A stretch of DNA of 49,018 nt, from positions 1 through 49,018 of the forward strand of contig WRHI01000007.1 of the NCBI GenBank assembly GCA_009783315.1. Reading direction: 5' to 3'. Under the pieces are notes generated by a model. The model had not been told where the DNA came from. It saw nothing but the letters and a program-made list of their open reading frames with translations, and did not search any database. The DNA comes from Peptococcaceae bacterium. GTDB taxonomy: Bacteria; Bacillota; Desulfitobacteriia; Desulfitobacteriales; Syntrophobotulaceae. The translations under genes were made by a program, and so were the position numbers. Positions 1 to 49,018 of the stretch are shown one piece after another (the stretch's first letter is position 1; each line of letters begins with the position of its first letter).

Positions 1-120
1 CACTGTTACTGGCCAGCGCGGTATCTGCCTCCAACTCACCATTGAGTTGCGGGAAAACACCGCGGCAGAAAGCTCTGCTTATCCTTATCGTCAGTTCATG
101 CACTTTTTAAATATGCACCC
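1..120 (-). ncRNA. Structured RNA candidate, copy A (cut by window edge)
   Basis: Read on the minus strand from 120 downward, this matches the plus strand from 48889 to the other end of the window. Shared blocks are GGGTGCATATTT, AAAAGTGCA, TCCCGCAAC, AATGGTGA and GTAACAGT. A three-way junction can be drawn: P1 pairs 64-69 with 24-29, P2 pairs 60-63 with 49-52, and P3 pairs 44-48 with 33-37. The same stems exist in the other copy with different bases. I do not recognise it as a known riboswitch. It may be the leader of a gene to the left or the end of a repeated element. Confidence 0.4.
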
Positions 121-304
121 CTTACATGACGGACTCCATTCGCGGGCTTCGAGCAGACTCCGAAGCGGCGCCCCCTCAAGCCATCAGAACCCACAAAGAA
201 TAAACCGGAACAGCCCAAATCAGACCGCTGCCGGTTTACATATTTTAAGAAAAGCAATTTCTAAGTCATATGCCGTCGCGTCTCCATTATAGGCGCGGCA
301 GGTA
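121..304. other. No gene recognised
   Basis: I see no credible coding region here. A minus-strand TATAAT at 287-292 could be a -10 box for the RNA candidate downstream, but no good -35 box lies at the right spacing. Confidence 0.3.
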
Positions 305-655
305 TTAAAAAAAGCCAGGTTGGCGAATATTCTTACGAATCTCGTTGGCCACGCGCCAGGTTTCCTGCAGATGGGGCGTAAGCAACTGGACGCGGCCACT
401 GTATCTGTCGATAATCAAATCAGGCGAGTCGAAATCCTCGTCATAAACGTCGCGCTTGATATCGATGACAATTTTATCCTCATTGAACTTAGGCGACGCC
501 ACATTTTTGATAGATTTTTCTGTGGCGTCAATAAGATCATGCACCTCTTGATCAGGAAACCCTTCATGGAGCAAAATCTCCCGGACTTGGCTCAAAGAAT
601 AATCCAGAGTCAGCAAAACCTGAGCTCGACGTAACATCTCGGAATCACTTTGCAT
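305..655 (-). CDS. Hypothetical protein, 116 aa
   Basis: I do not recognise this protein. It is soluble and acidic, with no signal peptide or membrane segment. The first ~50 residues look helical (LRRAQVLLTL, EVHDLIDATEKS). The second half has alternating charged and hydrophobic stretches suggesting beta strands (KIVIDIKRDV, DLIIDRYSGRVQLLTP). The ATG at 655 follows AGAGGTGG at 4 nt. Just upstream lies a small hairpin, AATATCC/GGATATT, near 675-692. The two-part helical/beta layout suggests a small regulatory or adaptor protein, but this is only inference. Confidence 0.7.
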   Translation of the reverse strand: MQSDSEMLRRAQVLLTLDYSLSQVREILLHEGFPDQEVHDLIDATEKSIKNVASPKFNEDKIVIDIKRDVYDEDFDSPDLIIDRYSGRVQLLTPHLQETWRVANEIRKNIRQPGFF

Positions 656-757
656 TATGCCACCTCTTTATAATATCCCAAAAGGATATTTGCGCTCCTT
701 CCTCAATATTTTTTCCGCCGCCGGCGGACCTATACGAAACGTTTTTTGACTAAACTC

Positions 758-1270
758 TCAAATGCTGCCTGCTCGCCCAGCAATATCAGTCAAATTGTGA
801 ATAATATCAAAAATCTGTTCGCTGACCATATATTTCTTGATCTGACCGTTGGTCGCCACCAGCAACGGAATGTTGCCCTCAAATTCCTGGGTGCTGAGGT
901 CTTTTTCCAAAACAGACATAACAAAATCATAAGCGCTTGCCGTTAGCTGCAGCTGTTTCAACTCCCCGTCGCCCACATACATAATCCAATAACCGGTAGA
1001 AATCTCCGACTCCTGATACAAAGCGTCAAAAACACTGGGCAGCGTCAGCCCATCAGAAACTGTGGCGGCGTCAGCATCAGCGTCCGCGGCATCCGGCAGC
1101 ACAACATCTCCCATAGTCGTCGCCGCGTCGGTGTTTTGATTGGTCAGAAAGCTCAGAATATTAGGAAACAACAAATATCCGACGGCTCCAATAATGAACA
1201 CCCATAAGGCAATCATCTTGAAGTCGGACCAGGGTTGTTTTTTCTGCGGCGGACGTCCCCAGTCGCTCAT
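758..1270 (-). CDS. Hypothetical membrane-anchored protein, 170 aa
   Basis: One membrane segment at about residues 17-36 (MIALWVFIIGAVGYLLFPNI) follows a short basic N-terminus, so most of the protein is probably extracytoplasmic. A low-complexity Asp/Ala linker (DAADADADAAT, about residues 58-70) leads to a C-terminal globular region. I chose the ATG at 1270, giving MSDWGRPP, because it has GGAGGG about 9 nt upstream. A longer reading frame to 1384 would translate the heptanucleotide repeat array and is unlikely to be used. Function is unknown. Confidence 0.65.
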   Translation of the reverse strand: MSDWGRPPQKKQPWSDFKMIALWVFIIGAVGYLLFPNILSFLTNQNTDAATTMGDVVLPDAADADADAATVSDGLTLPSVFDALYQESEISTGYWIMYVGDGELKQLQLTASAYDFVMSVLEKDLSTQEFEGNIPLLVATNGQIKKYMVSEQIFDIIHNLTDIAGRAGSI

Positions 1271-1332
1271 AGGTTTTCCCTCCCATATCTCTTCCCTAAT
1301 ACTATACGATAGTCTAGAGAGGAATATGTTTT

Positions 1333-1398
1333 CAATGGACAATGGACAATGGACAATGGACAATGGACAATGGACAATGGACAATGGACAATGGACAA
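1333..1398 (+). repeat. Heptanucleotide array, CAATGGA x9
   Basis: Nine perfect CAATGGA units (1333-1395) end in a partial CAAT. The array lies upstream of the minus-strand gene starting at 1270. It is inverted relative to the TCCATTG array at 1574-1653, so the two could pair as arms of about 63 nt. The ~175 nt between them holds no gene; it would be expected to contain the divergent promoters for uvrC and the 1270 gene, though I could not pin them. Confidence 0.95.
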
Positions 1399-1573
1399 TT
1401 AAGAATTATAATATTGCTCTTTACACAAGATAACAATTCTGTTATTTTGTAGTCTATAAGAGGCCATTGTAAAGGTACGAACCTAGGTTTCCTCTGTCCC
1501 TTCAAACGACTGCAACTTCAATTGTGTCAACGGCAACTCAATGCCGCTCCACCAATCAGCCTGCATCTCATTG

Positions 1574-1653
1574 TCCATTGTCCATTGTCCATTGTCCATT
1601 GAATTGTCCATTGTCCATTGTCCATTGTCCATTGAATTGTCCATTGTCCATTG
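1574..1653 (+). repeat. Heptanucleotide array, TCCATTG x10, with AATTG spacers
   Basis: Organised as four TCCATTG units, AATTG, four units, AATTG, two units. It ends 13 nt before the uvrC start codon and so abuts its ribosome binding site. The higher-order pattern suggests block duplication as well as single-unit slippage. Confidence 0.95.
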
Positions 1654-1666
1654 AACAGAGGTGGCT

Positions 1667-3601
1667 ATGACTCAATACACTTCAGACAACGATCATATTG
1701 ATCACTCCCGGACAGACGCCCATCGTTCTTTGACAGACACCAAACGCGCTCTGACTGAAGGCAATCGCGCCCTTACAGAAACCCAGCGCCTCCTAACCGC
1801 CGGCGCCCTTCAAGCTAAACTTGCCCTTTTGCCTGACGCCCCAGGAGCTTACTTAATGCGCAACCAGGCGGGGCGCGTTATCTATGTCGGCAAGGCTAAA
1901 GTGCTGAAACACCGCGTGCGCTCCTATTTTACCGGTTCCCATGACGCCAAAACCGAGAAAATGATCAGCGAGATCGTTGATTTCGAATACATCCTCACCC
2001 AATCCGAAGTTGAAGCCCTGGTTCTCGAATACAATCTCATCAAAAAATACCAACCCCCCTACAACATTCTGTTGAGGGACGGCAAATCCTATCCCTACAT
2101 CCTGGTCACCGCCGAGCCCAACCCGCGTATCCTTGTCACCCGCCAAATCGAAGGCCAAATTACCGCCGCCAAAACCCGGCGCGGCAAAGCGGGTAAATAC
2201 TTCGGCCCCTACCCCAGCGCCACCTCGGCCCGGGAAGCCGCGGCCCTGCTCAACCGGCTGTTTCCTTTGCGTAAATGCCGCCAGATGCCCAAGAAACCTT
2301 GTCTCTACGCCCACATCGATCAATGCCTGGCCCCCTGCGTTAACCCCGTGCCTTCCGAGACATATGAAGCTCTTATTGAGAAAATTACCGCTTTTTTGCG
2401 CGGGCGGCAAAAAGACGTCGTCCACCAGCTCGAAGAAAAAATGGCCGCCGCCGCCGCCGTCATGGAATTCGAAACCGCCGCCGGTTACCGCGATCTCCTG
2501 GAGGCCCTGCGAATCATTCGCGAAAAACAAGCCGTCGCCTCCACAGACGACACCATTCGGGACATCATCGGTTATGCGGCCGGCGAAGAAGCCCTCAGCG
2601 TTCAAATTTTTTACTTCCGATCCGGCAAACTTTCCTCCCGTGATAGCTTTCTGCTGCCCTACTACAGCGACGCCGAAGACGCCTTCATCTCATTTTTGCT
2701 GCAACGCTATACCGACAGCAACACCATGCCTGAAGAAATTTGCGTCCCCCAACTCGGCACAACCACCATCTGCGAACTCCTGCCCATTGTCATTCCCAAA
2801 CGAGGCCAATTGCGGGAACTGGTACGTTTGGCCAACGAAAACGCTCAAAACCAATTGGATCAAAAAATCTCCCTGGCCAAAGAACGTCTCACCGCCGCCA
2901 AACGCGCCCAAGAAGAACTGGCTCAACTCATCGGCCTGCCTTCCCTCCATGTCATTGAAGCCTTCGATATCTCCAACTTCCGCGCCGCCCAGATGGTCTG
3001 CGGTATGATCCAATTCGCTGACGGCAAACCTGTCCGCACCAACTACCGCAAATTCTCTATCAAAGACCTGGACCATCCCGACGACCGCGCCTGCGTTAAG
3101 CAAGCCGTCAGTCGGCGCTACCGCCGGCTTCTTGACGAAGATAAACCCCTGCCCGACCTGGTTCTTGTCGATGGTGGACTCTCCCAAGTCCGCGGCGCCG
3201 AAGAAGCCTTGGCTTCCCTCGATCTGTCCATCCCCGTCGCCGGCATGGTCAAAGACGACCGCCACCGCACCCGCACCCTGGTCACCACCCGGGAACGGGA
3301 ACTTGATCTAAGCCCCGGTCTGTTTCATTTGGTGGAACAGATCCAGGAAGAAACCCACCGGTTCGCCATCACCTTCCACCGGCAAAAACGCCAGCACGAT
3401 TTTCTCGCCTCCGAACTCAGCGACATCCCCGGCATCGGCCGCAAACGTCGCCTGCTTCTGCTCCGACATTTCGGCAGCATTGACAACATTAAAAAAGCCT
3501 CCTGCGCCGATCTGCAAGGCGCCGGGCTGCCTCAGAACGCGGCTCGGAATCTGATGGAACACTTTAACAGTGAGTTATTGACAACGGACAATGGACTATA
3601 A
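1667..3601 (+). CDS. uvrC: UvrABC system protein C (excinuclease subunit)
   Basis: UvrC makes the 3' and 5' incisions in nucleotide excision repair. The GIY-YIG nuclease domain starts at about residue 55 (APGAYLMRN, VIYVGKAK), followed by the Cys-bearing segment CLYAHIDQCLAPC, a UVR motif region, the RNase H-like UvrC domain (EAFDISN, LVLVDGG) and C-terminal helix-hairpin-helix motifs (LSDIPGIGRKR). The ATG at 1667 has AGAGG 5 nt upstream; a GTG at 1661 lies in the same frame. The first ~50 residues are an extension with near-repeats of seven residues (KRALTEG, NRALTET, QRLLTAG) not typical of the family. The last codons (TTDNGL, stop) are read from degenerate CAATGGA-type repeat sequence. 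Confidence 0.96.
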   Translation: MTQYTSDNDHIDHSRTDAHRSLTDTKRALTEGNRALTETQRLLTAGALQAKLALLPDAPGAYLMRNQAGRVIYVGKAKVLKHRVRSYFTGSHDAKTEKMISEIVDFEYILTQSEVEALVLEYNLIKKYQPPYNILLRDGKSYPYILVTAEPNPRILVTRQIEGQITAAKTRRGKAGKYFGPYPSATSAREAAALLNRLFPLRKCRQMPKKPCLYAHIDQCLAPCVNPVPSETYEALIEKITAFLRGRQKDVVHQLEEKMAAAAAVMEFETAAGYRDLLEALRIIREKQAVASTDDTIRDIIGYAAGEEALSVQIFYFRSGKLSSRDSFLLPYYSDAEDAFISFLLQRYTDSNTMPEEICVPQLGTTTICELLPIVIPKRGQLRELVRLANENAQNQLDQKISLAKERLTAAKRAQEELAQLIGLPSLHVIEAFDISNFRAAQMVCGMIQFADGKPVRTNYRKFSIKDLDHPDDRACVKQAVSRRYRRLLDEDKPLPDLVLVDGGLSQVRGAEEALASLDLSIPVAGMVKDDRHRTRTLVTTRERELDLSPGLFHLVEQIQEETHRFAITFHRQKRQHDFLASELSDIPGIGRKRRLLLLRHFGSIDNIKKASCADLQGAGLPQNAARNLMEHFNSELLTTDNGL

Positions 3602-3801
3602 ATAGAAACGAACCCGACTCAAGGCAACGGAAAACGGTCTGAGCACGGGTTGTCTCGCGCATAATCCCATGACCATGCATAAAAAACATAATTTTACAAA
3701 TCATATAGAAACCATACTGGCACGCCCTTGGTCAAAAATACATAGACCATAAAACATTTTGGATCCATTAGAATGATATGCTGCCAAAAGGAAGTGAAAG
3801 T

Positions 3802-4881
3802 TTGAAACGTAATCATATACGAATCATTTTTCCGACAAGCAACAAGGAACCAGCCCGTGAGATTATGCTTCCCAACATCGTCGGCGCCCTTGTCCCCTTT
3901 GGTCTAATTGTCTTCACACTGCTGGCCGGCGCCATAATTGCCTTCAACATGTCTCAGCGGCAATACATCAAACAAAATGAACCCCAAGTTTCCTATATCA
4001 CCGAAATCGAAAACCAGCTGGCGAACAAAACCGACGAGATCGATGAACTCACAAGCCGGCTCGAAGATATTAACAGCAACATTGATTCTATCGCCAGCCT
4101 GCAAAGCAAAATCCATGCTATGCTTGACAACGAAAGCGACAGCGCCTCCGACACCGGCGCCATCACCGGCACTCCCGATGACAGCACCCCGGAAGTGGCC
4201 GCCTCATCGGCAAACGTAGGCGGATCCCTCAACTCAGAGGCAAACGGCAGCACCGAGGCAACCCCCAATGTCAGTTCCGGCGCCAACACAATTGCGAATA
4301 AGTTTTCCGCCGTCAATAAGGTTGTCGCCTTGAACAAGGTTTTTTCATTAAACGAGGCCTCAGAACAAACACAGAACTTCCTGTTTATTATGCAAGCCCA
4401 CTACGACGAAGTCCTTGACGCTTACAAAGATAAACATCAGCACTTGCCCAACATGTTGCCCTTGCAGGGAACGATCTCATCACCCTTTGGTTACCGGCCT
4501 GATCCCTTCAATTCCAACGCCATCGAATTCCACAACGGCGTCGATTTGGTGGCGCCTTATGGAACGCCTGTCAAAGCGTCTGCCGACGGCAGAATAATTT
4601 CAGCCGCTGAGGAAGGCGGTTGGGGTCTGCGCGTTAAGATTGACCATGGCTATGGGATCATAACTTTCTACGCCCATCTCTCTCAAATGGACGCTCAACC
4701 GGGTCAAGAGGTCAAACGCGGCGATATTATCGGCTACTTGGGCAATTCAGGCCGCAGCACCGGCAATCATTTGCATTACGGCGCGTTTGTCAATGGTCAG
4801 CCTTTTAACCCGCTGGAATTCCTTCGGGCAGCCGCAATAACGAAAACCGAGGAAACCGCCCAGACGAATCCGGCAATATGA
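3802..4881 (+). CDS. Membrane-anchored M23 family metallopeptidase
   Basis: Probable peptidoglycan endopeptidase, or a division/sporulation cell-wall factor. After a short cytoplasmic head comes one membrane segment (IVGALVPFGLIVFTLLAGAI), then a coiled coil (ITEIENQLANKTDEIDEL), a Ser/Ala-rich linker, and a C-terminal LytM domain with the zinc-site pattern HNGVD, YAHLSQ and HLHYG. This resembles stage II/IV M23 proteins with a transmembrane-coiled-coil-LytM layout. The TTG at 3802 has AAAAGGAAG about 7 nt upstream; an in-frame ATG at 3778 has no convincing site and would add eight residues. The sensor kinase follows after 61 nt on the same strand. Confidence 0.9.
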   Translation: MKRNHIRIIFPTSNKEPAREIMLPNIVGALVPFGLIVFTLLAGAIIAFNMSQRQYIKQNEPQVSYITEIENQLANKTDEIDELTSRLEDINSNIDSIASLQSKIHAMLDNESDSASDTGAITGTPDDSTPEVAASSANVGGSLNSEANGSTEATPNVSSGANTIANKFSAVNKVVALNKVFSLNEASEQTQNFLFIMQAHYDEVLDAYKDKHQHLPNMLPLQGTISSPFGYRPDPFNSNAIEFHNGVDLVAPYGTPVKASADGRIISAAEEGGWGLRVKIDHGYGIITFYAHLSQMDAQPGQEVKRGDIIGYLGNSGRSTGNHLHYGAFVNGQPFNPLEFLRAAAITKTEETAQTNPAI

Positions 4882-4942
4882 GGCAACAGCAGCTAGGTCG
4901 TGATGTCCTGCAAGCAACGCCCTCAGCACTGGAGGACTAAAA

Positions 4943-7756
4943 ATGATCAAAAAAACATTTCTGAGAAAACTCCCCCTCACCTGCCTCGCAGCAGTCGTAT
5001 TGTTCGTCCTTCTGAATACATTTTTAGCCTCATGGCTTATCAATTATCATAACCTATCCGTTCAACAAGGTGTCTTCATTGCTGTAGGCGAATCTTTGTT
5101 TCTTCTTGCGCTCTTGTTCTACCATCAACATGAGAGAAACAAACTCAAAATGCCTGTGGAGGCCCACGCTCTTAAGCTGGCCCATTGGTACAAGTCTATC
5201 CTTGACGCGACGCCTTTCCCTATCACCGTTACTGATACCGACATGAACTGGACGTTTATAAATAAGGCTGTCGAGGAGTTTTTAGGCGTAAAACGAGAAG
5301 ATATCTTAGGGAAGCCTTGCAGCAATTGGAACGCGCATATATGCAATACTGACGATTGTGGCATCTCCTGTGCTAAGCGGGGTCTAAACCGTACGTTCTT
5401 CAATCAATATGGACGCTCCCATCAGGTTGATGTTGAGATACTACGGAACATGGAAGGTGAAATCGCCGGATTTATCGAGGTTGTTCAAGATGTTACGGAA
5501 ATGGAAGAAATGCATAAGAAGCAGTCTGACGCGGAAGCCGCGTCTGTAGCCAAATCGGAGTTTTTGGCCAACATGAGTCATGAAATGCGCACACCCATGA
5601 ACGCCATCATTGGCATGTCTGAGCTCGTCTTGCACGAGGAAATTCCCTCGGTGGTCTTAGAGCACATCATGACCATTAAACAAGCGGGTTCCAATCTGTT
5701 ATCCATTATCAACGATATCTTAGATTTCTCCAAAATCGAAACCGGAAAACTGGAAATCATCCCTATCAACTATCAGTTTTCCTCAATGATCACGGATGTT
5801 GTCAGCATCATTAAAACAAGAGTCCTTGAGTCGCGTCTGCGTTTTGTGGTCAATGTTAATAATGAGATTCCCAACGGTCTGTTTGGCGACGCCGTTAGAA
5901 TTCGCCAGATTATGCTGAACCTTCTGAGCAATGCGGTTAAGTACACAGAAAGAGGGTTCATTTCTCTGGTTATTGACCAAGAAGTGGTGTCTCGTAACAG
6001 AATTGTTCTTGCGATCAGAGTCGAAGACAGCGGAAAAGGCATCAAACAAGAAGAGATTGGCATGCTGTTCAACGAGTTTACCCGTGTCGATATTGTCGAT
6101 AACATCGGCATTGAAGGAACCGGGCTGGGGCTGGCCATAACGCGCAATCTGGTTGCGGCTATGGCCGGAACGATTGACGTTCAGTCCGATTACGGTCAAG
6201 GCAGCGTTTTTACCGTCACTCTACCCCAAGAGGTCAGAGACCATCAAAAGCTTGCGGTCGTAGAAAACCCTGAAGAAAAGAATGTTCTCATATATGAGCG
6301 GCGCGAAAAATGTATTCAATCCATTGTGCATACGATGGATAGCCTTGGCGTCAATTACAAGCTGGTTTCCAACGATAGCGAGTTTTATGATGCGGTTATG
6401 AGCCGTCAGTATAATTTTGTCTTCCTGGCTTCCGTTTTGTATGAAAGAGTTAAAGAAAAATACGCGGAATTTGCACCGAACGCCAGGTTCCTGCTGATTG
6501 CAGAATTCGGTGAAACAATCGGCGGCCGGAATATCAGCATCCTGACCACACCGATTTATTCGCTGCCTGTCGCTAATTTCTTGAACAGCGTTGCGGAAGA
6601 TTTCAACATAGGCGCCAACAGCGGATCCGCTGTGAAATTCACGGCGCCAGAAGCGCTAATTCTTGTGGTTGATGACATTGAGACGAATCTGAAAGTAGCG
6701 CGAGGACTCCTCAGACCCTATGGTATGCAAGTGACTTCCTGCAAAAGCGGACGGGAAGCTATTGAATTGATTCAGAAAGAACATTACGATCTGGTGCTAA
6801 TGGACCACATGATGCCAGAAATGGACGGGATGGAAGCCGTTAAGCGGATCCGGGAAATTGGCGGAATGGATCCATATTACCGGAACGTGCCGATTATTGC
6901 CCTAACTGCAAACGCTGTTTCCGGTACCAAGGAAATGTTTTTGGAGAACGGATTTGATGATTTTCTTTCCAAGCCCATTGATATAGTCAGGCTCAATACC
7001 GTTTTGGAAAAATGGCTTCTCCGGGAAAAACAGATTCCCAGAGAGGCTATCACAGTGTCCGGCGACGCGACGGCTGGTGTGACAGATGCGAACGCAACTA
7101 TATCCGCCAATAACGGGCTTTTTGAAATTGACGGACTCAATGCGAGGAAAGGATTGGCTATATCAAGCGGCCAAATCCATAACTACCTGAACACACTGGC
7201 TATTTTCCAAAAAGACGCTCAGGAAAAAAGCAGTGAATTGAAGGCGTGTCTGGCGGCGGAAGATCTTTCCCTGTATGCAATTCATGCTCATGCCTTGAAG
7301 GGTGCCGCGGCAAACATCGGAGCCGAAGAACTGTCCGAAAAGGCGAAATCGCTAGAAACAGCGGCCAAACAAGGGGATGCAGCCTTTGTTCATGATCACA
7401 GCGAGGCTTTGTTCAGGAGTTTGGCAGCACTGCTGCCCGGAATAAAGGCGGCAGTCAAAGCGGTAAGATTAAGGGCGGAAAACCTGGAGGGAATAACGGA
7501 CGAGAATGGTCTGATGGACTGGGCCATGCTGAAGGCGGAAATTGACAAACTGAGTGCAGGACTATTAGCTTTCGATGCTGCCACAATCAATCAAACCGCA
7601 GCTGATTTGCAGAAATTCACACAGGCTCCTGTTGTCGGTACCAAGGTCGAAAATATCCTGGAAAATGTGCTGATTGGGGAATACGACGAGGCGGCATCAC
7701 AGATTGAGTTCATAGATTCAATCCTGCCTGCTTTAGTTGATTCAGCCATTCATTGA
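4943..7756 (+). CDS. Hybrid sensor histidine kinase (PAS-HisKA-HATPase-REC-Hpt)
   Basis: A complete phosphorelay in one 937-aa chain. Two membrane helices lie at about 12-33 and 42-60. A PAS domain follows (about 80-185) with a Cys-rich patch (CNTDDCGISC). HisKA has phospho-accepting His213 (MSHEMRTP). HATPase_c has NLLSNAVKY, EDSGKGI and GTGLGLAI. A degenerate receiver-like region (about 445-550) lacks the acidic pocket and phosphoacceptor. A true receiver follows with Asp577/578, Asp621 (LVLMDHMMP) and Lys677. The Hpt domain has His783 (HALKGAA). The start has GGAGG upstream. No response regulator is encoded nearby, so the output partner is elsewhere. The 3' end overlaps the convergent next gene by 15 nt. 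Confidence 0.95.
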   Translation: MIKKTFLRKLPLTCLAAVVLFVLLNTFLASWLINYHNLSVQQGVFIAVGESLFLLALLFYHQHERNKLKMPVEAHALKLAHWYKSILDATPFPITVTDTDMNWTFINKAVEEFLGVKREDILGKPCSNWNAHICNTDDCGISCAKRGLNRTFFNQYGRSHQVDVEILRNMEGEIAGFIEVVQDVTEMEEMHKKQSDAEAASVAKSEFLANMSHEMRTPMNAIIGMSELVLHEEIPSVVLEHIMTIKQAGSNLLSIINDILDFSKIETGKLEIIPINYQFSSMITDVVSIIKTRVLESRLRFVVNVNNEIPNGLFGDAVRIRQIMLNLLSNAVKYTERGFISLVIDQEVVSRNRIVLAIRVEDSGKGIKQEEIGMLFNEFTRVDIVDNIGIEGTGLGLAITRNLVAAMAGTIDVQSDYGQGSVFTVTLPQEVRDHQKLAVVENPEEKNVLIYERREKCIQSIVHTMDSLGVNYKLVSNDSEFYDAVMSRQYNFVFLASVLYERVKEKYAEFAPNARFLLIAEFGETIGGRNISILTTPIYSLPVANFLNSVAEDFNIGANSGSAVKFTAPEALILVVDDIETNLKVARGLLRPYGMQVTSCKSGREAIELIQKEHYDLVLMDHMMPEMDGMEAVKRIREIGGMDPYYRNVPIIALTANAVSGTKEMFLENGFDDFLSKPIDIVRLNTVLEKWLLREKQIPREAITVSGDATAGVTDANATISANNGLFEIDGLNARKGLAISSGQIHNYLNTLAIFQKDAQEKSSELKACLAAEDLSLYAIHAHALKGAAANIGAEELSEKAKSLETAAKQGDAAFVHDHSEALFRSLAALLPGIKAAVKAVRLRAENLEGITDENGLMDWAMLKAEIDKLSAGLLAFDAATINQTAADLQKFTQAPVVGTKVENILENVLIGEYDEAASQIEFIDSILPALVDSAIH

Positions 7757-8242
7757 AAGCGCCGCTACTCTCCCCTCTTGCTGTACAAACCGGCGCTTCC
7801 CGGTAACCCTTTCAAGCACAATCCGATATACGCTCAGGCTGTCCAGAACCCCACGATCATACACAAACCCCTCAAATCCGCAATGACTCAGCAGCAGATC
7901 CAGCCCCCAGACCGCTTCACTGCCAGAAACAAGAGCCGCTTTACCAAAACCGATAACGCTTTCAAACTCAGTGGTCACGCTGCCGGGAACCTCAACATAG
8001 CGATAGAAAATACCAGCTTCAACACACACAAGCGGGTTCTTAGCGATAAGCTCATGTTTAAGCCCCTCCTTCGCGCCATGAAAATAGAGCTCAACATTCC
8101 CATCAACGACTTCCAGCCCAAACGACAACGGCACAACATAAGGAAAAGATCCATCATGCAACCCCAGGCGAATAGTGTCCGCCCGGCGCAGAATATCAAC
8201 TATCTCGTCAAAAACAATCACTTCGCGGTCACTTCTGCGCAT
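7742..8242 (-). CDS. Pyridoxamine 5'-phosphate oxidase-like (NimA-type) flavin-binding protein
   Basis: At 166 aa this matches the PNPOx-fold split-barrel family that includes Nim nitroimidazole-resistance proteins: RRSDREV, then IRLGLHDGSFPYVVPLSFG, LYFHGAKEG and GFGKAALV. Such proteins bind FMN or haem-like cofactors; the substrate here cannot be read. ATG 8242 has AAGGGGGAG 4-5 nt upstream. A TTG at 8269 in frame would read through a TCCATTGAATT repeat remnant and is less likely. It lies 36 nt downstream of the phosphohexomutase gene and is probably co-transcribed with it. Confidence 0.85.
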   Translation of the reverse strand: MRRSDREVIVFDEIVDILRRADTIRLGLHDGSFPYVVPLSFGLEVVDGNVELYFHGAKEGLKHELIAKNPLVCVEAGIFYRYVEVPGSVTTEFESVIGFGKAALVSGSEAVWGLDLLLSHCGFEGFVYDRGVLDSLSVYRIVLERVTGKRRFVQQEGRVAALSMNG

Positions 8243-8278
8243 CAGTCTCCCCCTTAATTCAATGGACAAGATGCGCTG

Positions 8279-10024
8279 TCAACTGATCAAGTGTTGCACC
8301 GGCGCTAAGAACGCCCTCTCAACCCGCTCTCGCAGCTCAGCATCCTCCCCATCACTCTTCAACGAATAATAGAACTTAATCTTAGGCTCCGTCCCCGACG
8401 GCCGCACCATCACAAAGCCGCCACCCTCCAACGAAAACCGCAGCACATCGGCATTGGGTAATTGAATAACCGACTCCGTCCCCAGCAACAGATTCCGCGC
8501 AACACACGCCTGATAATCCTCGATCCGCTCGATCCTTCGCCCCGCCAACTCGGACAGCGTACTCCCCCGCATAATTCGCATAATCTCATCCATCGTTTGG
8601 CGGCCATTATGTCCCGTCAGTGTAATCGACCGTTGGGTATCATCATAAAACCCATACCGCTCATGCAGATTCTCCAGAACCTCCCACAACGACTTCCCTT
8701 CCACACACTTATAATAAAGGGCCGCCTCACAGAGCAATACCGCCGCCCCCACCGCATCCTTATCCCTGGCATACACCCCGGCTAAATACCCTAAACTCTC
8801 TTCAAATCCCAACAAAAAACGCCCATGTCCTCTGCGTTCCATCTCCAAAATCTGTTCCCCAATAAACTTGAACCCCACATGCACATTCCGCACCTCAACC
8901 CCGGCGTCCCGACCAACCGTTTCCGCCAAATCTGTGCTGGCAATCGTCTTAATGACCACCGCGTCCTCCGGCAACCGCCCTAAAGCACGCAACCGCTCAA
9001 TCAAATAATTCATCAACAAAATCCCGATCTGATTCCCGGTAAACCCCCGATACGCTCCATTCGCGTCCCGAACACATAGCCCAAGCCGGTCGGCGTCCGG
9101 GTCACTGATCAACACAACATCAGCCTCGTGATCCCGCGCCAACGCCAGCGCCATCGCAAACGCCGCCGGATCTTCTGGATTCGGTACTCGCACTGTTGGA
9201 AAACTTCCGTCAGGCAGCTCCTGCTCCTCAACAACGTGAACTCGCGAAAACCCGGCCCGCGCCAACATACGCCGCACCGGCACATTCCCCGTCCCATGCA
9301 ACGGCGAATAAACAACGCAAAGCTCGTGACCTCGCGCGCGAACAAACTCCGGGGCAACCAAAGTCCCTTCAACAGCCCGCAGATAAAGCTCATCTATTTC
9401 CGCGCCAATAATCGTACACTTATCTTCCCAGCTCCCCGGCGCCGGCACATCCACCAACCAGCTATCCCGTTCGCGCATCCGCCGCAAAATCTCCTCCGCC
9501 TTTTGCGCCCCCACTTGGCAGCCGTCCTCCCAATACACCTTATAGCCATTATGCTCCTGGGGATTATGGCTGGCCGTAATCATCACCCCGGCAATAGCCT
9601 TCAACTCCCGCACAGCAAAAGACAACTCCGGCGTCGGTCGCAGCGCGTCAAACAAATAAGAGCGGATCCCATTCGCCGCCAACACCCTGGCCGTCTCCCG
9701 GGCAAAATCGTCAGAAAAATGCCGGCAATCATAAGCGATCACCACACCCCGGTCACAAGCCCCAGCCTCCGCTTCCTTAATCGTGTCACTAAGAGCCTGC
9801 GACACCCGCCGCACAACATAGACATTCATCCGGTTGCTGCCAATACCGATAACCCCACGCAACCCCGCTGTACCGAACTCCAAATCTGTATAAAACCGGT
9901 CAAAAACCTCCTCATCCGCCGCCGTCAAAGCGCTCAGCTCCAAACGAGTATCCTCATCAAAATAACTGTCCTCACTCCACAATCGGTAAAGCGCCGCAAT
10001 TCTTTCCGCGGTTTTTTCATCCAT
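8279..10024 (-). CDS. pgcA: Phosphoglucomutase/phosphomannomutase (alpha-D-phosphohexomutase)
   Basis: Interconverts glucose-6-phosphate and glucose-1-phosphate, the entry to ADP-glucose and glycogen synthesis. At 581 aa it has the length of Bacillus PgcA-type enzymes. Visible features: phosphoserine loop TASHNP (Ser152), metal loop DPDADR (308-313), sugar-binding GFEES, and C-terminal phosphate-binding RPSGTEPKIK. The ATG at 10024 has GAGGGG 8 nt upstream; another ATG at 10030 is too close to that site. It is divergent from glucokinase. The terminal codons run into repeat-like sequence (CAGTTGACAG). Confidence 0.95.
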   Translation of the reverse strand: MDEKTAERIAALYRLWSEDSYFDEDTRLELSALTAADEEVFDRFYTDLEFGTAGLRGVIGIGSNRMNVYVVRRVSQALSDTIKEAEAGACDRGVVIAYDCRHFSDDFARETARVLAANGIRSYLFDALRPTPELSFAVRELKAIAGVMITASHNPQEHNGYKVYWEDGCQVGAQKAEEILRRMRERDSWLVDVPAPGSWEDKCTIIGAEIDELYLRAVEGTLVAPEFVRARGHELCVVYSPLHGTGNVPVRRMLARAGFSRVHVVEEQELPDGSFPTVRVPNPEDPAAFAMALALARDHEADVVLISDPDADRLGLCVRDANGAYRGFTGNQIGILLMNYLIERLRALGRLPEDAVVIKTIASTDLAETVGRDAGVEVRNVHVGFKFIGEQILEMERRGHGRFLLGFEESLGYLAGVYARDKDAVGAAVLLCEAALYYKCVEGKSLWEVLENLHERYGFYDDTQRSITLTGHNGRQTMDEIMRIMRGSTLSELAGRRIERIEDYQACVARNLLLGTESVIQLPNADVLRFSLEGGGFVMVRPSGTEPKIKFYYSLKSDGEDAELRERVERAFLAPVQHLIS

Positions 10025-10132
10025 GACCATGACCCCTCTCTTTCTCAGGTGTAATCTTAATCCCCCGCTAAAAACCCATGTGTTGCTCTTCCATTCTGTA
10101 TTATATAACCTTTGCAAAAATCCTTCGAGGAA

Positions 10133-10161
10133 TTCGCTTATCAGCAACAATAAGGTATAAT
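10133..10161 (+). promoter_or_regulatory. Putative sigma-A promoter of glucokinase
   Basis: TATAAT at 10156-10161 with a weak TTCGCT -35 box 17 nt upstream. Between it and the start codon lie three period-7 near-repeats (ATTCGCA, GTTCGTA, GTTCGAG). Confidence 0.5.
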
Positions 10162-10215
10162 AGACAAAGTCGAAGAACAGGAAAAGATTCGCAGTTCGTA
10201 GTTCGAGGTGACAAA

Positions 10216-11235
10216 ATGATCTTAGCCGTCGACATCGGCGGAACCAAAACATACGCCGCCCTTTTTCCAGCATCCCCGCAAGACGCCTCCTGGCGCCCCT
10301 CTCATACAGCGCGTTGGCCCAGCAAAGAGTTCCGGTTCGAGCTTATTAATGATTTTCTTCGCGCCAATCCCTCCCCGCCCATCCAGGCCGCAGGCTTCAG
10401 CCTAGCCGGGCCCATCGTCGGCGACCAATGCCGTTTGGTCAACTTAGATAGAACCCTGGATCTCTCATCCGTACGCCGCGAGCTGCCCCAGACAGATCGG
10501 ATCGTTTTTGCCAACGACCTCGTCGCCACAGCCCACAGCCTCAGCGTTCTGCCCGCCTCTTCCTTCATCCGCCTGACCGAACATCTTCCCCCTTTGCTGA
10601 CACCCGAATTTCGAGACAACCCGAGACGCCCCTATCCCGTCGCCGTTATAGCTCTCGGCACCGGTCTCGGCCAATCCCTCCTCATATCCCCAGAACAAGC
10701 CTTAAGCTCAGAAGGCGCCCACGCCGACTTCGCGCCAGGTACGGAACAGCAGACAAGATTATGGCGTTTTCTGAAAAGCCAATTCGGTCATGTCAGCTAC
10801 GAACGCCTGCTCTCAGGACCGGGACTATGCAATATCTATTCCTTCCTAGCCCAGGAAAATCCTGCCGATACCGCAACAACGTCGATATCATCACAGGCAG
10901 CCGCCCCAACGCCGCCGGAAATCACATCCCGCGCGCTGAACGGCACATGCCCCTTATGCCAGGCCGCACTGGCTCTCTTCATTGACATCCTCGGCGCTCA
11001 AGCCGGCAACCTGGCCTTACAAACCATGTCACTGGGCGGCGTCTGTCTGGCCGGCGGCATTATCCCGCATATCCTTCCTGCGCTCCGACAGAAGAGATTA
11101 CGCCGGGCGTTTTTGGACAAAGGCCGCTTTCGCAGCGTTCTTCAGCCAGTCCCCATCGCGGCTGTTTGTGATGATCAAGCCGCCCTTTGGGGAGCGGCAA
11201 AAATGGCTTTGAACATCTGCAACGAGCAAAGATGA
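10216..11235 (+). CDS. glk: Glucokinase (Glk family)
   Basis: Phosphorylates glucose to G6P with ATP. The N-terminal phosphate loop is DIGGTKT (6-12); the FANDL motif carries the likely catalytic base Asp101; the family motif is EGAHADFAP (166-174, usually EGGHxDFAP), followed by SGPGLCNIY. These place it in the E. coli Glk-type family rather than the ROK family. It has 339 aa. ATG 10216 follows GAGGTGACAAA. With pgcA and the PGI-like gene nearby it feeds the glycogen genes. It is convergent with the lipoprotein gene at 11466. Confidence 0.92.
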   Translation: MILAVDIGGTKTYAALFPASPQDASWRPSHTARWPSKEFRFELINDFLRANPSPPIQAAGFSLAGPIVGDQCRLVNLDRTLDLSSVRRELPQTDRIVFANDLVATAHSLSVLPASSFIRLTEHLPPLLTPEFRDNPRRPYPVAVIALGTGLGQSLLISPEQALSSEGAHADFAPGTEQQTRLWRFLKSQFGHVSYERLLSGPGLCNIYSFLAQENPADTATTSISSQAAAPTPPEITSRALNGTCPLCQAALALFIDILGAQAGNLALQTMSLGGVCLAGGIIPHILPALRQKRLRRAFLDKGRFRSVLQPVPIAAVCDDQAALWGAAKMALNICNEQR

Positions 11236-11394
11236 CAAAGACACCGATGGAACAACACCCGTATCGGCAGAATATAAGATTTATGTACCCTTTGTTCACA
11301 TGAAGCCGCTTAGAAAGCCTCACAAGAGCTTATAGAAGCAAGCAATAGACTGATGCAACGGTGTACCCACGCCAACCAAGCATCCGCGTCCTGC

Positions 11395-11416
11395 ACCGCT
11401 GATATCCATCAGCGGT
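11395..11416. other. Perfect 9-bp stem-loop between convergent genes
   Basis: ACCGCTGAT and ATCAGCGGT flank a 4-nt loop (ATCC). No T-run follows on either strand, so it is not a classical intrinsic terminator, although it lies between the 3' ends of glk and the lipoprotein gene. Confidence 0.6.
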
Positions 11417-11465
11417 AAGACGTCGCAAGGCAATAAGCGTTTTAGGCTTGACAGAAACCCTCTCT

Positions 11466-11972
11466 TTATTCACTCCACTCCACATCACATATCGTTCTCG
11501 ACATCTCACGCATCAACACAGCGCCGCCCTCAGCAGCCTCCCAGGGATAATTGATCTGAACCTCAAAAGCCTTGACCTTCAAGGAGACGCGCCTATAATT
11601 GGCCATAGGAGTAACCCCGTATTCTCCTTCAGATTCTGAAATTGGATTCAAGGGATCGACTTCATAGATCTTCAGAAAGATCCCCGGATTAATCCCCGTT
11701 CCCTCTTTAGGCACGACAAGATCAAACCAGCTGGAATCCTGAAGTTCATAATCCGGCAACAGATAGATCCCATATCCTTTATTGCTGATGGCCAAAGTCC
11801 CTGTGAAAACCTCCTCCTCACCCTCGCGTCTGACCATAATCTCCTTTTCATCAGGCAACGTAATGACTTTGGCGGCCGGTTCGGGCGCATCCTGTATAGC
11901 TTCTTTCGAGCAAGCGGCTAACATCAAAACAGCCAGCAACACACCCAAAACAAGAAACAACCTCATTCTCAT
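11466..11972 (-). CDS. Putative lipoprotein, unknown function
   Basis: The N-terminus is a lipoprotein signal peptide: MRMR, a hydrophobic core LFLVLGVLLAVLMLAA, then Cys followed by Ser, cleaved before the Cys. The mature part (about 148 aa) is probably an extracytoplasmic beta-rich domain (GTLAISNKGYGIYLLPDY, DLVVPKEGTG). The ATG at 11972 follows AAGGGGG. It is last in the minus-strand run from DUF89 through the PGI-like gene, 115 nt after the latter. I know of no family assignment. Confidence 0.8.
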   Translation of the reverse strand: MRMRLFLVLGVLLAVLMLAACSKEAIQDAPEPAAKVITLPDEKEIMVRREGEEEVFTGTLAISNKGYGIYLLPDYELQDSSWFDLVVPKEGTGINPGIFLKIYEVDPLNPISESEGEYGVTPMANYRRVSLKVKAFEVQINYPWEAAEGGAVLMREMSRTICDVEWSE

Positions 11973-12087
11973 TATTGAATCCCCCTTCCCATTTTGCATT
12001 AATCTGTTACATAAGTCTTTCACCACAGGTCCAATATGTCAATGGATTATTTAGCCAATTCTTGATCTTCAATTGCCCTTTAGCCCC

Positions 12088-13722
12088 TCAACCATCAAGA
12101 CACAACCCCGCGTCAAGGCGCTCTCCTCCCCGCACTCTCTCAGCCACCTGTGCCAGCATAGCCGCCGACCGCTCCCGCACGAATTTCACCTCCGGATTGG
12201 ATCCCGGATCGATCCCCATCAACCGCGAGTAAATAAAAGTTACATCGGCAAAAATCTGCCCCAACACCGCCGACAGCCGCAAAGACGGCGCCCCCGGAAC
12301 CTCAATCAGCATGGCCGGCATAACCTCCGCGAACCTCTTATAATTGGCCATAGCCAGAACAACTTCCTCGTCCCCATAATGCAACCCGCCGTGGGCCGGA
12401 TTAATCGGGTCGATAACCTCCGAAACCATCGAACTCCGCCGCCGATCCCTCATATCCGTTCTCAGCAGAAAGATTCCCATCTTCGTCAGCCGGTTCCCCA
12501 GAACTCCCTCAACATTCATATGCGAATCCCGCGGCAACCCAAAGAACCCAGACATCAGCAAATCATTACCGCCCTTATTAACTCCCTCGTTCCAGAACTG
12601 AATCAACTGATCCGCCAGCAAAGACAACACCTTATCATTGCAGCCAAAATAGATGAAATTCTTCCCCAGCAACTTCTGCCAAACAAAAATAAACTTAGCC
12701 ATAACAAAAGGCAATGAATTCTGATCGGCAAGATCATACCCCCGCACCGCCCCATCAATATCACGCCAATACCGCTCAACATCCATGCCCGCAATAAACA
12801 TCGGCGCCAGCAGAATCGGCGTCTTATTGCGCCCATACCGGCCCGACACCTGATCCGGCAAAGACAATGTCAGATTCCCATCCCGCTTGGCGATATCGAA
12901 CAACGGTCCGCTGTTGGAAAAAACAATGCGTTTCGCTTCTCGGGGCGTATACTCATGGATTTTTACAGTCTCCTCCGTTAAACTGCTGCGGGAAAACTCT
13001 ACGAACAAAGTGTTGTCAACCTCAGCATCCTCCGGCAAAAGGGACAAATCCCGCGGCGAATTAATCACAAACCATCGCAGCCGCCGCCCAGGATCAGCGT
13101 TGTTCAGCGAAGCCACAAAATGCGTAAACTGCTCATTGGCGCCGATCCCCGTCGTAACCAGATACCTGGGACCCCCCCCCGCAAACAGCCTATCAACCTC
13201 AGCCTCAATCCCCGGCGCCACATCCTTCATAAACCCATCGAAATAAGCCAACACATCATCCCGATACAACTTCACAAACGGATTCGCGGCAAACCCGGCC
13301 GGCACCTTGGCAAACAACTTAACCAGCGAATCCCGCAATCCCTCGTCCAAAGCAATCGGCCCATTCACCCCCGCGCTGAACCGCACAGAGAACAGCTCCG
13401 GCTCAGGGCTGAGCCCGTCCGGATCCTCACACAGATAAAAGGACGCTGCCCCTATCACCTGACCATCCGTCGCTCGCCCAGCCGCCCCCTCTGCCGACTT
13501 CATCTTATGCAACTGCACCAAATCGGACAACCCGCACTCAGAAAGATCCTCTTCAATATCCTTCCCGGATAACCGAAAAACCTCCGCCAGATTGTTAATC
13601 AACGTTTCCATCGAAAGCGCCGTCTTCATGGCATTCGCCACAGCCCCAACCTCAACATGTTTGTCAGGATGACGCTTCATCAAACTATCTACAAGGGAAG
13701 GGAAAAAATAGTCAGCAGCCAC
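12088..13722 (-). CDS. Divergent glucose-6-phosphate isomerase-like (SIS fold) protein
   Basis: About 544 aa. The order of segments follows PGI: TLFVEFSRSSLTEET in place of the usual FxxxSKSGTTxET; LPDQVSGRYG in place of the DxxGGRFS signature; then GKNFIYFGCNDKV, LADQLIQFWNEG and HMNVEGVLGN. The strict PGI signatures are degenerate, so this may be a diverged G6P isomerase or a related sugar-phosphate isomerase. GTG 13722 has GGAGG 9 nt upstream; an ATG at 13728 is only 3 nt from the same site. Its neighbours (glk, pgcA, DUF89) support a sugar-phosphate role. Confidence 0.7.
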   Translation of the reverse strand: MAADYFFPSLVDSLMKRHPDKHVEVGAVANAMKTALSMETLINNLAEVFRLSGKDIEEDLSECGLSDLVQLHKMKSAEGAAGRATDGQVIGAASFYLCEDPDGLSPEPELFSVRFSAGVNGPIALDEGLRDSLVKLFAKVPAGFAANPFVKLYRDDVLAYFDGFMKDVAPGIEAEVDRLFAGGGPRYLVTTGIGANEQFTHFVASLNNADPGRRLRWFVINSPRDLSLLPEDAEVDNTLFVEFSRSSLTEETVKIHEYTPREAKRIVFSNSGPLFDIAKRDGNLTLSLPDQVSGRYGRNKTPILLAPMFIAGMDVERYWRDIDGAVRGYDLADQNSLPFVMAKFIFVWQKLLGKNFIYFGCNDKVLSLLADQLIQFWNEGVNKGGNDLLMSGFFGLPRDSHMNVEGVLGNRLTKMGIFLLRTDMRDRRRSSMVSEVIDPINPAHGGLHYGDEEVVLAMANYKRFAEVMPAMLIEVPGAPSLRLSAVLGQIFADVTFIYSRLMGIDPGSNPEVKFVRERSAAMLAQVAERVRGGERLDAGLCLDG

Positions 13723-13955
13723 ACACATCCACCTCCAAAAAAATATAACGGACACAAGTCATCCAAAACCCACTCAATGCTAATCCTCAATGACCCACAA
13801 CGATCACCCGCAACCGAACCGGCTCTAAATGCCGTCCAACCAATACTCCGCCAATCCAACTGGTCTATTGGCTTGGCAAGGTCCTGGCTATAGCTTACCC
13901 AAAAACCAGCCAAAGAGCATCCAAAAAGCACCGCAAGCCAAGAGCCTTTCCCCAC

Positions 13956-14738
13956 TCAACTCACCAACTGCTCCAAAACAGTGACATCAACCTGCTTACT
14001 TGCCGCCTGCAACCGGGCAAACTCCCTCATAAAAACCTCCGACAACTCCGTCAGCAGCTCAAGATTCCCGCTGTCTGCCACAATAGCCGGCGTGAAATCA
14101 TCCCCCTTAAAAACCGTCGAAGAATCAAAAATATAATACGGCTGAAAGGAACACCACAAAGGTCTGCCGTTTTTGCTGGCAATGTAAGAAGCGCGGATCG
14201 TCGGCGGAATATCCGATATATAGAGCCTTACACTTTCTTCATGAAAAAGAGACTCCATGGCCGCCATCAAATTCACCCGATCCCTTTCGTTATCAATAAT
14301 TCTTGCCTGAGGCGAACAGATAATCACCTCCAGGCTGTCATAACGATAATGTCTGGGTATGTTAACAAGAAGCCTGCCGAACATACTTGTCCCATAACAA
14401 ATCACCTTAATCACCTCGGCGTTATTCTGTTTGACAATCTCCGAAATCTTGTTGTAGACAATATATTTATTTTCCGGAAATATTATGCTTTCCTCCGGAT
14501 CCTTACTCTGATAATCCCTCCTGATAAAAAACGTATTCAGCAGAATCTGAATCATAATCGCCGACAAAGAAATATAGAATCCCTTGTCGCATAGCCAAAC
14601 AATCGTATACTGCGGGTCAAACACATTCATAACCACAACACAGACAATATTGAAAAAACATGTGAGAGCGATGGAGATAACACCTGTACCATAACGAAGC
14701 ATTCTTTCGACGAAGCCATTTTTCTTACTCATATCCAA
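13956..14738 (-). CDS. Two-TM membrane protein with cytoplasmic domain, unknown
   Basis: 260 aa. Two membrane helices lie at about 16-38 (VISIALTCFFNIVCVVVMNV) and 50-70 (FYISLSAIMIQILLNTFFI). A soluble domain of about 185 residues follows, with IKVICYGTSMFGRLLVNIP and LEVIICSPQARI. I do not recognise the domain. TTG 14738 has GGGAAGG upstream at 5-6 nt; an in-frame ATG at 14732 is also possible. It lies 48 nt downstream of the DUF89 gene and 233 nt upstream of the PGI-like gene, probably in one transcript. The layout suggests a membrane sensor or effector, which is inference only. Confidence 0.7.
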   Translation of the reverse strand: MDMSKKNGFVERMLRYGTGVISIALTCFFNIVCVVVMNVFDPQYTIVWLCDKGFYISLSAIMIQILLNTFFIRRDYQSKDPEESIIFPENKYIVYNKISEIVKQNNAEVIKVICYGTSMFGRLLVNIPRHYRYDSLEVIICSPQARIIDNERDRVNLMAAMESLFHEESVRLYISDIPPTIRASYIASKNGRPLWCSFQPYYIFDSSTVFKGDDFTPAIVADSGNLELLTELSEVFMREFARLQAASKQVDVTVLEQLVS

Positions 14739-14786
14739 CGCATCCTTCCCTGAATTATGAACTGCTGCCTCAACTGCTGTGGACGT

Positions 14787-16157
14787 TCAACCAAGCCGGG
14801 CCAATTTTTCCTCCAGCATAGCTATTTCACAGTATAGAGGTTCCTTGCCGCCGGATAAACCCCTCGCCAGTTTTCTTAGACTGGCAAGCTCCTTAACAAG
14901 TGTCGACGCCGACGCCAACGCCAGCCTTCTTTTATGATCAGACAAAGTGCTCATCTCTCCGGGCCGCTTACCCCAAAAAGCGTAGCGCCCCTTCGCCAGT
15001 TTAAACAACAGAATTGGCTGTACCCGCGCATCCAGACCCGTCACAATCTCACTCAGAGACCTGCAGACCACATACGCCGAATACATATCCTTCATAACGC
15101 CGCCCTGGAGCATTTCATGCATACGGCACCCCTTCACCACAATCAAATCAGCCGCCAACATTCCGTCCAAACACGCCACCGACATCTTGCGCAGATTGGC
15201 CGATCCCATCTTGGGGCCCTTTCGCGCCACAACCAGTCTACCTCCTTTATATTTCTCCCTCAGATCCGCAAACAACGGATCACGCAAAACTTTCAGCACC
15301 CCTCGCCAGGACATATCGTTGCCAAAAGATCCGTTCTTGGGAATCAGTTCCACCGTTAAACCCGGATAAACATCAAGCGTTCTGTTAATAAAAACCAAAT
15401 CGAGATAAGACTCAATATAATCGTCAGTCAGCCAAGCGATTCTGCCGCATTGGGCTAGATCCGCCTCAAACTGATCCCACTCAAAAAAGGGATAGGCCGA
15501 CCTTTGGACCGTCTCCAAAAGGCTGTCCAGCAAACGGGCAGCTGCCTCCACCGGATCTATGTCTAAGAACTCCTTCATAGCAATCCCCTGATTGACGTAA
15601 GGCGAAGACGCCGAAGGGGCGCCCTTAAGATCCAGCCCGGACAACCCGCCGGCGATAGACAGCTTCAACACAACTTCCCTGCTCAGACCCATTTCCCCCA
15701 TCCGTTTAATCACAAAAGGCATCATCTCAGCCGCCAACCCGTTAAACTTTCGGGCGCAATCCACATCGGTATCCAGCTGACCGTACAAAGTGAACCCGAC
15801 GACATTTCTGATAATATCAACGAATTCCTGGTTATAAATAAGCTCCTCAACACAGCAGCCGCCTATAGAATACCTCAGCAACATGTGCAAATTAGCACGC
15901 GAAGACTCAAAAAGCTCGTTCTCAGCGAAATCCGGTAACCCCAGCTTGCTCACAACATCAAGCAGCAGATCATCAATCCACTGGTCATAACCTACATCGC
16001 TAAAGTAAGGCATCGGACAACCGCGTCTCTTCTCAGCAACGCTGAATGTCTGAGGAACAAAACCGTCCTTAATTAATGCGTGGCCGTCAACCTCGCGATA
16101 ATCACACAAGAACTCATGGAGATTTTGCCGTATCAAATCTTCACTTAAGATATGCAT
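14787..16157 (-). CDS. DUF89/ARMT1-like (damage-control phosphatase family) protein
   Basis: 456 aa. The C-terminal half carries the DUF89 pattern: LTDDYIESYLDL where the family has D-N-x-G-E-xxx-D, then LTVELIPKNGSFGNDMSW, then ADLIVVKGCRMHEML where the family has ADLxIxKGxGNxE. DUF89 proteins are metal-dependent phosphatases acting on damaged or side-product sugar phosphates. Asp in place of the usual Asn in the first motif is a notable change. The N-terminal ~200 residues are helical and unlike typical family members. ATG 16157 has AAGGGG upstream. It sits with sugar-phosphate genes, consistent with metabolite repair. Confidence 0.65.
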   Translation of the reverse strand: MHILSEDLIRQNLHEFLCDYREVDGHALIKDGFVPQTFSVAEKRRGCPMPYFSDVGYDQWIDDLLLDVVSKLGLPDFAENELFESSRANLHMLLRYSIGGCCVEELIYNQEFVDIIRNVVGFTLYGQLDTDVDCARKFNGLAAEMMPFVIKRMGEMGLSREVVLKLSIAGGLSGLDLKGAPSASSPYVNQGIAMKEFLDIDPVEAAARLLDSLLETVQRSAYPFFEWDQFEADLAQCGRIAWLTDDYIESYLDLVFINRTLDVYPGLTVELIPKNGSFGNDMSWRGVLKVLRDPLFADLREKYKGGRLVVARKGPKMGSANLRKMSVACLDGMLAADLIVVKGCRMHEMLQGGVMKDMYSAYVVCRSLSEIVTGLDARVQPILLFKLAKGRYAFWGKRPGEMSTLSDHKRRLALASASTLVKELASLRKLARGLSGGKEPLYCEIAMLEEKLARLG

Positions 16158-16175
16158 TGGACCACCCCTTTGGGC

Positions 16176-16226
16176 GGGATTCGGGATTCGGGATTCGAGG
16201 CTCGAACACCGTACACCGTACACCCG
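16176..16226. repeat. Two adjacent heptanucleotide arrays: GGGATTC x3 and CACCGTA x2
   Basis: GGGATTC at 16176-16196 is followed by CACCGTA at 16207-16220. Both have a period of 7 but unrelated units. They lie directly upstream of the DUF89 gene start. Confidence 0.85.
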
Positions 16227-16387
16227 AATTATAGCATACGCCATGGGGATAAGTCACATAAATGGCCACAATTGACAGAAGCATAATCGATAGCCGGAAG
16301 TTCTTTACATTTTCTTGGTATTGGTAGCTTTTCTGCCCAGCAAGTTCCTGTCAACTGATGATACCATGAACACCCTAACATAGGCGC

Positions 16388-16996
16388 CTATGGTTTTATG
16401 AGTTCCGCACCACATTCCGAACAGGTGCCGGCCCCAATGTCCACAAATCGTCGGCATTTGGCGCAGGGGATTTCACTGTCGCCCGATTTATCATATTTCT
16501 CATAATAATTCATTTTGGCATGAAATCGCACCTTGTCCCCCACGTTCAAATAACCATACCATGTTTGAGGTGACGCGTCTTCAAAGCCCTGATCCCAATG
16601 CTTTTTAATTTCTTTTCCATAATTTGTCTTGATAACAATTATATGACGATAGCGAATAGTTGTGACGCCGTTGTTTGGGTCACCATCCGAAATGCGTTTT
16701 ATTTTCTTCACAACAACCTCGCCTTCAAAATCATTTTGCAGGCGCTGCCTAATTGCCTTCACAATAAACCATATCTCAAGTATGATACTCAATACAACCG
16801 CGATAATCAGCGCACCGACACGTCCGCCAAGATTGTCAGTGAAAAACACCGCGATTTGGAAGGCCGCGATAAGGATAACAGGCAAGAGCATCATTGTCAG
16901 AAAGAGATTCTTCTGTTGTTTCCGCCCTGCGCTTTTCTCGAATTCTTCACGCTGCCGTTCGCTCAGGTTTTTGTAGCCAATCAAATCTGTTGACAT
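16388..16996 (-). CDS. Membrane protein with C-terminal zinc ribbon
   Basis: 202 aa. Two membrane helices at about 31-53 (FLTMMLLPVILIAAFQIAVFF) and 58-79 (VGALIIAVVLSIILEIWFIV). A beta-rich domain follows (TTIRYRHIIVIKTNYG), and the C-terminus has two Cys pairs (CAKC and CSEC) forming a likely zinc ribbon. ATG 16996 has GGAGG 9 nt upstream. The stop codon lies inside a perfect 14-bp palindrome (CATAGGCGCCTATG, 16379-16392). Function unknown. Confidence 0.8.
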   Translation of the reverse strand: MSTDLIGYKNLSERQREEFEKSAGRKQQKNLFLTMMLLPVILIAAFQIAVFFTDNLGGRVGALIIAVVLSIILEIWFIVKAIRQRLQNDFEGEVVVKKIKRISDGDPNNGVTTIRYRHIIVIKTNYGKEIKKHWDQGFEDASPQTWYGYLNVGDKVRFHAKMNYYEKYDKSGDSEIPCAKCRRFVDIGAGTCSECGAELIKP

Positions 16997-17076
16997 AGGG
17001 CTAGACCTCCAAGCAATTATGAGCTGCCTTTTATCGTTCCCCAATCACGAACAGGCATGCATCGTAGAGGTTGTTG

Positions 17077-17119
17077 CCCATTGTCCATTGTCCATTGTCA
17101 ATTGTCCATTGCCCATTGT
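17077..17119 (-). repeat. Heptanucleotide array (CAATGGA and variants) at the 3' end of the amylase-MalQ gene
   Basis: About six period-7 units, some variant (CAATGGG, CAATTGA). On the minus strand the array encodes the last residues (QWAMDN) and the TGA stop of the fusion gene. Confidence 0.9.
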
Positions 17120-20100
17120 CTCCCCGCTCGCCGCGCCGTCTCTCCCAGCCACGCCCAAGCGGCGTCCGTCAGATCGTCCTCACCCATTCTCCACAACCAA
17201 TTCCCCTGATCTGTTCCCGGCACATTCATCCGCGCCCGGTTATCCAGCGACAACACATCCTGCACCGGCAAAATCACCAGTCCCGCCCGGGAAGCATACA
17301 TTTGCTCCATCAATTCCCTGCACGCAGCCTTTCTGTCCAGATCCCGCTCCGTTCCCCCGCTCGCCCTTCTCTCACGCCCATCATCCCACATCCCACATCC
17401 CATATCCCACATATCGCATCCCACAAGCGTTTCATTATCATGAGTCCCGGAAAAAAACACCGTATCCTCATCAACATCCATATTGCCGTTCTCAAACTGC
17501 AGCACCCTCATCCCCGGCACATCAACTATCTCACGCAGAATCTTAACCTCCGGCGTCCAGAACCCCAGATCCTCCGCCACGATCCCCCGCGCCTGCTCAC
17601 CAAGCTCCCGTCGCAGCACCTCAAAGAAATAACGTCCCGGTCCCTTTACCCACTGGCCTTCCCGCGCGTCCTCCCGCTCCGCCGGAATCTCCCAATAAGC
17701 CGCAAACCCGCGGAAATGATCCAACCGCACAAAATCAAACAGATCAAAAGCACGCCTCATCCGGGCGCACCACCAAGAAAAGCCCTCGCAGGCCATAACA
17801 TCCCAGCGATAAAGAGGATTCCCCCATCGCTGCCCATCCTCCGCGAAAGCATCAGGCGGCACCCCTGCCACCAACGAGGGCACCCCATCCCGCAGCCAGA
17901 ACATATCCTGATGGGCCCAACAATCCGCGCTATCCGCCGCCACATAAAAAGGCACATCCCCCATAATCAGCAGCCCACGTTTGTTGGCATAACCGCGCAA
18001 CTCATCAAACTGTTTATTTAAAACAAACTGCTCAAAAAAAACATACTCCATCTCCGTCCTCAACCGCTGCCGCGCCGCCGCCAACGCCGCCTCATCCCGC
18101 CCACGCAACCCGGCATCATCCCAAAGCTGCCAAGACAAGTCGCCAGACTCAGCCTTAAGAGCGCAAAACAAAGCATAATCCTCCAGCCAAAAAGCATTGC
18201 GCTCACAAAACGCGTCATACTGACCCCTCAAAGCCAGGCTCCGCGCCGTCCGCAAACCTTCCCCACGCAACCACACAGCAAAAACCTGGCGCAGCAGGCG
18301 CCCCTTCAGCTCTTCCGCGCCCGCATAATCAATCCTCGACCCCATCTCCACCTCATCACCATAACCCACACCGGCGCCGGCAGAACTCCTAACAGCGCCC
18401 CCCGCCAACAGTTCAACCACCTCCGGCAGCAGTTCAGCCAACTCCGGAAAAGCCTCCCTCAAAACATCCACCAACTTCACCGGATCAACATAAAGGGGGC
18501 TCATCGCCATAGCTCCCGCGCTCTGGTAAGGCGACCAAACCTGGTCAAGTGGATTAAGCGGCAGCATCTGCCAAACCTTCTGACCCGCGTTCACCAGCAC
18601 ATCGACAAACTCATAAGCCGAAGTCCCAAAATCCCCCACGCCATAGCGCGAAGGCAGCGAAACAACCGGCAGCAGCACCCCCGCGGCCCGGGCCAACCAA
18701 GGCCGTTCAGGAGAAACCCGCGCGGGCCGGAACAAAAGCACACGGGCCGAAAGAGCCGGCAGGTCAACCCGATAAGGCGCCTCACAATCCCACTCCCCAC
18801 GCTCCCCTGCATCCAGATCAACAACCTCCCACCGATCCGCCTCCGCCCAATTCAGAGGCCGCGCCCAACAAGGCTGACGCCAAACAGAAGGCCCAGCAGC
18901 CAACTCCCCATTTCCCTCTTCCCTTTCCGCCTCACCCCTTGAACCGCTCACCACTCTATAACTCAAGTCCGCTTCTGAACGATTAATCAACACCAACACA
19001 CGCTCACAGCCCTCAACCTCTATGTTCTCACCATCTCTGACATTAAGCCCTGTCTGTCCCCGTCTCCCATCCCTCTCACTCTCACATTCCCCATCCCTCT
19101 CACTCTCACATTCCCCATCCCTCATCCCTCTCCCCACTAACCCCTGACCCCTGACCCCTGACCCCTGACCCCTGACCCCTAACCCCTCTGTGGCTTCCGC
19201 CGCCTCGAGGGCCCAAGGGCGCTCAAGACGCCAGAAACCACAGACATCTTCTGCCCAAACCAGCCGCATATCCCCGTCCCGCAATACCCCGTACTCCCGC
19301 CGCAGCGACATCCAACGCCTAAAAAAGTGCACAATCGACTCATCCTCACGCCCCCAAGGAAACGGCCCGCGGTTATAAGGATCCCGGAACCCCTCCATAC
19401 CCGCCTCATCGCCATAATAAACGCAAGGCACGCCCGGAAACGCCATCTGCCACAACACCAGCATATTCAAGCGTTTCACAGCCAACGCCCGCGATCCCGC
19501 CGGCATCTGATAAACCCGCTTCTCCTCCTCAGACAACCCCTCTGCCGCCGGCGGATCCCCTAACAACGTCAAAACACGCTCCACATCATGGCTCCCCAAC
19601 AAATTCATCGCCGCGAAAAAATTCTCCCGCGGATAATTCTCATACAAACTCATCAACCCCGCGCAAAGATCATACGCGGAAATCCGATAAACCATAAAAT
19701 CCAGCAACAATGCACGAAAAGGATAATTCATCGTCCCATGCAGCTCATCCCCGGCAAAATATTGCCTCAGCTCACCATAACTCACCTTATGAGACGCATC
19801 CTCCCAAACCTCTCCAATCAGCACACCCTCCGGATCCTCCTCCGTCATGGCCGCCCGGACATACCGGATAAACGCATCCGGCAGCTCATCCGCCACATCC
19901 AGCCGCCAACCGCGAATCCCCCGCCGCATCCAAGTCCGGATCACACTCTCCGGCCCCCGACAAATAAAATCCAGATAAGAAGGCTCCATCTCATGAACAT
20001 TGGGCAAATCACTGATCCCCCACCAACTGGAAAAAACATCAGGAAACCGCTCGAAACAATACCAGCCGGCGTAAGGCGACTGCTCCGACTGGTACGCCCC

Positions 20101-21078
20101 CAGTTCCGGATAAAACCCAGGCCTGTTAAAATAACGGCTATCCGCACCCGTATGGCTAAACACCCCATCCAAAACAAGCGAAATCCCCTGCTCCCGCGCC
20201 TCCTCCACCAAAACACGCAAACTCTCCTCATCACCAAACAGCGGATCCACCTTCAGATAGTCTCCCGTATCATACTTATGATTGCTGGCCGCCTCAAAAA
20301 TCGGATTCAAATAAAGAATCGACACCCCCAACCCACGCAAATAACTAAGCTTCTGCCGCACACCGTCCAAATTGCCGCCAAAAAACAACCACCGATCAAT
20401 CCCGCCATTCTCATTACGCACATAAAAAGGCGCGTCATGCCAATCCTGATGAAAAAGCGCCTGCCGCCCCGGTAAAGCATGCTGCCAGCGCGGCCCGCCG
20501 CCCCTGTGAAATCGATCCACAAAAATCTGATACATAATACCCTGTTTATACCAAGCCGGCGCCACGTTGTCCCGGCCAAAAACCGTGATCTGATAGGCCG
20601 GCGGTTCCTCGAAATGAAAGCAGTCGCCAAAAGACCCGCAGTCAACAGACCCCGCCATAGCCCCAATTCCGCCCAGCCGCCGTCCGTTGCTGCCGTAATA
20701 AAAACGCACACCCTTCAACGAAGCCCACACCTCATCGGTCCAATCCGCAGCCGCAGCCGCAACCGCAGCCGTCGCCGTTGCTTCCTCAACAACAAAATAA
20801 TACCAGAACAAACACGCCTGATCCGGCGCGACAAACGAACCCTCCCAGAAGACATAATCGCCCGCCGCCGGTCCAAAAACCTCTGCCTCTGCCCCAGCCG
20901 CTGCTCCCGGCGACCGCATCAACACCAGCTCCTCGCAGCCCTCCATCCAGAGACGAACCCAAACCCGAACCGGAGCCGCGGCACGCACCGCCAAACGCAA
21001 AGTCACTGTCTCACCGCATGGAACCGCCCCAAAAGGTTCACGAAAGAAACCGTTATGTGAATCATGAAAAATATCCAC
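17098..21078 (-). CDS. Alpha-amylase/neopullulanase-like GH13 fused to 4-alpha-glucanotransferase GH77 (MalQ)
   Basis: 1326 aa with two enzymes in one chain. Residues ~1-115 are an N-terminal beta domain. The GH13 barrel has nucleophile Asp394 (GWRLDVADE), acid/base Glu423 (LIGEVWEDA) and Asp498 (LLGSHDVER). Its C-terminal domain contains a low-complexity insert at about 630-690. From about residue 795 the MalQ domain has VWQMLPLNP, MGDVPFYVA, VRLDHFRGF (nucleophile), IVAEDLG (acid/base) and FSGTHDNET. Together they would hydrolyse and disproportionate maltodextrins and glycogen products. GTG 21078 has GGAGAGG upstream and shares one base with the apgM stop (TAGTG), so translation is coupled. 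Three different repeat arrays lie within the coding region. Confidence 0.93.
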   Translation of the reverse strand: MDIFHDSHNGFFREPFGAVPCGETVTLRLAVRAAAPVRVWVRLWMEGCEELVLMRSPGAAAGAEAEVFGPAAGDYVFWEGSFVAPDQACLFWYYFVVEEATATAAVAAAAADWTDEVWASLKGVRFYYGSNGRRLGGIGAMAGSVDCGSFGDCFHFEEPPAYQITVFGRDNVAPAWYKQGIMYQIFVDRFHRGGGPRWQHALPGRQALFHQDWHDAPFYVRNENGGIDRWLFFGGNLDGVRQKLSYLRGLGVSILYLNPIFEAASNHKYDTGDYLKVDPLFGDEESLRVLVEEAREQGISLVLDGVFSHTGADSRYFNRPGFYPELGAYQSEQSPYAGWYCFERFPDVFSSWWGISDLPNVHEMEPSYLDFICRGPESVIRTWMRRGIRGWRLDVADELPDAFIRYVRAAMTEEDPEGVLIGEVWEDASHKVSYGELRQYFAGDELHGTMNYPFRALLLDFMVYRISAYDLCAGLMSLYENYPRENFFAAMNLLGSHDVERVLTLLGDPPAAEGLSEEEKRVYQMPAGSRALAVKRLNMLVLWQMAFPGVPCVYYGDEAGMEGFRDPYNRGPFPWGREDESIVHFFRRWMSLRREYGVLRDGDMRLVWAEDVCGFWRLERPWALEAAEATEGLGVRGQGSGVRGQGLVGRGMRDGECESERDGECESERDGRRGQTGLNVRDGENIEVEGCERVLVLINRSEADLSYRVVSGSRGEAEREEGNGELAAGPSVWRQPCWARPLNWAEADRWEVVDLDAGERGEWDCEAPYRVDLPALSARVLLFRPARVSPERPWLARAAGVLLPVVSLPSRYGVGDFGTSAYEFVDVLVNAGQKVWQMLPLNPLDQVWSPYQSAGAMAMSPLYVDPVKLVDVLREAFPELAELLPEVVELLAGGAVRSSAGAGVGYGDEVEMGSRIDYAGAEELKGRLLRQVFAVWLRGEGLRTARSLALRGQYDAFCERNAFWLEDYALFCALKAESGDLSWQLWDDAGLRGRDEAALAAARQRLRTEMEYVFFEQFVLNKQFDELRGYANKRGLLIMGDVPFYVAADSADCWAHQDMFWLRDGVPSLVAGVPPDAFAEDGQRWGNPLYRWDVMACEGFSWWCARMRRAFDLFDFVRLDHFRGFAAYWEIPAEREDAREGQWVKGPGRYFFEVLRRELGEQARGIVAEDLGFWTPEVKILREIVDVPGMRVLQFENGNMDVDEDTVFFSGTHDNETLVGCDMWDMGCGMWDDGRERRASGGTERDLDRKAACRELMEQMYASRAGLVILPVQDVLSLDNRARMNVPGTDQGNWLWRMGEDDLTDAAWAWLGETARRAGRQWAMDN
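17382..17423 (+). repeat. Heptanucleotide array, CATCCCA x~6, inside the MalQ domain
   Basis: Units at 17382, 17389, 17396, 17403 (TATCCCA), 17410 (variant) and 17417. Their translation gives CDMWDMGCGMWDDG immediately after the catalytic motif THDNET, where MalQ proteins normally lack such a stretch. Confidence 0.9.
19066..19113 (+). repeat. 24-bp direct repeat x2 in the amylase-MalQ gene
   Basis: Two perfect 24-bp units plus a partial third. They encode the octapeptide repeat GECESERD. Unlike the neighbouring heptamer array, this period keeps the frame. Confidence 0.85.
19141..19189 (+). repeat. Heptanucleotide array, CCCCTGA x5 plus two variant units, in coding sequence
   Basis: Five perfect CCCCTGA units (19141-19175), then CCCCTAA and CCCCTCT. 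Read on the minus strand across three frames they encode GVRGQGS/GVRGQGL. Seven is not a multiple of three, so gain or loss of one unit would shift the frame between the GH13 and GH77 halves. Confidence 0.92.
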
Positions 21079-22310
21079 TAGCACCTCTCCCCAAAAAACC
21101 AATCCGCCAAATCGCACCCCCGCGCCAAGAACCGCCCCTGCACCCCGGCCCTCTCCGAAAACGCCTTCCACCCCTGCTCAGGCAATCTTCTCTCGCTATC
21201 AAACAAGAGAAAAGGCACCGGTTCCGCCGAATGGGTCCGCGTTTCCAGCGGCGTCCCATGATCCGACACAACCAGGATCCGGTAAGGGTCTCCGGTGCCG
21301 GCCAGATACGCTGCCACAGGTCTAACAATTTTTTCATCAATATATTCGAGAGACAAGATTTTACCCTCCAGATCCCCGCAATGAGAACACTCATCAGGCG
21401 CTTCCACATGGACAAAAACAAAATCCATGCCCTCCTCAAAGGCCCTAACCGCCCCTGCCGCCTTACCCGCAAAATTGGTATGTAAAGTCCCTGTCGCCCC
21501 GGGAACATCCACCAAAGAAAGCCCCGCGCAAACCCCAATCCCCTTCACCAAATTAACAGCGGAAATAACAGAACCACGGACCCCATACTTGCCGGCTAAA
21601 GACGGCAAGGCCGGCTTCGTCCCCTGCCCCCAAAACCAGATAGAATTAGCCGGATGGAGACCCTTTTGCATCCGCTCCCTATTGATCGGATGATCACTTA
21701 ACACCTGGTAACTCCGGCGCATCAGGTTCCCAATCCAATCAGCCCCATCCCCTTTCGGCATATTAGGACCAACCCTCTGATCCAAAACATCATGGGGAGG
21801 CGTTAACACGCAACTAACAGGCAGCTTATCCGTAATCAGCAAACACCGATAGCTCACCCCGGGATAGAAACGAAGCCCCTCATTACCCAATTCCTTATCA
21901 ACACAGCCAATCAGAATTTCCGCTTCCTCCGGGCTAATATCCCCGGCGCTGTGGTCCGCAACAACCAGATCGTCATAACTTAGGAAATCCGAATCATGGC
22001 GCCCCGCCAACGTAACCAAATTCACACGAAAAGCCGCGTCTGAACGCGACATCTCCCTGCCCATCCCAGCCGCTTCAAGAGGAGCGCGGCCCGTCAAATA
22101 GACAAGGGGATCAAACCCCATAAGCGCCAGATTCGCCGCGTCGCTTCCCGGCTCAATCCCATCAGGAATTGTTCTGACCAACCCAACCTCGCTAACCTTG
22201 GCAAGTCCATTTATAGATTTCATCTCAGCCGCATCCAACGGCGTCTTTCCGCCCAGAGACGGAATCGGCCGATCCGCACAACCGTCAGGCACAATCACCA
22301 GATACTTCAT
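21078..22310 (-). CDS. apgM: 2,3-bisphosphoglycerate-independent phosphoglycerate mutase, archaeal type
   Basis: Interconverts 3- and 2-phosphoglycerate. About 410 aa with the alkaline-phosphatase fold: metal-binding VIVPDGCADRP at the N-terminus (Asp9), probable catalytic Ser56 in EPGSDAANLALMGFDP, and C-terminal SDHGTPLETRTHSAEPVPF. The ATG at 22310 gives the usual MKYLVIVPDG start, with AAAGGATG about 12 nt upstream; a GTG at 22322 is possible. It precedes the amylase-MalQ gene with a one-base overlap, an unusual operon partner for a glycolytic enzyme. Confidence 0.92.
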   Translation of the reverse strand: MKYLVIVPDGCADRPIPSLGGKTPLDAAEMKSINGLAKVSEVGLVRTIPDGIEPGSDAANLALMGFDPLVYLTGRAPLEAAGMGREMSRSDAAFRVNLVTLAGRHDSDFLSYDDLVVADHSAGDISPEEAEILIGCVDKELGNEGLRFYPGVSYRCLLITDKLPVSCVLTPPHDVLDQRVGPNMPKGDGADWIGNLMRRSYQVLSDHPINRERMQKGLHPANSIWFWGQGTKPALPSLAGKYGVRGSVISAVNLVKGIGVCAGLSLVDVPGATGTLHTNFAGKAAGAVRAFEEGMDFVFVHVEAPDECSHCGDLEGKILSLEYIDEKIVRPVAAYLAGTGDPYRILVVSDHGTPLETRTHSAEPVPFLLFDSERRLPEQGWKAFSERAGVQGRFLARGCDLADWFFGERC

Positions 22311-22376
22311 GCCACCAAACACATCCTTTACCGCGACATAGACTCCTCTATTATTTTAAACTCTTTTCTCTCTACA

Positions 22377-22460
22377 TGCAAAATCCTCTTGACCATATAG
22401 TCCTAACCTTATAGTCCTGACCATATCGTCCCCATATCGTCCCCATATCGTTTCTGACCA
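22377..22460. repeat. Degenerate direct repeats upstream of apgM and the EamA gene
   Basis: Repeated CCATAT(A/C)GTCC-like units with a period of about 12 (three CCCCATATCGT-like copies at ~22425-22452) and two to three TAGTCCTGACC-like copies. The stretch lies between divergent genes and has no coding content. Confidence 0.6.
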
Positions 22461-22497
22461 TATGAACCTGACCTGACCAAACCTGACAAAATAGATC

Positions 22498-22526
22498 TTG
22501 ACCCAAGAAATGAAACATGGTACATT
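22498..22526 (+). promoter_or_regulatory. Sigma-A promoter of the EamA gene
   Basis: TTGACC, a 17-nt spacer, then TACATT. It lies about 64 nt upstream of the start codon at 22590. Confidence 0.65.
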
Positions 22527-22589
22527 CAGGACAAAATCGGCCGCGCATCCGCTCGGTTCATTCAGGAAAAAACACGTAAAGGATAGCTT

Positions 22590-23003
22590 ATGTGGATTGT
22601 ATACGCTTTGTTAGCGGCCCTCTTCGCCGCCCTAACCTCCATCTTGGCCAAAATTGGTATTGAAAGCGTCAACTCCAATCTGGCGACAGCCATTCGGACA
22701 GTCGTTGTTTTGATCATGGCCTGGGGCATTGTTTTTGCCACAGGCAAACATCACGACATCTCGGGCATCGCTCAAAAAAGCTGGCTCTTTCTCACCCTCT
22801 CCGGCTTAGCCACAGGCTTGTCCTGGCTCTTCTTCTATAAGGCGCTGCAACTAGGCGACGCGTCAAAGGTTGTGCCCATCGACAAATTCAGCGTCGTCAT
22901 CAGCATGGTGCTGGCTTTTATCATTTTGGGCGAAGCGGTAACCGGAAAAGTCATTGTTGGCGGAATACTGATCACACTGGGGACGCTCCTTCTGATCCTG
23001 TAA
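22590..23003 (+). CDS. EamA/DMT-superfamily small membrane transporter
   Basis: 137 aa, almost entirely membrane: helices at about 3-20, 33-52, 62-85, 92-110 and 115-137. The sequence MWIVYALLAALFAALTSIL, IESVNSNLATAIRT, LSWLFFYKALQLGDASKV and VPIDKFSVV is the single EamA half-repeat seen in short DMT proteins that work as dimers. The substrate is unknown. AAAGGATAG precedes the ATG. It stands alone on the plus strand, convergent with glgA. Confidence 0.88.
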   Translation: MWIVYALLAALFAALTSILAKIGIESVNSNLATAIRTVVVLIMAWGIVFATGKHHDISGIAQKSWLFLTLSGLATGLSWLFFYKALQLGDASKVVPIDKFSVVISMVLAFIILGEAVTGKVIVGGILITLGTLLLIL

Positions 23004-23079
23004 AAAGCAGCTGTTCCTGTCCAACACAACAAAGACATCGACACCCGACCCTCACATATCCATCACAATATGAGTCCAG

Positions 23080-24618
23080 CTAACTGTCAACTGTCAACTG
23101 ATAAAGCTCCACATACTTCTGGGCCGAAGAATCCCAAAGAAAATCTGTCGCCAGCGCGTTCCGGAAAAGCTTCCGCCAAGCCCTCGTATCCCGATAAACC
23201 CCCACCGCTCGTTTAATGGTCTCCAACATCTCATGAGCGTTATAATTGGCAAAGCTAAACCCGTTCCCCTCACCGGAAAAATGATTATAGGACTGAACCG
23301 AATCCTTCAGTCCTCCCGTCTCCCGCACAATGGGAATAGTTCCATACCTCATAGCGATCATCTGAGAAATTCCGCATGGTTCATACCGGGAAGGCATTAA
23401 CAAGATATCCGCCGCGGCATAGATGCGATGGGCCAACTCCACATTATAACCCAGATACACCGAAAACTTGCCCGGATACATGGCCGCCATCGCCGAAAAA
23501 AACTGCTCATAATGCCACTCACCCGACCCCAGCACCACCAAATGCAGGTCTTCCTGCATTAAGTCATGAAAAACACGCAACACCAGATCAATCCCTTTAT
23601 TCTCAACAAAACGCGTCACAATAGCCAAGAGCGGTATCCGCTCCCTCTCAGGCATCTCCCTCTCGGGCATCTCCCTCTCAGGCGCCTCCCGCTCTTGCTC
23701 AGACGACGCTCGCGGCAGATTCCGCGGCGACAGATCCTGAATCGGCAGCCCCTGAGCCGGCAACCCCAACAAATCCGACAACTTAGCCTTATTCTCCTCT
23801 TTCAGCGCCGGCGAATTCCTGAACCGGGTAAAAATATGCGGATCCTTAACCGGATCATAAAGATCCCCGTCAATCCCGTTCAGAATCCCGCTCAGTTTGT
23901 ACGCGTTAGCCCGCAACACCCCATCCAGCCTCTCACCAAAATAAGGATCCATTATCTCATGAGCGTATGAGGGGCTCACTGTCGTCACCCGCTGGGCATA
24001 ATACACAGCGCCCTTCATCAAGTTAACCGCGTCGTAAAACTCAATTTTCTCCCATAAATCCGGCGTCATCGTCAACCCCGCCACATTCCCCACAACAGAC
24101 ATAGGAAAAACGCCCTGATACTTCACATTATGAATCGTGAAAACCGACTTCACATCGGTATAAAAGGGATCATACTGATACCCGTTATTCAACAAAATCG
24201 GGATCAAAGCTGTCTGCCAATCATGACAATGAATCACATCCGGCACAAACCCCAACCCCGGCAAAGCGTCCATCACAGCCCGGCAGAAAAACGTGAAACG
24301 TTCTGCCTCGTCATAATATCCATAGATGCCGTCCCGGCAAAAATAATAATCATTCTCAAAGAAATAAAAAGTCACACCATCGCGCAACAGCGCAAAAACA
24401 GCGCAATACTGACTTCGCCACCCCACAGCTACCTTCAATTCAAAAACAAGTTCGGCCTTCTCCAACAAAGACTGCGGAATCGCGCTGTACTTAGGCATCG
24501 CCACACGAACATCCACGCCCTTCTCCGCCAGCGCCTTGGGCAAGCTGCCGCCAATTTCCCCCAATCCTCCGGACGTCACAAAAGGCGCGGCCTCCGCGAT
24601 CGCAAAAAGCACCTTCAT
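23080..24618 (-). CDS. glgA: Glycogen synthase (ADP-glucose)
   Basis: GT5 enzyme that extends alpha-1,4-glucan from ADP-glucose; 512 aa. Present: the N-terminal Rossmann domain (VDVRVAMPKYS), FTIHNVKYQGVF, VTTVSPSYAHEI, GILNGID, and C-terminal domain motifs MPSRYEPCGISQ and VRETGGLKDSV. The usual Lys of the K-x-G-G-L motif (Lys15 in E. coli) is Thr15 here (FVTSGGLGE). An insertion at about 286-327 contains five-residue repeats (PEREM) before the C-terminal domain. ATG 24618 has GGGGGG about 10 nt upstream. Terminal codons QLTVDS and the TAG stop are read from a CAGTTGA repeat. Last gene of the glg operon. Confidence 0.95.
   Translation of the reverse strand: MKVLFAIAEAAPFVTSGGLGEIGGSLPKALAEKGVDVRVAMPKYSAIPQSLLEKAELVFELKVAVGWRSQYCAVFALLRDGVTFYFFENDYYFCRDGIYGYYDEAERFTFFCRAVMDALPGLGFVPDVIHCHDWQTALIPILLNNGYQYDPFYTDVKSVFTIHNVKYQGVFPMSVVGNVAGLTMTPDLWEKIEFYDAVNLMKGAVYYAQRVTTVSPSYAHEIMDPYFGERLDGVLRANAYKLSGILNGIDGDLYDPVKDPHIFTRFRNSPALKEENKAKLSDLLGLPAQGLPIQDLSPRNLPRASSEQEREAPEREMPEREMPERERIPLLAIVTRFVENKGIDLVLRVFHDLMQEDLHLVVLGSGEWHYEQFFSAMAAMYPGKFSVYLGYNVELAHRIYAAADILLMPSRYEPCGISQMIAMRYGTIPIVRETGGLKDSVQSYNHFSGEGNGFSFANYNAHEMLETIKRAVGVYRDTRAWRKLFRNALATDFLWDSSAQKYVELYQLTVDS
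23082..23100 (+). repeat. Heptanucleotide repeat, AACTGTC x2.7, at the glgA 3' end
   Basis: AACTGTC at 23082 and 23089, then a partial unit. It encodes the C-terminus of GlgA and overlaps its stop codon. Confidence 0.85.
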
Positions 24619-24652
24619 GGTAAAAGCACCCCCCTTTGGCAATTGACAATTG

Positions 24653-25771
24653 TTACACAATAGCGCTTTTGCTGATCACTACAGGCTCCCCTGGTTTCCC
24701 TTTCAGCACAACATTGTCGTTAATGGTCACATACTTATCAAGGATCACGTTTTCCAAACGCGCGTTTTTGCCCACATGAGATCTCTGCATCACAACACAA
24801 TCCTTGAGAGAAGCGTTCTCTTCAATATGAACATCCCTGGACACCACGCAACCGCTAACCGTACCGTCAATAACGCAGCCGCTGGCAATAAGACTGTTGG
24901 TCACCTCGGCCTGAAACCGATACTTCGTTGGTGGGTTATCTTTAATCTTGGTGAAGATTGGATTGGTCTCATTAAACAGTTCCGTGCGAACCGACGGCTC
25001 CAACAGCGCCATATTGCAACGGAAATAAGACTCAATTGACGTAATTTTTCTGTAGAAACCCGTGTGCTCATACACCCCGAACTTGATGTGCCGCATATTG
25101 TCCGCCAAAAAATCAAACATATCCATATTTTCCACAAAGGGAGAACTGGTTACAATCTCTGTCAGCAGATCCCTCTTAATAACCAAAACTCCCAGATAAA
25201 ACACACTCTGTTCGTCGCCTTGCCCCTTTAAGCTTCCCCAACCGGTCAGACGCCCTTCCGGCGAAAGTTCCAGGTTCAGCATCGACTTGCGCACGCTGTC
25301 ATCCTGCCCTAAAGGTTTTGTCACCAGCGTAACGTCGTTATCCGCCTCCCTGTGAAAGGCCAGCAATCGGCTCAGATCTACATTCGCTACAAAGTCAGAC
25401 CCGGAATAAACCACATCTCTCTTAATACCCCTATGCAAAAACTCAATATTCTGCAGCAAATCCCGTAACGGAAAATGTGACAACCCGGCCCGCAAACTTT
25501 CCGGCCCCCCCGGCATAATAAAAAGCCCATCTGATTTCCGATCCAGAGACCACTCTTTGCCCGACCCCAAATGATCCAACAGAGGCCGGTAATTATACGG
25601 AGAAATGATACCCACTTTCCGAATGCCCGCGTTAACCATACAAGAGAGCATAAAATCCAACACTCTATAACGAGCCCCAAAAGGAACCGCCGCCATAGGA
25701 CGCGCCCGCGTAATCGCGCGCAGAATATCGGAACGGCCGTTGCAGGCGATAATACCCATAGCTTGACTCAT
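24653..25771 (-). CDS. glgD: Glucose-1-phosphate adenylyltransferase, GlgD subunit
   Basis: 372 aa. GlgD partners GlgC in many Bacillota. It has the nucleotidyltransferase fold (AVPFGARYRVLDFMLSCMVN) and a left-handed beta-helix C-terminus (SGCVIDGTVSGCVVSRDV). The N-terminal pyrophosphorylase motif GGxGxRL is absent (IIACNGRSDILRAIT), consistent with a regulatory, non-catalytic subunit. ATG 25771 has GGGGGG 8 nt upstream. A period-7 remnant (CAATTGACAATTG) separates it from glgA. Confidence 0.95.
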   Translation of the reverse strand: MSQAMGIIACNGRSDILRAITRARPMAAVPFGARYRVLDFMLSCMVNAGIRKVGIISPYNYRPLLDHLGSGKEWSLDRKSDGLFIMPGGPESLRAGLSHFPLRDLLQNIEFLHRGIKRDVVYSGSDFVANVDLSRLLAFHREADNDVTLVTKPLGQDDSVRKSMLNLELSPEGRLTGWGSLKGQGDEQSVFYLGVLVIKRDLLTEIVTSSPFVENMDMFDFLADNMRHIKFGVYEHTGFYRKITSIESYFRCNMALLEPSVRTELFNETNPIFTKIKDNPPTKYRFQAEVTNSLIASGCVIDGTVSGCVVSRDVHIEENASLKDCVVMQRSHVGKNARLENVILDKYVTINDNVVLKGKPGEPVVISKSAIV

Positions 25772-25790
25772 AGAGAACACCCCCCTTTTT

Positions 25791-25850
25791 CAATTGACAA
25801 TGGACAATGGACAATGGAAAACGATTATTCTGCTGTCCATTGTCATTGTC
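25791..25850. repeat. Heptanucleotide repeats in the glgC-glgD gap (CAATGGA x3, inverted partner)
   Basis: CAATTGA then CAATGGA x3 (25791-25818), and inverted TCCATTG plus TCATTGT at about 25836-25849. The two sides can pair across ~17 nt, so the only sizeable gap between glgC and glgD would fold into a hairpin in the mRNA. Confidence 0.85.
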
Positions 25851-25851
25851 T

Positions 25852-27072
25852 TCAGGTTTTTCTCGCCGCAAAAATACTGCTGCCTTCCACCACCAACGTA
25901 TCCTCCGGCAGAATATAATTATCCTCAATCACCGTAATCCCTGCCAAACCGCCTTTGCCGCTCTGAGAATTGGCGCCCCCCGTCTGAATTCCCACTGAAC
26001 AAAAAGCCTGAATCTGAGCACCTTCTCCAACAATCGCCCGGTTGACCCACGTCTCCTTGCCCACAGAACTGTTCTGCAACAGAATCGAATGCTCAATATG
26101 GGCGCCCTCCTCCACGACAACCCCCTGAGCCAGAATCGAATTCTCCACCGTCCCCAGAATCACACAGCCGTTGCTCACCAAAGAATTGCTGATCCGCGCC
26201 CTAGGTCCGATATACTGGGGCGGCAAAATATCCTCATTCGAATAAATCCGGGGCCCTGAAGCGAACAAATCCAGGCTCGGATGATCAAGCAGCAACTCCA
26301 TATTGGCGTTATAATAACTCTCAACCGTGCCCACATCCTTCCAATACCCCTCGAAAGTGTAAGCAAAAAGTTTCTTCTCCTGGTTCAACAGCCGCGGAAT
26401 CACATTCTTCCCGAAATCGTTGTCAGACTGGGGGTCAGCGTTATCCTCCTCCAGGGCTTCCCGAAGCACATCCCAGCTAAAAATATAGACGCCCATCGAA
26501 GCCAACGTGCTGTCCGGCTCCTTCGGTTTCTCCACGAACTTCATAATCTGGCCATCTCCGTCCGTCGAAACAATCCCGAACCGCGACGCCTCCTGCTTCG
26601 ACACATTAATGACCGAAATCGTCACATCCGCCTTCTTAGCCTTATGATATTCCAACATAAGATTATAGTTCATACGGTAGATGTGATCCCCTGAAATAAT
26701 CAAAACATACTCAGGAACATGGTCATTTATGAAATCCATATTTTGGTAAACAGCATTGGCCGTCCCCTTATACCAACATCCGCCATCCTCGCTGACAAAA
26801 GGCGGCAAAATCGACAACCCTCCCGACAAAGCATCCAAATCCCAAGCCGTGCCCAGGCTGACATAAGAATTGATCCGAAAGGGCTTGTACTGCGTCAGCA
26901 CACCCACCGTATCAATCCCCGAATGGGCGCAATTGCTCAAACTAAAATCAATAATCCTGTACTTTCCGCCAAAAGACACAGCAGGCTTAGCCAAATTGCG
27001 GGTCAGACTGCCCAAACGGCTGCCTTGACCGCCAGCTAAAAGCATAGCAAGACACTCTTTTCTCTGTCCCAT
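25852..27072 (-). CDS. glgC: Glucose-1-phosphate adenylyltransferase, GlgC catalytic subunit
   Basis: Makes ADP-glucose from G1P and ATP, the committed step of glycogen synthesis. 406 aa with the catalytic loop [28 protein letters not shown], the G1P/substrate region [17 protein letters not shown], and a C-terminal beta-helix of hexapeptide-like turns. ATG 27072 has AGGAGG at 8 nt; this ribosome binding site overlaps the glgP stop codon (TAGGAGG), so the two genes are tightly coupled with 12 nt between them. Confidence 0.97.
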
Positions 27073-27084
27073 TACCTCCACCTC

Positions 27085-29544
27085 CTAGTCGATTGTGTGA
27101 GAAACCTCTCTCTGCGAAGGCGCAACCTTTATTTCCCTGTACGGTATCCGCCAAATCCCGCTGCTGTAATCCCGAATCGTCCGATCGCTGGAAAAGAACC
27201 CCGAACTGGCAATATTGATCAAAGATGACTGCCGCCACCTTTTCTGATCCGTATAAAAAGCATGCAGCCGGCTTGTGGCTTCAACACAAGACATAAAATC
27301 TTTTAAAACAAAAAACTCATCGTTGTCCCGAAGCAGCGAATTATAAATACCCTGAAAATTATTCTTCAGATCAGACAACCCCGAACCCACCTGATCAACA
27401 ACCTTGCGCAACCGCGGATGCTGCTCATACTCATCCCAAGCCAAATACCCCTGATGGGTATAATACTCCATAACCTCTTCTGCTTTAAGGCCGAAAATAA
27501 TAATATGATCATCGCCCACAGCGTTGCTGATTTCCACCGTCGCGCCATCCAATGTTCCAAAAGTAATCGCGCCGTTCATCATAAACTTCATATTCCCCGT
27601 GCCAGAAGCCTCCTTGCTCGCCGTCGAAATCTGCACGCTCACATCCGCCGCCGGATAAATCAACTCCGCCAAGGACACGTTGAAATTCTCCAAAAACACA
27701 ACCTTAAGCCGATCCCGCACCAAGGCGTCGCTGTTAATCAGCTCTGCCACAGCGTTGATAAGCATAATAACCTCTTTAGCGTAATTGTAGCCTGGCGCCG
27801 CCTTGCCGCCAAAAATAAACGTTTGGGGCGGCACATCCAGATCAGGGTCATCCGACAACCGATTATAAAGATCCATAATCCGCAAAACATTCAACAACTG
27901 ACGTTTATAAGCGTGAATACGCTTAACCTGAATATCAAACACAGAATCCGGATCGACAACAACCCCCTGCTTATCCTTAATAAAACGAGCCAGCCGCTGT
28001 TTATTCCCCCGTTTAACCTGATGCAGCTTCTCCAAAAAACCCTCGTCATTCCGGAAAGCCAACAAATCACGCAAAGCGCTGGTATTGCCCCGCCAAGCCG
28101 GTCCCGCCGCCTCATCAATCAGCGCCGCCAACCGCGGATTGGCTCCCGCCATAAAACGCCTATGCGTGACACCATTGGTCTTGTTATTAAACTTATACGG
28201 AAACAGCCGGTAATAACAATTCAGCACCCGCTCCCGCAAAATCTGCGAATGCAGCTCCGCCACCCCATTCACCGAATGGCTGCCGATAATCGCCAAATCC
28301 ACCATACACACCGAATGATCTTTAATAATACCGATCTGATTCAGCAAATCCCAATCCATCGGAAACTTCATCGCCATCTCCTCACAGAAACGCCGGTCGA
28401 TCTCTTCAACAATCATGTAAACCCGCGGCAGCAGATACTTGAAAATATCCACAGGCCACCGTTCCAACGCCTCCGGTAGAATCGTATGGTTCGTAAAAGA
28501 AATCGTATTCACGGTAATCTTCCAAGCTTCTTCCCACATCAGGTTTTCCTCATCAACCAAAATACGCATCAACTCGGGAATACACAACACCGGATGCGTA
28601 TCGTTGATATGGATCGCCACATGTTTCGGCAGGTTTTTCAACGGTTCCCGATACCGCTCTTTATAATGGCGGATAATCGAAGCTAACCCCGCGGCCACAA
28701 AGAAATACTGTTGCTTCAGCCGCAGCTCCCGACCGGCCCGGTTGCTGTCTTCCGGATACAAAATATAGGAAATCGCCTCCACCTCAGACTTATAACTCAC
28801 CGCCTTGGCGAAATCCCCCGCGTTAAACGAAACCAGATCCAACTCATGAGCCACCGGTTCTGCGCTCCACAACCGCAGGATATTCTTCCCCGGCAAACTG
28901 TCATAGCCCACAACCGGAATATCATAAGGAATCGCGCGGATACTCTCATAATCGTCATGAAAGAAAACCATCTTACCTTCAATGCTTTCCGTGCGCACAT
29001 GGCCCTTAAACTTAACCAAAACCGCCTTGCCCGGCTTACGCGTCTCCCAAGGATACCCATTCTTCAGCCAGTCATCGGCCACTTCCGCCTGTTTACCATC
29101 CATAATCTTCTGTTCAAACAACCCATACCGATAACGGATCCCATTGCCGTGCCCAGGCACCCCCAAAGAAGCCATCGAATCCAAAAAACAAGCCGCCAGC
29201 CGACCCAGTCCGCCATTACCAAGCCCCGCGTCGCTCTCCTGCATGATCAAATCTTCCAAACTGATTCCCAGCTCCAGCAGCCCCTCCTTCACCATATCCG
29301 TCACGCCGAGATTATCAAGATAGACGGGCAGCAACCGCCCAATCAAAAACTCCATAGAGAAATAATAAACCTGCTTCCCCGGCGCCTCCATCTCATCAAT
29401 CCAAGCCGCGGAAACACGCTCCTTAATCAGCTGCACAAGCGAATAATACCGTTCCCAGGCCGTACCCTCCCGCAACTGCCTGCCCTCAATCTCGGCATAC
29501 TTTTCGGAATACAATTTTTTGAACTCATCCTTGTCCTTGAACAT
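27085..29544 (-). CDS. glgP: Glycogen/alpha-glucan phosphorylase
   Basis: GT35 enzyme that releases glucose-1-phosphate from glycogen ends; 819 aa, full length. It has GNGGLGRLAACFLDSMA, HINDTHPVL, FTNHTILPEALERWP, KRIHAYKRQLLN and the PLP site EASGTGNMKF with Lys653. The start ATG follows GGGGGAAGGG. It lies 83 nt after glgB and 12 nt before glgC. A degradative phosphorylase inside the synthetic operon is common in bacteria and allows storage turnover from one transcript. Confidence 0.97.
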   Translation of the reverse strand: MFKDKDEFKKLYSEKYAEIEGRQLREGTAWERYYSLVQLIKERVSAAWIDEMEAPGKQVYYFSMEFLIGRLLPVYLDNLGVTDMVKEGLLELGISLEDLIMQESDAGLGNGGLGRLAACFLDSMASLGVPGHGNGIRYRYGLFEQKIMDGKQAEVADDWLKNGYPWETRKPGKAVLVKFKGHVRTESIEGKMVFFHDDYESIRAIPYDIPVVGYDSLPGKNILRLWSAEPVAHELDLVSFNAGDFAKAVSYKSEVEAISYILYPEDSNRAGRELRLKQQYFFVAAGLASIIRHYKERYREPLKNLPKHVAIHINDTHPVLCIPELMRILVDEENLMWEEAWKITVNTISFTNHTILPEALERWPVDIFKYLLPRVYMIVEEIDRRFCEEMAMKFPMDWDLLNQIGIIKDHSVCMVDLAIIGSHSVNGVAELHSQILRERVLNCYYRLFPYKFNNKTNGVTHRRFMAGANPRLAALIDEAAGPAWRGNTSALRDLLAFRNDEGFLEKLHQVKRGNKQRLARFIKDKQGVVVDPDSVFDIQVKRIHAYKRQLLNVLRIMDLYNRLSDDPDLDVPPQTFIFGGKAAPGYNYAKEVIMLINAVAELINSDALVRDRLKVVFLENFNVSLAELIYPAADVSVQISTASKEASGTGNMKFMMNGAITFGTLDGATVEISNAVGDDHIIIFGLKAEEVMEYYTHQGYLAWDEYEQHPRLRKVVDQVGSGLSDLKNNFQGIYNSLLRDNDEFFVLKDFMSCVEATSRLHAFYTDQKRWRQSSLINIASSGFFSSDRTIRDYSSGIWRIPYREIKVAPSQREVSHTID

Positions 29545-29627
29545 TCCCTTCCCCCTACTCGATTGTTCGCTTGCCTGATACCATCCCTAAAGGTTACCTG
29601 CCTAGGATCTGATGTTCGCGGATCCGC

Positions 29628-31958
29628 CTAATTCAACCTGGGTCTCAAAAACACCCCGCTGAGAGGGGGCAAACAAAGCACCAGCGACTCCGTACAATGG
29701 TTACAAGCAATATGATCCACATAGAGGGGCTGCTCGTTCAGCTTACCCGAACCACCGAAAGAGACCGCGTCGCTGTTAAAAACCTCCTCAAAAAACCGCT
29801 GTCGCGACCGGGACTCAGCCACCTTCCAGCAAGGCTCCTCATACACTACCGGCACACCAATCCGAAACCGGTCATAAAACGTTGTTGACATATTCAGCAC
29901 CACCACAAGCTGATCATCATGGCGGCGAGCTTTTCTGGCAAAACAAAACACACCCTGTTTCGCGTTATCAGCGTCAACCCACACAAAACCGTCCCAGGTC
30001 ATATCCAAAGCCCACAACGCGGGCTGCGACACGTAAAACTTATTGGCCTCCCGCACAAACCCCTGAAGTTTTTCATGCCAATCATAATCCAGCAAAAACC
30101 ATTCTAACCCAACCCGAAAATTCCACTCGGTAAACTGAGCCAGTTCCGTTCCCATAAAAGTAAGCTTCTTGCCCGGATGCGCCAGAAAATAGCAATACAA
30201 CGCCCGCAACCCCGCGAATTTTTGCCCGTAATCCCCAGCCTGCCGTTCGATCAGCGAAGGACTGCCCGAATGAAAAAACCGGTGCGACAGCGGCAACACA
30301 ACGCTTTCCGAAAACAAATACATTGACGAAAACGAAACAAGACGATGTTGGGAAGGACGCCAGGAAAAATCTGTCCCGGCATAGCGCAGAACGTCGTTGC
30401 TCCAACCATGATCACATTTAAAATCAAACCCCAGCCCGTTCTCTTCAAGAGATTGCGTCACTCCCTGCCATCCGCTTGTCTCCTCCGTGAACAACAAGGC
30501 CCCCGGATATCTCTTGCGAATGGCGGAACTGAGCGCCCGCAGAAAAGGCACCCCCGCAGGATCAATCTCGCGCATTTCCACAAGACGACCACGGCCGCGA
30601 CCGGCCAAAGGGCTCGCGCCGCCGGATCCATCAGAACCTTCCTCAGAACCAAAATCTGCTTCTGTGGTAAGAACCGTATCCGTCTCCAGAACCTTTGCGG
30701 AATCAAGAACCGTTTCAGCCTTACCCCCAGGTTCAGCTTCAAGACCTGTCACTGCGTCAATAACGGCAGAAGCGCTAAGAATCGAATCAGCGTTGAAACC
30801 TCTCTTCATTTCCGCATCAATACCCATCCCAGGCTCAACGCCCTTTTCAGACTCAAAATCCGCCTCAGGTTCAAGATCCCCCTCAGACTTATAGACATCC
30901 TCAGACATGAGAGCTTCCTCAGACATGTGAGCTTCAGGCTCAAGATTCGCATCAAACTTGAGACAAGACACAACGCCGTCTTTACATAGGATGCGCGATA
31001 CATCCATCCTTAACCCATCAATATGAAAAACCTCAAAATAAAATATCGCGTTCGAAATCAGAAAACTCCACACCGGCCCCAAAGCAAAATCAAAACGCAG
31101 ACTTTGTCCCGGTACAAGCTTATCACCCGTATCATCCTGCCGTTCAGCCTCAAAGAGTTTATGACCGTTAAACCGGCAAAGTCCGAACTCATCACAGCAG
31201 AACCCCCCCGGCGTCCAATCCAGAATCACAGCCAACCCCGCCTGATGACAAGCATCAACAAAACCCATAAAATCCCGAGGCGTCCCGAAACGGTTGCTGA
31301 CAGAATAAAACCCGGAAACCTGATAACCTAAAGATTCATCATTAAGATGCTCCATGACAGGCATCAACTGGATATGGGTATACCCCATAGAAGCAACATA
31401 AGGAACCAGCTCCTGAGCAAACTCCTCATATGTATAATATGACCCGTCATCATGACGCTTCCACGAACCCAAATGCACTTCATAGATCAGAAGCGGCTGC
31501 AGCTGGCAACGGCTAATCACCAAGCCGCCCTCCTCATGCATAGCCTCCGTTCCCCGCCTGGCCAGCCATTCCGCATCTTCCTTCGACCACTCATAACCAT
31601 CCAGATTGTATGTCAGCGATGTGCCCATCCTCACCTCCCGCAGAAAAGCAAAAGGATCCGCCTTAAGCAACACCTGGTCTTCCTTCGTCGTAATTTGATA
31701 CTTATAAGGCGCAAGTTCGCCTAACCCTTTGACAAAAAGCGTCCAAACCCCAGTGGTTCCCATCTGGCGCATCTCATGGGATTCCTCCCAATTGTTAAAA
31801 TCGCCCATCACCCGGACTTTTTTCACATCAGGAGCCCAAACAGCAAAAGACACCCCATCGCCCATAACATGAGAGCCAAAATTTCTATAACATCCCCGTG
31901 CCGTACCGTCGCGAAAGGCCAGCACATCTTTCTCTTGAAGACTTGAATTGTGAGACAT
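29628..31958 (-). CDS. glgB: Glycogen branching enzyme-like GlgB with altered active site
   Basis: GH13 family by similarity throughout: CBM48 (~25-120, SFAVWAPDVKKVRVMGDFNN), YEVHLGSW, THIQLMPVMEH, nucleophile region GLRMDVS (Asp319), acid/base TEETS (Glu492), and FMGTELAQFTEWN. Two conserved residues are changed: VILDWTPGGF has Gly252 where the family has His (DWVPGHF), and LPLSHRFF has Arg560 where the family has the catalytic Asp (LSHDEV). An insertion at about 328-463 is acidic and repetitive (SEGDLEPEADFESE). Total 776 aa against a usual ~630-730. Promoter directly upstream; first gene of the glg operon. It may be inactive or have changed function. Confidence 0.9.
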   Translation of the reverse strand: MSHNSSLQEKDVLAFRDGTARGCYRNFGSHVMGDGVSFAVWAPDVKKVRVMGDFNNWEESHEMRQMGTTGVWTLFVKGLGELAPYKYQITTKEDQVLLKADPFAFLREVRMGTSLTYNLDGYEWSKEDAEWLARRGTEAMHEEGGLVISRCQLQPLLIYEVHLGSWKRHDDGSYYTYEEFAQELVPYVASMGYTHIQLMPVMEHLNDESLGYQVSGFYSVSNRFGTPRDFMGFVDACHQAGLAVILDWTPGGFCCDEFGLCRFNGHKLFEAERQDDTGDKLVPGQSLRFDFALGPVWSFLISNAIFYFEVFHIDGLRMDVSRILCKDGVVSCLKFDANLEPEAHMSEEALMSEDVYKSEGDLEPEADFESEKGVEPGMGIDAEMKRGFNADSILSASAVIDAVTGLEAEPGGKAETVLDSAKVLETDTVLTTEADFGSEEGSDGSGGASPLAGRGRGRLVEMREIDPAGVPFLRALSSAIRKRYPGALLFTEETSGWQGVTQSLEENGLGFDFKCDHGWSNDVLRYAGTDFSWRPSQHRLVSFSSMYLFSESVVLPLSHRFFHSGSPSLIERQAGDYGQKFAGLRALYCYFLAHPGKKLTFMGTELAQFTEWNFRVGLEWFLLDYDWHEKLQGFVREANKFYVSQPALWALDMTWDGFVWVDADNAKQGVFCFARKARRHDDQLVVVLNMSTTFYDRFRIGVPVVYEEPCWKVAESRSRQRFFEEVFNSDAVSFGGSGKLNEQPLYVDHIACNHCTESLVLCLPPLSGVFLRPRLN

Positions 31959-31993
31959 AATCTATCTATCCCTTTCTCCGAACACTATAAAGT

Positions 31994-32021
31994 ATTATAA
32001 CATGATTATGAAAGCACGCAA
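31994..32021 (-). promoter_or_regulatory. Sigma-A promoter of the glg operon
   Basis: On the minus strand: TTGCGT, a 16-nt spacer, then TATAAT. It lies 36 nt upstream of the glgB start codon. Confidence 0.7.
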
Positions 32022-32181
32022 TTCGGATAAACCATTGAATCGCGCTCACAAGTAAAGATTTTCTCTAACAACCGCCAGAACTCCTTTGTCAAAAACTACA
32101 AAATAAGAAAATTCTACAAATTATACCCTCTTACTATCGCATACCCTCTTGTCAGACAGTTCAAGGCAGCATACACAATGC

Positions 32182-32454
32182 TTACTTATGGTTGTTATGC
32201 CTGGGGTGTTTGCCAACCAAAGCACTGGCACTCGCCAATTCCGCGATAATGTTTGTTTCATGCTGAATATAGAGTTGATTAACCTCGGCGAAAATTTCAC
32301 CCACGCCCGACACCACATAATGAGGCGCTAAATTGTTTAAAGCAATAGCTTTGATATCCATCTGACAACGCTCACAAGAGCAAACAAGATTCAACTCGTG
32401 CATAATCTTATTCATGACGCGGTCAACAGCCAATTCCATGAAGTTTTTGATCAT
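32182..32454 (-). CDS. comFB: ComFB-family protein (late competence development)
   Basis: 90 aa, matching ComFB from end to end: IKNFMELAVDRVM, then CSCERCQMDIKAIALNNLAPHYVV and C-terminal HPRH. The three closely spaced Cys and the conserved His suggest metal binding. ComFB lies in the comF operon in Bacillus, and some cyanobacterial homologues are reported to bind cyclic dinucleotides. Here it stands alone, without comFA or comFC, about 220 nt upstream of the glg operon on the same strand. ATG 32454 has AAGGAGGG about 5 nt upstream. Confidence 0.9.
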   Translation of the reverse strand: MIKNFMELAVDRVMNKIMHELNLVCSCERCQMDIKAIALNNLAPHYVVSGVGEIFAEVNQLYIQHETNIIAELASASALVGKHPRHNNHK

Positions 32455-32573
32455 ATCGCCCTCCTTGGTCAAATGGTTCCCGAGCCAAGAGCCGTTTATT
32501 CAATGGACAATGGAAAGTATGAAGCTTACAAATACCACAGCAAATATGGATTGAGCCTTAGAAAGAAAAACCT

Positions 32574-32612
32574 AAGCCCACGCTAAAATTATAAAAATTT
32601 TAGCGTGGGCTT
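32574..32612 (-). terminator. Perfect 17-bp inverted repeat, probable terminator
   Basis: AAGCCCACGCTAAAATT, a 5-nt loop, then its exact complement. On the minus strand it is followed by a T-rich stretch (AGGTTTTTCTTTC), so it fits as a terminator for the gene ending at 32790. Between 32613 and 32789 I see nothing else. Confidence 0.7.
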
Positions 32613-32789
32613 GACATACGGATGTCTACCCACTCCACCTCTGATATAAACCAACACAACTCATAAGTGGGTCGGACAACTGTTAAACGAGCCAATAAAA
32701 TGTTCGCTATATTTTTTATACTGCACCTCTAACGTAAACGCAAAAAGTATTCAACTCGGGCCGATGCACCGCCTCACTCGACTTCGACA

Positions 32790-33356
32790 CTATTGTACAG
32801 GAAGCACCAGAACGTAATCTGGGTTCAGAAATTTTTTATCCAATTCTATGAGGTATTCCGGTGGGAGGTATTCTAACAGTCTATACGGGCAACTCGGATT
32901 CTGCATGCAATAAATTGTTAATATCTCCCGCATATTTAATTCATAAAATCGCAGTTCATCTCCGTTTTCCCACAGGCCATACCAGTCAACAAAGTCCTTC
33001 ACTATATTCTTTTCATCGTTTTTCCAAGTGCGAGGAGTTCCATTAGAATTTTCCGAAGTTGCTAAGAAGGTTTCAACATCACTTAGTGTGATAGCTTTTC
33101 CGGTTTTTCTGATATAGAGGTTCATATACATTTGAAGCCGCCATTCATAATCTTTGTTGTAAGGCATATATTGTCTTGTACCAGCCCAGCCAAAGAATGC
33201 CCCGTTCTGACAACTATAGTAATACCCTATATCTATTGTATCGATATCAATGGCTTTATTTTTGCTGATATTATTGATGATTCTATATCCTGCAAAAGAT
33301 AAAACACCCAACACCAAAACTGCCGCCAAGATTACAATGACCCTTTTTTTTGTCAT
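32790..33356 (-). CDS. Hypothetical membrane-anchored protein, 188 aa
   Basis: An N-terminal membrane anchor (VIVILAAVLVLGVLSFAGYRII) precedes an extracytoplasmic domain. Its C-terminal ~75 residues (FVDWYGLWENGDELRFYELN, CPYRLLEYLPPEYLIELDKK) are clearly paralogous to sequence encoded in the adjacent broken gene (FINWCLGKEAEINAHTLQL, CPYH stop IEHLTPEQIIELDKK). The ATG has AAGGAT about 10 nt upstream. It is the last gene of a minus-strand group with the 69-aa gene and the M23/SH3 pseudogene. No function recognised. Confidence 0.75.
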   Translation of the reverse strand: MTKKRVIVILAAVLVLGVLSFAGYRIINNISKNKAIDIDTIDIGYYYSCQNGAFFGWAGTRQYMPYNKDYEWRLQMYMNLYIRKTGKAITLSDVETFLATSENSNGTPRTWKNDEKNIVKDFVDWYGLWENGDELRFYELNMREILTIYCMQNPSCPYRLLEYLPPEYLIELDKKFLNPDYVLVLPVQ

Positions 33357-33372
33357 AGCAGTTTATCCTTTT

Positions 33373-35008
33373 TTATTCCAGCACCAGATTATAAACCGGA
33401 TCGTGGAATTTTTTATCCAGTTCTATAATCTGTTCTGGTGTTAGGTGTTCAATTTAGTGGTAAGGGCATTGTGGATTTGCGCTGCGATACTTATTCAATT
33501 CTTCCCGCAGTTGGAGCGTGTGAGCATTTATCTCAGCTTCTTTACCTAAACACCAATTGATAAAATGCCAAACAAGGTTTGTTTCTTTCCCGTTCTTGGT
33601 TTTTGCATACCATCTATACTCTATGCTACCGTCTTCTTTGATCGTGAAATAGTAGTTTGTTACAGGGACAGGCTTCTCCTGATCGCCTGGTTCAATGGTT
33701 CGCCTGGTTCAACTGGTTCAATGACCGGAGGAGTATATGGCATCAGCCCCGAGGTGTTGACATACCCTCTTTTGAAACCATCCGCTGTTGAGTATTGTAT
33801 AAACGAAAAAGCGTTGGTATTGAGGGCCGGTGAAGCCATCCGTGTAACGATTTCCCCTTCGTTGATTGATTCAGACTGAGCATATTTATCACTTGGCCCA
33901 AAATACACAGTCAATGCACTTATAGACTTATTGAACTCCTCCGAATAATTAGGCAACGCAGGAACATCGCCGGTATCAAGGAAATGCAGTGAGCCGCTGG
34001 TTACATAACCTCTTTTTCTGCCGCCTTCGGTGTTGTATTCAATGTAGGATGTTGTACCGCTCGATTGAATAACAGCCACATACTCGTCGGCATAGACGCC
34101 TCCAGCCTTATACTCGAAGCGTGGTGTGTAATAGACCTCGGCTCCGTAAGGCGCTACGGCTAAGCCTCCTTCTTTCTGTATCAGTTCGCTGCTTTGGACG
34201 TATCCTCTCTTGGTACCTGTGGGTGTGCTGTATTCTATGAAATGAAAACCGTTTTCCTGGATTGTAAATTGTGTAACGCTTTCAAACTCAAATACAGTAC
34301 CAATAGTCTCTGTCGTCATATTGGGGTTGGAATAAACAGCTGACTGAGGATAAACAACACCATTATTGCCTTTGAAGGTATTAGCAACATCTATAACAGA
34401 TATTGAAGGACTGTTACTAACTTGAGATACGGCAACATATCCTCGCTTAAGAAGGCCTTTGTTTGTCCAATATCGAATGTGGAAGAAATCATTTTCTCTA
34501 TTGAGAACCTCAATCTTCCCATTTTTGATGACGGATCCAATGGGCGCATAAAGAGTTGTACTCGGGCCTCCATAAACAGTCGCGTCTGAACTCATAGTGG
34601 CGGTTGGATAGTGATATTCATAAGTATGGGGATCTTCATAAGGGCCAACTTCGCTTGGTTGCATACCCAAATGCAAATGTACCTCACTGGCATTGCCCGT
34701 CTCGCCGACGCAGCCAAGCAAATCGCCTTCTTGAACTTCTTGGCCCATGGTAACATCTATACGATCCAAATGATAATGTAGCAGCTTTTTGCTAATACGA
34801 GGATAATCCACCCAAACATACTTTGCGCCATCGCCGGCAGTGCCACAACTTAAAACAATGCCCTTTTCTATCGCATACAGATCCCATTTCAGTTTGTGAG
34901 TTCCATTCCATAGTCCGTGCCGCTATGAAATTCGAGGACTCCCCCAATTGTGCGATATCCAAAGCTGCTGGTAACATACCAGTCCGTACGTCTAAATATT
35001 TTGCTCAC
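33373..35008 (-). pseudogene. Broken M23 peptidase with SH3-like repeats and C-terminal paralogous domain
   Basis: Read on the minus strand from GTG 35008, the first frame gives an M23 start (DWYVTSSFGYR, EFHSGTDYG) and then stops. A shifted frame at about 34900-34912 continues with KLKWDLYAIEKGIVL and through YHLDRIDV and VHLHLGM (M23 end), then four SH3-like repeats each ending KRGYV, and stops at 33660. A second shift, in a repeated GAACCAGGCGA linker at about 33680-33715, restores a frame (KPVPVTNYYFTIKEDG) that meets an in-frame TAA at 33454-33456 before ending at 33373. Two frameshifts and one stop make a pseudogene unless the sequence is in error. Confidence 0.85.
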
Positions 35009-35201
35009 TAATTTCATCGAGAGCCGCCTCCTCTGTTTCATAAAACCTGTCTAATGATTTCTCCTTAGCCTCTTCCAGAGTGTGTGTTTTGGGAGCCTCC
35101 AACAATTCGTTTTCGGGAGGGATTTCCCCATAGAGTCTTTCCATCTCTTCTTTGTTGTCGTCAGTTATCACAATGCTTATCTCGAAGTTTTCCGTATTCA
35201 T
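34992..35201 (-). CDS. Small acidic hypothetical protein, 69 aa
   Basis: Glu-rich and probably helical (EEMERLYGEIPPENELLEAP, HTLEEAKEKSL). The ATG has an excellent AAGGAGG site 7 nt upstream, which supports real translation. Its stop overlaps the presumed GTG start of the M23/SH3 pseudogene by 17 nt, so the two were probably co-translated. Function unknown. Confidence 0.65.
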   Translation of the reverse strand: MNTENFEISIVITDDNKEEMERLYGEIPPENELLEAPKTHTLEEAKEKSLDRFYETEEAALDEISEQNI

Positions 35202-35778
35202 TTTGTGGCCTCCTTAATACTTAATTTAACAGGGAGTAGAATGGTTACAAAGGTTATTCATTCTTGGCATGAGCATCATTGCCACTCAACGAGCCATAGA
35301 AGGCAAGTGCTGAAAAGATGCCTGCCTTCACCCTCTCCCATCACACTATTTTTTCCGTCATGAAATGCCGTTTTTATTTGTGAATTCATTCTGTTCTGCC
35401 ATTTATAATCCCTGCCTGACCAGGGAAAATTTGTAGTAAGAATTTTCGACAAATCCTGACGGGCTTATTTTTGAATTCTGCTCTGCTAAAAGAGAATAGA
35501 TCGATTCCGGATCCCCAAGAAAAGACGCCGAATTGTTTCGATCTAAAACACGGCAGTGTTTCGTGTGTGAATGTGTTTAATACGGTGCAAAATTTGCATA
35601 CATACTGAACGTATGGGTAGATGAAGGGTGCAACGCCGTTCCATCAGAAAATGTCCTCAACAGGATAAATCTTTCTGGGTCAGGGATCGAGGCAGCCTCA
35701 TATAGTCTAAAAAACCCCATTACTGGAGGCTTCGGAGCTTCTGTTTTCTCAAATGATATCAAACCTGATGTCTTAATA
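35202..35778. other. 577-nt gap; possible gene remnant next to the tRNA-Val 3' end
   Basis: No complete gene is evident. On the plus strand, 35578-35787 holds an open frame without a start codon (begins after TAA with YGAKFAYILNVWVDEG, includes SLKNPITGGFGASVFSNDI), which reads like the end of a protein. A 61-aa minus-strand frame (35577-35762) covers the same bases. I cannot decide between them; the former could be a leftover of a lost element at the tRNA 3' end. Confidence 0.3.
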
Positions 35779-35855
35779 TGGTGGGTTTGAGAGGACTCGA
35801 ACCTCCGACCTCTGCGATGTCAACGCAGCACTCTAACCAGCTGAGCTACAAACCC
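35779..35855 (-). tRNA. tRNA-Val (GAC)
   Basis: Full cloverleaf with 7-bp acceptor stem GGGTTTG/CAAACCC, anticodon loop TTGACAT, T-loop GGTTCGAGTCC and encoded CCA. Similar in layout to other GAC tRNA-Val genes. It stands alone with its own promoter. Confidence 0.95.
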
Positions 35856-35890
35856 AAATATTGATTTGTGGAGCTCCGTCCACAGTTGAT

Positions 35891-35919
35891 AGTATACATA
35901 ATAATTTATATGAGCGCAA
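35891..35919 (-). promoter_or_regulatory. Promoter of tRNA-Val (GAC)
   Basis: Minus strand TTGCGC, 17-nt spacer, TATACT, 36 nt upstream of the tRNA. Confidence 0.75.
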
Positions 35920-35955
35920 GTTTTTCTCCCGGCTGCTGTTTTTCTCCCGGCCGCC
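35920..35955 (+). repeat. 18-bp tandem repeat x2 upstream of the tRNA-Val promoter
   Basis: GTTTTTCTCCCGGCTGCT and GTTTTTCTCCCGGCCGCC are adjacent, differing at two or three positions. They abut the -35 box of the tRNA-Val promoter and might act as an upstream element or operator. Confidence 0.6.
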
Positions 35956-36054
35956 AACTCTTGAAACGTCTTCGAATATGTCTCCAATGTTTTTTGTGCA
36001 ACAGTCACTTATCATAAGTCGGTCTTCATAGAATATTATCGGAGGGATTAGCAA

Positions 36055-36807
36055 ATGATTGGTGTTTTATGCGAAAATTGTATGGTTGGCCTCTATTCAA
36101 AAAAGCTTCATAAATTAATGAGTTTTGACCACCGCTTTAAAGACGCGGACTCATATATCGTTTTCTCCGACTCTGATTTGAATGTAAACAACAAATCCGT
36201 CACCGGCAAATTGGTAACACACGGAGCCATCAAACCACTCTCGGCGCCAACACCCTATATCATATTCAACTTTTCGGATCCCAGAGAAGACAAGCGCGCT
36301 CCCATCAGAGCCCTGGCCAAACAAACCGAAATAACTCTTATAAACGAAGTCAACAGATTTGAGCAGGAAATGATTCGGGAGATGCTTCTCTCATCAGACA
36401 GAACCCTGGGGTTTATCCCCAGCCAAAGCGCTCCCACAGCAAACAGCGCCGACATGATCTTCACATTGCGGCTTCTCCGTGACGCCAAAAACCAATGGAA
36501 CGTCCTTCCGTTATCCGCGTCCCTTTGGCAAGCCAAGCCGGATGATGAATTCGTCCAGCTCCTTTACCGTTCAGCCCGTGATATCGCAAGATGCATAGGC
36601 AATTATCTGCCTTTGTTAGCTTTTTGTACCGTCAAATTGGCGTTGAACGGCAACCAGCGTCCCTTTCTAAACAATTTCTCTGGTTGGGATTCAACCTTGC
36701 TTTTGAAAAAACAAAATCCGGATTTGCTCAAACAATTGGCAATTTATTTATACGGCTATAGTCATTTCTTACTAAACTCGAAAAGCGAGCACTCTTATGT
36801 GGATTAA
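36055..36807 (+). CDS. Hypothetical partner of the YheC/YheD-type protein, 250 aa
   Basis: No signal peptide or membrane segment. The N-terminus (MIGVLCENCMVGLYSKK) and the passage IRALAKQTEITLINEVNRFEQEM resemble the start of ATP-grasp spore-coat proteins, but the catalytic half is absent and I cannot assign a family. Good GGAGGG site before ATG 36055. Its last 11 nt overlap the start of the next gene, so the two are coupled and probably act together. A small palindrome (ACTTATcATAAGT, 36007-36019) lies upstream. Confidence 0.75.
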   Translation: MIGVLCENCMVGLYSKKLHKLMSFDHRFKDADSYIVFSDSDLNVNNKSVTGKLVTHGAIKPLSAPTPYIIFNFSDPREDKRAPIRALAKQTEITLINEVNRFEQEMIREMLLSSDRTLGFIPSQSAPTANSADMIFTLRLLRDAKNQWNVLPLSASLWQAKPDDEFVQLLYRSARDIARCIGNYLPLLAFCTVKLALNGNQRPFLNNFSGWDSTLLLKKQNPDLLKQLAIYLYGYSHFLLNSKSEHSYVD

Positions 36808-38158
36808 AACAACCTATATTGACGCCTGCGAAACGTCGGTCTTTCTTCCGGTTGAGCTCACACAAGATCTTAATAAACGCGCCACTCTCGTGTTTGGAGC
36901 CAGAAGCTCGGCGGTTGCCCTGCGACACCACTCTGATCTCGCCTACAACAAGGACTCGTCTTATGATGAGCCTATAAGCATATACCTGTCGAAAGATCTG
37001 CAAACGCGTCTGCTGCTCCCGGAAACCCAGATTTATAGAGCCGCGATTCATGCTCTTGACAACACTCTTTCGCTAGGCCCGGTAATCGGCCTCTTGCTTG
37101 GTATTCACAACCATGAATACCATCCTCGTCACATGCAGAAATTTAGCGACCGCTTCAGCGTTTATAACAAAATTGGCGGGCTCATATACGCGTTCTCATC
37201 AAATTCAATTTCATGGGACGAAAGTAAAGCTTATGGTTTATACTTCAATATTGAAACCAACAAATGGGAATATGGCGTCTTTCCCCTGCCAACCGTCATA
37301 TATAGGAGAGACTTCCATCAACCACAGACTGTTATAGATCACCTCAAAGAAACAACTCACGGCAGGTTATTCAACTCCTACCGTTTTTCCAAACAAGAAT
37401 TATTTGAGATCATACAACAGAACAGCGAACTCGCCTTAACCCTGCCTGAAACCGAAATCATTAAGTCATTTGATCAATTGAAAACCTTTGCCGACAAACA
37501 TCAAAAAGTCATTCTGAAACCAAATAATCTATCGCGAGGCCGGGGAATTTGTTTTCTTGAAAAGACAGGCGCCAATTATCGTCTGAGTGATTACCGTACC
37601 CCTCCACCTTTCGACGCCATCTTAAAGAGAGAACGTGGATTGCTTCAGTTTTACAATAAAAACACAGCATTCCATGAAGATTACCTCGTTCAGAAGTGTA
37701 TAAAATTAGCGCAGATCAGAGGCGCGGCCTTTGACATCCGCGTTGTGACCCAGAAGAAAAATAAGGAAACATGGAGCCTTAGCGGTATTGAGTGCAGAGT
37801 TTCCGCTCCCGACAGCCTTGTAACCAATATATCGCGCGGCGGCTACGCCCTGGAACTCGACACGGCTTTGTGGCGCTCCTTTCAAGACCAAAGGGTCGTA
37901 TCCGCCCTCACAAAGCAGATATACGAATATTGTTTGAACCTCTGCGCCCATCTGGACAGAACTGGCGAACATTTCGCGGAACTGGGACTGGATATAGGCA
38001 TTGACGAGGATCAGAAAATCTGGCTGATTGAAGCCAATGTTTTCCCCAGTTTTAAAGGGTTTAAACAGATGGACTACAGCAAGTATCAGAAAATACGCTA
38101 CGCACCATTGCTATACGCGCTCTCCCTCACCGAATTCACATCACTTTCTGATTCTTGA
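36797..38158 (+). CDS. YheC/YheD family ATP-grasp protein (endospore coat-associated)
   Basis: 453 aa. The N-terminal half matches the YheC/D pattern (LVFGARSSAV, GPVIGLLLG, GLIYAFSSNSISWDE). The C-terminal half is an ATP-grasp domain: KVILKPNNLSRGRGICFL, YLVQKCIKL, FDIRVVTQKK and IWLIEANVFPSFKG. Family members are linked to the spore coat and suggest a ligase activity, but the substrate is unknown. Translation starts inside the previous gene with only a weak ribosome binding site, implying coupling. It supports a spore-forming host. Confidence 0.9.
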   Translation: MWIKTTYIDACETSVFLPVELTQDLNKRATLVFGARSSAVALRHHSDLAYNKDSSYDEPISIYLSKDLQTRLLLPETQIYRAAIHALDNTLSLGPVIGLLLGIHNHEYHPRHMQKFSDRFSVYNKIGGLIYAFSSNSISWDESKAYGLYFNIETNKWEYGVFPLPTVIYRRDFHQPQTVIDHLKETTHGRLFNSYRFSKQELFEIIQQNSELALTLPETEIIKSFDQLKTFADKHQKVILKPNNLSRGRGICFLEKTGANYRLSDYRTPPPFDAILKRERGLLQFYNKNTAFHEDYLVQKCIKLAQIRGAAFDIRVVTQKKNKETWSLSGIECRVSAPDSLVTNISRGGYALELDTALWRSFQDQRVVSALTKQIYEYCLNLCAHLDRTGEHFAELGLDIGIDEDQKIWLIEANVFPSFKGFKQMDYSKYQKIRYAPLLYALSLTEFTSLSDS

Positions 38159-38288
38159 GAGAGACAACAGCCGGTGTTTCCGCCATCTTTCCAACAATAT
38201 AAAGATCCTGCTAAAATATACAAGCTCGAAAAACACTTGTCCGGGGTCAAATTGGGGGTCAAGCTGAAAATTCACAAAAACAAGCACG

Positions 38289-38320
38289 AAAAAAGGATCT
38301 CGCTCCATAGATCCAGATCC
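38289..38320 (-). terminator. Intrinsic terminator of the tRNA operon
   Basis: On the minus strand GGATCT and AGATCC form a 6-bp stem around a 14-nt loop followed by TTTTTT, 20 nt downstream of tRNA-Leu. Confidence 0.7.
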
Positions 38321-38339
38321 CTTGATTCCTCTTGTTTTT

Positions 38340-38428
38340 TGGTGCCGAAGACCGGAATCGAACCGGTACGGGGTCTTACCCCCGCGGGATTTTAAGTCCC
38401 GTGCGTCTGCCAGTTCCGCCACTTCGGC
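38340..38428 (-). tRNA. tRNA-Leu (TAA)
   Basis: Acceptor GCCGAAG, long variable arm typical of tRNA-Leu, anticodon TAA, encoded CCA. Last of six tRNAs in this transcript. Confidence 0.95.
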
Positions 38429-38442
38429 TTAATACTTAACGA

Positions 38443-38517
<75 letters not shown>

Positions 38518-38539
38518 GGAAATCGGTGTTCAACTTTTT

Positions 38540-38614
38540 TGGAGCGGGTGACGAGATTCGAACTCGCGACTTTCACCTTGGCAAGGTGACACTCTACCAC
38601 TGAGTTACACCCGC
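38540..38614 (-). tRNA. tRNA-Gly (GCC)
   Basis: Acceptor GCGGGTG with CACCCGC, anticodon GCC, T-loop AGTTCGAATCT, encoded CCA. Confidence 0.95.
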
Positions 38615-38622
38615 ATAAAATA

Positions 38623-38699
<77 letters not shown>

Positions 38700-38766
38700 C
38701 ATTGGATGGACGCATAAGCGCCTACGATCATAATATGCGAATACCGCTTATTATGCAATAAGAGAA

Positions 38767-38842
38767 TGGCGACCCCGATCGGACTTGAACCGACGATCTC
38801 CTGCGTGACAGGCAGGCATGTTAACCACTACACCACGGGGCC
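38767..38842 (-). tRNA. tRNA-Asp (GTC)
   Basis: Acceptor GGCCCCG with CGGGGTC, anticodon loop CTGTCAC, T-loop GGTTCAAGTCC, encoded CCA. Confidence 0.95.
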
Positions 38843-38846
38843 GTTC

Positions 38847-38922
38847 TGGTGGGCGATGACAGGCTCGAACTGCCGACCCCCTGCTTGTAAGGCAGGTGCT
38901 CTCCCAGCTGAGCTAATCGCCC
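38847..38922 (-). tRNA. tRNA-Val (TAC)
   Basis: Acceptor GGGCGAT with ATCGCCC, anticodon loop CTTACAA, T-loop AGTTCGAGCCT, encoded CCA. First tRNA after the operon promoter. Confidence 0.95.
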
Positions 38923-38965
38923 GTCAAGATTCTGTGAAACCATGGAAAACTCAAAACCGTTTTTT

Positions 38966-38994
38966 AGTATACACAATATTTGTCACCGTGTCAA
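38966..38994 (-). promoter_or_regulatory. Sigma-A promoter of the six-tRNA operon
   Basis: Minus strand TTGACA, 17-nt spacer, TATACT: a consensus -35 box and near-consensus -10 box, 44 nt upstream of tRNA-Val(TAC). Confidence 0.88.
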
Positions 38995-39026
38995 AATTTT
39001 TTGCGCGCTTCTCGCGCGATTCTATA

Positions 39027-39055
39027 TTGTCGAAAAAACGATCTTCCGCTATAAT
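39027..39055 (+). promoter_or_regulatory. Sigma-A promoter of the SPFH gene
   Basis: TTGTCG, 17-nt spacer, TATAAT, about 68 nt upstream of ATG 39123. It lies back to back with the tRNA operon promoter. Confidence 0.78.
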
Positions 39056-39122
39056 TAAATTGTGCGGAAGGCAATCATAAATAAAGAACCAAGAAATCCA
39101 TACCAAAAAAGGAGATGTTCAC

Positions 39123-40025
39123 ATGTTAACAGGCTTCATCAGTTTTTTATCGGTCATCCTCTTATCAATTTTAGTTATCGGCATCATTGTATTTCTCACA
39201 ACTCTGTATATAGTCCAGCAACAAACGATCGCGGTTATTGAGCGTTTCGGCAAGTTTCGCCGCGTATCAGCCCCAGGACTGCACGCGCGGATGCCTTTTG
39301 GCATCGACCGTATTGTCCAGCGCGTGCCGCTAAGAATTCAGCAAAGCAACATTGAGATTGAAACCAAAACCAAAGACAACGTCTTTGTCCGGCTCAGCCT
39401 CGCGGTGCAGTTTCAGGTTGACGCCAGAAAAGTCGTCGACGCCTACTACAAACTCGCTGCGCCTTTAGCCCAGATCCGTTCCTACGTCGAGGACGCGATC
39501 CGCTCCTCGCTGCCCAAATATATCCTGGACGAATCCTACGAAAAGAAAGACGACATCGCCAAAGACGTCTTTGATTCCGTTTCCGCCGAAATGTCCGACT
39601 ACGGCTATATCATAATCAAAACTTTGATCACCACCATCGAGCCGGCCCAAGAAGTCCGGGACTCCATGAACGCCATCAACGCCGCCCAGCGGCAACGGCA
39701 AGCAGCCCAGGAACTGGCCAACGCGGACAAAATCAAAGTCGTTACAGCCGCCGAGGCGGAAGCGGAAAAAGACCGCCTCCACGGCGTGGGTATTGCCAAT
39801 CAGCGCAAAGCCATAGTTGACGGACTAAGCGAATCTTTTAACGAGTTAAAAGAGTGCGGACTGATCGAAAAAGATATTATGAGCATCCTATTAACGGAAC
39901 AATATCTCGACGCTCTGAACACCTTCGCCAAACAAGGCAACCAAACGATCTTTTTGCCCGCCGGCGCCAATGGCGCGGAAGACATTCGCACGCAAATTTT
40001 AAGCGCTTTGGCTGCTGACAAGTAA
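39123..40025 (+). CDS. SPFH/Band 7 (stomatin-like) membrane protein
   Basis: 300 aa with an N-terminal membrane helix (about 5-30), then a Band 7 domain (QTIAVIERFGKFRRVSAPGL, VFVRLSLAVQFQV, RSYVEDAIRSSLPKYILDE) and an Ala/Glu-rich coiled coil (about 190-225, NAAQRQRQAAQELANADKI). Such proteins form large rings in membrane microdomains and often work with membrane proteases or NfeD proteins; no such partner is adjacent. AAAGGAGATG precedes the start. It is monocistronic and ends before a hairpin. Confidence 0.93.
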   Translation: MLTGFISFLSVILLSILVIGIIVFLTTLYIVQQQTIAVIERFGKFRRVSAPGLHARMPFGIDRIVQRVPLRIQQSNIEIETKTKDNVFVRLSLAVQFQVDARKVVDAYYKLAAPLAQIRSYVEDAIRSSLPKYILDESYEKKDDIAKDVFDSVSAEMSDYGYIIIKTLITTIEPAQEVRDSMNAINAAQRQRQAAQELANADKIKVVTAAEAEAEKDRLHGVGIANQRKAIVDGLSESFNELKECGLIEKDIMSILLTEQYLDALNTFAKQGNQTIFLPAGANGAEDIRTQILSALAADK

Positions 40026-40074
40026 TCCTTCGGCACTGTGCGTTCCTTTCGGAATCATCATCTCCGTTAAAAAC

Positions 40075-40140
40075 AAAGGCCATCTTTACAGTCATTTCGT
40101 GAACTGGTAACTCCGCAAGACAGCTTGTAAATATGGCCTT
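40075..40140. other. Long imperfect hairpin between convergent genes
   Basis: AAGGCCAT-c-TTTACA pairs with TGTAAA-t-ATGGCCTT across a 35-nt loop: 14 bp with one mismatch. No T-run follows; it may still serve as a shared barrier between the SPFH gene and the DUF3592-like gene. Confidence 0.5.
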
Positions 40141-40195
40141 GTTATTAATCGAGATCAGATAGCAACAGCCCACACCTCAATCAGTCCCAAATCCG

Positions 40196-40897
40196 TTAGA
40201 CGCTGTCCACATCAATATAGTATTTCGAAAAATCATGATCATCCACAAACACCAGCACAGAGGCGCCTACGCTATTCAGCGCCACCGGCACCCAGGTATG
40301 GAACCTCTCAAAAACACTAACCTGTCCCGTTATGGGATCCTTATACTCGCAAACCAGCTTCTGGAGAAACACTTTTTGGTTCAGTAAATCTTTCGTGGAC
40401 TTATTGCCTGGGGACGCGTTGCCGACAACAAGCTCCTTCACCGTGGCTGTGAGTTGTCTTCCGCTTGTGAGCAGCCGCGTTTGCTCCTTCCTTTTCTGTG
40501 CGAACATACGCAGCAATATCAAGGACGCCACGAAGAATAACCCGCCCAGCAGAATCAACACCCACCCCACCAAAGGAGTCTTATCCGGGCGGAAGTTCTG
40601 TGGATTATGGGAATCATAGTAGATATCCACAGAATGACCTTCCTTCATTTTATAGTTCCAGTATCCGAGCTTCCCGCGGTACTCTTTTCCCTCAATATCG
40701 AACTTAACATGTGTCTCTCCGTGGGTATCTCCGTCAGAATCTTTAGTGAGAACAATCTTCGTAATAATGGCTGTTGTTTTAATGGCCTCTTTTTTAAACG
40801 CCACATCATTCCAAATAACCAAAATCCCGCTCAATATAAGGGCAAGATCGACCAAAACAATAACTAAAAAGATAAACTTTCCCTGCTTATTAACCAT
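40196..40897 (-). CDS. DUF3592-like membrane protein
   Basis: 233 aa. Membrane helices at about 7-30 and 109-131 flank an outward beta domain (HVKFDIEGKEYRGKLGYWNYKMKEGHSVDIYYDSHNPQNFRP) with the DUF3592 signature VxIYYDPxNP. A second cytoplasmic beta domain follows (QLTATVKELVVGNASPG). The start has GGGGGAGG about 12 nt upstream, a rather long spacing. It lies 84 nt after speB and may be a tail of the polyamine transcript. Function unknown. Confidence 0.8.
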   Translation of the reverse strand: MVNKQGKFIFLVIVLVDLALILSGILVIWNDVAFKKEAIKTTAIITKIVLTKDSDGDTHGETHVKFDIEGKEYRGKLGYWNYKMKEGHSVDIYYDSHNPQNFRPDKTPLVGWVLILLGGLFFVASLILLRMFAQKRKEQTRLLTSGRQLTATVKELVVGNASPGNKSTKDLLNQKVFLQKLVCEYKDPITGQVSVFERFHTWVPVALNSVGASVLVFVDDHDFSKYYIDVDSV

Positions 40898-40981
40898 AAT
40901 TGAACATAACCTCCCCCACAGCTAAGTCTCTCCATTTCCCAACTGATCACAAACCTCTGACCCCTCATCGCTAACCAAGAA

Positions 40982-41863
40982 TCACCTGTCTTTTCGCGCA
41001 ACGCTTCCACAAAGAAGCTCCCTAACAACTTTTGCCGCCAAAATGGCCGTACGCTCGCTCTGATCCGTCGCGGGACAAACCTCAACAACGTCAAACCCCA
41101 CAACATTAAGTTCCTTCATCATCAGAACCGCCCGCAGCAACTCGGCGGACGTACAACCGCCCGGCTCCGGCGTGCCTGTACCGGGCGCGAAAGCAGGATC
41201 AACCACATCAATATCAATCGACACATAAACAGGGATACCGGCGATCTCCGGCAAAACCGCCGCCAAGGCCGCCACAATATCCCCTTCCAACAAACGGGTC
41301 TCGGCCCGGGCAAACGCCCATTCCCCGCGCGTCCCGGATCGGATACCCAATTGATACACCCTTCGCGGCTCCACCACCCCAGCGACCTTGCGCATCACTG
41401 TCGCGTGAGACAAACTCTCTCCCAGATAGTGCTCCCGCAAATCGGCGTGAGCGTCAAAATGCAGCACGGCGAGATCAGGATAATGGGTATGGGCAGCCCG
41501 AATCAACGGCAGACTGACCAAATGCTCTCCTCCCAGGAACCCGGCCAGTTTCCCATCGGCAAAAAGTCTTCCAGCCGCTTGCTCCACTATCGCCAAGGCT
41601 TTCTCCACATTGCCGAAAGGCAAAACCAGATCGCCCAAATCACAAATCCGACAATCCTCCAGCGCCCTATCCAACGCCGGCGAATACTCTTCCAACACCA
41701 CAGACGCGGCACGAATCGCTTGGGGCCCAAAACGTGACCCAGGCCGATAGCTCACAGTATAATCCATCGGTACCCCCAACAGAACAGCCCAAGCCTCATC
41801 ATGCCCGGCGTCCGCCGCCAGAAAACAACCATAATTCTCAACAGAATGCTGCCAAGAACCCAT
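40982..41863 (-). CDS. speB: Agmatinase
   Basis: Ureohydrolase that converts agmatine to putrescine and urea; 293 aa. All manganese ligands are visible: His114 (GGEH), Asp137/His139/Asp141 (FDAHAD) and Asp217/Asp219 (SIDIDVVDP), along with the loop FAPGTGTPEPGG. The ATG follows GAAAGGGA. It lies 38 nt after speE, in an operon. With PdaD and SpeE it completes arginine to spermidine, and the gene content (no urease nearby) leaves urea as end product. Confidence 0.95.
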   Translation of the reverse strand: MGSWQHSVENYGCFLAADAGHDEAWAVLLGVPMDYTVSYRPGSRFGPQAIRAASVVLEEYSPALDRALEDCRICDLGDLVLPFGNVEKALAIVEQAAGRLFADGKLAGFLGGEHLVSLPLIRAAHTHYPDLAVLHFDAHADLREHYLGESLSHATVMRKVAGVVEPRRVYQLGIRSGTRGEWAFARAETRLLEGDIVAALAAVLPEIAGIPVYVSIDIDVVDPAFAPGTGTPEPGGCTSAELLRAVLMMKELNVVGFDVVEVCPATDQSERTAILAAKVVRELLCGSVARKDR

Positions 41864-41901
41864 TCCCTTTCACCCCATTCTCACCATCTCACTCATCTCA
41901 C

Positions 41902-42753
41902 TCATTCCCCATTATTCAGTTCAGACGGGGAAACAATATCATTAATAAAAGCTGGCAATTGAAACGCCGCCTTCTGCAATGCCCTCGTATAATACTTCAA
42001 AGGTTTCCCATCCAAGCGATCAGAACAACCCTCTTCCGGATCAACCTCCTTAGAGCCGCACAAGAAACACCACAGACCGCTCGGATAAGTCGGAATCGCA
42101 GCCATATAAAGCTTACAAATAGGAAACGCACTGCCCACATCAGCAACCATCCGCTTAATAAACGAACCGTTCATATACGGCGATTCGCTCTGAGCCACCA
42201 TAAGGCCACCCGGCCGCAACGTATGAAAAACATTCTGATAGAACTCCCGGTTAAACAAACCTTCCGCCGGACCAATCGGATCCGTCGAATCCACAATCAC
42301 CACATCGAAAGCGTTAATATTCTCTTGAACAAAACGTATTCCGTCTTCCACCCGGATATCCACCCGTTCATCATCCAAAGCGCACGAAATCGTTGGCAGA
42401 TACTTCCGCGCAGCCTCAATAACCCGACCGTCGATTTCCACCAACACCACCTGTTTTACCGAATTATGCCTAAGGGTTTCACGCACCGTACCTCCATCGC
42501 CGCCACCGATAATAAGCACCCTCTCCGGCTGCGGATGAGCGATGAGCGGAACATGGGTAATCATCTCATGGTAAATAAACTCATCCTTCTCCGTCGTCAT
42601 CACCAACCCATCCAACACCAGCATACGCCCATATTGAACCGTATCAAGAACAGCCAGATCTTGATACGGGGTCCTCTCCGTATGCAAAGACTCCTTGATT
42701 CTCATCGAGATTCTGAGATCATCATTATGCTTTTCCGAATACCACAATTCCAT
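41902..42753 (-). CDS. speE: Spermidine synthase
   Basis: Transfers aminopropyl from decarboxylated SAM to putrescine; 283 aa. It has LDGLVMTTEKDEFIYHEM, the nucleotide-binding loop GGGDGG (83-88), VEIDGRVIE and the catalytic DSTDPIGPAEGLF (Asp155/Asp158). ATG 42753 gives MELWYSEKH and has AAAGGGG upstream; an earlier in-frame start would add 16 unlikely residues. The stop is followed by 9-bp near-repeats (GAGTGAGAT) leading to speB. No SAM decarboxylase gene lies in the window. Confidence 0.96.
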   Translation of the reverse strand: MELWYSEKHNDDLRISMRIKESLHTERTPYQDLAVLDTVQYGRMLVLDGLVMTTEKDEFIYHEMITHVPLIAHPQPERVLIIGGGDGGTVRETLRHNSVKQVVLVEIDGRVIEAARKYLPTISCALDDERVDIRVEDGIRFVQENINAFDVVIVDSTDPIGPAEGLFNREFYQNVFHTLRPGGLMVAQSESPYMNGSFIKRMVADVGSAFPICKLYMAAIPTYPSGLWCFLCGSKEVDPEEGCSDRLDGKPLKYYTRALQKAAFQLPAFINDIVSPSELNNGE

Positions 42754-42827
42754 CAGAATACCCCTTTCCAAAAAAAAAGTGTATGCATAGACGCCATACA
42801 CTTAACTCAACAACGCAAACCTGCTGA

Positions 42828-43370
42828 TCACCAGTTAGAGTAGGTGTTCCACTCAAAATTCCCAGTTGCCATACTGACGATCATGATAATCGCCCAGGTA
42901 ATAAATGCCAAAGCGCCGATAGCGACAGCGATGATACCAAGAACAAATCCCGTCGAAGCTTTAGCGTTACCAAGCTCTTTAGCCTTTTTCCCCTGAATCC
43001 AGGCAACAATACCCAAAGCGATGCCAATAATAGGAATACAGCAACAGATGGAGGACGTAACAATACCTATGATACCACAAATAAGAGACGTTTTGGCCTC
43101 TTTTTCGCCGGGATCACCCGGAGTCTGATAGGGCTGAGAATTGTAAGCCTGATAACCCTGCTGCTGATCAAAACCTTGCTGTTGAGACGGATCCTGCTGA
43201 CTACCTAAATCTTGCTGCGAGCCGAAGTCCGGCTGTTGAATCGGCTGTTGAACCGGTTTCTGCTCAAGGCCCTGCTGCCCTTGATCCTGCTGTTGCGCAA
43301 AAGCGTGTCCGCATTTGGCGCAGAATTTACTCAACCCGCTGTTTTCCTCTCCACATTGTGGACATGTCAT
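42828..43370 (-). CDS. Zinc-ribbon, Gln-rich, DUF4190-like membrane protein
   Basis: 180 aa: an N-terminal zinc ribbon (MTCPQCGEEN, FCAKCG), a Gln/Pro-rich linker of ~65 residues (about 25-90), then two membrane helices (ICGIIGIVTSSICCCIPIIG and GFVLGIIAVAIGALAFITW) with the GIALGIVAWIQGKKAKEL motif of DUF4190-type proteins. ATG 43370 follows GGAGGG. It sits between pdaD and speE on the same strand, but its role there is unknown; it may simply be co-transcribed. Confidence 0.85.
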   Translation of the reverse strand: MTCPQCGEENSGLSKFCAKCGHAFAQQQDQGQQGLEQKPVQQPIQQPDFGSQQDLGSQQDPSQQQGFDQQQGYQAYNSQPYQTPGDPGEKEAKTSLICGIIGIVTSSICCCIPIIGIALGIVAWIQGKKAKELGNAKASTGFVLGIIAVAIGALAFITWAIIMIVSMATGNFEWNTYSNW

Positions 43371-43513
43371 GAAAATCCCTCCATTCATAGTCTAAAAGAT
43401 GTGTATTCATTTGCTGTCAATAAGAATACTTCTCCAGGGAGTCATTAAGCTCATTAAAAAACCCTCCCTTCATACTTAGCTTGCGCCAGGCTCGCAAAGT
43501 CTATTTATTCCTG

Positions 43514-43978
43514 TCAATACCACAGAGGCACAGCCGCGAAAGCACAACCCACCGACTGCACACGATGCTCCGCAACCGCCGTTTTGATGTCAGCCAAAAC
43601 CACGCCGCGTACCGCAAACGCCTCTTCCACCATCTTCACCACACAGATTTTCGCCTCAGCCGCGCTCATAACACCCGAATGCTCCATAATCACGCCGGGA
43701 TGATCAGCGTCAGCAGGAATACCCACTGCCACTGCCGCCGCAATCAACTGGCCCGGCTCTTCAGAGACAATAGAACCATAGGCAATCGGCAGCAGCGATC
43801 CTTCCGGAATAGCAGCATCGGTGATGAACTCACAACGAGGAGGCAAAATTGAACTCACCCGCAACAAATTCAAATTACCAACACCGGCAGCCAACAGGGA
43901 ATTATCGAAAGCCGTCAACTCTGTCTTCCCTTCAGCCGAAGCAGCCGTTAAAAAAAATTTTGTTGGTCGAGGCAACAA
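43514..43978 (-). CDS. pdaD: Pyruvoyl-dependent arginine decarboxylase
   Basis: Makes agmatine from arginine. The zymogen cleaves itself between two serines to give a pyruvoyl cofactor; the site RVSSILPP (Ser42-Ser43) and the family motifs PTKFFLTAASAEG, NLNLLRVSSI, IAYGSIVSEEPG and VIMEHSG are intact. I chose TTG 43978 (MLPRPTKFFLT), with GGAGG about 8 nt upstream, because a longer frame from TTG 44026 would begin inside the -10 box. The product is then 154 aa, usual for the family. It heads the cluster pdaD - zinc-ribbon gene - speE - speB. Confidence 0.93.
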   Translation of the reverse strand: MLPRPTKFFLTAASAEGKTELTAFDNSLLAAGVGNLNLLRVSSILPPRCEFITDAAIPEGSLLPIAYGSIVSEEPGQLIAAAVAVGIPADADHPGVIMEHSGVMSAAEAKICVVKMVEEAFAVRGVVLADIKTAVAEHRVQSVGCAFAAVPLWY

Positions 43979-44025
43979 ATCGGATCCCTCCTCATAATGA
44001 TGGTCACCAAAAGAAGCATCAATCA

Positions 44026-44053
44026 ATTATAGCAAATAGCACACAAAAAACAA
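44026..44053 (-). promoter_or_regulatory. Promoter of pdaD
   Basis: Minus strand TTGTTT, 16-nt spacer, TATAAT at 44026-44031. It supports the start codon at 43978 and a leader of about 40 nt. Confidence 0.65.
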
Positions 44054-44130
44054 GCACTATTTTTGAACGCAAATCGCCAGCGGACCTCCAGCGAACCAGC
44101 GAACCTCAACAAACCACACATGCCTTTCCA

Positions 44131-44155
44131 TTGTCAAATGTCAATTGTCCCTTGC
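44131..44155 (-). repeat. Degenerate period-7 repeat after the glycosyltransferase stop
   Basis: Minus-strand units GACAATT, GACATTT, GACAATG follow the stop codon of the glycosyltransferase directly. Confidence 0.65.
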
Positions 44156-44157
44156 CT

Positions 44158-45423
44158 CTACCCATCTTGAACAATATCCGTATAATTCAACGACCGGCTA
44201 TGCTCAGTATGACTCCATTCCCGCCTGTTCTTATGAGCAAACCCGGCAGCCAGAATCGGAATCCATGTATACATAAACACCGGATAAAGAATCAACCCTA
44301 TATAAGCCCGCAACGGTATCCTGTCCCGGGTAAAACTCACAACCGTAAACAACGCCATAGCCACTAACACCGCTTGCCAGAAAAACGGCGGCAGGATATC
44401 AGTCATCAACGTATGACTAACCGCGCTGCCCAGGAAAAAATCAATTAGCAACACCATCGTACCGATCATAATCATATGCGGCTGAAACAGATGAATCGCG
44501 GTATCAATATAGCGCCATTTTTTTTCCCGGATACCTTTATGCAGCAAAGGCCACAAATAATTACCCGACACATCCACATGGCCCTGAGCCCAGCGTTTAC
44601 GCTGCTTGCAGGACTGACCGAACCCCAAAGGTTTTTCATCGTAAACCACGGCATCATGAGCCCACTCTGTTTTCACGCCGCGCATCAGCGCCCGGGCCGA
44701 AAACTCCAGATCCTCTGACAATGAATGCGCTCCCCAACCCATCTCTTGCAGCAACGGATAGGAAATACACATACCCGTCCCAGCGAGAAGACCAGAAAGA
44801 CCCAGATGATGGCGGGCCAGCTGCAGCATACGGTTGACCATCCAGAAAGAAATAGCGAAAGAATTGGTCACCCAAGTATCGTACGGATTCTTCGTATCCA
44901 AGTACCCTTGAACAATCTGGCATCCTTGCATCATTTTAGTATTCATAACCTCAAGGAAATCCTTCTTAACCAAATTATCCGCATCGAAAATAACAATGCC
45001 ATCATAAGGTTTGTCCAAGGCAAAAATCTGATCAAATAGCCACTCCAAAGCGTACCCCTTGCCCCGGTCAACCAGATTGTTTCTCTCAAAAACATTCGCC
45101 CCAGCCTCACGGGATATCGCAGCCGTCTCATCCGAACAGTTATCGGCGACGACATAAACATCATAAAGCTCCTTCGGGTACTCAAGCATATTCAGGTTCT
45201 CCAACAGAGGTCCGATCACCTTCTCCTCATTATGAGCCGCCACCACAAGGGCAAACATTTTCTCCGGTACCAGGCGGGGCGTACCCTTGCTGCGCCCTAA
45301 GCCCCTCACAGCCAGAAACACATAATAAACAGCATAAATAAACATCAGCAGCTGCATTATCACAAGGATATATTTCGCAAACTGATCAATCACATTGTAT
45401 AAATGTACCCCAACAACATCCAT
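44158..45423 (-). CDS. Membrane glycosyltransferase family 2 (processive type)
   Basis: 421 aa. An N-terminal membrane helix (about 17-40), then a GT2 domain with VVAAHNEEKVI, VADNCSDET, the DxD motif Asp147/149 (FDADN), the base Glu237-Asp238 (SEDLEF) and Q274xxRW278 (QRKRWAQG), and three to four C-terminal membrane helices. The QxxRW motif marks processive enzymes such as poly-GlcNAc, hyaluronan or cellulose synthases; the sugar and product cannot be told. AGGGGGCC precedes the ATG. It is 15 nt downstream of the small membrane gene at 45439, which may be an accessory subunit. Confidence 0.9.
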   Translation of the reverse strand: MDVVGVHLYNVIDQFAKYILVIMQLLMFIYAVYYVFLAVRGLGRSKGTPRLVPEKMFALVVAAHNEEKVIGPLLENLNMLEYPKELYDVYVVADNCSDETAAISREAGANVFERNNLVDRGKGYALEWLFDQIFALDKPYDGIVIFDADNLVKKDFLEVMNTKMMQGCQIVQGYLDTKNPYDTWVTNSFAISFWMVNRMLQLARHHLGLSGLLAGTGMCISYPLLQEMGWGAHSLSEDLEFSARALMRGVKTEWAHDAVVYDEKPLGFGQSCKQRKRWAQGHVDVSGNYLWPLLHKGIREKKWRYIDTAIHLFQPHMIMIGTMVLLIDFFLGSAVSHTLMTDILPPFFWQAVLVAMALFTVVSFTRDRIPLRAYIGLILYPVFMYTWIPILAAGFAHKNRREWSHTEHSRSLNYTDIVQDG

Positions 45424-45438
45424 ACGGCCCCCTAATCG

Positions 45439-45807
45439 CTAGTTTTTCTTATTATTCCTCTTGCCAAACTTCATAACCAACAAAACAATACAAACACCAA
45501 TAATACCGATAAACACAAGACTCAATTTCAGTGCGGCCGCTATCGAAGCCCAATAAGCATCGGCAATCTGCGGACCGGCCACAAAGGGAATGAAACTGCG
45601 GTAGATCGAAGCGATAACCTGGCTTAACAGCACCGCCAACACCACAGCCGCCAGGGTAACAATGAGTACCGGCACACCGAAGCGCCGGCGGTCGCGACGA
45701 TCCTGGCGACGATCCTGGCGATAATCCTGACGATATTTTTGGCGTCCGCGTTTGCGCTTCCACCAATAATATTCTAAATAAAGCCACCGTTTAAACCTTT
45801 CCCACAT
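45439..45807 (-). CDS. Small basic two-TM protein, 122 aa
   Basis: An N-terminal aromatic/basic head (MWERFKRWLYLEYYWWKRKRG) leads to an Arg/Gln/Asp repeat tract (RQDYRQDRRQDRRDRRR) encoded by 12-bp DNA near-repeats at about 45700-45745. Two membrane helices follow (VPVLIVTLAAVVLAVLLSQVI and ALKLSLVFIGIIGVCIVLLV), then a basic tail. ATG 45807 has GGGGGGA 5 nt upstream, but both lie within a hairpin (see 45801-45835). It directly precedes the glycosyltransferase, suggesting a membrane partner. Confidence 0.75.
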   Translation of the reverse strand: MWERFKRWLYLEYYWWKRKRGRQKYRQDYRQDRRQDRRDRRRFGVPVLIVTLAAVVLAVLLSQVIASIYRSFIPFVAGPQIADAYWASIAAALKLSLVFIGIIGVCIVLLVMKFGKRNNKKN

Positions 45808-45835
45808 AAAAATCCCCCCGTAACTTTTATGTGGG
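45801..45835 (-). promoter_or_regulatory. Start-codon-sequestering hairpin
   Basis: On the minus strand CCCACATAAAA and TTTTATGTGGG form a perfect 11-bp stem around a 13-nt loop. The loop holds the ribosome binding site GGGGGGA and the 3' arm holds the ATG of the gene at 45807. Translation would need the stem to open. Confidence 0.7.
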
Positions 45836-45972
45836 AAAACACAATCTGATTCGAAAAACCACCGCAAAGCCGATCACACACTGAATTATGTGCCGCTCCG
45901 AGCTCTTTTTCGCCCCTATCCTGATTCTTTACAAACCTAATGTTTCTTCGACAAAACTAAGGGAATTCCTTC

Positions 45973-47445
45973 TCACCAAGTGCGTCTCCGCCAAAACTCC
46001 GGACTGAACAAAACCAGCAGAGGAATGATCTCCAGCCGTCCAAATAACATACAGAAACTCAGAACAATCTTAACGCCCGCCGACACCGCGCTATACCCCG
46101 CAGCCGGCCCTAATGCGCCGAAAGATGAACCCGTATTGCCCAGCGCCGCCATCGCCGCACCCATAGCGGTAAAGGGCTCGTAACCCATGGCGCTGATCAA
46201 CAGCGTCGCACTTACAAATATGCCAATGAACAAGAAGAAAAACTGTGAAATGGCGCCCTGCAAAGATTCGCTTAAGGTGTTCCCGCCCAATTCAATCGAC
46301 TGTACTTGTTTCGGATGTATGGACTTCTTAACAAAAGCCACAGCCATTTTTCCCAATACCAACGCCCGCGACGCCTTCATACCACCGGCGGTAGAAGAGC
46401 TGCAGCCACCGATGGCCATAAGTATGAGCAGAATAATTTTGGCGAACCCCGGCCATGACTCGTAATCACTTAAAGAATACGCTGTCGACGATGTAAAGGA
46501 AACCGCGTGAAAAGAAGCCTGCCGCGCCGCCTCCCCTATCCCCATGCCGGAGGCCAACACCAGATTCGTGCCTATCAGCACAGCCGCGGCCAACACAAGC
46601 AGGAAATACGTTCTTAATTCAATATCCCTGAAAACAAGTTCCCGTCTGCCGCGGCTGGCACGACTGCTTCGGTGCAGCAACGCGACAAGCAACGTAAAAT
46701 TGACGCCCCCTACCAGCATCGCCACCATCAGCACGATCTCAACAGCCACGCTGTTATACCCGGCAATCCCCTGAGACGCCACCGAAAAACCGCCGGTGCA
46801 AACAGATGTCAGCGCGTGATTGACCGCGTCGTAAACCGGCATCCCCGCAACCAGCAGCGCAATCGCCACAACCACCGTAAATCCAAGATAGAACTTCCAA
46901 AGCAGCGAAACCTTATCCTTAATCTTAGGCATGATTTTCTGCGGCATGAAATCCGCCACTTCCGTATTATAAAGATTGACAGCGCCAATCCCCATATTAG
47001 GCAGCAACAGAATGAACATCATAATAACACCCATGCCGCCTACCCAATTGGACAGGCTGCGCCAGAAAAGAACGCTCCGGGGCAAGCTTTCCAAATCGCT
47101 CAGAACGCTTGTTCCGGTGGTGGTAAACCCAGCCGCCGATTCGAACAAAGCGTCAACAAAGTTGGGAATCGTTCCGGTAAGCATAAACGGTGCCGTCCCC
47201 AGCACACACGCGACAATCCATGTCCCCGCCACAACAAGATAAGCCTCTTTGACACTCATTTTGCCTTCAGCGCTGCCCTTGCGGACAAGCACCAGTCCAA
47301 TCAGAACGAACACAACCGCGCAGGCGCCGAACACCAGCGCCTCGATCTCTTTATAGATAATCGCGACAAAAACCGGCGCCGCCATAGCAGCGCCGAACAA
47401 AGCCAGGAACCGCCCCAAAACAGAAAACAGCATACGAATATTCAC
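45973..47445 (-). CDS. trkH: Trk/Ktr-type potassium uptake protein, membrane subunit
   Basis: 490 aa with about ten membrane helices and the four selectivity-filter loops: AAGFTTTGTSV, SVCTGGFSV, SFTSSTAYSL and LGNTGSSFG; GGCSSSTAGGMKASR is also characteristic. It forms the K+ translocation pore with the TrkA regulatory ring. GTG 47445 has GGAGG 9 nt upstream. It starts 18 nt after the trkA stop, so the two are one operon. Confidence 0.95.
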   Translation of the reverse strand: MNIRMLFSVLGRFLALFGAAMAAPVFVAIIYKEIEALVFGACAVVFVLIGLVLVRKGSAEGKMSVKEAYLVVAGTWIVACVLGTAPFMLTGTIPNFVDALFESAAGFTTTGTSVLSDLESLPRSVLFWRSLSNWVGGMGVIMMFILLLPNMGIGAVNLYNTEVADFMPQKIMPKIKDKVSLLWKFYLGFTVVVAIALLVAGMPVYDAVNHALTSVCTGGFSVASQGIAGYNSVAVEIVLMVAMLVGGVNFTLLVALLHRSSRASRGRRELVFRDIELRTYFLLVLAAAVLIGTNLVLASGMGIGEAARQASFHAVSFTSSTAYSLSDYESWPGFAKIILLILMAIGGCSSSTAGGMKASRALVLGKMAVAFVKKSIHPKQVQSIELGGNTLSESLQGAISQFFFLFIGIFVSATLLISAMGYEPFTAMGAAMAALGNTGSSFGALGPAAGYSAVSAGVKIVLSFCMLFGRLEIIPLLVLFSPEFWRRRTW

Positions 47446-47463
47446 TGTCCTAATCCTCCAGGA

Positions 47464-48801
47464 TCAGAAGAACTTCTCTATTTTATTAATAATATCCGGC
47501 AACACGAACATAACCACCTTATCATGCTGCCGCAAAACGGATTCGCCGTTAGGAACAATGACTTGATCCTCCCTCAGCACAGCACCAACCAGACAATTCT
47601 GCGGAAACTTGACATCCATAAGTTTCTTACCCACAACCCGGCTCTTCGCGGAAACAATAATCTCCAAAGCGCTGGCTTTCGCCCCCTCCAAGAGGGCCAG
47701 CATGGTGAACTTACCCCGATGAACCTGGCGCATGATCACCTCCGCTGTGGTCAGGCGCGGCGACAATACCACATCGACGCCAACCTTTTGCATCAGGGTG
47801 ATATACTCAGGGTGCCCCACCCGCACAAATGTACGTTGAGCGCCACAATCTTTAGCCAACAGCGCCAACATCAGATTGAGCTCGTCGTCATGGGTCAGGC
47901 AGATCACAGCATCCGCCTCACCGACCCCCTCTTGGGTCAACAGCTCCACATCCGCACCCTTGCCGAGAAAAACCTTGCCCCGTTTCAGCTGTTTGGCCAT
48001 CTCCTTGCACCGGGACTCCAAGGGATCAATCACCTTCACCATGATGCCCTGATTTTCCAGAAGCAGAGCCAAATACCGGCCGGTACGTCCCGCCCCAATT
48101 ATCATGACATTCTCCACGGGAGAAAGCTTTTCCAAACGATTCTCCGCCAACAAATCCAGGGCCCCCGGCGTACCGATAAAGAAAACATTATCACAAGGTT
48201 CCAGAACATCATTGCCGTTGGGCACAATCATACGATCCCGGCGCAGAATCCCAGCCACCAGCACACCCGGCGGCAACACCACATCTCTGAGACGCAGGTT
48301 GACTAACGGCGAATCTGACTGCAGCCTGGTCTCCAGCAGGCGAATCTTCCCGCCGGCAAAATCCTCGACATCAAGGGCGAAAGGTGTCTGCAGAATGCGC
48401 GCAAATTCTTGAGCCGTCACAAAATCTGTATTGATCGGCACATCAACGCCCATGGTTGTAAAGAAATGATTCTCTTCAGCTTTAGCGCAGAAATAATCAT
48501 CATTGCGGATACGAGCGATCGTAAATCCAATACCGGCGTCCTTCGCGGCGCGGCACGCCACCATATTAACCTCATCGTTGTCCGTAACCGCGATGAACAG
48601 CTCCGACCTCTTGACATTGGGATTATCCAGCACACCGGGGCTGCATCCGTTGCCTTCAATCGTCATAACGTCAAGGGTGTTTTGCACAGCCGCTCTTCGT
48701 TCCTCTTGCACATCAATAACCACAACATCATGATCCTCGCGGGACAGAAACTGGGCGACGCTATAGCCAACTTTGCCGGCTCCGACAACAGTGATGCGCA
48801 C
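47464..48801 (-). CDS. trkA: Trk system potassium uptake regulatory protein TrkA
   Basis: 445 aa with two tandem RCK units. The first nucleotide-binding fold is RITVVGAGKVGYSVAQFL with the acidic VVIDV end; the second is NVMIIGAGRTGRYLALLL with VKVID. Each is followed by an RCK_C domain (VDVPINTDFVTAQEFARIL; KSRVVGKKLMDVKFP). It gates TrkH in response to NAD(H)/ATP. GTG 48801 has AGGAGG 7 nt upstream and removes an unlikely 11-residue leader. Confidence 0.95.
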   Translation of the reverse strand: MRITVVGAGKVGYSVAQFLSREDHDVVVIDVQEERRAAVQNTLDVMTIEGNGCSPGVLDNPNVKRSELFIAVTDNDEVNMVACRAAKDAGIGFTIARIRNDDYFCAKAEENHFFTTMGVDVPINTDFVTAQEFARILQTPFALDVEDFAGGKIRLLETRLQSDSPLVNLRLRDVVLPPGVLVAGILRRDRMIVPNGNDVLEPCDNVFFIGTPGALDLLAENRLEKLSPVENVMIIGAGRTGRYLALLLENQGIMVKVIDPLESRCKEMAKQLKRGKVFLGKGADVELLTQEGVGEADAVICLTHDDELNLMLALLAKDCGAQRTFVRVGHPEYITLMQKVGVDVVLSPRLTTAEVIMRQVHRGKFTMLALLEGAKASALEIIVSAKSRVVGKKLMDVKFPQNCLVGAVLREDQVIVPNGESVLRQHDKVVMFVLPDIINKIEKFF

Positions 48802-48843
48802 AATAGACCTCCTGCTCCCTTGAAGGATATCCAATATTCGTTA

Positions 48844-48872
48844 AGTATACTACAGATTTGCCTGGGGGAAAA
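48844..48872 (-). promoter_or_regulatory. Possible promoter of trkA-trkH
   Basis: Minus strand TATACT with a weak TTTTCC 17 nt upstream, about 43 nt before the trkA start codon. Confidence 0.35.
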
Positions 48873-48888
48873 CCTGATCCTGATTATC

Positions 48889-49018
48889 GGGTGCATATTT
48901 TAAAAGTGCAGGAAGCGACAAAAAAATAAATAGAAATATCTCCTGCGGGGTTCTCCCGCAACCGAATGGTGAATGGAGATGGATATTATGTGGGCTCGTA
49001 ACAGTCCCGAGGTAGGGT
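48889..49018 (+). ncRNA. Structured RNA candidate, copy B (cut by window edge)
   Basis: Plus-strand counterpart of the element at 1-120. P1 pairs ATCTCC (48938-48943) with GGAGAT (48975-48980); P2 pairs TGCGGG with CCCGCA (48944-48960); P3 pairs ACC with GGT (48961-48970). The conserved GTAACAGT is at 48998-49005, within a further possible CTCG/CGAG hairpin. An ATG at 48988 with GGAGATGG upstream (MWARNSPEVG, open to the edge) is a weak alternative reading as the start of a coding region. Confidence 0.4.

Follow-up and report, generated by a model that had tools for sequence, protein, structure and literature searches.

A seven-base repeat array in frame within a GH13–GH77 fusion gene, probably a tolerated copy of a species-specific heptamer

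A gene for a GH13–GH77 fusion protein in a Peptococcaceae bacterium contains an array of seven-base units. We consider it probable that this array is an in-frame insertion or expansion of a species-specific heptamer repeat which is tolerated in a turn of domain C of the GH13 part. The window (the whole stretch of DNA that was analysed, 49 018 nucleotides) belongs to a draft assembly of 3.0 Mb in 151 contigs. The two nearest public records are the Peptococcaceae bacterium isolates Nt197P3bin37 and Nt197P3bin79, which we take to be termite-gut metagenome bins. The features discussed are compiled in Table 1.

Table 1. Features of the fusion gene, its repeats and related loci. Positions are those of the window unless a locus label (L) precedes them.
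Feature	Position	Strand	Basis or remark
GH13–GH77 fusion gene	17098–21078	−	likely GTG start at 21078; 1326 codons; open frame reaches 21171
GH13 catalytic domain (PF00128)	19369–20529	−	domain match
GH77 domain (PF02446)	17170–18672	−	domain match
Heptamer array GGGGTTA-(GGGGTCA)5-GGGGTTA, 7 GGGGTYA units	19138–19186	− (coding)	sequence, TRF
Predicted expanded turn of GH13 domain C, ~75 aa	19003–19227	−	alignment and model
24-bp repeat, 2.8 copies, frame-neutral	19066–19132	−	TRF
Second, degenerate heptamer array (CCCACAT type), in frame within GH77 part	17377–17425	−	TRF
TTGTCCA heptamer array across fusion-gene stop codon	17074–17120	.	TRF
Heptamer-coded peptides in frame in very long open frames, e.g. 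LSIVPCPLSIVPCP, INNCQLSTVNCQL	L061 2577–2595, L061 11356–11373, L119 7336–7352		
Candidate MITE-like element copies	L147 390–660, L154 2230–2560, L157 2480–2780, L149 2490–2860, L159 1540–1880		

The fusion gene and the position of the array

The encoded protein of 1326 residues joins a GH13 part to a GH77 4-α-glucanotransferase, and the likely GTG start of its gene overlaps by one base with the stop of the phosphoglycerate mutase gene that lies upstream. Genes for glycogen synthase, two ADP-glucose-pyrophosphorylase-like proteins, glycogen phosphorylase and a branching-enzyme-like protein are found in the neighbourhood; the fusion enzyme belongs to glycogen metabolism. A second GH77 domain was not detected in the assembly (completeness 93.7%). 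The GH13–GH77 fusion is old, being present throughout the order in proteins about 1150–1300 residues long. Its architecture matches that of NF011083 (bifunctional GlgX/4-α-glucanotransferase), the curated cut-off of which was missed (1170.9 bits vs 1322). The solved structures closest to the GH13 part are those of maltodextrin glucosidase, neopullulanase and maltogenic amylase.

On the plus strand, five perfect CCCCTGA units (19141–19175) are followed by CCCCTAA. The end units of the array are one-base variants of GGGGTCA, and TRF assigns to the whole a period of 7, 6.9 copies and 97% matches. The array is in frame, with the reading frame open across it and over all 1326 codons. To this extent, and with regard to the frame-neutral 24-bp repeat next to it, the sequence-only reading described the locus correctly. 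The stretch with the degenerate CCCACAT-type array differs in the congeners.

The same reading had stated that gain or loss of one unit breaks the frame and removes GH77, and that three units are needed to regain it. Both statements are borne out by computation. Among 0–8 units the frame is kept at 2, 5 and 8 only, while 0, 1, 3, 4, 6 or 7 units lead to a stop at 668–690 codons (counted from 21171). The resulting product of about 73–76 kDa would contain neither GH77 nor most of domain C. A separate restart of GH77 at the in-frame ATG just past the array (codon 683) was considered and rejected: the Shine–Dalgarno energy is −7.8, compared with −9.5 for the 5% background of this G-rich gene, and no ribosome-binding signal above the gene's own background is seen at this codon.

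The array had been assigned to the linker between GH13 and GH77, which has to be corrected. As judged from alignment and model, it is located in a β-hairpin turn of domain C, the C-terminal β domain of the GH13 part, ahead of the linker. An alignment of more than 20 homologues places it in the turn between ‘..GFxR’ and ‘..IxVLxNR’, which is 4–6 residues long in most relatives, 10 and 21 residues in two congeners and about 75 residues here. The sequence match to the best solved structure stops just ahead of the insertion. In the AlphaFold model of residues 32–835, strands are predicted at 612–618 and 693–699 with a pLDDT of ~30 between them, and the turn of about 75 residues is probably a disordered peptide. 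The mean pLDDT of the model is 63 and its pTM 0.65, so that only the local placement was taken from it.

Heptamer arrays across the genome

Heptamer arrays are not confined to the fusion gene. In a 449-kb sample of this genome we counted 59 arrays with at least three copies, versus three in 190 kb and two in 200 kb of the congeners. The genome has roughly 100 heptamer arrays per Mb, about ten times the density in the congeners. No other period from 4 to 24 is enriched, each being represented by at most seven arrays in the same 449 kb. First-order Markov shuffles of this sample gave no array for periods 6–9, three-copy heptamers included, and a chance origin of the array was discarded. The census of arrays covers 843 kb of the 3.0 Mb and was complemented by whole-genome pattern searches.

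The dominant heptamer of the genome is GTCCATT, of which three consecutive units give 347 overlapping matches here, whereas 24 other family genomes have none. For GGGGTYA, the corresponding pattern of three units has 54 overlapping matches here, none in the congeners and two (at one locus) in another member of the family; the four-unit pattern was found in this genome only, among 398 genomes drawn from the phylum. The array had at first seemed unique to the fusion gene, as three exact GGGGTCA units matched one locus, but this was dropped when a search tolerating T or C uncovered the wider family. This family comprises about 20 perfect loci, and some 50 places are found by similarity search: one heptamer at many loci, as in the dispersed families of Nostoc and Xanthomonas. 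The other perfect loci inspected, with 3–13 units, are intergenic or situated at the ends of genes. The fusion-gene array is absent from both congeners. To judge from repeat similarity, it may derive from the dispersed family rather than have a local origin.

Many intergenic GGGGTYA copies adjoin a hairpin of the form GGGATGGTAA-CTATCAGC-nnn-GCTGATAG-TTGGGAATT. These ends are arranged in facing pairs at a distance of about 150–170 bp, with inward-facing GGGGTYA-type heptamers outside both, and thus the whole forms a long inverted repeat. The perfect hairpin is present in 21 copies in this genome and in none of 24 other family genomes, and no Rfam match was obtained for the element. From its sequence, it looks like a candidate miniature inverted-repeat element. 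The CTATCAGC hairpin is absent at the fusion-gene array; the heptamers alone are common to both.

Reading frame of arrays inside genes and alternative explanations

The reading frame on both sides of each array in the 843 kb was called by a codon model. Its training set consisted of 276 long ORFs, and in calibration the correct frame scored best in 96% of cases. The threshold for intragenic arrays was set post hoc, since a stricter first threshold had classed none as intragenic. With this setting, five of the 88 arrays with three or more copies are clearly intragenic, whereas at least 56% of the sequence is coding (P about 6e-24). The arrays are thus strongly depleted inside genes and enriched outside them, as described for Nostoc and Xanthomonas. 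All five intragenic arrays are in frame. When arrays of at least 2.4 copies are included, this holds for 10 of 10 clearly intragenic cases, a small sample. If frames were random, the probability that all are in frame would be between (1/3)^5 and (1/3)^10, with two genes supplying two arrays each. Several of the in-gene arrays encode repeat peptides in long proteins, LSIVPCPLSIVPCP and INNCQLSTVNCQL among them.

These data bear on the proposal of the sequence-only reading that the array is a phase-variable switch, in which slipping by one or two units would turn the complete GH13–GH77 protein into a truncated GH13 protein and back. The frame arithmetic and the loss of GH77 behind this proposal stand, as unit changes that are not in threes end the protein prematurely. 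Heptamers can indeed be phase-variable, for example in hmw1A of Haemophilus influenzae (PMC8262952), and unit number varies among the GGGGTYA loci of this genome. The function as a switch is nevertheless unlikely in our estimation. The congeners are without the array, and the array belongs to a genome-wide heptamer family rather than being special to the fusion gene. It has only five pure units compared with 13–24 in the hmw1A constructs. It lies mid-gene, in an unconserved turn of a glycogen enzyme, and not at the start of a gene for a surface structure. The absence of off-frame arrays inside genes (none of 10) is, given the small sample, evidence against the switch rather than its exclusion, and the assembly reveals only the commonest state of each array.

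Selection on the GH77 part points in the same direction. Between species, GH77 evolves faster than GH13, with a dN ratio of 2.3–2.5 in pairs with the array and 2.3 in the pair without it (dS being near saturation). Because pairs with and without the array do not differ in this respect, nothing indicates that constraint on GH77 was relaxed in this lineage, and relaxed selection was rejected as an explanation. A more elaborate version, in which cells would swap between fused GH13–GH77 and truncated GH13, perhaps with GH77 re-initiated at codon 683, as a form of bet-hedging with storage polysaccharide, appears very improbable.

A second alternative ascribes a role to a G-quadruplex in the mRNA or the coding strand, which would slow the passage of ribosomes or of polymerase from one enzyme domain to the other. 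The coding strand contains seven G4 tracts with 3-nt loops (G4Hunter 2.18, a sequence motif only), and quadruplex formation in vitro is described for comparable G-rich heptamers of Xanthomonas and Nostoc (PMC4692102). However, the array is not kept in the congeners, and GTCCATT, the dominant heptamer of this genome, is devoid of G-tracts. We therefore regard such a role as quite improbable. That the array or its unit number is an assembly artefact is hardly credible: repeats can collapse or be miscounted in a draft as fragmented as this one, but the array is short (49 bp), the frame is open on either side of it, and many similar arrays are found at other loci with unique flanks.

The array is one of hundreds of repeats in this genome and would lie in a floppy, dispensable loop, and hence looks like the result of tolerated repeat spread and not like an on/off switch. 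In-frame insertion or expansion probably proceeded as follows. A heptanucleotide repeat family spread through one species, and a GGGGTYA array would have entered, or arisen within, the surface turn of GH13 domain C, where it was presumably lengthened by slippage. It was probably retained since the frame stayed open at this length and the turn, as we infer, tolerates the extra peptide. Unit gains and losses that change the frame must happen from time to time, and their product would end in domain C and lack GH77; such variants are presumably removed by selection rather than used. If this explanation is correct, the gene would be a warning that a frame-shifting repeat should not be taken for a switch on the evidence of a single genome, and would exemplify a heptamer burst limited to one species, with in-frame copies tolerated in enzyme loops. 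As two congeners are without the burst, the reasons why certain bacteria amplify units of seven bases in particular could be studied in close relatives.

Comparison with known repeat families

As a type of repeat, the array is comparable to the heptamers of Nostoc, Xanthomonas and Beggiatoaceae, whereas in its presumed effect on the protein it recalls the Rickettsia palindromic elements. The G-rich heptamers GGGGA(T/C)T of Nostoc and GGGAATC of Xanthomonas are enriched outside genes (Rehm et al., 2015; PMC4692102). Features in common with these are 7-bp G-rich units, dispersal through the genome, a location mostly outside genes and often near stop codons, and a variable unit number; the T/C variant is shared by Nostoc GGGGA(T/C)T and GGGGTYA. 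Differences are the GGGGTYA unit itself, the phylum and the copy inside the coding frame of the fusion gene, and the quadruplex is here a sequence prediction only.

Direct repeats of the heptamer TAACTGA are found in Beggiatoaceae, cyanobacteria and Bacteroidetes (MacGregor, 2015; PMC4679880). That paper cites work in which period 7 is reported to be generally preferred and a connection with polymerase slippage is proposed. As in the present genome, one heptamer is abundant in a genome-specific manner, sporadic among relatives and mainly intergenic. The TAACTGA repeats, however, lie just before start codons and have stops on one strand, whereas GGGGTCA is open in every frame on the coding strand.

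The Rickettsia palindromic elements (Ogata et al., 2000, 2002), to the extent that they are treated in a review (PMC10969869), likewise represent repeat DNA in frame within metabolic genes, in their case unrelated ones, and apparently tolerated by the protein. As described there, they are palindromes of about 150 bp, whereas the in-gene copy here is a tandem heptamer without a hairpin core; a palindromic element whose core falls within the gene was not found at the fusion-gene array. The hmw1A repeats also consist of tandem 7-bp units (PMC8262952). They differ in that they lie at a promoter, number 13–24 units in constructs, belong to an adhesin gene and have been shown by experiment to vary, while the present array is known from one assembly.

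Further repeats were observed in the window. Heptamer arrays at 23082–23100 and 17074–17120 extend across the 3′ ends of two genes, those for glycogen synthase and for the GH13–GH77 fusion, and the terminal residues of both are thus repeat-coded. The glycogen synthase gene also contains a 15-bp in-frame repeat, EREMPEREMPERE (23641–23694), located in what looks like an insertion that separates the two halves of the gene. Two GTCCATT arrays of 9.6 and 12.7 units (1333–1399 and 1569–1653) form an inverted pair about 170 bp apart which would fold into a long hairpin, and inverted pairing of GTCCATT arrays was seen again at other loci.
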